Source: a virus. From it: DNA of 28,635 nucleotides. A program made the translations under genes and the position numbers. The notes beneath the pieces were generated by a model. The model worked only from the letters and a program-made list of their open reading frames with translations. It was not told the origin of the DNA and did not search any database. The DNA lies in IMG/VR virus record IMGVR_UViG_3300013372_002223, positions 1-28,635 of that record. One strand, 5' to 3'. Below, one piece after another: positions 1 to 28,635 of this stretch. The stretch's first letter is position 1. Every line of letters starts with the position of its first letter.

Positions 1-10
1 AGATAGGGTA

Positions 11-571
11 GTGGCAAATACATTTTTAATATCAGATACGCACTTTTCTCACAACAATATTCTAACTTTTAAAAATGAGGATGGTTTGCCTTTGCGTCCA
101 TTTTCTTCGGTTGAAGAAATGGACGAGGAAATGATTAAACGCTGGAATGAGACAGTAAAGCCTAATGACAAAGTTTACCATCTTGGAGATGTTGCCATTC
201 CTAAGAGAGGCTTAGATTGCTTGGCAAGATTAAATGGTGATAAGATTTTGATTAGAGGCAACCATGATATTTATAAACTAAAAGACTATACAAAATACTT
301 TAGAGACATAAGGGGTTATCATGTTTTAGACCAGATGATATTTAGTCACATTCCAGTCCATCCCGATAGTAAGGGAAGATTTAAAGCTAATATTCATGGA
401 CACTTGCACGCTAGAAGAGTGATGATGGATAGTGACATTGAGATTAGCGGTGATGAGATAAAAATAGAAAGAATTATAGACCCTTATTACTACTGCGTTT
501 CAGTAGAGAATATTGATTATAGACCAATTGCTTTTGAAGAAATTAAATCAATTATAAATGCAAATATATAA
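11..571 (+). CDS. Calcineurin-like metallophosphoesterase
   Basis: A 186-residue cytoplasmic phosphoesterase. The two-metal active-site motifs appear in family order: D-x-H at residues 9-11, GD at 59-60, GNHD at 83-86, H113 after a short strand, and GHLH at 130-133. That set is diagnostic of small phage and bacterial metallophosphoesterases, which hydrolyse phosphomonoesters, phosphodiesters or nucleotides; the actual substrate cannot be read from sequence. Start is GTG at 11 with a GGG-type ribosome site just upstream; because the window begins only ten bases earlier, the upstream context is unseen. The last 14 bases overlap the RusA-like gene, so the two are probably co-translated in an early nucleic-acid metabolism operon. 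Family assignment is firm, role is inference. Confidence 0.9.
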   Translation: MANTFLISDTHFSHNNILTFKNEDGLPLRPFSSVEEMDEEMIKRWNETVKPNDKVYHLGDVAIPKRGLDCLARLNGDKILIRGNHDIYKLKDYTKYFRDIRGYHVLDQMIFSHIPVHPDSKGRFKANIHGHLHARRVMMDSDIEISGDEIKIERIIDPYYYCVSVENIDYRPIAFEEIKSIINANI

Positions 572-890
572 GAGGATTAAACCTTTATCAATCAACAAAG
601 CCTTCCAAGGCAAGAGATTTAAAACAAAAGAATATAAAGACTACGAAGCAGAGTTGCTATACACAATGCCTCAATGCCTTAGCTTTCCAAGCACACCTTA
701 TTGCGTTTCTTTTGAGTTTGGATTCAGCAACAAAGCAAGTGACATTGACAACCCCGTTAAGCTTATCACTGATATCATGCAGAAGAAATATGGCTTCAAT
801 GATAAAGAAATCTATCAGATGAATCTTGTTAAAAAGATCGTACCAAAGGGTGAGGAGTATTTTAAAGTTGTCCTAGAAACTCTAAGCTAA
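558..890 (+). CDS. rusA: RusA-type Holliday junction resolvase
   Basis: A 110-residue homologue of RusA, the dimeric endonuclease that cuts four-way DNA junctions during recombination or before packaging. The N-terminus carries the usual SxNxxxxxxxF..T layout (SINKAFQGKRFKT, residues 11-23). The acidic catalytic patch is visible as SDIDNPVKLITD at about residues 61-72, followed by the GFNDKEIYQM segment, matching the family pattern D-x-D-N-x-x-K-x-x-x-D ... D. Length is close to the usual 110-140. It starts inside the end of the metallophosphoesterase gene (14-base overlap), implying coupled translation. In phages RusA commonly resolves branched replication products so that terminase can package them. 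Confidence 0.88.
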   Translation: MQIYKRIKPLSINKAFQGKRFKTKEYKDYEAELLYTMPQCLSFPSTPYCVSFEFGFSNKASDIDNPVKLITDIMQKKYGFNDKEIYQMNLVKKIVPKGEEYFKVVLETLS

Positions 891-981
891 ACCATGTCAA
901 GTAATTTATTTTCAAAAATAATAATTTTTTTATTGCGTATTATAAAAAGGGTCATTATAAATCACTCATCTTGAAAAAGAT

Positions 982-1035
982 ATTCCTCAGCAGTTTTCTA
1001 TTAAAAGGATGGAAAGTTTGTAGCTGCTGGGGAGT
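982..1035 (+). other. Long RNA hairpin upstream of tRNA-like element
   Basis: Bases 982-993 (ATTCCTCAGCAG) can pair with 1024-1035 (CTGCTGGGGAGT) over 12 bp including two G-U pairs, closing a 30-base loop. The stem has a GC-rich core in AT-rich surroundings and is not followed by a T-run, so it does not look like an intrinsic terminator. It sits 15 bases before the putative 5' acceptor strand of the tRNA-like element and may be a processing or regulatory structure. Confidence 0.4.
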
Positions 1036-1050
1036 TAGAATATTTTTATG

Positions 1051-1205
1051 GCGAGGGTGGACGAGTATGTTAATGTCAGTTTGTCAGCGGTCGACCAGTA
1101 GGCAAGCCACCAGTATAATTAGATTTTAAAGAATAGCGAATTAATTACTCGTAAATGCTTTAAACTAATTTGGTTTCGCAGGTTACAATCCTGTCCCTCC
1201 CACCA
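1051..1205 (+). ncRNA. tRNA-like RNA with encoded CCA, 155 bases
   Basis: The 3' part is tRNA-like: T-stem GCAGG (1178-1182), seven-base loop TTACAAT, T-stem CCTGT (1190-1194), acceptor strand CCCTCCC (1195-1201), discriminator A and CCA (1203-1205). A possible 5' acceptor strand GCGAGGG at 1051-1057 pairs at six of seven positions, followed by T8 and a D-arm-like GAC...GTC (1060-1062 with 1075-1077). Between the two halves, where a normal tRNA has about 40-50 bases, there are about 100, including a long stem of 1117-1122 plus 1125-1131 with 1158-1170 (13 bp, two-base bulge). I cannot assign an anticodon. Alternatives are a tRNA with an insertion, a tmRNA-like RNA, a degenerate tRNA, or a tRNA 3' fragment kept as an attachment site. 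The 3' half is the secure part. Confidence 0.45.
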
Positions 1206-1219
1206 AAATATTTTTCTAA

Positions 1220-1287
1220 GCCACATTAACAAAGAGCGTCATGCTCAATTGCTTTGATATGCAATAAAATGAGTTTGTTGGTGTGGC
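1220..1287 (+). other. Three-way-junction RNA or cruciform element
   Basis: A 14-bp stem, 1220-1233 with 1274-1287 (12 Watson-Crick plus two G-T pairs), encloses two further hairpins: GAGC/GCTC at 1234-1246 with a five-base loop and ATTGC/GCAAT at 1248-1265 with an eight-base loop. This is a compact three-way junction placed 15 bases after the CCA end of the tRNA-like element and 50 bases before the next start codon. It could be the 5' leader of the downstream operon, an RNA processing signal, or a DNA cruciform. No known riboswitch class is recognised. Confidence 0.45.
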
Positions 1288-1336
1288 GCAGTAAGGTATT
1301 TTAATAATTAAGCGAGATAAAATTTTAGGGGAATAA

Positions 1337-1681
1337 ATGCAAAATAAACCAAGTTCAAAAGTTATTCAATCAATCACAAATAAATCAACTGCCGTTTGGA
1401 CAGTTTTGTGTGAGGATGGTTCAATATGGTCTAAAACTACGGGGGGAGATTGGGTTTGCATCCTCGAAGCCCCAACGCAACCTAAATCTGATCTTCCTGA
1501 AGTGGGGAGTCGGTGGAGGTATAAAACAGAAAACACAATTCAGCTTGAAATTCTTGCAATTTTACACCGCCCTGTTGCCTTCCAAGTGGAATTTCGCAAT
1601 GGAGAAATTGCAGAGAGGGATCTTGAGCAATTACTAGAATTATACGAACCAATCCCGACACAATCGGACAATAAGGAGTAG
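1337..1681 (+). CDS. Unknown early protein with WR-type domain
   Basis: A 114-residue acidic protein of unknown function. The N-terminal half has a beta-rich look (AVWTVLCEDGSIWSK, residues 19-33). The second half carries a small module beginning VGSRWRY (about 56-62) and ending in ...VEFRNGEIAERDLEQLLELYEPI, which resembles modules in the genes at 3522 and 4454 of this operon. Start ATG at 1337 is preceded by GGGGA at good spacing. It is the first gene after the structured non-coding region and lies two bases before the next gene, so it heads a small co-transcribed block. No catalytic motif is seen. Confidence 0.7.
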   Translation: MQNKPSSKVIQSITNKSTAVWTVLCEDGSIWSKTTGGDWVCILEAPTQPKSDLPEVGSRWRYKTENTIQLEILAILHRPVAFQVEFRNGEIAERDLEQLLELYEPIPTQSDNKE

Positions 1682-1683
1682 AG

Positions 1684-2034
1684 ATGCAAACTAAAACACT
1701 AAGCGAGAGAATCGCGGAAATTATCAACATTAAAAAGAATCTCACGGAATTTTATTCCGTTAATGAGTTAAAAACTCAAGCAGCAGAAGAAAAAAAGGTG
1801 ATTGATGAATATGCTGGATTGATAGCGGATAGATTCATTTTAGGAAGTTATATTGATTTAATCGACGAAGTTCTGCCGCTAGTCACTGAGCTTCAAGCAA
1901 AAAACGCAGCACTACTAGCTAAGAACAAAGAGCTTGAAGAAGAGGTGGGTATGGAGTGGAACTGGGCCGAGATGGCAAAAGAGATTAAACGCGGGATTAT
2001 AACTACAGATAAACTTAACAAACAAGGAGAGTAA
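1684..2034 (+). CDS. Unknown coiled-coil early protein
   Basis: A 116-residue, mostly helical protein with no recognised family. Residues about 85-108 (LQAKNAALLAKNKELEEEVG) form an obvious heptad-type coiled coil, so it probably oligomerises. A strong AAGGAG ribosome site sits just ahead of the ATG at 1684, and the gene begins two bases after the previous stop. It is directly followed, with no gap, by the gene at 2035. Soluble; no signal peptide or membrane segment. Function cannot be assigned. Confidence 0.65.
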   Translation: MQTKTLSERIAEIINIKKNLTEFYSVNELKTQAAEEKKVIDEYAGLIADRFILGSYIDLIDEVLPLVTELQAKNAALLAKNKELEEEVGMEWNWAEMAKEIKRGIITTDKLNKQGE

Positions 2035-2343
2035 ATGAAACATAGATATATTGTAACGGGAATCCCTAGAAATTTTATTTTAAGACGGATTATTAAAGAA
2101 ATTTGCTTAATCAAAAGAGCTGGAAAATTTCCAAAGAATCAAAATGGGTATGTTGTAATATCTGAACAGTTTCGCAAAAGCGCTAAAAGTAAAAGTTTGA
2201 TTTTACAACATTTTCCTAATTTATCTTTGGTTACTTGGTGCGATATTAAGCATCAAAACGATGATTTTTTTCCAATACACCACCCAAATAAGATTTTACT
2301 GGAATTTTTGATTAAAAATTTAGTAATTAGGTTTGGGTATTAA
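2035..2343 (+). CDS. Unknown basic early protein
   Basis: A 102-residue lysine- and arginine-rich protein of unknown function with alternating strand and helix character and no cysteine cluster or membrane segment. The ATG immediately follows the upstream stop codon, and AAGGAG lies about seven bases before it inside the upstream gene, which supports this start and coupled translation. Basic charge would suit nucleic-acid binding, but that is only a guess. Confidence 0.6.
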   Translation: MKHRYIVTGIPRNFILRRIIKEICLIKRAGKFPKNQNGYVVISEQFRKSAKSKSLILQHFPNLSLVTWCDIKHQNDDFFPIHHPNKILLEFLIKNLVIRFGY

Positions 2344-2360
2344 TTAAAAAATGAGGGCAA

Positions 2361-2426
2361 ATGAAAGGTAAAATATTCAACGCACAAGAAGTACAAGGGA
2401 TAATAGCGGAGGTAGAAAATGATTAA
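2361..2426 (+). CDS. 21-residue ORF, possible gene stub
   Basis: A short reading frame, MKGKIFNAQEVQGIIAEVEN plus a final D, with a GAGGG ribosome site at proper spacing and its stop overlapping the next start (AATGATTAA). Its first residues resemble the N-terminus of a widespread phage protein whose members begin similarly and continue with a KTQTRR-type motif (recalled family knowledge, not searched). Here the reading frame stops before that motif, so it may be a truncated relic now serving to couple translation of the gene at 2419. It could also be a genuine micropeptide. Confidence 0.4.
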   Translation: MKGKIFNAQEVQGIIAEVEND

Positions 2427-2646
2427 AACACTAAAACAATATTTATCTCTTAAGAGGTTATATGATTTTTTAGTTAAGAAAGGAATTTGTAAACCATTAG
2501 AGCAAGTAAAAAGAGAGCAAAAAATTTTCATAGAAGCCAGAAAAATTGAGGCGGCTAAAGACCATTTGCGGTTTATGAAAACCACTATTTTCAAAAAACA
2601 TTACAAGAATAAGGTTTGGAAAGATTTCTACAACTCAAATAACTAA
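2419..2646 (+). CDS. Unknown small basic protein
   Basis: A 75-residue helical, strongly basic protein (many Lys in QVKREQKIFIEARKIEAAKD, residues about 29-48). GGAGG precedes the ATG at 2419 by eight bases, and the start overlaps the stop of the 21-residue frame. No family recognised; no membrane segment. Its composition suits a nucleic-acid or host-protein binding early protein, which is inference only. Confidence 0.55.
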   Translation: MIKTLKQYLSLKRLYDFLVKKGICKPLEQVKREQKIFIEARKIEAAKDHLRFMKTTIFKKHYKNKVWKDFYNSNN

Positions 2647-2652
2647 AAGCTT

Positions 2653-2769
2653 ATGATCAAATCAATAAAAGGCGCAAAAGTAATTGTAAAATGCAAATGC
2701 TGCAAAGAGGAGTTTGAAGCATCGCCGTGGGTTTGGTCAATTTCTTACGAGGTATTAAATGCAAGATAA
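2653..2769 (+). CDS. 38-residue zinc-ribbon-like fragment
   Basis: A short frame with a cysteine knuckle KCKCCKEEFEA (residues 18-28). This resembles the first half of small phage zinc-ribbon proteins, which usually carry a second Cys pair (FCSKSCK-like) about 15 residues later. That second half is absent: the frame runs into, and overlaps by 11 bases, the HNH endonuclease gene. No clear ribosome site is seen before the ATG. The simplest reading is a gene truncated when the homing endonuclease inserted, but a functional short protein cannot be excluded. Confidence 0.4.
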   Translation: MIKSIKGAKVIVKCKCCKEEFEASPWVWSISYEVLNAR

Positions 2770-3310
2770 CTTGTATAGATGTAAAAGTTATTTAGGTTAT
2801 TCAGTTACTGAGAATGGCAAAGTATTTTCTCATAGAACTAGGAGAGGAATAAAAGGCAAAAATCATGCTGGATCAGAACTTGTAATAGATTATAACTATA
2901 AAAGATTGTTAAAACCAACTAAAAATAACAAGGGGTATTTATCACTGACTATAAAAGTAAACAATAAATTAAAATCAAGGCGGGTTCATAGCTTGGTGCT
3001 AGACGCTTTTTATGAAAAACCATTTCAAAATGCAATATGTCGTCATTTAGATGGGAATTGCTTAAATAATCACTACACTAATTTAAAATGGGGAACTCTA
3101 CAAGAAAATGCTGCAGATCGGAAAACTCACGGAACTTATTATCGAGGTCATGAGCATTGCAATTCTAAATTAACTTTAGAGCAAGCTACTTATATTAAAC
3201 AAAGCAAGAACAAGGTTAGGTTATTGGCAGAAATTTTTAATGTGAGTATTTCCACAATAGAAGGGATAAGATATGGCAAAACTTACAAAAACATCGAGGT
3301 GGTGAAATGA
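2759..3310 (+). CDS. HNH homing endonuclease, NUMOD4-like N-terminus
   Basis: A 183-residue endonuclease of the phage homing type. Residues about 6-25 (YRCKSYLGYSVTENGKVFS) match the NUMOD4-like DNA-binding start. The HNH core runs from the VH at 76-77 through CRHLDGN (94-100), the Asn-rich turn, and NLKWGT (108-113), the family's second His/Asn block. The C-terminus (KLTLEQATYIKQSKNKVRLL onward to YGKTYKNI) looks like the helix-turn-helix module found in such nucleases. GAGG lies eight bases ahead of the ATG. Such genes spread by cutting alleles lacking them; its position next to two gene stubs supports a mobile history. Confidence 0.85.
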   Translation: MQDNLYRCKSYLGYSVTENGKVFSHRTRRGIKGKNHAGSELVIDYNYKRLLKPTKNNKGYLSLTIKVNNKLKSRRVHSLVLDAFYEKPFQNAICRHLDGNCLNNHYTNLKWGTLQENAADRKTHGTYYRGHEHCNSKLTLEQATYIKQSKNKVRLLAEIFNVSISTIEGIRYGKTYKNIEVVK

Positions 3311-3507
3311 GTAGCAGAGCAAGAAGGTTAAAAATAGATCCAATTTTGTTAAAAATAGCTAGGAAAAATGACCTATTCACATGGCGATTAGGCGATTGGG
3401 ATATTGTATTAAAGCCAACGAAAGGCTATCACGTTTTTAATCGAAAAACTGGCAGCGGCAATATCGCCAAGTTTTATCAGGAATTTTATGAAATTACTAA
3501 AAATTAA
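3307..3507 (+). CDS. Unknown small early protein
   Basis: A 66-residue basic protein with no recognised family. ATG at 3307 overlaps the HNH stop codon as ATGA, and GAGGTGG lies just upstream, giving a well-supported start and translational coupling. Sequence suggests an N-terminal basic helix followed by a short beta hairpin (WDIVLKPTKGYHVFNRKTG). It may be an ordinary early gene carried along with the endonuclease. Confidence 0.6.
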   Translation: MSSRARRLKIDPILLKIARKNDLFTWRLGDWDIVLKPTKGYHVFNRKTGSGNIAKFYQEFYEITKN

Positions 3508-3521
3508 AAGATCAAAATAAC

Positions 3522-4454
3522 ATGACAAATAAAATGCCGGTAGTGGGTCAGAGATATAGACATAAAAAAACCAACTCTTTATATAGATTGGCTTTTGGAT
3601 TGGGTTATAGTGATTATGTTGCTGTAAATGAGCAAGACTCTAAAAACACTTTTTTCTATTCTGATGCTCCTTCCTCAATTAAATTATTTTGGGAGAATTT
3701 CGAAGAACTCCCAGACTCTAACTCGCAGGAAAACGAGGAAATGCAAGATATTTCAATATGTTTTAGATGTGGCAAGAAAGGGGGGATAGACTCGGAACAC
3801 AACTGCAATAGGTTTGCAGGACTGGGTGGAGGGGGCGGTGGAACTATTACCCCCAATCCAGTTGACCTTGAGAAGAAGGAAGTAAACGAAGTTGAGAGGG
3901 CTTCGGAATGGCTTAAGAAGGTTCTTGATAAATCAATGGGTTTAGATATGAAAAAGAAGCCAGTTGTTTCTCTTGAGGGGGCCGCACAAAGTTTGCTTGC
4001 TGCTTTGGAAGCTGAGAAAACAAAAGGAACAACCGAATCCGAAAACAAGTATTTCCAAGCTGGCTGGATTGCTGCCAGAGCAATGTTTAGAAAAGCTAGT
4101 GATGAAACAAAAGAGGCGATGAAGCTTTTGCAATTCCAAGTAGATAATAACTGCAAAGAATACATTAATGAAGTTGACCCAAGATTCTTACCGCCGTTAT
4201 TTATCCGAACTTTAGAAAGAGCTAGAAATCTTTTACAGGCTTTGAGCAAGCAGTTTACTAATAATGATTTGTCGAAACCAGAGCCTAAAATCGACATGAA
4301 AGAAAAATGTGTCGAGCCAGTGAGTATTTGGAAGGATGTTAGTGAGTCAATTTACCACTGCAATTTTTCACCAGATCAACTTTGTCTATATGAAAAGTTC
4401 ATTGAATCTTTCGAGCAAATACAGAAGGATATTCAAAAACTTATGAGGAAATAA
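3522..4454 (+). CDS. Unknown protein: WR-type domain, zinc knuckle, helices
   Basis: A 310-residue multi-part protein. Residues 1-70 (MPVVGQRYRHKKTNSLYRLA ... FFYSD ... FWENFEELPD) form the same small module seen in the genes at 1337 and 4454. Residues about 79-94 (CFRCGKKGGIDSEHNC) are a Cys-Cys-His-Cys zinc knuckle. A Gly run (GLGGGGGG) and a proline-containing linker follow. The remainder is helical and charged. No clear ribosome site precedes the ATG. Its stop overlaps the next start by one base (TAATG). The modular build suggests an adaptor or nucleic-acid-binding protein; function unknown. Confidence 0.65.
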   Translation: MTNKMPVVGQRYRHKKTNSLYRLAFGLGYSDYVAVNEQDSKNTFFYSDAPSSIKLFWENFEELPDSNSQENEEMQDISICFRCGKKGGIDSEHNCNRFAGLGGGGGGTITPNPVDLEKKEVNEVERASEWLKKVLDKSMGLDMKKKPVVSLEGAAQSLLAALEAEKTKGTTESENKYFQAGWIAARAMFRKASDETKEAMKLLQFQVDNNCKEYINEVDPRFLPPLFIRTLERARNLLQALSKQFTNNDLSKPEPKIDMKEKCVEPVSIWKDVSESIYHCNFSPDQLCLYEKFIESFEQIQKDIQKLMRK

Positions 4455-4633
4455 TGAAAAGAATGATAGAAATAGGAAGTCAATGGAAATCGCGAGACAA
4501 CAAAATAGTCACGGTTGATTTTGTAAAGAATAATTTGGTTGTTTGGACTTATGAATTTAATGATAGAGAGCAAATGACCTTGTCATCTCATAAAGATCAT
4601 TTTTTAAAAGATTTTAAACAACTTAAGCTATAG
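4454..4633 (+). CDS. Small WR-type domain protein, 59 residues
   Basis: This 59-residue frame begins with an ATG sharing one base with the previous stop (TAATG) and ends just before the convergent junction. The sequence (IEIGSQWKSRDNKIVTVDFV ... FLKDFKQLKL) closely follows the layout of the modules in the genes at 1337 and 3522: a Gly-x-x-W/Y-K/R start, two short strands, then a Phe-rich C-terminal helix. It therefore appears to be a single free-standing copy of that module. Last gene of the + strand block. Confidence 0.6.
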   Translation: MKRMIEIGSQWKSRDNKIVTVDFVKNNLVVWTYEFNDREQMTLSSHKDHFLKDFKQLKL

Positions 4634-4653
4634 TAGCTTTGCTATACTTTTTT
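4629..4653 (+). terminator. Weak intrinsic terminator at convergent junction
   Basis: TATAG (4629-4633) pairs with CTATA (4642-4646), or alternatively GTAGC with GCTAT around a three-base loop, followed by six T residues at 4648-4653. It lies exactly where the + strand early block ends and the - strand late block ends, and overlaps the stop codons of both flanking genes. The stem is short and AT-rich, so efficiency is doubtful; position is the stronger argument. Confidence 0.4.
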
Positions 4654-5034
4654 AATTGCATTAAAACTACTTCTGCCGAATATTCTTACAGCGAGAAACA
4701 TTGACCCCCTTTTCCATTTTGGGACTTTTAAAACTTCCATAGCTTGCAGGAAGAATAAGTCAGCATCTTTTCTTTTAATGAATTCGGGCCTATCTTTTGA
4801 ATAAAGGTAGTCGTGAACCATAGCAGCTTTATTATAAATTCCAATCGGGGGGAAGATCGGATAGAGGATGCTAGGGGTTGACGCAAAGTCAGTTAAAAAC
4901 CCTTCTGGAATAATAATTTCGCGCAAAATATTTCCAAACTTATCAGCATAATAAAATCTGAAGGCGCGCTTTAAAATCCAGCTATTGCCTACGCTCTCAA
5001 CCAATAATTCTTCGGTAAATTTCTGAGTTGTCAT
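4642..5034 (-). CDS. DUF1353 family protein
   Basis: A 130-residue protein matching the phage family DUF1353. Its signature blocks are present: GFLTDFAST (45-53), the proline-rich turn IFPPIGIYNKAA, VHDYLY (73-78), and the DADLFFLQAM block followed by AVRIFG near the C-terminus. The family is common in tailed phages, often near lysis or tail genes, but has no established activity. It is the last gene of the - strand late block, 11 bases after the DUF5675 gene, and its stop overlaps the terminator hairpin. Confidence 0.85.
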   Translation of the reverse strand: MTTQKFTEELLVESVGNSWILKRAFRFYYADKFGNILREIIIPEGFLTDFASTPSILYPIFPPIGIYNKAAMVHDYLYSKDRPEFIKRKDADLFFLQAMEVLKVPKWKRGSMFLAVRIFGRSSFNAIKKV

Positions 5035-5045
5035 AATTTTTGAAT

Positions 5046-5528
5046 TTAAACTTTACATAAAGTTTCTTCCGAAGTGATAACTAAAGTAAATTCTTTAGTG
5101 TCGCCAAGAAATTTCATTAATTTATCCATAGCATCTCTTGATTGACTAGCCATCCATTTCTTATGGGTCGGAATCTTAGGGTCGTTCTTAGGGTTCATAT
5201 TTTGAATTGTGATGGCGGGAGCTATACAGCCTTGTAATTCTTCAATCCAGTTGGCGCAGTGTATTCTAACGCCTTGCCAGCCACCAGAAATATTCATTAT
5301 CTCGAAAGTATATTTCTTAAAACGATTGCTGTATGTCCATTTAACTTGATAAGCTCCTTCAGGTATGCAGCAACTCTCATTTAATTTGGTGCTTGGATTA
5401 TTTCTTCTGAATTTCTCTAAACCATGAAATCTAGGGCGTTCAAAGGTTTTGATGATTTCTTTACCATCGCAGAGTAAACGGCCTTTGGTTGCTTCTGGTG
5501 GGTAGTCTCTTATTAGGGTTAATTGCAT
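5046..5528 (-). CDS. DUF5675 family protein, possible cell-wall enzyme
   Basis: A 160-residue protein of the DUF5675 type. Family blocks seen: a CIPEGAYQV turn (54-62), a central strand region, and GVRIHCANWIEELQGCI (86-102), where H90, N93 and G100-C101 are the conserved positions. The IPEG ... IH ... GC spacing is reminiscent of L,D-transpeptidase (YkuD) catalytic blocks, which is an observation and not proof of homology. The gene follows the outer spanin stop by one base (TAAT-ATG), so it belongs to the lysis cluster by position. No classical endolysin is seen elsewhere in the window. No signal peptide. Confidence 0.75.
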   Translation of the reverse strand: MQLTLIRDYPPEATKGRLLCDGKEIIKTFERPRFHGLEKFRRNNPSTKLNESCCIPEGAYQVKWTYSNRFKKYTFEIMNISGGWQGVRIHCANWIEELQGCIAPAITIQNMNPKNDPKIPTHKKWMASQSRDAMDKLMKFLGDTKEFTLVITSEETLCKV

Positions 5529-5529
5529 A

Positions 5530-5790
5530 TTAATCTATGTCACAGGTTTCTTGTTCTTCGTTGCTGAGATACGCTTTGCAATATTCGCAAGCGTTCTGAT
5601 TATTGGAGATGATAAACTCCTTGTCCTTACGACTATAAATTGTTTTAGACTCAAAATATATAAGATGAGATCCAAGACAAATATCCTTACTTAGTTTTAT
5701 TTCTTCTTGTCCATTTTGGCATGCGCTTATCAAGATCAGACTCGCTAAGACGAGCAATTTCTTGCTTTGTTTTATTAATTTTTTCAACAT
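5530..5790 (-). CDS. Outer-spanin-like lipoprotein (Rz1-like)
   Basis: The start at 5790 is chosen over a GTG at 5826 because AAGGTGG lies ahead of the ATG at good spacing and it puts the signal peptide at the N-terminus. The 86-residue product has a lysine-rich start, a hydrophobic core (LLVLASLILISAC) and a lipobox ending at Cys24, so the mature 63-residue protein should be an outer-membrane lipoprotein. It begins inside the gene at 5687-5929 in a different frame, the arrangement typical of Rz/Rz1 pairs. Unlike lambda Rz1 it is not proline-rich and contains several cysteines. Role in fusing the two membranes at lysis is inferred from architecture. Confidence 0.65.
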   Translation of the reverse strand: MLKKLIKQSKKLLVLASLILISACQNGQEEIKLSKDICLGSHLIYFESKTIYSRKDKEFIISNNQNACEYCKAYLSNEEQETCDID

Positions 5791-5929
5791 CACTAACCAC
5801 CTTTTTATTTTTATTGATTGAGACACTTTCTTTACCAGCTTTAAAAGCCATTCTTCTGGCTATAAGAGCCAAAATTATTAAAAAGCCATTAACAAATGTC
5901 TTGATATTACTTAAGATAAATTGAGTCAT
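5687..5929 (-). CDS. Inner-spanin-like membrane protein (Rz-like)
   Basis: An 80-residue protein with one membrane segment near the N-terminus (FVNGFLIILALIA, about 12-24), then a basic stretch and a charged helix, ending in LSESDLDKRMPKWTRR. The pattern of one membrane anchor plus a periplasmic coiled helix, overlapped out of frame by a lipoprotein gene, fits an inner spanin. It is shorter than lambda Rz. Similar short Rz-like proteins ending in a D-L-x-x-R-x-x-x-W-x-R motif occur in other phages (recalled, not searched). Its start abuts the previous gene's stop at 5929. Confidence 0.6.
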   Translation of the reverse strand: MTQFILSNIKTFVNGFLIILALIARRMAFKAGKESVSINKNKKVVSDVEKINKTKQEIARLSESDLDKRMPKWTRRNKTK

Positions 5930-6153
5930 TACATTAATCCGATTAAATATTTAGCACCAGTTACACAATCTGCAATTGATATTTTTGCCATAAATAGGAA
6001 AAGGCCGCAAGAGAGGCAAACAACAAAGAAGGTTGATTGTAGCTTTGATTTAAATATAAGTTGGGCTAATTTCCACCAAAAACCTAACCATTCATGAACT
6101 ATTTTGTAGGCCATTTCTGCGTTAGTTGGGGGTCTATCGCATTGATTAGTCAT
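5929..6153 (-). CDS. Small membrane protein, holin candidate
   Basis: A 74-residue protein with a tryptophan-rich amphipathic stretch (HEWLGFWWKLAQLIF, 20-34) and one clear membrane segment (STFFVVCLSCGLFLFMA, about 40-56). Residues ahead of it are polar with two early prolines. Size and position immediately upstream of the spanin pair fit a holin or accessory lysis protein, but holins have no diagnostic motif. Stop overlaps the spanin start by one base. Confidence 0.55.
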   Translation of the reverse strand: MTNQCDRPPTNAEMAYKIVHEWLGFWWKLAQLIFKSKLQSTFFVVCLSCGLFLFMAKISIADCVTGAKYLIGLM

Positions 6154-6154
6154 A

Positions 6155-6460
6155 TTATTTATTAAGTTTGGTTTCTATTTTTTCCAAATATTTTAAAATC
6201 TCAATTTTAATCAAATCTTCATTTTTATTATGATGATTTAAAGCTTCTGTAACTACGCTTTTAAAATAAGCTCGACCTTCGGGAGAATACATTACATTTC
6301 TAACAGTCTTTTCAACAAATTCACCGCTTTCTATTTTATGAATTTTACTTTCAAGGCGTTGAAACTCTCTTTCAACTTCTTTTTTATTACTATTAAAAAT
6401 ATAGATAATAATTGCCTCAAGAGTAAAAGCCAGCCATATCGCGATTTCTTTGTATTCCAT
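6155..6460 (-). CDS. Membrane-anchored coiled-coil protein, lysis cluster
   Basis: A 101-residue protein with an N-terminal membrane segment (IWLAFTLEAIIIYIF, about 8-22) followed by a long charged helix (KKEVEREFQRLESKIHKIES). The C-terminal half is again helical and ends KYLEKIETKLNK. One membrane anchor plus coiled coil suits an accessory holin, antiholin or inner spanin. GGAATAACT precedes the ATG, partly shared with the upstream gene's end. It lies one base before the gene at 5929, so both are co-translated. Confidence 0.5.
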   Translation of the reverse strand: MEYKEIAIWLAFTLEAIIIYIFNSNKKEVEREFQRLESKIHKIESGEFVEKTVRNVMYSPEGRAYFKSVVTEALNHHNKNEDLIKIEILKYLEKIETKLNK

Positions 6461-6462
6461 AG

Positions 6463-7026
6463 TTATTCCATATCATGCAAAGTTGTTATATCGTAGGCTT
6501 CTACTTCCTCTGCAGTGGTCAAAAGATTCACAGCATTTTTTCTTTTTCTGGCTTGCAGATGCTCTATAGTATCTCGTAAATCAATATGATTGCAAATAGA
6601 CTCTATATCACTCACAGAAAGAGTAACAATTTCATTACCTTCAGTTATCCACTTATAAGTTTTACCACTTTTTTTTGCTGTTTTCCAAACCAACTCCGCT
6701 TTAATATCCCTTTGAAAATAATGGTCATTTTCACCAATTTTGCAAAGCACGCTGCGCAACTTGTTTGAATCTCTTTGAGCATTTATTGTCGCTTTTTTTT
6801 CTTCTTTTAAATGCAAAATTAACAGAGCATAAGTTTCAGGCATAGATTCAATGTTGATATCTAAAGCTAAAAGCTGCTTTTCCCAATCCTTAAAATTGTC
6901 AAAACTGTCCTCAAAAATTTTATTGGTTTTTTTATTGCAAGACCCAATGAAAATATTGGCTACTGAATTTTTTGGGCGGATAGATAGTTGAATATCATCG
7001 CCATTTTTGTAAATTTGAAAAATCAT
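6463..7026 (-). CDS. DUF4376-like tail-associated protein
   Basis: A 187-residue protein. The N-terminal half starts MIFQIYKNGDDIQLSIRPKN and is beta-rich. The C-terminal half (IVTLSVSDIESICNHIDLRD, then LQARKRKNAVNLLTTAEEVE) has the layout of DUF4376-type domains found in phage tail-fibre or tail-fibre-assembly proteins. It directly follows the glycine-rich adhesin gene (five-base gap), the expected position for a fibre chaperone or fibre-associated protein. A second protein with a similar domain, at 10865, likewise follows a fibre gene. Assignment to the family is tentative. Confidence 0.5.
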   Translation of the reverse strand: MIFQIYKNGDDIQLSIRPKNSVANIFIGSCNKKTNKIFEDSFDNFKDWEKQLLALDINIESMPETYALLILHLKEEKKATINAQRDSNKLRSVLCKIGENDHYFQRDIKAELVWKTAKKSGKTYKWITEGNEIVTLSVSDIESICNHIDLRDTIEHLQARKRKNAVNLLTTAEEVEAYDITTLHDME

Positions 7027-7031
7027 ATAAG

Positions 7032-8123
7032 TTAAAAATATTCAATTATAAATACAGCGCCATCACCGCCAGCACCACCATTTCCAGCAGTTCCGCCGTT
7101 TTGACAAGAGCCACCGCCACCGCCGCCACCGCCGAATTGCCCACCGGCTCCTCCATTGCCAGCTACAGTTGGCGAGCTTCCGCCACCACCACCGCCAGCA
7201 GCAGCAAGCCCAGCAAAACCTCTAGTAGCAATAGTTCCAGCAGTTGCAGCAGTTCCAGCATTTCCAGCAGTTCCGCCCGTTCCATTGGCATTCCATTGAT
7301 TAAGTCCGCCAGCTCCACCAGTTTGCCCAGCAACCGCACTAACGACCAACCCAGCACCACTTCCACCACCGCCATTAGTTCCAGAATAAGCGCCTCCACT
7401 GAAAGCTGCGCCAGTAATTGAACTACCTGCGCCAGAACCCCCTGAGAAACCGTTAGTGGTTGTATTAGATTGAGTCCCAGCAGCCCCAGATCCACCATTA
7501 GCTGCATAATTTGCACCAGTACTGCCACCGGCATCGCCAGTAGTTGATACTAATAAATCCGAACCTGCGCCGCCTCCAGAAGATAAAGCTGAAATTTGTC
7601 CACCTTGTCCAAAACCACCTCGTCCAGCTCTTAAAATAGAGCCTATAGTAGTTGCGCCACCATTCGACCCAGAAGTGCCAGCGGTACTATTAGAGGAAGC
7701 CCCAGCACCACCAGCACCACCAGCACCGACGGTTATTGAAATTGGCGTTGTTAAAGTGCTAACTTGAAATTTACCGTAAGCTTTAGAGCCAGAACCCCCA
7801 CCGCCGCCGCCAGATGAAGCAGAAGCTAAAAGATGCCTAGCACCACCACCGCCACCGCCGCCACCGCCATAAGCAAAAATGTCAATTACTTTAGCGCCAG
7901 CAGTTGGCGTGTAAGAATAAGTATTTGGGGTTGTGTAAGAAATGACATTTGTAATGAAGCCATCAACATATTGTTTTGGAGTTGCGCCCAATGGATTGGT
8001 AGGATTTCCTGAAAGAATTAATGATCCAGTCATTGTGTCGCCTGATTTAGCAACGCCACCTATGTCGCTTATTGTAGGCTCTACGCCTGATAAACCTTTA
8101 TTTTTGTTTGATAATCCACCCAT
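7032..8123 (-). CDS. Glycine-rich tail fibre tip or adhesin
   Basis: A 363-residue virion protein. Residues about 24-55 (VAKSGDTMTGSLILSGNPTN, then PKQYVD) are the repeat commonly found in phage tail fibres. From about residue 85 onward it is a glycine-rich domain made of long Gly runs separated by short loops (ASASS, SQSNTT, LNQWN), ending in VFIIEYF. Such domains in other phages form stacked polyglycine helices whose loops contact the receptor. The start ATG at 8123 has only a weak ribosome site. The coding DNA is GC-rich and repetitive, unlike its neighbours, as a result of Gly codons. Confidence 0.75.
   Translation of the reverse strand: MGGLSNKNKGLSGVEPTISDIGGVAKSGDTMTGSLILSGNPTNPLGATPKQYVDGFITNVISYTTPNTYSYTPTAGAKVIDIFAYGGGGGGGGGARHLLASASSGGGGGGSGSKAYGKFQVSTLTTPISITVGAGGAGGAGASSNSTAGTSGSNGGATTIGSILRAGRGGFGQGGQISALSSGGGAGSDLLVSTTGDAGGSTGANYAANGGSGAAGTQSNTTTNGFSGGSGAGSSITGAAFSGGAYSGTNGGGGSGAGLVVSAVAGQTGGAGGLNQWNANGTGGTAGNAGTAATAGTIATRGFAGLAAAGGGGGGSSPTVAGNGGAGGQFGGGGGGGGSCQNGGTAGNGGAGGDGAVFIIEYF
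7702..7727. repeat. Short 9-bp tandem repeat within adhesin gene
   Basis: The unit CCAGCACCA repeats almost three times in direct succession on the + strand, encoding part of GAGGAGGAG-type sequence on the - strand. Because the period is a multiple of three, copy-number change would lengthen or shorten the protein without breaking the frame. Confidence 0.7.
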
Positions 8124-8199
8124 AAGTAAGTAAATGTTTTTATAGCCATCATTTTACATTTACTCATTAAAATTGATAATTGCTAAGATTAATAAAAGA

Positions 8200-8225
8200 A
8201 TCAAGATTTTATTTCAATTCTTGAT
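8200..8225 (-). terminator. Possible hairpin terminator before adhesin gene
   Basis: ATCAAGA and TCTTGAT (7 bp) flank a 12-base loop that includes the stop codon of the gene at 8209; on the - strand the stem is followed by TCTTTTATT. It is AT-rich and the T-run is interrupted, so it may be a weak terminator or a processing hairpin. The 85-base gap downstream (8124-8208) is one of the larger ones in the late block and could hold a promoter for the adhesin and lysis genes, though none is clear. Confidence 0.3.
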
Positions 8226-8523
8226 ACATATTTTGGAAGAAATTATTCCAGTTTTTCCCTAATTTTTCTTGTGCTGAAGGCATGCCAAAAGTTGCCTCAG
8301 TTGCTTTATAACTTTTTTCAAAGAATGAAAACCAGACTGAATCAATTTTGCCGCTCTCCCTAACTAAAGGCTGCCCTGCGTTTGGAACCCCAATATCAAC
8401 TGATAAATCAGTTTTAATAGTTGACTTAATCTGCTGAAAAAAAGTGTTCCATTCTGGCTTTACAATTCCGTTTTCTTCAATTGGCTGCTGAACGCTTGGG
8501 AGGTTAATCATCTTCTGATTCAA
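8209..8523 (-). CDS. Repeat protein downstream of gp10-like gene
   Basis: A 104-residue protein built of three related units: LPSVQQPIEENGIVKPEWNT (8-27) ending FFQQI, VPNAGQPLVRESGKIDSVWF (46-65) ending SFFEK, and MPSAQEKLGKNWNNFFQNMY (81-100). Each has a Pro start, a Gln/Pro-Leu step, a Gly turn and W-x-x-F-F. It overlaps the gp10-like gene by 20 bases, so they are translationally coupled. In P22 the gene after gp10 encodes the tail needle gp26, but this protein is far too short and has no coiled coil. Probably a small virion or tail-junction protein; function unknown. Confidence 0.6.
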   Translation of the reverse strand: MNQKMINLPSVQQPIEENGIVKPEWNTFFQQIKSTIKTDLSVDIGVPNAGQPLVRESGKIDSVWFSFFEKSYKATEATFGMPSAQEKLGKNWNNFFQNMYQELK

Positions 8524-9925
8524 CCTCTACAAAAGCCCCAACAATTTGAAACTTAGTTGGCTCGCTATAATTTAATCTAGCAATGAAAGAACGAGCTTTC
8601 CCGCCTATTTTTGTCCAAAATACCTCTGTTAAAAAAGAGCCTTCTGCGCCTATTGGCTGCCATAATTCATCAGTGTAAGTTTTGCCGCCATTATCAGAGA
8701 ATCTTCCAACTAATTGGGGATTAATACCTTGCCCTGTTGCAATCCCAACTCCTGTGTCCATCATTACAACAAATTTATTTAAAGAAAGTCTTGCGAAATT
8801 CTTAAACATTGTTGTCCCAATGATTTCTCTTTTAATTACTGTCCCATTTTCAGTATAAACATCTGGGTCTAGTTCGTAAATAATTCCAGTTTGGAAATCG
8901 CCGACTAAGTTTTTACCGGCAAAATAAGTGTGGCAATTAGCCTTCCATCTTCCATCAGCGCCTTGGTTATCTACACTTTGTCTTTCGTGGAGAAGTTCAG
9001 TTGTAATATCATATTCCCAAGTTTTATTTTCACTTGGGGAAGTAAAGCAATAAAACTTATGCCCATCTTGAACATAGGTAAAGCCAATTATGTCATCAAC
9101 TCTTGCATAATTTTCTAGTTCTTGCGAAAGGGGGAAAGTTGAGATTGGTTTCAATTGGTATCCAATAGTTTGGTAAACAATTCTGTCATTTCCTAAGAAG
9201 AAAAATGAATTGTCCATTGTGGCAATTGAATATTTTGAAGCGCAACCTTTTTCAATATAAACACCTTCTTTTCTTTGAAACAAAGGCGAACCCGATCCAG
9301 TATTGTAAAATACTTGTATGATATCTTCTTTAAAAAACCAAAGCTCTAAATTGTTTTGATAAACTCTTACTATTTTTGAAGAGTTTGCTTCAACAGTTGC
9401 AGCGTTTAAAGCATTCCAACTTTCTGTTTGATTGACATTCGACCATTGAAATTCATTGCTATTAAGTAAAGCCGATATTGTAAATCCATCTAGGGTTGTG
9501 ACCGAACCTGAATCATTAAAATCACCATCGGTAATTTGAGTTAAAGAAGAAGCGATTGAGGTGCAATAATAAGTAATTCCGTTCGGAAGTTCAATTGTAA
9601 CTTGATCACCGTTGTCAGTCATTGTGACATTGCCAATTTCTGTAGCAATATTACCTAATAAAGTTGTTGTCTTTGAAGAATCTATTTTATAGACTTTGTC
9701 GCCAACTACTACATAAAGATTTTCACCCATTACGCGCATTCCGTAGACAGGTAAAGAAACCCCCGTGTCCTTCCAAACAGTTAAACCAGCAGTTCCTAAA
9801 ACCATATTGGGAAAAGGGCTTGTTTGAGGGGTTATTTCAGCATAACAATTCAGCATTCTTTCTGCCGAAACTAAGCCGCTTTTCGCCTTATATGAATTTA
9901 CTCCAAAATGGATTGGTTGCAGCAT
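8504..9925 (-). CDS. P22 gp10-like packaged-DNA stabilisation protein
   Basis: A 473-residue protein matching P22 gp10 in length and in its opening (MLQPIHFGVNSYKAKSGLVS, then AERMLNCYAE), which is characteristic of the family. In P22, gp10 forms a hexameric ring below gp4 and closes the portal channel after packaging. The rest is beta-rich with repeated short strands, as expected for a propeller-like tail hub. Start ATG shares a base with the upstream gp4-like stop (TAATG), so the two are made together; the P22 gene order gp4-gp10 is preserved. Confident on family, inferred on mechanism. Confidence 0.88.
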   Translation of the reverse strand: MLQPIHFGVNSYKAKSGLVSAERMLNCYAEITPQTSPFPNMVLGTAGLTVWKDTGVSLPVYGMRVMGENLYVVVGDKVYKIDSSKTTTLLGNIATEIGNVTMTDNGDQVTIELPNGITYYCTSIASSLTQITDGDFNDSGSVTTLDGFTISALLNSNEFQWSNVNQTESWNALNAATVEANSSKIVRVYQNNLELWFFKEDIIQVFYNTGSGSPLFQRKEGVYIEKGCASKYSIATMDNSFFFLGNDRIVYQTIGYQLKPISTFPLSQELENYARVDDIIGFTYVQDGHKFYCFTSPSENKTWEYDITTELLHERQSVDNQGADGRWKANCHTYFAGKNLVGDFQTGIIYELDPDVYTENGTVIKREIIGTTMFKNFARLSLNKFVVMMDTGVGIATGQGINPQLVGRFSDNGGKTYTDELWQPIGAEGSFLTEVFWTKIGGKARSFIARLNYSEPTKFQIVGAFVEVESEDD

Positions 9926-10863
9926 TATTGATATAGATTGTAGGTTGGCACAAAATAAACTGAATCTTCTCTGTCGTAGCCTTTTAAGTTTCGAAGCATT
10001 TCGTCAGCAGTTCTTTTAATTAATTCGGCTTTTGTTTTATCAATTCCATAATCATAAGTTAAGCGAGAAGCTAAACCAAAAGCTAAAGTTTCAGCCCATT
10101 CAATTGGAAAATCAGGATTGTCAGTTCCATTGGTAAAATCAAAAAACATTTTCTGAAATGTAAATTTAATTGTGTTGGTTGCGTCATCGGGAGCTTGGTA
10201 TAAATAGAAAATACCGTAATTTATAAATTTAGCATAGTAAAATTGAGTTGGTTGTCCTGTGACTGTTTTTTGAGAAAGATTAAAATAATCACTTCTTGCC
10301 GTTTCATTTAAAGGAGTATCATAGCCTGAAGCATCTCTTCTTCTTGCTGAGGTAACAGCCTCAGGGCAGGTAATCTTAGTTTGATAAACATAAACAGTTG
10401 CGCCGCTCGAAACATCATCAGTTAAAGCATTATCTAAGTTAATTGTTGTTCCCGCGACACTTGCGACAGTTGTCCAAAAAATATCACCATCATCTTTCAT
10501 TACACCAACAAAATAACCCGCAGTAAAACCAGTTGCACTTGTAACTACGATTGCCGTCGCGGCACTTAAAGCCGCTGCGCTTGTTGTTGTTTGGGTAAAA
10601 GACTCAGTTGCATTTGCGGTCGAGCCATCAAGAAGGTAGCTTTCTTGTCCAACAGTTAAAAATAAAGTGCCTTCTGCATATTTCCAAAGATAAACCCCTT
10701 CACTTTTTAAGCCTTTTACAAACAAGTTTAGGGCATCAGAAGCTTCGTTTACCTCTTCGGCGGTCAAAGCTCTTCCACGGGTCTTGACGCCAAGAATTGA
10801 CAAAGCTCTACTTATTATGTCGTTTCTTGTTTGTGAAAATGTGTTTGTACCGCTAACTGCCAT
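9925..10863 (-). CDS. P22 gp4-like head-tail adaptor (tail accessory factor)
   Basis: A 312-residue homologue of the gp4 adaptor that binds the portal. The N-terminal helical part (TRNDIISRALSILGVKTRGR, then ALTAEEVNEASDALN) and the C-terminal part (FPIEWAETLAFGLASRLTYD) are the familiar blocks. It is much longer than P22 gp4 (about 166). The excess is a Ser/Thr/Ala-rich beta segment at about residues 81-165, inserted after YLLDG, probably an additional surface domain. It lies immediately upstream of, and coupled to, the gp10-like gene. Confidence 0.8.
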   Translation of the reverse strand: MAVSGTNTFSQTRNDIISRALSILGVKTRGRALTAEEVNEASDALNLFVKGLKSEGVYLWKYAEGTLFLTVGQESYLLDGSTANATESFTQTTTSAAALSAATAIVVTSATGFTAGYFVGVMKDDGDIFWTTVASVAGTTINLDNALTDDVSSGATVYVYQTKITCPEAVTSARRRDASGYDTPLNETARSDYFNLSQKTVTGQPTQFYYAKFINYGIFYLYQAPDDATNTIKFTFQKMFFDFTNGTDNPDFPIEWAETLAFGLASRLTYDYGIDKTKAELIKRTADEMLRNLKGYDREDSVYFVPTYNLYQ

Positions 10864-10864
10864 A

Positions 10865-11455
10865 TTAAATAAGGTTAATGTTAATATTTTCTAAAGCTTG
10901 TAATGCGGAAATTGGTTTTTGGTTTTGATCAAAATATTTACCATCAATTAAAATAGCATTTATCTCATTTAATTTAGCTGAGTATAAATCCCAAACGCCA
11001 ACGTCATTTACGTTGATATGCCTGATTAAACCTACAAAAGCGGCTTTGTTTAGTTCAATTCTGTTATTATTAATATCATTCCAGCCAGAAGTTTCTGAAA
11101 AAGAGTTAAGAGAAAACTGGCGCGCAATTAAATTAGGCAAATCAGCGTTTGATAAAGCAAAACTGCAAGAAATATCGCTAACTGTAATTGTGTAAATTTG
11201 AGATCCTAAAAGGAGGCGACTTTTTTCTTTTTTAAGTTGAGATATTTTGGCTTGCTTAGTTTGTGACAATAAAACGCTATCAGGCATTATATATTCTTGA
11301 TAAACTCCCCCGATTACACACATTTGTTTATTCAAAATTTGCGCAGCATCCTCAATCTCAATAAATGGCTCAGGGATCGAATCGTAATTAATTGAATCAG
11401 GATAATATCCCAAGACTAAAGTTGTTTGTGGGTTGTAATGTACTTTTATTGTCAT
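10865..11455 (-). CDS. DUF4376-like fibre-associated protein
   Basis: A 196-residue protein. The N-terminus (MTIKVHYNPQTTLVLGYYPD) resembles tail-fibre-assembly proteins that begin with a short beta segment. The second half (FALSNADLPNLIARQFSLNS, then WNDINNNRIELN, and VWDLYSAKLNEINAI) matches the layout of DUF4376 domains. It lies 18 bases after the tail fibre gene, the place of a fibre chaperone in many phages. No clear ribosome site precedes the ATG. Tentative family call; role as fibre assembly factor or fibre part is inference. Confidence 0.55.
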   Translation of the reverse strand: MTIKVHYNPQTTLVLGYYPDSINYDSIPEPFIEIEDAAQILNKQMCVIGGVYQEYIMPDSVLLSQTKQAKISQLKKEKSRLLLGSQIYTITVSDISCSFALSNADLPNLIARQFSLNSFSETSGWNDINNNRIELNKAAFVGLIRHINVNDVGVWDLYSAKLNEINAILIDGKYFDQNQKPISALQALENININLI

Positions 11456-11473
11456 TTTATGTAGTTAAATTAA

Positions 11474-12685
11474 TTAATATCCGATTGCTTGCCAGTAATA
11501 ATTATTAGCTGCATTAGATCTAATTCTTAAAGTAGTAGTTGTTGTAGCAGCAATGTTAGCATTTGCAGATTCAGAAGTAACATCTGCATTTGAAATAGCT
11601 GAGGCATTTAAACAAGCCGTTGGAAAGGCAACAGGAAATGTTATTGTAGTATTGTTTGAACTTGCAGAGCTTAGTCCCCATTGCATAATTAACCCATTTG
11701 GTAAATATGTATAGCCATTAGTTGTTTTAGAATTAACAAAATTGTTAAATGAACTTGAAATAACTATCCATTTAGATGTGATTGAGTCATATCTTAATAC
11801 AACAAAATCAGTTGTTAAATCTAAGGTAATATCTCTTGTTGTGGCGTTATTATTCTGAGAATTAAAAATATTTCCCGTGTTATGTTTAATTACTACATTT
11901 CTAGCAGCATTTGCAGAATTTAAAATAACAATTTGTCCATCTTGTCCGCCGTTAATTGTGTCTAAATCATCAGTTGCAGCAGCTCCTTCGGTATCCAAAA
12001 CATAAGAGCTTGAATTGTTGGTTAAAGTTACAACACCAGTCGCAATTGTTAAAGCAGTTGCAGAACCTGATAAAAGCGGTAAAGAAGATGGGTTTAAACA
12101 AACAATATCTACTCCATCATTAATACAAAAGTATCTTTGACTTGCTCTTAAGTCGTTAGCTTTCATTGCAACCTTTGTTCCTTGTTGTGTGTATTTTTTC
12201 CAATTTAAGGCAGATAGTCCATCAACCGCTAGAGTTGGGGCAGCTCCACAATCTACATGCGGCTGAACTACAAAAGTTTGAGTGTTGGCATAGGCATTAA
12301 TTGTTGGATTGGCGATTAGAGTAAAGGCTGTTGAAGTTCCCGCAGTTAAACCCCAATAAGAAGTAGGGCGAACATCAAAATCATTTAAAGAAACGGCAGA
12401 AGCGGTTGCGCCAACTGGATCAGCTCCAGCTCCATCAACAATATTACCAGACGAATCTTTAACAATAAGTTTAAGCTGTGACAAATCTGAATACCAAATT
12501 TCAGGAAAGCGACCATTAGCATCAGAAATAACTGGATTTGTATTTGCAACAGTTAAACCGTCATTTTGGTATGTTGTAACGGGCGTCGTTGTTCCTGTTT
12601 GGTAAAAATAATATTTATAACCAACGCCGACTAATCCAGCATTAGTAAATATTCTCGCGATTGGTTCATAAAATCTTTGTGCCAT
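11474..12685 (-). CDS. Tail fibre protein, gp53-like C-terminal domain
   Basis: A 403-residue fibre. The N-terminus (YEPIARIFTNAGLVGVGYKY, then YFYQTGTTTPVTTYQNDG and DANGRFPEIWYSD) is the virion-binding type found in many phage fibres and spikes, with the T-G-T-T-T-P turn. The middle is beta-rich and Asn/Thr-rich. The C-terminus (GYTYLPNGLIMQWGL, ITFPVAFPTAC, ending NYYWQAIGY) is the gp53-like receptor-binding tip. ATG shares one base with the upstream stop. It is followed by a possible chaperone. Host receptor not deducible. Confidence 0.8.
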   Translation of the reverse strand: MAQRFYEPIARIFTNAGLVGVGYKYYFYQTGTTTPVTTYQNDGLTVANTNPVISDANGRFPEIWYSDLSQLKLIVKDSSGNIVDGAGADPVGATASAVSLNDFDVRPTSYWGLTAGTSTAFTLIANPTINAYANTQTFVVQPHVDCGAAPTLAVDGLSALNWKKYTQQGTKVAMKANDLRASQRYFCINDGVDIVCLNPSSLPLLSGSATALTIATGVVTLTNNSSSYVLDTEGAAATDDLDTINGGQDGQIVILNSANAARNVVIKHNTGNIFNSQNNNATTRDITLDLTTDFVVLRYDSITSKWIVISSSFNNFVNSKTTNGYTYLPNGLIMQWGLSSASSNNTTITFPVAFPTACLNASAISNADVTSESANANIAATTTTTLRIRSNAANNYYWQAIGY

Positions 12686-14628
12686 TATTCAGTAGTATTT
12701 TCTTGTTGATTATTATTTCCAAAATTTGCCACAAAATCCAAAACATCTTCTCTAATTTCAGGATTAGCGGCAGTGATTGCGGAAAGCCTGTTTAATTGTT
12801 TAGGAAGTTGTTTTGGCGTTGCTTGAGAGGTAACGGCAAGCCAGTTAATAAATTTAGGATTAGTCATTAAGTTTGCCGTAAGCCTTCCGCCGCCAATTGC
12901 AGGAATTAACCCAGCTCCAGCGGTAGGAATACCGACACTTAAAAGACTAGCTGTTGGTAAAAGCATATTTGACTTTCCTGCTTGCTCTGTGTTTTTAGTA
13001 AGCTCTACAACTTTGTTTAAGCGGTTGTAAGCCGTAACTTGCTCAGGCGTAAAGATTGCTTTTTCTGTACCATTCTTTTTAAGAACAGAATATTCAGCCA
13101 TGAACTTTTGAGGATCAAATACATTTGCTTCAGCGGATTGTGCGCCTTTTTGAGCTAGGCCCATGTCTTTAACTAAAGTTGATCTAACAAAGTCTTTTTG
13201 CGGTTCATTCAAAGAACGCATTATTTGACCAATCTTTGTTCCGCCAATTTTAGATTGAGAGGTTGCATATTTATAAATTTCTTCAGGAGTCCCTTTGTCT
13301 AGAAGGGGTTGGATATTTTCTTGAATAAATGTAGTTCTTAATCTGTGCGAAGTATTAGCTTTTTCCCAAGCTTGGAGTGCGCTTTGTTTGCCAATTTTAT
13401 CTAAATCAGAGCGTTGAATATTTGTTTTAATATCTTCTGTTAAACCAGAATAGATTTTGTTTAGAGCAGCTCTTTCTTGAGGCTCTATATTGCCCTGTAA
13501 GGCAGTTCCAACTTCACTTCTTAGAGCGGTCAAGCTGTCATAAGGAACCTGCTTTCCTTGGGCAACATTATCTTGGATGTCTGTGATAAATTTATTATAT
13601 CCGGCAACTTTACCACCGCTAACGGCGCCAGTAATCTGAACCTTTCTATCTTGTAAAGCTTTGAAAGTATTATCCATTGAAACTGGAGTCTGAGCCGGTA
13701 CAAATTCATCAACTTTTTTATAAAGCTGTTCACTTCTTAAGCGAGATTTTTCAACTATATCTTCAGCGCCTTTTAAAATTTCTTTACCGGCTTGTGTATA
13801 AGTTCCGCCTTGTGATTTAGTGACTCCTTGAATCTGCCCAGAAATATCATTTACTTGTTTTTGCAGAGCTTCTGTAATTGGCTTGCCAGCAACAGGAATA
13901 TCTTTTATAAAGTTTTGTAAGCCAGCAGATTTAGAAACATCCGCAAGAGTTGGATCAATTCCTAAGTCTTGAAATGTTTTTACTGCTTTTGGATCAATTC
14001 CAGTTGCTTTTTGCAAAAGTTTTTTAGGAGCTTGGGAAAGAGCGCCAACAGCATTTTGAGCAACCGGAACCGCTTGTTGAACAGCTCCGCCTAATACACC
14101 ACCGACAGCCGTCCCAATTGCGACATCTTCTAAAGTTTGTGGAATATTAGTTAAATCCTCTGTTTCACCTAAGGCACTTGCGCCGCCAAGCATTGAACCA
14201 CCTTTAACGACCGTAGAAAATCCTTCTCCTGCGAGATTAGTACCTTTAAGCATCTTGCCCGCAACGCCAACGTCAGAAAACATTTGCCCAGCAAAAGAAG
14301 TTAGCGGTCGGTCTTGTCTGGCTTTTTCTAGTTTAGCTCTTTCAGAAGTTCTCGCTTCTCTGTAAAGGTCGCCAATATCAATATCTTGAGTAGCCGCACC
14401 ACCAAATAGTTTAGCAACACCAGCAGAAATACCTGCTTTAATTTCATCACCAAAACCAAGGGGGTTTGTTGCGGTTGTGAAGGCTGCTTCACCCATTGAC
14501 ATCTCTGGCTGACTTTCGTCTTTGATCAAACCTCTTCTGATAGCTTCATCATATAAAGGCTTTTTATCAGCTGGTAAAATACCTCTGCGATTGGCTTCTT
14601 GTATAAGTTCTAGTTGGTTCGGCTTCAT
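12685..14628 (-). CDS. Internal virion ejection protein, gp16-like
   Basis: A 647-residue protein in the position of P22 gp16, third in a row of likely ejection proteins. The N-terminus has the repeated ANRRGILP and AIRRGLIKD motifs, and residues about 45-190 hold Gly/Ala-rich stretches (LTSFAGQMFSDVGVAGKMLK; DVAIGTAVGGVLGGAVQQAV) suited to membrane insertion. The centre and C-terminal parts are helical; PTASLLSVGIPTAGAGLIPA near 555-580 is another membrane-active candidate. Such proteins leave the head with the DNA and help form a channel across the envelope. Sequence similarity to P22 itself is not evident; the call rests on size, composition and context. Confidence 0.6.
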   Translation of the reverse strand: MKPNQLELIQEANRRGILPADKKPLYDEAIRRGLIKDESQPEMSMGEAAFTTATNPLGFGDEIKAGISAGVAKLFGGAATQDIDIGDLYREARTSERAKLEKARQDRPLTSFAGQMFSDVGVAGKMLKGTNLAGEGFSTVVKGGSMLGGASALGETEDLTNIPQTLEDVAIGTAVGGVLGGAVQQAVPVAQNAVGALSQAPKKLLQKATGIDPKAVKTFQDLGIDPTLADVSKSAGLQNFIKDIPVAGKPITEALQKQVNDISGQIQGVTKSQGGTYTQAGKEILKGAEDIVEKSRLRSEQLYKKVDEFVPAQTPVSMDNTFKALQDRKVQITGAVSGGKVAGYNKFITDIQDNVAQGKQVPYDSLTALRSEVGTALQGNIEPQERAALNKIYSGLTEDIKTNIQRSDLDKIGKQSALQAWEKANTSHRLRTTFIQENIQPLLDKGTPEEIYKYATSQSKIGGTKIGQIMRSLNEPQKDFVRSTLVKDMGLAQKGAQSAEANVFDPQKFMAEYSVLKKNGTEKAIFTPEQVTAYNRLNKVVELTKNTEQAGKSNMLLPTASLLSVGIPTAGAGLIPAIGGGRLTANLMTNPKFINWLAVTSQATPKQLPKQLNRLSAITAANPEIREDVLDFVANFGNNNQQENTTE

Positions 14629-15785
14629 TAATTGCCCCCACTTAAAGAATTAAGAAGATCCTCGTCTGACATATCTCTTGCAGAGTTAAATAAGGTCTGT
14701 TTTTTATAGTCAGTCCCTCTCACGCCATATGGATCCATCGCTTTTTGCACTGAAGCAAATTCCTTATTCAATTGATTTAGCTTATATTTAATAGTTTCTT
14801 CTTCGTCACCAAACCTAGGAATTAATTTTAAAAATCTTTTTTCTTCATCTTTATTAATAGCCCCGCCAGAACGCATACGCCCAACTAAATCAGATAAATT
14901 TTGTCTCCTTGTTTCAAGAAACTGTGCGTCTTCACTAGCCATAACATTCGGCAAAATTGATCCAGCTGCGGCTCTGCCAAATTTAGCCTTTTCAAAACCA
15001 CCTGTTTTTGGATTAAAAAATTGGTCTTTTAATTGAGCAGCAATATCTAAGCCACCTTGTGCAAGACTAACAACTTTTGCACTTTCTTGAGAAAGCGGCT
15101 TAGTTCTATCTGCTAAATTTTGCCCTACATTTTGTTGGTAAGATTTATATGCAGTAGGAGTTAAGCCTAGTTTAGACATGTTTTCATTTTCTTGCTCGGC
15201 AATAGATAATTCAATTTCACCTTTACGAAGGTCTTGCTTACCCTTTTGAATATCAACGCCATATTTAGCTTGTTGCAAGCCTTCAGTTTTGATTTGAGAC
15301 GATTGATATTGTTCTTTTAAGTCTTGCTCTCTGCCTTTTAAGCGAGAAGATAGGCGTTTAAATTCTAGTATTGATTCAAAAGATTTATCGGAAGGTAGAG
15401 GCAATTCTTTTCCTGTTGCCTCGCGATATTCGCTGTGCATTTGCTCCCATTTTTTTTGAGAAAAAGCGTATTGCGGCATTGAAGCGTAAGAATCTAAAAC
15501 TCTTGCTCCTTGAACATCATTATAATCTTGTTGCTTTCTTATTCCTTCCGCACGAACAGGGTTTAACCCAGCAAGTCTTTGGAGGGCATTTATATCACCA
15601 GTTGAAGCCGTTTCTGACAAAATGTTTTCAGCTTGAGCTTGTGCAAATTTTGTTTTATTAATATGTATTTCTTGTTCGGCAGCAAGAAGCTGTAATTGAT
15701 TAGCTTTTGCTTGCTGACCAAACTGATAGCCTTTAAGAATATTACCTACATAATCTGGGGTTTGTTGTTGAATTAATTCTGGCAT
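14628..15785 (-). CDS. Ejection or DNA-transfer protein, gp20-like
   Basis: A 385-residue Gln-rich helical protein. The opening (PDYVGNILKGYQFGQQAKAN, then QLQLLAAEQE) and the long stretch KGREQDLKEQYQSSQIKTEG onward are typical of phage internal DNA-transfer proteins, which are packed in the head and released on infection. It sits between a gp7-like and a gp16-like gene and shares a one-base TAATG overlap with both neighbours, so the three are made as a unit, as with P22 gp7-gp20-gp16. No membrane segment visible. Confidence 0.62.
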   Translation of the reverse strand: MPELIQQQTPDYVGNILKGYQFGQQAKANQLQLLAAEQEIHINKTKFAQAQAENILSETASTGDINALQRLAGLNPVRAEGIRKQQDYNDVQGARVLDSYASMPQYAFSQKKWEQMHSEYREATGKELPLPSDKSFESILEFKRLSSRLKGREQDLKEQYQSSQIKTEGLQQAKYGVDIQKGKQDLRKGEIELSIAEQENENMSKLGLTPTAYKSYQQNVGQNLADRTKPLSQESAKVVSLAQGGLDIAAQLKDQFFNPKTGGFEKAKFGRAAAGSILPNVMASEDAQFLETRRQNLSDLVGRMRSGGAINKDEEKRFLKLIPRFGDEEETIKYKLNQLNKEFASVQKAMDPYGVRGTDYKKQTLFNSARDMSDEDLLNSLSGGN

Positions 15786-16549
15786 TAATTATAGCTTGAA
15801 TATAAATTAGTATTTGGTGCCATTTGATTATTCATAGAATTATTAATTCTTGCGGCATTATACTGTCCACCACCTGTTGAGGTAAAGCCAGAAGGTGATT
15901 TTGGTTGTGAACCCATGCCTTGCATCCCCATTCCAAACATAGTACCGCCAATTTGGCTCATTCCGCCACCAATAATATTTCCCATTTGAGCATCTCTATT
16001 AGCCATAGCCATTCCTTGACCCAAAATACCTTGTTGGGAAGCATTTGCCATATTAGTGCTAGCCATCATTTCAGCATTACCCATCACTGTTGCAGATTGC
16101 TGCCCCATATTACTTAGGTTTTGTAAATATCCAACTTGATTGCCAAATTCTTGCGAAGCTGTACCTTGAGCATATTCTTCAAGAGCTTTCATAGCTGCGC
16201 CTGATTTTAAGCCGCCTTTTGAAGCTAGTAGATTTTGAATTGAATTTTGGCCTTGATTTAAACGAAATTGATAGCCAGGGGTTTGTTCTAGGCGATTCTG
16301 CGTTGTTGTGGGATCGCCTGTAAGATATTGTTGAAGCAAGTTTAATCCACTTCTTCCAGCTTGCTCATAAGGTTGTTGATATTTTAAAACTTTATCTTTA
16401 CCCCTACGCATCTGTAAAAGGTAAGCATCCATTGCGTTTGCTTGTGCCTTAGACGCTTTTTTAGATGATTTATTCCCAAAATAACCTTGGGTAGCCATGC
16501 CACCACCAATTAACGCTGCTCCACCTATTGCTACTGCTGCGAAAGTCAT
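15785..16549 (-). CDS. Ejection or DNA-transfer protein, gp7-like
   Basis: The start is placed at 16549 because GGAGG lies seven bases ahead of this ATG; an in-frame start at 16600 has no such site. The 254-residue product begins with a hydrophobic glycine-rich segment (AAVAIGGAALIGGGMA), as in P22 gp7-type proteins. It then carries the block PGYQFRLNQGQNSIQNLLAS followed by a Gly-rich turn and ALEEYAQGTASQEFGNQ, characteristic of this DNA-transfer family. The C-terminus is Met/Gly/Gln-rich. It heads the three-gene ejection unit. Confidence 0.72.
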   Translation of the reverse strand: MTFAAVAIGGAALIGGGMATQGYFGNKSSKKASKAQANAMDAYLLQMRRGKDKVLKYQQPYEQAGRSGLNLLQQYLTGDPTTTQNRLEQTPGYQFRLNQGQNSIQNLLASKGGLKSGAAMKALEEYAQGTASQEFGNQVGYLQNLSNMGQQSATVMGNAEMMASTNMANASQQGILGQGMAMANRDAQMGNIIGGGMSQIGGTMFGMGMQGMGSQPKSPSGFTSTGGGQYNAARINNSMNNQMAPNTNLYSSYN

Positions 16550-16550
16550 T

Positions 16551-17081
16551 TTAAGCCTCCAATAATTTTGATTTATCAATCCAAGATAAATCGCTTTCAT
16601 GCACCAATTCTTTTTCTAAATCTTCAACTACGGCATGTTCGCTTTGATGGATAGTAGCCCAGATTGTTTCCTCGTGGACATAAATCAAACGCTTTGTTCC
16701 TGCTTTTGAAATCCATGTTGCAGGGGCTTTTATGCGAGTTACTCCATCTAAAGTCATAATTGTTACATCGCCTTTAGATAAAATACTAGTATGGTCAAAA
16801 TTATGAACTTTACCAGTTAGAATTATGTCTTTAGGTAGGGTTATTTGACGAGTGTATGTTTTGTTGCAGATAAAATGTTCTAGGGGCAATTCTTTTGCTG
16901 CCTGCTCTGTGCCTTCAAAATAGTTTTTGAGGTAATATTCTGCTAGTTCTATTTTCTGTATATTAGATAAAACTGAGACATCTTGATTGTATTTGTCCGC
17001 CATTACTGGCAAGTTAAAGCAAGCACTATCCTCAGTTTTTTTTGCTAAATCTTCATCTAATATTGTTAATGGCTCGACCAT
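16551..17081 (-). CDS. Cupin-like conserved phage protein
   Basis: A protein of about 176 residues. Its C-terminal half (LPKDIILTGKVHNFDHTSIL, then SKGDVTIMTLDGVTRIKAP and GTKRLIYVHEETIWATIH) reads as a small double-stranded beta-helix (cupin-like) with His residues in HNFDH that could bind metal. Similar proteins occur near ejection genes in other phages (recalled). The start is uncertain: ATG at 17081 and an in-frame TTG at 17108 both lack a ribosome site. A GAGTAAATG sequence at about 17113-17121 would start a different frame of about 20 codons overlapping this gene, so a leader peptide or frameshift is possible. Confidence 0.65.
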   Translation of the reverse strand: MVEPLTILDEDLAKKTEDSACFNLPVMADKYNQDVSVLSNIQKIELAEYYLKNYFEGTEQAAKELPLEHFICNKTYTRQITLPKDIILTGKVHNFDHTSILSKGDVTIMTLDGVTRIKAPATWISKAGTKRLIYVHEETIWATIHQSEHAVVEDLEKELVHESDLSWIDKSKLLEA

Positions 17082-17159
17082 GTCTATTTGAGTGTTTTTC
17101 GCTAGCAATCATCATTTACTCAAATATTGCTTAATTATTAATACTAATTTTTTTAAACA

Positions 17160-17180
17160 GCAAGAATTATTTTTTCTTGC
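17160..17180 (-). terminator. Hairpin at end of 13-residue ORF
   Basis: GCAAGAA and TTCTTGC pair over 7 bp around a seven-base loop, overlapping the stop codon of the small Lys/Gly frame. On the - strand it is followed by TGTTTAAAAAAATT, a poor T-run; on the + strand by CGCCTTTTTT. It may be a weak terminator or a transcript-stabilising hairpin at the boundary between capsid and ejection genes. Confidence 0.4.
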
Positions 17181-17208
17181 CGCCTTTTTTAGTTCCGCAT
17201 TTTTTCAT
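17167..17208 (-). CDS. 13-residue Lys/Gly peptide gene
   Basis: The frame encodes MKKCGTKKGGKKK and stop. It is far below usual length cut-offs but has the strongest ribosome site nearby: AAGGAGG at 17219-17225, ten bases before the ATG. The ATG overlaps the TGA of the upstream gene as ATGA, so it should be translated by coupling. The peptide is almost entirely Lys, Gly and one Cys, which suits DNA or capsid-surface binding. Very short Lys/Gly-rich proteins near head genes occur in other environmental phages (recalled impression). It may equally be that the ribosome site has another role. Confidence 0.5.
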   Translation of the reverse strand: MKKCGTKKGGKKK

Positions 17209-17405
17209 ATTTTTTTAGCCTCCTTAAATGATTTGTTAAAAAAATCTCTAGTCATAGTTCTATATTTAAAAATAGAAATATTTTCAGTTCTTCCAGTTTT
17301 AAAATATCTAGTTACAAAGCCATCTTTATCTGGCAAAGGTTTTACAATTTCCAAAGAAACTCTTTTGTCTCCGATTCTTTTAATCTCAAAAATAATTCCG
17401 CTCAT
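17205..17405 (-). CDS. Unknown small virion-region protein
   Basis: A 66-residue basic protein, FEIKRIGDKRVSLEIVKPLP then a YFKTGRTENISIFKYRTMTR stretch, no family recognised. It has an N-terminal beta hairpin look and a C-terminal helix (RDFFNKSFKEAKKI). ATG at 17405 lacks an obvious ribosome site. It lies between capsid-associated and ejection genes and is coupled by ATGA to the 13-residue frame. Confidence 0.55.
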   Translation of the reverse strand: MSGIIFEIKRIGDKRVSLEIVKPLPDKDGFVTRYFKTGRTENISIFKYRTMTRDFFNKSFKEAKKI

Positions 17406-17453
17406 GTACTTTTTTGTTGATCTAACAAAATCAAGTTTTTTTATATAGTCTTT

Positions 17454-17669
17454 TTAATCATAATTAGGCACTGGCACTTCAATAAAAGTATCTGTTGTTT
17501 CTGGTCTAGCGTCAGGTATTGCTTGAGGAGTTGGATAAACAATTGGGGTGTCTTGAGGTTGCCTTCTTCTCCAAACTTTACTCCAAACCAGTTTGCCGTC
17601 CCATTCGAGACGGCATTCTGATCGCCATTTTTTAAACCCAGTTCTGTCGCAAATGACTCTGTAATCCAT
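17454..17669 (-). CDS. Conserved small phage head-region protein
   Basis: A 71-residue protein whose opening YRVICDRTGFKKWRSECRLE then WDGKLVW and WRRRQPQD follows a pattern I recall from small conserved proteins next to structural genes in many phages. Two Cys residues (C7, C19) and several Arg/Trp suggest a small folded, perhaps metal-binding, domain; the C-terminus is proline-rich and probably extended (PTPQAIPDARPETTD). It begins one base after the stop of the gene at 17671. Function unknown. Confidence 0.65.
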   Translation of the reverse strand: MDYRVICDRTGFKKWRSECRLEWDGKLVWSKVWRRRQPQDTPIVYPTPQAIPDARPETTDTFIEVPVPNYD

Positions 17670-17670
17670 T

Positions 17671-18318
17671 CTAGTTTACCTGAATTAATAAAGCAGCCCC
17701 AGAAGAATAAGAGTTAATTTTAACTTTCATAGCTTGAGGAACGGCAATATAGTTTCCGTTTTTAGAAGTGGTAGCATTAACTAAAGCTGAATCATCATGA
17801 TCTAACCAATTAAAAACTCTATTGGTTAAACTTTGAATATCATCATTAGTTTGCTGAACGGTATAACTAATAGTTCCTGTTACAATAAAAGTCAATCCGA
17901 TTTGTCTTTCATTTCTATCGGAATAACTTCTTTTGGTAGGAATTATTTGAGAAATAGCTTCGTCAACCGCGCCAGCTTTGGTATTAGTGCCAACAGCTCC
18001 ATTTGCAGAAATACTTTGAACTGAATAAAAATAATTCGTTGTTTCTACAGTGTTGTTGTTAGGCCCAGCAATAGTTTCAGAAACGAGAATTGTTTTATTT
18101 CTGTCTTCATAGCCAGAAATAGTAAAATTCACTCCCGAAATATTGCCAGTTGATGCAAAACCAATTTGTTTGGCAAATAAGTCTGGCGTAACCCATTCGC
18201 CACTAACAACTCCAGCCCCGTTAAGAGTGAAGTTGCCAGCGCCGCCTAGCGTCTGATTTTGGAAAATTCCATCATCATCAACATCGGCTAAATCCATGTT
18301 TATCTCTATTCTACGCAT
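17671..18318 (-). CDS. Beta-rich structural protein
   Basis: A 215-residue protein rich in Asn, Thr, Gly and Val with short repeated strands (GAGNFTLNGAGVVSGEW; VNFTISGYEDRNKTILVSET), the look of a phage head-decoration, fibre or hub protein. No family is assigned. AGGAGC lies at good distance before the ATG. It lies two genes downstream of the major capsid gene, in the head block. A virion role is likely; exact location unknown. Confidence 0.55.
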   Translation of the reverse strand: MRRIEINMDLADVDDDGIFQNQTLGGAGNFTLNGAGVVSGEWVTPDLFAKQIGFASTGNISGVNFTISGYEDRNKTILVSETIAGPNNNTVETTNYFYSVQSISANGAVGTNTKAGAVDEAISQIIPTKRSYSDRNERQIGLTFIVTGTISYTVQQTNDDIQSLTNRVFNWLDHDDSALVNATTSKNGNYIAVPQAMKVKINSYSSGAALLIQVN

Positions 18319-18332
18319 GATTTGCTCCTGAT

Positions 18333-19031
18333 TTATCTTTCTTTAGCTGCAAACACATAATCAACAGACAAAGTTTTAGCTACAGCTTCGCCGTTTTGAA
18401 TACCAAAAGAGATAGTCAGTTCTTCGTCATCAGGAAGGTTGGTAGTCGCCAATTTCCCTAGAACAGTTGGATTCAAACTATTGGTTGAAGCGGCATAAAC
18501 TACCTCATCAACGCCATTATAGTAGAAACCTACGGTAATGTAAGTTGCAGCCACAACAGTAGCAATTGCGGTTGCAGTCGATGCAGTTGAATCTTTTACA
18601 ACAACGAAATCTAAGTTAGCATCTCCGTCATCCTTTCTGAAATAAACGCCATCAGTCACAGCCAATGGAGTTGTATCGGTAATTTGAAGACCAATAACAA
18701 AATCAGATTGTGTTGCATCAGAAACCGCAAATCTAGCTTTAAAAAACAATTTCTTTCCAGCTTCAAACTTAAATGATTCACCAACTTTTTGCAAAGCATT
18801 TAAATCATCGTCTGCTGCTGAGTTAGTAAGCAAAAGAACGCCACCATCAACGTTAGCCAGTGCTTGAGTTGCGCCAGCTTGAGTTTCAGTTACAACCCAT
18901 TCGTTTGCATGATAAGTATCAAAATCATCAAAGTAAGTGTGCATTTGGGTTGGATCCAATTGGATCATTTGTCCCAAAATGTTTTGAGCGGTAATATTAT
19001 TAACGCCTTTGGTAAAATTTGTAGATGTCAT
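18333..19031 (-). CDS. Probable capsid decoration or structural protein
   Basis: The start is set at ATG 19031; an in-frame TTG at 19088 would add 19 unlikely residues encoded by a palindromic hairpin. The 232-residue product opens MTSTNFTKGVNNITAQNILG and has long beta-rich Ala/Val/Asp stretches (FKFEAGKKLFFKARFAVSDA; DFVIGLQITDTTPLAVTDGV), typical of a jelly-roll or lectin-like virion protein. It directly follows the major capsid gene, the usual site of abundant decoration proteins. No ribosome site; the leader is AT-rich apart from the hairpin. Confidence 0.6.
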   Translation of the reverse strand: MTSTNFTKGVNNITAQNILGQMIQLDPTQMHTYFDDFDTYHANEWVVTETQAGATQALANVDGGVLLLTNSAADDDLNALQKVGESFKFEAGKKLFFKARFAVSDATQSDFVIGLQITDTTPLAVTDGVYFRKDDGDANLDFVVVKDSTASTATAIATVVAATYITVGFYYNGVDEVVYAASTNSLNPTVLGKLATTNLPDDEELTISFGIQNGEAVAKTLSVDYVFAAKER

Positions 19032-19052
19032 AAGTATGTGAAATTTAATTGT

Positions 19053-19071
19053 AGGGGGAATTTCACCCCCT
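19053..19071 (-). terminator. GC-rich hairpin behind major capsid gene
   Basis: AGGGGG and CCCCCT (6 bp) flank a seven-base loop in the 69-base gap between the major capsid gene and the next. The stem is conspicuous in AT-rich DNA. On the - strand no T-run follows (ACAATTAA), so it may act as a partial terminator or a 3' stabilising hairpin raising capsid mRNA level, more than as a full terminator. Confidence 0.4.
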
Positions 19072-19100
19072 TTTACCCAATAGGACAACAGTTAAAGGAA

Positions 19101-20006
19101 TTAAACGCCTTCAGAAGCGAAGTAACCACGAGGATCAGTAACTCCGATTGCGTATGAAGTCATCATTTTGTATTTCTCGTCACCAGACTCGAAAGCGCCA
19201 TCGTTGCTAAATTCACCTTGAACAGCAGTAATCATTTTAGCACCTTCTGGAGCATCGGTTTTAATGTAGTAAGCATCATTTGAAGTCAAATGAGGATTTA
19301 CAACGATACCATCAGAGAATAGGCCCATGTATTTCATAGCATTAATATCGTTATTAGCGGTATTAACACGAAGTTGAGATTCAAGGATGCGAGTCGCTTC
19401 AAACATTAAGGCAGATGGAACTTGAAGAAGAGTTGGTTTAATTCTTGCTTTGATTCCCCTGTCGTTGTTTGTTTCTTTAATTTGAGTGCATAACTCTTCT
19501 AAAGCTTCTTCGCAAAGATCTTGCGGAGTTGCTAAAGTGTTAGAGAAGGCACCAGCACGACTTGGGTGGTCAGTAGCAAAGAATTTCTTGCCATCGCCGA
19601 AAGTATAGTTTGAATCAAAGCCATTGTTGAAAAGATTTGCAACATCAACTTCTTTAGTCTCACGAAGAGAAGAAGAAAGATATTCGTTACCTTTAGCAAC
19701 AACATCAAGATACTTACTAAACTTACGAGCTTCCCAAGAAACTTGGAAACCCAAAGCGCGAGTTCTTTGATTGTAGGTTGAAACGTATCCTTGAGTCATT
19801 GAATCATAAGAAACACCAGCACCTTCGTTTTTAGTATTGAAAAGGCCAAAAGGACTTACCAATACGTCTCTGTCGAATTGCTCGTCAGTAGTTGACATTT
19901 TAACCAATTTAGCGGCTAAAAGATCGTCTTCTGTGTAAGAACCCCAGTAAGTAGTAATACCGGGTTTTAATGAAGTAGGAATAGTTCCTGTTACAATAAT
20001 AGACAT
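19101..20006 (-). CDS. Major capsid protein, HK97 fold
   Basis: A 301-residue major head protein. Characteristic blocks: the DRDVLVSPFGLFNTKNEGAG N-arm region, the RTRALGFQVSWEARKFSKYL helix, FGDGKKFFATDHPSRAGAFS followed by a Leu/Glu-rich spine helix, RGIKARIKPTLLQVPSALMF, and NDINAMKYMGLFSDGIVVNP. This order matches the roughly 300-residue Mu-like capsid family, not the 430-residue P22 coat. It assembles with the scaffold-like protein encoded upstream. The leader ahead of ATG 20006 is purely AT-rich without a ribosome site, unusual for such a highly expressed gene. A hairpin follows the stop. Confidence 0.82.
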   Translation of the reverse strand: MSIIVTGTIPTSLKPGITTYWGSYTEDDLLAAKLVKMSTTDEQFDRDVLVSPFGLFNTKNEGAGVSYDSMTQGYVSTYNQRTRALGFQVSWEARKFSKYLDVVAKGNEYLSSSLRETKEVDVANLFNNGFDSNYTFGDGKKFFATDHPSRAGAFSNTLATPQDLCEEALEELCTQIKETNNDRGIKARIKPTLLQVPSALMFEATRILESQLRVNTANNDINAMKYMGLFSDGIVVNPHLTSNDAYYIKTDAPEGAKMITAVQGEFSNDGAFESGDEKYKMMTSYAIGVTDPRGYFASEGV

Positions 20007-20032
20007 TTTTTAAATAAATTTTTAATTAATAA

Positions 20033-20644
20033 TTAGATACCAGCTTTGCCGTTGGCTTCTGTATGATTGTTGATAATAACAACCCATTTAGCGTGCTGAC
20101 CAATAGCATTTTCAGGAGCGTCAAGAAGACGTTTGATTTTCAATTGATAAGTCGCATCAGTTGCTGGGGTGCTAGTGTCTAATTCAGCGCCAGACAAGCC
20201 AGTTGCAGTTGAGCCAGATTCAGCATAAACCACGTTAGCGTTTAGACCAACAGAAGTAACAGCTAAAGCAGTTCCGGCAGATTCTTCTTGAATTAAAAAT
20301 TCTTGGAATGGGCTATCAGCAACAATAGCAACTCTTTCAGTTGAAGCTGTGTTGTAGCTTAGACCTAAGTTGCTTGGGATAGCCAAGAAACCTATAATAA
20401 CACCAGTAATTGGGTTAGTATCGCCAGCAGTTGCTTTATTAATTTCTGGCAAAGAACCAGGATTAAAATAACGACCAGCAGAAGTAACTGCAACAGTGTT
20501 AGAAGTACCAGTTTTTACTACAGGGTCGCCGATAAACAATGCAGTTGCATAACTTGCAGGAATGTAATAATAGTTTTTAGGAATCTCCACAAAAGGAGAG
20601 TTCTTAAGCGGCGTTAAGCCAGCAGGAGTATTAGCGTTAGCCAT
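20033..20644 (-). CDS. Probable head decoration protein
   Basis: A 203-residue Ala/Thr/Ser-rich, beta-rich protein opening MANANTPAGLTPLKNSPFVE, a start type seen in small phage structural proteins encoded just upstream of the major capsid gene. The central part (PITGVIIGFLAIPSNLGLSY; TERVAIVADSPFQEFLIQEE) suggests a beta-tulip or barrel fold as in head-decoration proteins. No ribosome site precedes the ATG. Its position in the scaffold-to-capsid interval supports a capsid-surface role. Confidence 0.6.
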   Translation of the reverse strand: MANANTPAGLTPLKNSPFVEIPKNYYYIPASYATALFIGDPVVKTGTSNTVAVTSAGRYFNPGSLPEINKATAGDTNPITGVIIGFLAIPSNLGLSYNTASTERVAIVADSPFQEFLIQEESAGTALAVTSVGLNANVVYAESGSTATGLSGAELDTSTPATDATYQLKIKRLLDAPENAIGQHAKWVVIINNHTEANGKAGI

Positions 20645-20651
20645 AGTTTAT

Positions 20652-21164
20652 TTAATTTTGTCTTGTTATGAATTTTTGTGAATCTTGCTTTACATAAGTC
20701 GAAGAATTGCTGCCCAAATCAACATTTTGCATTTTTTCTAAAGCTTCTTTGTTTTGGTCTTCAATTCTTTGTTTATTATCTCTCTCAATTTGAGCGTCCA
20801 TTTCCTCAGAAATTTCCAAAGCGTACCTCATGAATGTTTCGCCTTGTTTGTTTGTGCCACCTCTTATTGGAGCAATTTCAATGCCGTTTTCATCGGTAGC
20901 TGGTCTGTAACCCAAATCAATCAAATTTTGAATGCGATTTGGAATGTTAGAAGAAACCCATCTGCGTTTAAAACCTGGTTTTTTAGGCAGGTCAGAAATC
21001 GCGCCGCTTCTTTTTAAAGAAGTACGAGGAGTTCTAATAAATTCTTTTCCATCTGGCAATTTTACCACCTCAACATCTCTATTAGTAGGTCTTGCCGCTC
21101 TTGAATCATCAATATCTAGTCTTTCAAGAGAATGTGTTTTTTGATTTCTATTTGCTTCTTTCAT
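20652..21164 (-). CDS. Conserved structural-module protein
   Basis: A 170-residue charged protein. Its core KPGFKRRWVSSNIPNRIQNL then LGYRPATDENG followed by GETFMRYALEISEEMDAQIE matches a conserved phage protein pattern in which P-G-F-x-R-R-W-V is followed by a length-varying segment and a helix with M-E-I-x-x-E. Members lie beside capsid genes; function unproven. The N-terminal third is basic and probably disordered. GAGGAAAA lies seven bases ahead of the ATG. Confidence 0.65.
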   Translation of the reverse strand: MKEANRNQKTHSLERLDIDDSRAARPTNRDVEVVKLPDGKEFIRTPRTSLKRSGAISDLPKKPGFKRRWVSSNIPNRIQNLIDLGYRPATDENGIEIAPIRGGTNKQGETFMRYALEISEEMDAQIERDNKQRIEDQNKEALEKMQNVDLGSNSSTYVKQDSQKFITRQN

Positions 21165-21178
21165 GTTTTTTCCTCAAT

Positions 21179-22168
21179 TTATTTAAAATATTCTTTAATG
21201 GCTGTTTGTTGCATTTTGGCAATTTTATCTTTGTCAAAATTATACCTTTTAGCGAAAAACTCGCAGCTTTTTTTAATTTCTGCTGGTAGATCGTTGTAAG
21301 AGTTTTGTTTTCTAGTATTTTGCACTCCCCTTACTCCAGATTCAACTCTAGGAGCTTTGGAAACGCCTAATTTATCACTAAAACGACTTCTAATTTCGTC
21401 ACTTACTAAATCCAGCCTTTCTTCCAAAGGAATTCTTTCTGATAAAGTGCCAAAATATGCTGCCGCAGAAGCCTGCAGAACCTTATCTTCATGAAACCAA
21501 GTATTGTCAGCAGTCCAATTATCAAATAGGACTTTTTCATCGCGACTAATTTGATTTTTAGGTTGTTCAATTTCAGGCTCTTCAAAAGAAATTTTATTTT
21601 TCTCAAGTTCTAAACGCTTTTTTTGAATAGCTCTAACCTTAGCAACATCGCCTTCTAAAATAGCCGATTCCTCAGCTTCTTCTAAAGATTGAAACTTATT
21701 TTGAGTCTTTTCTTCGTAAGCAATTTTTTGGACATTTAACATAACGTCCATTTGTTTGCGAAGTTCATTTACTTGTTTTTCAAGAGCAGTATTTTCAGAA
21801 GCTAATTTCCTATTTCTTTCATTTAAAACAGGAGTATGTTGTTTTTGAAAAGCAAGAAATTCGGCAGCTGTTTTATATGGTTTAGGAGTTCCGTCTTTAT
21901 TTAGTCCTCTAAATAATTTTCCTTTCCAACCACCAGCCCAAGCTTCTTTTTCTTCATCAGTTAAAGTGTCATAATATTGTTTTTCTTTATCAGATCTAAA
22001 TTTTACATTAAAATCAGACTCTAACCCTTCTTCAGTTTCAGCTTGCGCTTTGGTTTCAATTTCTGATTCTGACTCTTCCATATCTTCAAAAAGAGGGTTA
22101 GAAGGCACTTCTTTTAATCCAAAAAGTTTTGAATCATCTACTGTTGTTGATTGGTCAATTACTGGCAT
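21179..22168 (-). CDS. Scaffold-like protein
   Basis: A 329-residue, highly charged, largely helical protein located between portal-side genes and the capsid gene, the place of a scaffold. An acidic N-terminal tail (FEDMEESESEIETKAQAETE) is followed by EKEAWAGGWKGKLFRGLNKD-type residues (about 70-90), a long coiled coil (LNERNRKLASENTALEKQVN then ELRKQMDV, about 115-145) and a basic C-terminus (ITKIAKM-like, KEYFK end). These match scaffolding proteins, which direct capsid assembly and are then expelled. Assignment rests on composition and position. GAGGAAAT lies close ahead of the ATG. Confidence 0.6.
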   Translation of the reverse strand: MPVIDQSTTVDDSKLFGLKEVPSNPLFEDMEESESEIETKAQAETEEGLESDFNVKFRSDKEKQYYDTLTDEEKEAWAGGWKGKLFRGLNKDGTPKPYKTAAEFLAFQKQHTPVLNERNRKLASENTALEKQVNELRKQMDVMLNVQKIAYEEKTQNKFQSLEEAEESAILEGDVAKVRAIQKKRLELEKNKISFEEPEIEQPKNQISRDEKVLFDNWTADNTWFHEDKVLQASAAAYFGTLSERIPLEERLDLVSDEIRSRFSDKLGVSKAPRVESGVRGVQNTRKQNSYNDLPAEIKKSCEFFAKRYNFDKDKIAKMQQTAIKEYFK

Positions 22169-22506
22169 ATTTCCTCATTTGTTTGTATTGCTAAAATGTC
22201 TCTGTCTAAAATAGTGCGATATTCTTTTCCGTCTTTTGTTTGTTCTTTTGTTAGTCTGTAACCACAATAAGAAGGGATAATAATTTTATCCCCAATACTC
22301 GGTTTATCTTTCCAAGTGCCTTCGTCAAAAGCCTTTGCCCCAAAATCAATAATTGTAGCAATTGTTTTGGCTTGCTGCTGGTCATCTATTGATGAAGATG
22401 TTAAAATTATTCCACCCTTCGTCTTTTCTTCTACTGCATCCGGTAAAATTAGAATCCTATATTCTAGAGGCTTCCATCCAGAAGTATTTTTAATTTCTTT
22501 ACTCAC
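22159..22506 (-). CDS. GroES-type co-chaperonin
   Basis: A 115-residue homologue of Cpn10. Residues 13-20 (PLEYRILI) match the start strand, 26-35 (EEKTKGGIIL) is the mobile loop that docks on GroEL, 72-78 (GDKIIIP) and Y80-G82 match the core, and DRDILAI (101-107) is the C-terminal strand. It has an insertion of about 15 residues compared with the bacterial protein. Start GTG at 22506 overlaps the upstream stop; the stop overlaps the scaffold gene by 10 bases. Like phage gp31-type proteins it probably replaces host GroES when folding capsid protein; no phage GroEL is seen. Confidence 0.85.
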   Translation of the reverse strand: MSKEIKNTSGWKPLEYRILILPDAVEEKTKGGIILTSSSIDDQQQAKTIATIIDFGAKAFDEGTWKDKPSIGDKIIIPSYCGYRLTKEQTKDGKEYRTILDRDILAIQTNEEICQ

Positions 22507-22771
22507 TCAAACCTCCATGAAATAAATTCAGCAATTCCGCTATTGCATTCTCGTCTTTTACGCCAAAGTAATTAGAAATTTGTTCTAATGCTTCGCAACC
22601 ACCTAAGGCACTTATTACAAGGTCTTTGTTAAAATTTCCTTGTTGTCCAATATAGTTATGGGACATATTATCTAGCAATTTAACGCGTGAATTCATTAAA
22701 ATTCTTTTAAACTTTAATGCTGTTGGATCGTTCAACCAATCCTTTAACTCTTTCATTTCGATTTGACTCAT
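22499..22771 (-). CDS. Unknown head-module protein
   Basis: A 90-residue helical protein (ELKDWLNDPTALKFKRILMN; KDLVISALGGCEALEQISNY) between the portal and the GroES-type gene. No family recognised. It overlaps the GroES gene by eight bases, indicating coupled translation. Size, acidic charge and location fit a small head-assembly or co-chaperone partner, but this is speculation. Confidence 0.55.
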   Translation of the reverse strand: MSQIEMKELKDWLNDPTALKFKRILMNSRVKLLDNMSHNYIGQQGNFNKDLVISALGGCEALEQISNYFGVKDENAIAELLNLFHGGLSE

Positions 22772-22793
22772 TTTTTACTCAGATTTATTAATA

Positions 22794-24998
22794 TTAAATA
22801 TCAGCAGCGGTTTCATCCTCCTTTTCGATTTCTTGCATTGTTGTAGGAATTTTAACTTGCTGATTCTCTAGCTTTGCTAGTTCTATTGCCGCTTTAAATC
22901 TTCTATCTTCTTTGCGGTCTTTCATTTCATTTTGTCTTGATTCGGCGTCAATCATATTATCTAAAACATCTAATTTTTCTTTTGTTTCTGCCATCTCGGT
23001 ATCTTTAACTAATTTACCAGCTTGTGCGTAGTTTACTAATACTTCAGAATCTGTTTTAGCTGATTCTTTTTGAAGTTTAATTTGATCTAATTGGAATCTA
23101 TTAGCTTCGTTCTGCATATCGCCTTGTATTTTAAGGCGTTTAGTTTCTTCTTGCGCCATAGCAACTTCCATTACTGGATCGGGTTGTGGTTGCGGAGGAA
23201 TTACGAATTTATCAAAGTTTTCAATTCCAGCGGTTTCAAATACTGTTCTATGCAGCAAGAATTGATCAACCATAGGAGAGCCAATAAAGCCCATTAAGAA
23301 TTGAGCCTTCGCATATTTTTGCATTGAAATGACATTTTCAGGGTTTGCAACTGGCACAATGTCGTAACCCTTTAATGAGAAGTCTTCTTTAACGCTTGGG
23401 CTTTCAAATAACTTAATGTCTAAAATTTCGGCGTATTTCTTTTGAGTTAAATATTCTGAATCTAGTTCGTAAAATATGTTTATTTCTTGGCGCAAAGAAT
23501 TGTAAATCCGCATGAAAACAGACTTAAATTGCTTCTGCCCTTGTTCAGCCATTCCCATATAAGTAGTGGCCGCAATATTTCCCGCGTTCTCACCAGTCAA
23601 AACATCTCTTAAAGAGCCTAATTCTTTTCCTGCATTGACCAAGAACTGCATCAATACAAATAAAGTTTGCGAAGGCTCTGGCGTTGGAAGAGGCACAATC
23701 GCATCTCTAATGTTGCCACCAAAGCTATCAACCATCTTCCATTCAGAAAGTCGAAAAGGTTTCATTCCTCCAGTCATATTTAGAGACTTAGAAATAAAAC
23801 CGCCACCAGTATTTTGAAGCGTTCCAGCATCTGTCAATTGATTAATCGAACTATTGATTGCTGAGTTAATGTTAAACAGTAAATGACCTAACCCAACGCC
23901 ATAGAAAGAGCCATCAGGTGAGGGGGTAAAGATATAGCGCACAAAAAAATTGATTGCTTTAATGCTTTGGATCTCGCCCTTCTTGTTTTTTTTAACATTT
24001 TTTGCGTGGAATCTTTTGACTAATTTAACAAGTTGATTTGAAGCTTTGTGAATTACCGCAATATAAGGCTCTGCATAGCCATCATTATCTAAATCGAATC
24101 TTGTGTGTTGCTCTAAGAATATAACTAAACCAGCTTGCGATTCGTCAGAAGTTTTTTTCTCGTCATTCTTATCAAGCCCGTTGGTGTCGGTTGCGGAATC
24201 TTGAGCATCGGGATCAAAATCAAAATCAATATAATCGCCAGAGCGAATTGAGGAAACTACATCTTGCGGATATTTCTCAATAATATGAGTTACAGGAGCT
24301 TCAAAGGAAGGTGCAAAGTCGTTTAAGATTAATTTATCAGGATAAACTAAATTAGAACAGATCTTCTCTTCGTTTGAGTCATAATAATCTTTTTTAAACA
24401 TCGTGCCTAAAGAGCCAAGAGCATTAAACAACGCGTCCATGTCTTGCTCAAAGTTCTCTACTTCTTCATTCAACTGATAGTTCATAACAGTTGAAACTCT
24501 TTGGCCGCGCTTAAGTTTAGCGCCCACATTTTGTATAGCTGGCAAGCCTGTTTCATCAAGGGTAGCAATAGAGCCGTCTTCATTAAACATCTCGTTGCCT
24601 TCCACATCCTTCATCACCTCACCATCATCATTGCCAACAACTTTGGCCTTAACAATGTTTCCATCTTTAAAGATTTCAGGATAACATTTAGCAGCGAATT
24701 CAACGCAAGCTGTGGAAATTAAAGGAAAGATAACATTTGAAGAGCCTTCAAAAGGAAAGGAGCGCTTCTCTGATTGTGAGAGAGTGTAGCGGATAATTTG
24801 TTGAAGCTGTTTTTGTTTTTCGCTTCTTGATTGTAAATCTGTATTGTATCGAGTGTTGACTTTGCCAGCAATAGACGCGCGCATTTCTTCAGACAATATT
24901 TCGGCAATATTATCTGTTTCTAAGATAGTTTTAAAATCTAAATATTGGGCAGCGTCTTGAGTAAGCAAGGTTATTTTTGCGTTTTGTTTACAATGCAT
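22794..24998 (-). CDS. Portal protein, P22-like
   Basis: A 734-residue portal of the P22 family (P22: 725). Recognisable blocks: the N-terminal helix-rich part with KRSFPFEGSSNVIFPLISTA (about 80-99), the stem/wing region with YDSNEEKICSNLVYPDKLIL, VRYIFTPSPDGSFYGVGLGH, and SAINSSINQLTDAGTLQN, and RDVLTGENAGNIAATTYMGM in the clip-side half. The C-terminal 100 residues form a charged coiled coil (EETKRLKIQGDMQNEANRFQ) like the P22 barrel. Twelve copies should form the DNA channel. The start follows GAGTAA closely. It lies between a tRNA and the gene at 22499. Confidence 0.88.
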   Translation of the reverse strand: MHCKQNAKITLLTQDAAQYLDFKTILETDNIAEILSEEMRASIAGKVNTRYNTDLQSRSEKQKQLQQIIRYTLSQSEKRSFPFEGSSNVIFPLISTACVEFAAKCYPEIFKDGNIVKAKVVGNDDGEVMKDVEGNEMFNEDGSIATLDETGLPAIQNVGAKLKRGQRVSTVMNYQLNEEVENFEQDMDALFNALGSLGTMFKKDYYDSNEEKICSNLVYPDKLILNDFAPSFEAPVTHIIEKYPQDVVSSIRSGDYIDFDFDPDAQDSATDTNGLDKNDEKKTSDESQAGLVIFLEQHTRFDLDNDGYAEPYIAVIHKASNQLVKLVKRFHAKNVKKNKKGEIQSIKAINFFVRYIFTPSPDGSFYGVGLGHLLFNINSAINSSINQLTDAGTLQNTGGGFISKSLNMTGGMKPFRLSEWKMVDSFGGNIRDAIVPLPTPEPSQTLFVLMQFLVNAGKELGSLRDVLTGENAGNIAATTYMGMAEQGQKQFKSVFMRIYNSLRQEINIFYELDSEYLTQKKYAEILDIKLFESPSVKEDFSLKGYDIVPVANPENVISMQKYAKAQFLMGFIGSPMVDQFLLHRTVFETAGIENFDKFVIPPQPQPDPVMEVAMAQEETKRLKIQGDMQNEANRFQLDQIKLQKESAKTDSEVLVNYAQAGKLVKDTEMAETKEKLDVLDNMIDAESRQNEMKDRKEDRRFKAAIELAKLENQQVKIPTTMQEIEKEDETAADI

Positions 24999-25012
24999 TT
25001 ACTCAAGTTTAG

Positions 25013-25094
25013 TGAAAGTAGCAGGATTTTAACCTGCGAAAGCTTGCGCTGACTCTGATTAAGAGTTTCCTTTAGGACCCTTGGATATACTTTC
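25013..25094 (-). tRNA. Class II-like tRNA between terminase and portal
   Basis: An 82-base cloverleaf on the - strand: acceptor GAAAGTA/TACTTTC (7 bp), T8-A9, D-stem TCC/GGA with AAGGG in the loop, anticodon arm AACTC-TTAATCA-GAGTC (four good pairs), variable arm AGC-GCAA-GCT, T-arm GCAGG-TTAAAAT-CCTGC. The long variable arm puts it with Leu/Ser/Tyr-type tRNAs. Oddities: C56 is replaced by A in the T-loop, base 37 is C and not a purine, and the anticodon reads AAT in the best fold or TAA if shifted by one. CCA is not encoded (ACTA follows). Probably a tRNA, possibly degenerate. No gene overlaps it. Confidence 0.65.
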
Positions 25095-25135
25095 AAACCA
25101 AGTAAATTCATTAAAAAATAAATGTCAAGCGTTAT

Positions 25136-26674
25136 TTAATACCCCGTTATTGAATTTCTATTACTTGCATTCAAATACTCTTCATAAGCCCAGTCATCAA
25201 CAAAGCCTTTTTGTTCTTGTGCGTAAGTCTCTAGTCGATGGATTGAAGCTGCAAAAGTTTGGAACGCATCAGCGCCGTTTGAGTTGATATCATGCAACGG
25301 CTGATCCATAAAGCATCCAAGCTTGTCATTAAACTTCTTGCGATATTCTCTAAGCCTTCCAATACCCGTTTCGCATCTCTTCTGATCAAACCAGCAACGC
25401 GCAATGATTGTTCTTGCTTCGTTGATTGAGTCCATTTTGTTTTGCGCTCTCGTTATCTTCTCGAATCTAAAGCCAAAGTTCTTTGCAATCTCTATTCCGT
25501 CCTTGCCGTCATAATAACTTCTTTTGCTTATGTCGTGCGGTGCAAAGTGATTGCCGTAGTTATATCCTTTGTCTTTCAAAATCTTAAAGTAGTGAGGCAA
25601 TGGCTCTTCGCTCATCTCGTAGTAATCAACTAAGGTGAAGTCGAAGCCTTTCTTCTGATAGAACCAAATACAAGTTGTGTCGTTAATCCCTAAATCCCAT
25701 GCAGTATGCACCGGAAGATTCTGGTCAATTCCAACTCTCCCGATCCTTCCATCTTGTTCTGCTTTGATTAGCTCTTTGCTCCAATAAGCTCCAACAATAG
25801 CTTTTTGGAATGCTTCTTTGCTATTACTCGGGAACTCTTGCTTCATCAAGTCGCCTTGCGTTTCTTCTTTCTTGCAATACCAAGTCTTCTGCTGCTTGGT
25901 GAGTTCAATCCCTTCGTTATCAAGTTCTAAAAAATAATCATTTTGCTTGTCGTTAAAGTGATAGTCAGCGACCATCTTATATTTCCTGTCTTTCCACCAT
26001 CCGAAGAAATGAAACTTCCAATCTAACGGCGTTAGCTCCTCTTTCATTCTCATCTTTCTTTCTGCAACATCACACAGATTGAAGAAGTGACCGCTTGCCC
26101 CTTGCGCCGTTGATTCAATTACAATCTGTTGTCCTTGGTGAACTGTGTTGAGTGAACCAGACATTATTTCTTCTGCTTTGTCAGGACTCTTGCGGCATAT
26201 CTTGCCAAACTCTGTAATGTGCAAGCGTTGAACTGTACCCGACCTTGCACTTGTAGTGACAGAATAAGAAGAGCCATTGCTAAAGCGCATGATTTCAGTT
26301 GAATCAGTCACTAACTTGCGATGCTCTCTTATCTCTGCCGGTAATCTATCATAAGCATATCTCGCTTTATCTCTAAGTAGTTTCTTCGCATCTTCTAAGT
26401 CATCACCAATTAAAACGGCTGTGATGTTTGAGTTAAACAAACAATCATCAAGATAGTTGATGCAATAAAAGGTTGTAATCCCTAATTGGCGGGCTTTAAG
26501 AATAATGTTGAGAGGGTGCTTCTCTTCAATTAATTCGCTTTGTGCTTCATTACAGATAAACTTAAACTCTCGCCCGTTCTCATCTTTGCAATAGTACAAG
26601 TTGGACATGCGCCAAGCTTTGCTACTTAATAGTTCAGTTAGTTTTCTTTTTTTTTCTTCTACTTGATTATTCAC
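25136..26674 (-). CDS. Terminase large subunit
   Basis: A 512-residue packaging motor and nuclease. ATPase: KARQLGITT (60-68), the Q-L-G-I-T type of Walker A lacking GKT; Walker B LHITEF (151-156) with E155 catalytic; coupling motif ESTAQGASGHF. Nuclease: AWDLGIND and HDISKRSYYDGKDG, then HDINSNGADAFQTFA carrying late acidic residues, consistent with the RNase H-like fold. The start is GTG at 26674, overlapping the TAA of the gene upstream. The tRNA follows downstream. It works with the small subunit at 27669, here separated by three small genes. Confidence 0.92.
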   Translation of the reverse strand: MNNQVEEKKRKLTELLSSKAWRMSNLYYCKDENGREFKFICNEAQSELIEEKHPLNIILKARQLGITTFYCINYLDDCLFNSNITAVLIGDDLEDAKKLLRDKARYAYDRLPAEIREHRKLVTDSTEIMRFSNGSSYSVTTSARSGTVQRLHITEFGKICRKSPDKAEEIMSGSLNTVHQGQQIVIESTAQGASGHFFNLCDVAERKMRMKEELTPLDWKFHFFGWWKDRKYKMVADYHFNDKQNDYFLELDNEGIELTKQQKTWYCKKEETQGDLMKQEFPSNSKEAFQKAIVGAYWSKELIKAEQDGRIGRVGIDQNLPVHTAWDLGINDTTCIWFYQKKGFDFTLVDYYEMSEEPLPHYFKILKDKGYNYGNHFAPHDISKRSYYDGKDGIEIAKNFGFRFEKITRAQNKMDSINEARTIIARCWFDQKRCETGIGRLREYRKKFNDKLGCFMDQPLHDINSNGADAFQTFAASIHRLETYAQEQKGFVDDWAYEEYLNASNRNSITGY

Positions 26675-26855
26675 AATTAGCTAAGTCATTATTAGCAAGC
26701 ATTTCTTCTAACATCTCAACAGCAACAAGTCTTTTAAAATCTTCTCGCTCTTCAATCACTGCAAATCTTTTATCATCTGTAAATCTAATTATTTCAAAAG
26801 ATTTGGGCAGACTTGCAAGATTCATCACATAACTTGTAACGCTTAAATTTTTCAT
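26667..26855 (-). CDS. Unknown small protein upstream of terminase
   Basis: A 62-residue protein (SYVMNLASLPKSFEIIRFTD then DDKRFAVIEEREDFKRLVAV), beta strand pair then helix. No family recognised. Its stop overlaps the large terminase start (GTGAATAA), so it probably controls or tunes terminase translation by coupling. Compact alpha-beta fold likely; could be a host- or toxin-related small protein but nothing supports that. Confidence 0.5.
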   Translation of the reverse strand: MKNLSVTSYVMNLASLPKSFEIIRFTDDKRFAVIEEREDFKRLVAVEMLEEMLANNDLANCE

Positions 26856-26857
26856 TT

Positions 26858-26908
26858 TGTTATTTATTCTTCTTGAATTGATCTAATGCTTCTGCGCTAT
26901 GCTTCACA
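26858..26908. repeat. Intergenic element copy 1
   Basis: On the - strand this 51-base stretch shares TGAAgCATAGCGCA, TAGAT, TTCAAG and AAGAATAAAtAACA, in order, with the element at 27110-27168. Both lie just after the stop of one gene and just before the start of the next. It includes a possible 15-residue GTG-start frame (26860-26907, MKHSAEALDQFKKNK) overlapping the stop of the gene at 26897. It may be a duplicated small gene or a shared regulatory leader. Confidence 0.5.
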
Positions 26909-27094
26909 AATTCCAACAGAAATTATTTTTATTTTAGTTTCTAACTTTCTGTTAAATTGAAAGTTCAGAAATTCCACCAACTCTTCATCATTGAAATTTC
27001 CTTCGTATTCAGCGAACCCTTTACCAATAGCAGTTGTTTTAATGTTCTTATCAGTAAGAACTCGATCACCCATTTCTTGCCAAACAATTCTCAT
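26897..27094 (-). CDS. Unknown small protein in terminase cluster
   Basis: A product of 65 residues when begun at ATG 27094, which lies eight bases behind GAGG; an ATG two codons earlier is too close to that site. MRIVWQEMGDRVLTDKNIKT then KGFAEYEGNFNDEELVEFLN suggests a mixed beta-alpha fold. No family recognised. Its end overlaps the repeated intergenic element. Confidence 0.5.
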   Translation of the reverse strand: MRIVWQEMGDRVLTDKNIKTTAIGKGFAEYEGNFNDEELVEFLNFQFNRKLETKIKIISVGICEA

Positions 27095-27109
27095 TTTCAT
27101 TTCCTCAAT

Positions 27110-27168
27110 TGTTGTTTATTCTTAATCGCAAACTTGAATGTATCTACAATCTTGCGCTATGTTTCATC
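27110..27168. repeat. Intergenic element copy 2
   Basis: Counterpart of the element at 26858-26908. On the - strand it begins ATGAAACATAGCGCA directly behind the stop of the gene at 27169. Here the frame MKHSARL stops after seven codons, and one base change in length would restore a longer frame resembling copy 1 (VDTFKFAIKNKQQ versus LDQFKKNK), so this copy looks frameshifted. It ends at AAGAATAAACAACAATTGAG, immediately before the ribosome site of the gene at 26897. Confidence 0.5.
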
Positions 27169-27657
27169 TTAACTATTCATTTTCGACGGCGATTTAAGAA
27201 ACTGATATCCAGCTTCATATCCGAAGCCTATTTCTTTCAAAAGTCTTTCTAGAATAATGCTAGGAAGTTCCTTTGCTTTTAATACACTTGAGATCGAAAG
27301 CAATTCTTTTGCCGCCTGAAATTCTTTAGAATCTTCGTAGATGTGAATAAATCTGTAATGAGTTGAGTAATCTTTGTGATTGTTATTTATCGACATGCAT
27401 ATCTTTGGATATTGTTCAACATATTCCAACTCAATTTCAGAGTTCAGAATATTATTTAAAACTGCTTCCGCATCAGATTTATTGTGAAATGTAGTGCCAA
27501 AAGTTAACTCATAAAGATTCCCTTCTTCATCAGCATAAAATGAACTGTGGACTGCTCCAATCCCCAAAGGCTGTACTTCGATAATAGATTTTTTGGGGAA
27601 GTCTATTACAAATTGTGTTGGAGTAGTTTTGATCTTTATTTTAATAGTTTTATCCAT
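27169..27657 (-). CDS. Unknown protein between terminase subunits
   Basis: A 162-residue protein. N-terminal half beta-rich (IKIKIKTTPTQFVIDFPKKS; FYADEEGNLYELTFGTTFHN), C-terminal half helical (FQAAKELLSISSVLKAKELP) ending near YEAGYQFLKSPSK. No family or catalytic motif recognised; no membrane segment. ATTGAGGAAAT lies ahead of the ATG, though spacing is short. It follows the small terminase gene by 11 bases. Confidence 0.6.
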   Translation of the reverse strand: MDKTIKIKIKTTPTQFVIDFPKKSIIEVQPLGIGAVHSSFYADEEGNLYELTFGTTFHNKSDAEAVLNNILNSEIELEYVEQYPKICMSINNNHKDYSTHYRFIHIYEDSKEFQAAKELLSISSVLKAKELPSIILERLLKEIGFGYEAGYQFLKSPSKMNS

Positions 27658-27668
27658 ATTTCCTCAAT

Positions 27669-28094
27669 TTATTTATTGTTATCAATTTCTTGTAAAACTT
27701 CATCAAGCCAAGAACTAGTTGAACTCGTGTCTTTTACTTCAGCTTGAATCTTTGTTGAATCACCAAACTTACGCGGATTTTTCTTTGCAGCTAGCCAGCG
27801 ATAATGAGAGGCAAGCTCTCTTTGTCTTGTTACACTTGCCTGCGTGTCATCAGGTTGAATTTGCAACAAAGATAATTCTGCTTTTTGAGCGATTATATCG
27901 GCTGATTCTTTTTGTGCTTCGCGTGCACGCGCGGAATACTCACTGTTTGCGATAAAATCAGACAAATATTTCGCATGAACACAATACTTTTTTTGAATCT
28001 CTTCATAGCTCTTCGCTTGTCTAAGCATCTCAATCACATCATCAGCACTTTCAACTAAAATCTCTTTTTGTGTTTTCTGCGTTTTCTTTTTCAT
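27669..28094 (-). CDS. Terminase small subunit
   Basis: A 141-residue protein. Residues about 11-60 form an HTH-like region (EEIQKKYCVHAKYLSDFIAN then SEYSARAREAQKE), followed by a helical core and the characteristic SHYRWLAAKKNPRKFGDSTK (about 102-121), the R-W-x-x-A-K-K-x-P-x-K-[FY]-G-D signature of small terminases. It binds phage DNA and recruits the large subunit, three genes downstream. As first gene of the - strand late block, it lies behind an extended -10 promoter candidate at 28180-28188. No clear ribosome site precedes the ATG. Confidence 0.82.
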   Translation of the reverse strand: MKKKTQKTQKEILVESADDVIEMLRQAKSYEEIQKKYCVHAKYLSDFIANSEYSARAREAQKESADIIAQKAELSLLQIQPDDTQASVTRQRELASHYRWLAAKKNPRKFGDSTKIQAEVKDTSSTSSWLDEVLQEIDNNK

Positions 28095-28095
28095 C

Positions 28096-28194
28096 TCAGT
28101 TAATCATTAGTTTAGCCGCGCCAGCTTTCGCTTTGTCGCTATTAATAATATCGAATATTATTTGAGAATATACAGCAGTATTATAGCAAGTCTG
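28096..28194 (-). other. Startless 32-codon reading frame
   Basis: An open frame on the - strand, ending TGA just before the small terminase gene, reads like protein (CYNTAVYSQIIFDIINSDKA, then KAGAAKLMIN) but has no ATG, GTG or TTG near its beginning and overlaps the promoter candidate. It may be a relic of a gene 3' end, or chance. Recorded because the composition is that of a real helix and not of random AT-rich sequence. Confidence 0.2.
28180..28188 (-). promoter_or_regulatory. Extended -10 promoter candidate for late block
   Basis: The - strand reads TGCTATAAT, a perfect sigma70 -10 hexamer with the TGN extension, about 85 bases ahead of the small terminase start. The -35 position at 17-base spacing (CGCGAT) is poor, as is common for extended -10 promoters. 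Two TTGACA hexamers lie further upstream on this strand (28217-28222 and 28236-28241), at the wrong spacing for this -10. It would drive the whole - strand cluster. Confidence 0.4.
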
Positions 28195-28498
28195 CTATTC
28201 TCATCGCGCGGAACTTTGTCAAGTTATTTCTTTATTGTCAAGCACTATTTTCAAAATAATACACTCCAAACTATTTCCACATTATCTACATTATTCTCTT
28301 GACATCCACTATTGCCTAGTCTCCACAAATTCCCTCTCTTCCTTACTGTCTCATAATGCTACACTTTATTATTAATATTAAATAAATATAAAATAACTAT
28401 TAAATATATATTGACACTTCAAAAGATATCCTTCATAATGCTTTTAACAAATTCAGAAAAGAATTTGGAAATAACAAAACAAACAAACAGGGGCAAAT
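28195..28498. promoter_or_regulatory. Divergent control region, 304 bases
   Basis: No protein gene is supported. It separates the - strand late block from the + strand gene at 28499. Contents: two GTCAAG direct repeats 19 bases apart (28218-28223, 28237-28242), a CTTGAC in inverse orientation (28298-28303), a pyrimidine-rich stretch (about 28310-28350), an AT-rich block (28365-28411), two copies of TCATAATGCT (28351-28360 and 28434-28443) and the strong promoter at 28412-28440. The repeated GTCAAG sites could bind a regulator. Confidence 0.6.
28412..28440 (+). promoter_or_regulatory. Near-consensus sigma70 promoter
   Basis: TTGACA (28412-28417), exactly 17 bases, then CATAAT (28435-28440). 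This is one mismatch from the ideal -35/-10 pair and is preceded by an AT-rich UP-like block. It points at the gene beginning at 28499, giving a leader of about 50 bases. A host-sigma promoter of this strength is expected for an early phage operon. Confidence 0.8.
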
Positions 28499-28635
28499 AT
28501 GATTAAAAATAATATTGCAAAAGCACAAGATTTAATCACTCAAATTTTAGAATTTCCATGCGTTGATAATGTTGGCAAAAGTGGAAATTATTTTATTTGT
28601 GAGTTTAATTATATTGTTGAGGAATTGGCCGGAAT
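28499..28635 (+). CDS. Partial early gene, cut by window end
   Basis: ATG at 28499 with AGGGG six bases before it and a strong promoter upstream. The visible 45 codons read MIKNNIAKAQDLITQILEFP then CVDNVGKSGNYFICEFNYIV and EELAG, an N-terminal helix followed by beta strands. No family recognised from this portion. It is the first gene of a rightward operon, presumably early functions. Confidence 0.75.
   Translation, partial: MIKNNIAKAQDLITQILEFPCVDNVGKSGNYFICEFNYIVEELAG

What the first reader, a model, noticed from the sequence alone, without database searches (positions are those of the whole stretch)
1051..1205. tRNA-like RNA of unusual length with an encoded CCA
The last 30 bases are a convincing T-arm, acceptor strand and CCA, and a 5' strand pairing at six of seven acceptor positions lies 155 bases away, followed by a D-arm-like GAC/GTC. 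The interior is about twice the normal size, holds a 13-bp stem and shows no plausible anticodon arm. It could be a tRNA with an insertion, a tmRNA-like or tRNA-mimic RNA, or a new phage RNA.
Basis: partly seen in the sequence, partly recalled or inferred. Interest (0 to 1): 0.75.

Follow-up and report, generated by a model that had tools for sequence, protein, structure and literature searches.

The report
Phage tRNA mimic without an anticodon
This phage carries a gene for an RNA built like a transfer RNA (it resembles the one for tyrosine) whose code-reading arm is replaced by a different, unchanging hairpin; six relatives in other phage genomes keep the same shape and loop, so it is a real RNA class, probably a tRNA look-alike used against the host cell.

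Summary
Six homologues were found, five in IMG/VR contigs and one on a phage-like contig of a Rickettsiales MAG. In seven aligned sequences 99.5% of the cells of a cloverleaf pair, and 8 pairs change on both sides (0 of 500 shuffles). The RNA has a 7-bp acceptor with one bulged base, a 3-bp D arm, a T arm and an encoded CCA. It keeps U8, A14, G15, G18, A21, U54, U55 and A58, while C56 is A in all seven. In place of the anticodon arm stands a 29-nt hairpin with an invariant 15-nt loop. The extra length is a variable arm, 66 nt here but only a 4-bp hairpin in the shortest homologue (100 nt), which reaches Rfam's tRNA cut-off. The body is nearest to tRNA-Tyr. Homologues sit in phage arrays with ordinary tRNAs and other tRNA-like RNAs. 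Neither Rfam nor 50,697 annotated phage records match it, and no paper describing it was found. Best explanation: a non-decoding, tRNA-Tyr-derived phage RNA, matured like a tRNA, that mimics tRNA towards a host tRNA-handling protein. The identity is well supported; the mechanism is inferred.

The parts
1050..1205 (+). whole tRNA-like RNA ('type A'), 156 nt
   Evidence: homology to six other loci with flanks that diverge; covariation
1050..1057 (+). acceptor stem 5' strand GGCGAGGG, C1052 bulged
   Evidence: three pairs with both-side changes in relatives; odd base C/A/T, never G
1060..1077 (+). D arm, 3-bp stem GAC/GTC, loop with invariant A14, G15, G18
   Evidence: A-U to G-C change on both sides in 3 of 7; 2-nt loop indel
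1079..1107 (+). 29-nt hairpin in the anticodon-arm position, 7-bp stem
   Evidence: two pairs with both-side changes; no 5+7 anticodon arm
1086..1100 (+). invariant 15-nt loop AGCGGTCGACCAGTA, containing the palindrome GGTCGACC
   Evidence: identical in all seven; the same five IMG/VR loci are recovered by a T-arm-only pattern
1109..1174 (+). variable arm: conserved ACCA/TGGT base stem with a long hairpin of variable size
   Evidence: absent beyond the base stem in L247, about 80 nt in L248/L252
1178..1194 (+). T arm, loop TTACAAT (C56 replaced by A)
   Evidence: two pairs with both-side changes; T-loop TTA[AC]AAT in all seven
1195..1205 (+). acceptor 3' strand, discriminator A and encoded CCA
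   Evidence: CCACCA conserved in all seven
982..1031 (+). hairpin upstream of the tRNA-like RNA
   Evidence: predicted fold; an unrelated hairpin stands at the same place in G022, L254, L248 and L252
1218..1290 (+). hairpin downstream (AAGCCACATTAAC...GTTGGTGTGGC)
   Evidence: predicted fold; first ~20 nt resemble the same place in L252

Best explanation
The element is a phage-encoded non-coding RNA descended from a class II tRNA, nearest to tRNA-Tyr. It is transcribed from the RNA locus downstream of the RusA-like gene and matured at its ends like a tRNA (5' cut at the acceptor, encoded CCA at the 3' end). It folds into the tRNA elbow but cannot decode, because the anticodon arm has been replaced by a 29-nt hairpin with a fixed 15-nt loop. 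It most likely works as a tRNA mimic: the tRNA body makes it stable and recognisable to tRNA-handling host proteins, and the fixed loop is the specific contact. The most likely use is counter-defence, either as a decoy or inhibitor of a tRNA-cutting defence enzyme or by occupying another tRNA-binding factor. Shown here: discrete unit, covarying cloverleaf, tRNA core, invariant loop, tRNA-array context in relatives. Inferred: transcription, processing, charging state, and the decoy role.
For: Covariation in seven sequences that were collected by loop sequence, not by pairing. tRNA core positions kept. The 100-nt homologue in L247 passes Rfam's tRNA cut-off, 29.9 against 29 bits. A covariance model of the family alone scores canonical class II tRNAs at 20-50 bits. 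After removing the anticodon arm, the three best of 314 canonical tRNAs are tRNA-Tyr, the best being the tRNA-Tyr of the MAG that carries one homologue. Homologues in L247, L252 and L322 stand beside ordinary tRNAs (Met, Arg, Asn, Gln). For the use: phage tRNAs are known to counter tRNA-cutting defences (PMC11555353), and Septu/retron-Eco7 PtuAB cuts tRNA-Tyr in the variable loop (PMC13096335), the part that differs most among the homologues. An Acb2-type anti-CBASS gene lies close to such arrays in G009 and G032.
Against: No expression data. In PMC11555353 changing the anticodon of phage tRNA-Tyr abolished protection against retron-Eco7, so an anticodon-less copy could not act by tRNA supplementation and would have to act as a decoy. 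The Acb2 neighbour is absent from the window and from ten other records tested. The tRNA-Tyr affinity rests on only nine Tyr tRNAs. D/T-loop contact 19-56 is U-A in six of seven but C and A in L322.
Confidence: 0.5

Rival explanations
1. The tRNA body is only a stable, processable scaffold, and the function lies wholly in the fixed hairpin: it binds a protein or another RNA, or pairs with itself through the palindrome GGUCGACC to form a dimer.
For: The loop with its flanking stem is the longest invariant stretch, 25 columns. The palindrome can form an 8-bp duplex (-14.1 kcal/mol) against about 3 kcal/mol to open the inner stem. Other large phage RNAs, GOLLD and ROOL, assemble by RNA-RNA contacts (PMC12286853).
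Against: An 8-nt palindrome somewhere in a 15-nt loop has about a 3% chance. tRNA core nucleotides that matter for the L shape are kept as well. No target complementary to the loop was found in the window, two phage records or the MAG beyond chance.
Confidence: 0.3
2. A decoding tRNA with an unusual, extended anticodon arm (for example frameshifting or recoding).
For: Acceptor, CCA and the tRNA core are intact, and it lies in arrays with decoding tRNAs in relatives.
Against: The arm is 7 bp + 15 nt instead of 5 bp + 7 nt; there is no U33-anticodon-purine37 pattern; a bulge lies in the acceptor; C56 is lost.
Confidence: 0.05
3. A tRNA interrupted by an intron in the anticodon arm, restored by splicing.
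For: Introns in tRNA anticodon loops are known, and the arm is 12 nt longer than normal.
Against: No anticodon-loop halves resembling those of tRNA-Tyr (CTGTAAA) or another tRNA flank the arm; the loop is invariant, including the would-be intron; no group I or II intron match in Rfam.
Confidence: 0.03
4. A decaying pseudo-tRNA or integration scar (attachment site).
For: Non-canonical T loop, and missed by tRNA finders.
Against: Compensatory changes on both sides at 8 pairs, fixed loop, and conserved CCA in seven records with divergent flanks; no integrase noticed beside it.
Confidence: 0.03
5. A small tmRNA-like RNA.
For: tRNA-like ends with a long interior.
Against: No match to Rfam tmRNA families or ARAGORN tmRNA; a D stem is present; homologue lengths of 100-168 nt with non-triplet indels leave no conserved tag frame.
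Confidence: 0.02

Closest known systems
Class II tRNA, tRNA-Tyr in particular (Rfam RF00005)
   Same: acceptor/D/variable/T architecture, tRNA core nucleotides, A73, CCA; L247 homologue scores 29.9 bits
   Different: no anticodon arm, fixed 29-nt hairpin instead, acceptor bulge, C56 to A, variable arm up to ~80 nt
Phage tRNA-Tyr / tRNA-Lys that counter retron-Eco7, Septu, PARIS, PrrC (PMC11555353, PMC13096335)
   Same: phage tRNA-array context, tRNA-Tyr-like body, variable arm altered
   Different: those are decoding tRNAs, and their anticodon is needed for rescue; this one has none
tmRNA
   Same: tRNA-like ends without anticodon
   Different: no messenger part, no pseudoknots predicted, D stem present, 100-168 nt
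Y RNA-like RNAs (YrlA) bound by Rsr
   Same: non-coding RNA with a tRNA-like module, known in some phages (own knowledge)
   Different: no Rfam match and no TROVE/Rsr gene in 12 records tested
GOLLD / ROOL large phage RNAs (PMC12286853)
   Same: structured phage RNA near tRNA islands
   Different: no Rfam match in the window or in the arrays searched; far smaller, single cloverleaf

Membership tests
tRNA | cloverleaf with acceptor, D and T stems supported by covariation | tested here: met
   99.5% cells paired, 8 pairs changed on both sides, 0/500 shuffles
tRNA | anticodon arm of 5 bp and 7 nt with a readable anticodon | tested here: not met
   7 bp + 15 nt hairpin with invariant loop in all seven
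tRNA | conserved core U8, A14, R15, G18 G19, A21, T54 U55 C56 R57 A58 | tested here: inconclusive
   U8, A14, G15, G18, A21, U54, U55, A58 kept; 19 is U (C once), 56 is A, 57 is A or C
tRNA | score above Rfam RF00005 cut-off | tested here: inconclusive
   L247 homologue 29.9 against 29; window element not reported
tRNA | aminoacylated and used by ribosomes | not testable with these tools
   needs experiment
tmRNA | tmRNA covariance match and tag-coding part | tested here: not met
   no Rfam or ARAGORN match; non-triplet indels
Y RNA-like (YrlA) | family match and Rsr/TROVE partner gene | tested here: not met
   no match to such an Rfam family; no TROVE in 12 records
GOLLD / ROOL | match to Rfam family, 600-900 nt | tested here: not met
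phage tRNA-Tyr counter-defence | GUA anticodon | tested here: not met
   no anticodon arm
phage tRNA-Tyr counter-defence | closest tRNA body is tRNA-Tyr | tested here: met
   top three of 314 canonical tRNAs after arm removal; small sample of Tyr

The most novel reading that the evidence does not exclude
These phages encode sets of anticodon-less tRNA mimics, each derived from a different tRNA and made in the same arrays as their working tRNAs, which act as RNA decoys against host tRNA-targeting immunity or seize another tRNA-binding host factor.
Probability: 0.35. Interest if true: 0.88.

Novelty: new variant of a known kind. Interest (0 to 1): 0.72.

Why it matters
Phage tRNAs are usually explained by codon usage or by replacing tRNAs that defences destroy. 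An RNA that keeps the tRNA body but has a fixed hairpin where the anticodon arm should be cannot do either, yet it is conserved. It points to a use of tRNA shape in the phage-host conflict that tRNA finders and Rfam miss, and it supplies a defined loop and a covariance model with which to look for more.

Tried and rejected
Global folding energy as evidence (z only -1.5). BLASTN of the region against annotated phages and plasmids: nothing relevant; for L247 and L322 the matches listed lie over the ordinary tRNAs of those arrays. Relatives of ORF 1337 in IMG/VR: none confirmed. Of the 12 viral and 64 genome loci that hold the 16-nt loop pattern only six are homologues; the rest are chance matches in unrelated DNA. 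Complement of the loop as an antisense target: only the element itself and one two-mismatch site in the MAG. R1 model in 217 genomes of the order of the Rickettsiales MAG: only the one phage-like contig, so it is not a cellular RNA there. tmRNA, intron, YrlA and GOLLD/ROOL readings rejected as above. The promoter scan of the locus gave no more than chance.

Full report
What is there. The window is a 28.6-kb IMG/VR virus record with 36% G+C. It carries terminase, portal and capsid genes and an early region with a RusA-like gene at 558-890. The element lies in the 446-base gap between that gene and an orphan ORF at 1337. The minimum-energy fold of 1050-1207 is a cloverleaf of five helices: acceptor, D arm, a 29-nt hairpin, a long variable arm, and the T arm. 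ARAGORN and Rfam give no tRNA or other RNA there.

Chance. A descriptor that asks for acceptor, D stem and T arm in the right geometry gives this element 24 points. In 200 first-order Markov shuffles of the window none reaches 24, and the best followed by NCCA reaches 14. In the gaps of the window and 20 related records, 18 descriptor hits score at least 20, against none in five shuffles. These include ordinary tRNAs.

Homologues. Terminase relatives led to record G022 (IMG/VR 3300044655_001244), which has an 86% match at about 24912-25064 with unrelated flanks. A 16-nt pattern from the loop of the 29-nt hairpin found five homologues in IMG/VR: L247, L248, L252, L254 and L258 (which is G022). 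It also found one on a contig of a Rickettsiales MAG, L322. All other hits of that pattern were chance. A pattern built only from the T arm returned the same five IMG/VR loci, so the fixed loop is not a product of how the set was collected. Lengths run from 100 to 168 nt, with all of the difference in the variable arm apart from a 2-nt D-loop indel.

Structure. On the seven-sequence alignment A1, 26 named pairs are standard in 99.5% of cells. Eight pairs and 14 cells change on both sides (shuffles 3.8 and 4.4; 0/500), and slid controls pair at 38-55%. Double changes occur in the acceptor (3 pairs), D stem (1), 29-nt hairpin (2) and T stem (2). The 5' acceptor strand has eight bases against seven, and the odd base is C, A or T, never G. 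U8, A14, G15, G18, A21, U54, U55, A58, A73 and CCA are invariant, and the base before the T stem is C in six of seven. Position 56 is A in all, and position 19 is U in six and C in one. A U19-A56 contact replacing G19-C56 is therefore plausible but not proven.

Kinship. The 100-nt homologue in L247 reaches the Rfam tRNA cut-off (29.9 against 29 bits) with its anticodon arm treated as an insertion. A covariance model of the seven (R1) finds canonical class II tRNAs at 20-50 bits. With the anticodon arm cut out, the three nearest of 314 canonical tRNAs are tRNA-Tyr, first of all that of the Rickettsiales MAG. Only nine tRNA-Tyr were in the set, so this is a lead of moderate strength.

Surroundings. 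In L247 and L322 the RNA sits in an array with tRNA-Met, tRNA-Arg, tRNA-Asn and tRNA-Gln and with other tRNA-like units. Several units are spaced by AAAATCGTGAATA, and the arrays end with the hairpin GTTAGCCTTCTGTAAAAAGG or a close variant. In L254 and L248 the next unit is a second kind of tRNA-like RNA with a Leu-type D arm ('type B'), also found in G001, G002, G008, G024 and G028. A RusA-like gene lies directly upstream of the locus in the window and in L254. An Acb2-type gene lies near the array in G009 and in the Rickettsiales MAG contig, but not in the window.

Mechanism. Shown: a discrete RNA unit under selection for a tRNA body and a fixed hairpin, without an anticodon. Inferred: transcription, tRNA-type end maturation and a non-decoding role. 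The mimic/decoy reading rests on context and precedent. Phage tRNAs counter tRNA-cutting defences (PMC11555353), PtuAB cuts tRNA-Tyr in the variable loop (PMC13096335), and this RNA is Tyr-like with a variable arm that changes most. Against it, rescue by phage tRNA-Tyr needs its anticodon (PMC11555353), so supplementation is excluded and only a decoy or inhibitor role would fit. The main rival is that the body is just a scaffold for the loop, whose palindrome GGUCGACC could form dimers.

Known or new. No annotated phage record matches the RNA, no Rfam family other than tRNA does, and seven searches of the held open-access literature found no description. Most subscription papers are not held, so prior description cannot be excluded. 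It is filed as a new variant of phage tRNA-like RNA, not as a tRNA, because the defining anticodon arm was tested and is absent.

Noticed in passing
window 25012-25094 (-): ARAGORN calls tRNA-Ile(AAU), but the body is class II (Ser-like D arm, long variable arm), the T loop is TTAAAAT (C56 to A), position 37 is C, and no CCA is encoded (ACTA). It shares TTTCGCAGGTTANAATCCTG with the finding and lies between portal and terminase; close copies in L074 and L075.
   Followed up: partly
L254, L248, L247, G001:2984, G002:5368, G028:1557(-), G008:3372, G024:41533(-): Second tRNA-like family ('type B'), 96-211 nt: Leu-type D arm TGGCGGAATA..GACGC, acceptor of 7 bp or more, 6-7 bp T stem with loop TGAAATT/TGCAAAT, no CCA, interior very variable; stems pair throughout with many pair types, though they were partly selected by pairing.
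   Followed up: partly
L247, about 5361-5434 (-): 70-nt tRNA-like unit with CCA whose anticodon arm is a 7-bp stem capped by GAAA (CTTTATTGAAAAATAAAG), T loop TGCGAAT.
   Followed up: no
L322 about 2215-2335 and L247 around 5524 (-): Third tRNA-like kind with GGACTGTTCTTTAYTGACGARTAAAGTTT and encoded GCCA, next to type A in both.
   Followed up: no
G022 24397-25178 and 26264-26672; G002 31473-32399; G007 22723-24372; G025 19412-20266; G011 8577-9319; G020 1-949; G009 40326-41943: Long non-coding stretches that share 60-100-nt conserved pieces in shuffled order (for example ACTGCGTAGCGGGGG, AAGCGCAGAAATGCG, GTCGCAAGACAAACCGTGGGAGT), with no Rfam match in those searched: apparent arrays of unknown structured RNAs.
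   Followed up: partly
G003 9329-9435 (-), locus L073: Ser-like tRNA-like RNA of 107 nt with an 8-bp anticodon-position stem closed by CCAGAA and T loop TTAAAAT.
   Followed up: partly
G009:C1:40557-40712 (-) and G032:C33:11659-11835 (L322 3602-3844): Acb2/Tad1-type anti-CBASS gene close to the tRNA/tRNA-like arrays.
   Followed up: partly
L036 353-447: ARAGORN reports a tRNA of unknown type with a 4-base anticodon (acaa), 95 nt, on a contig with a RusA relative.
   Followed up: no
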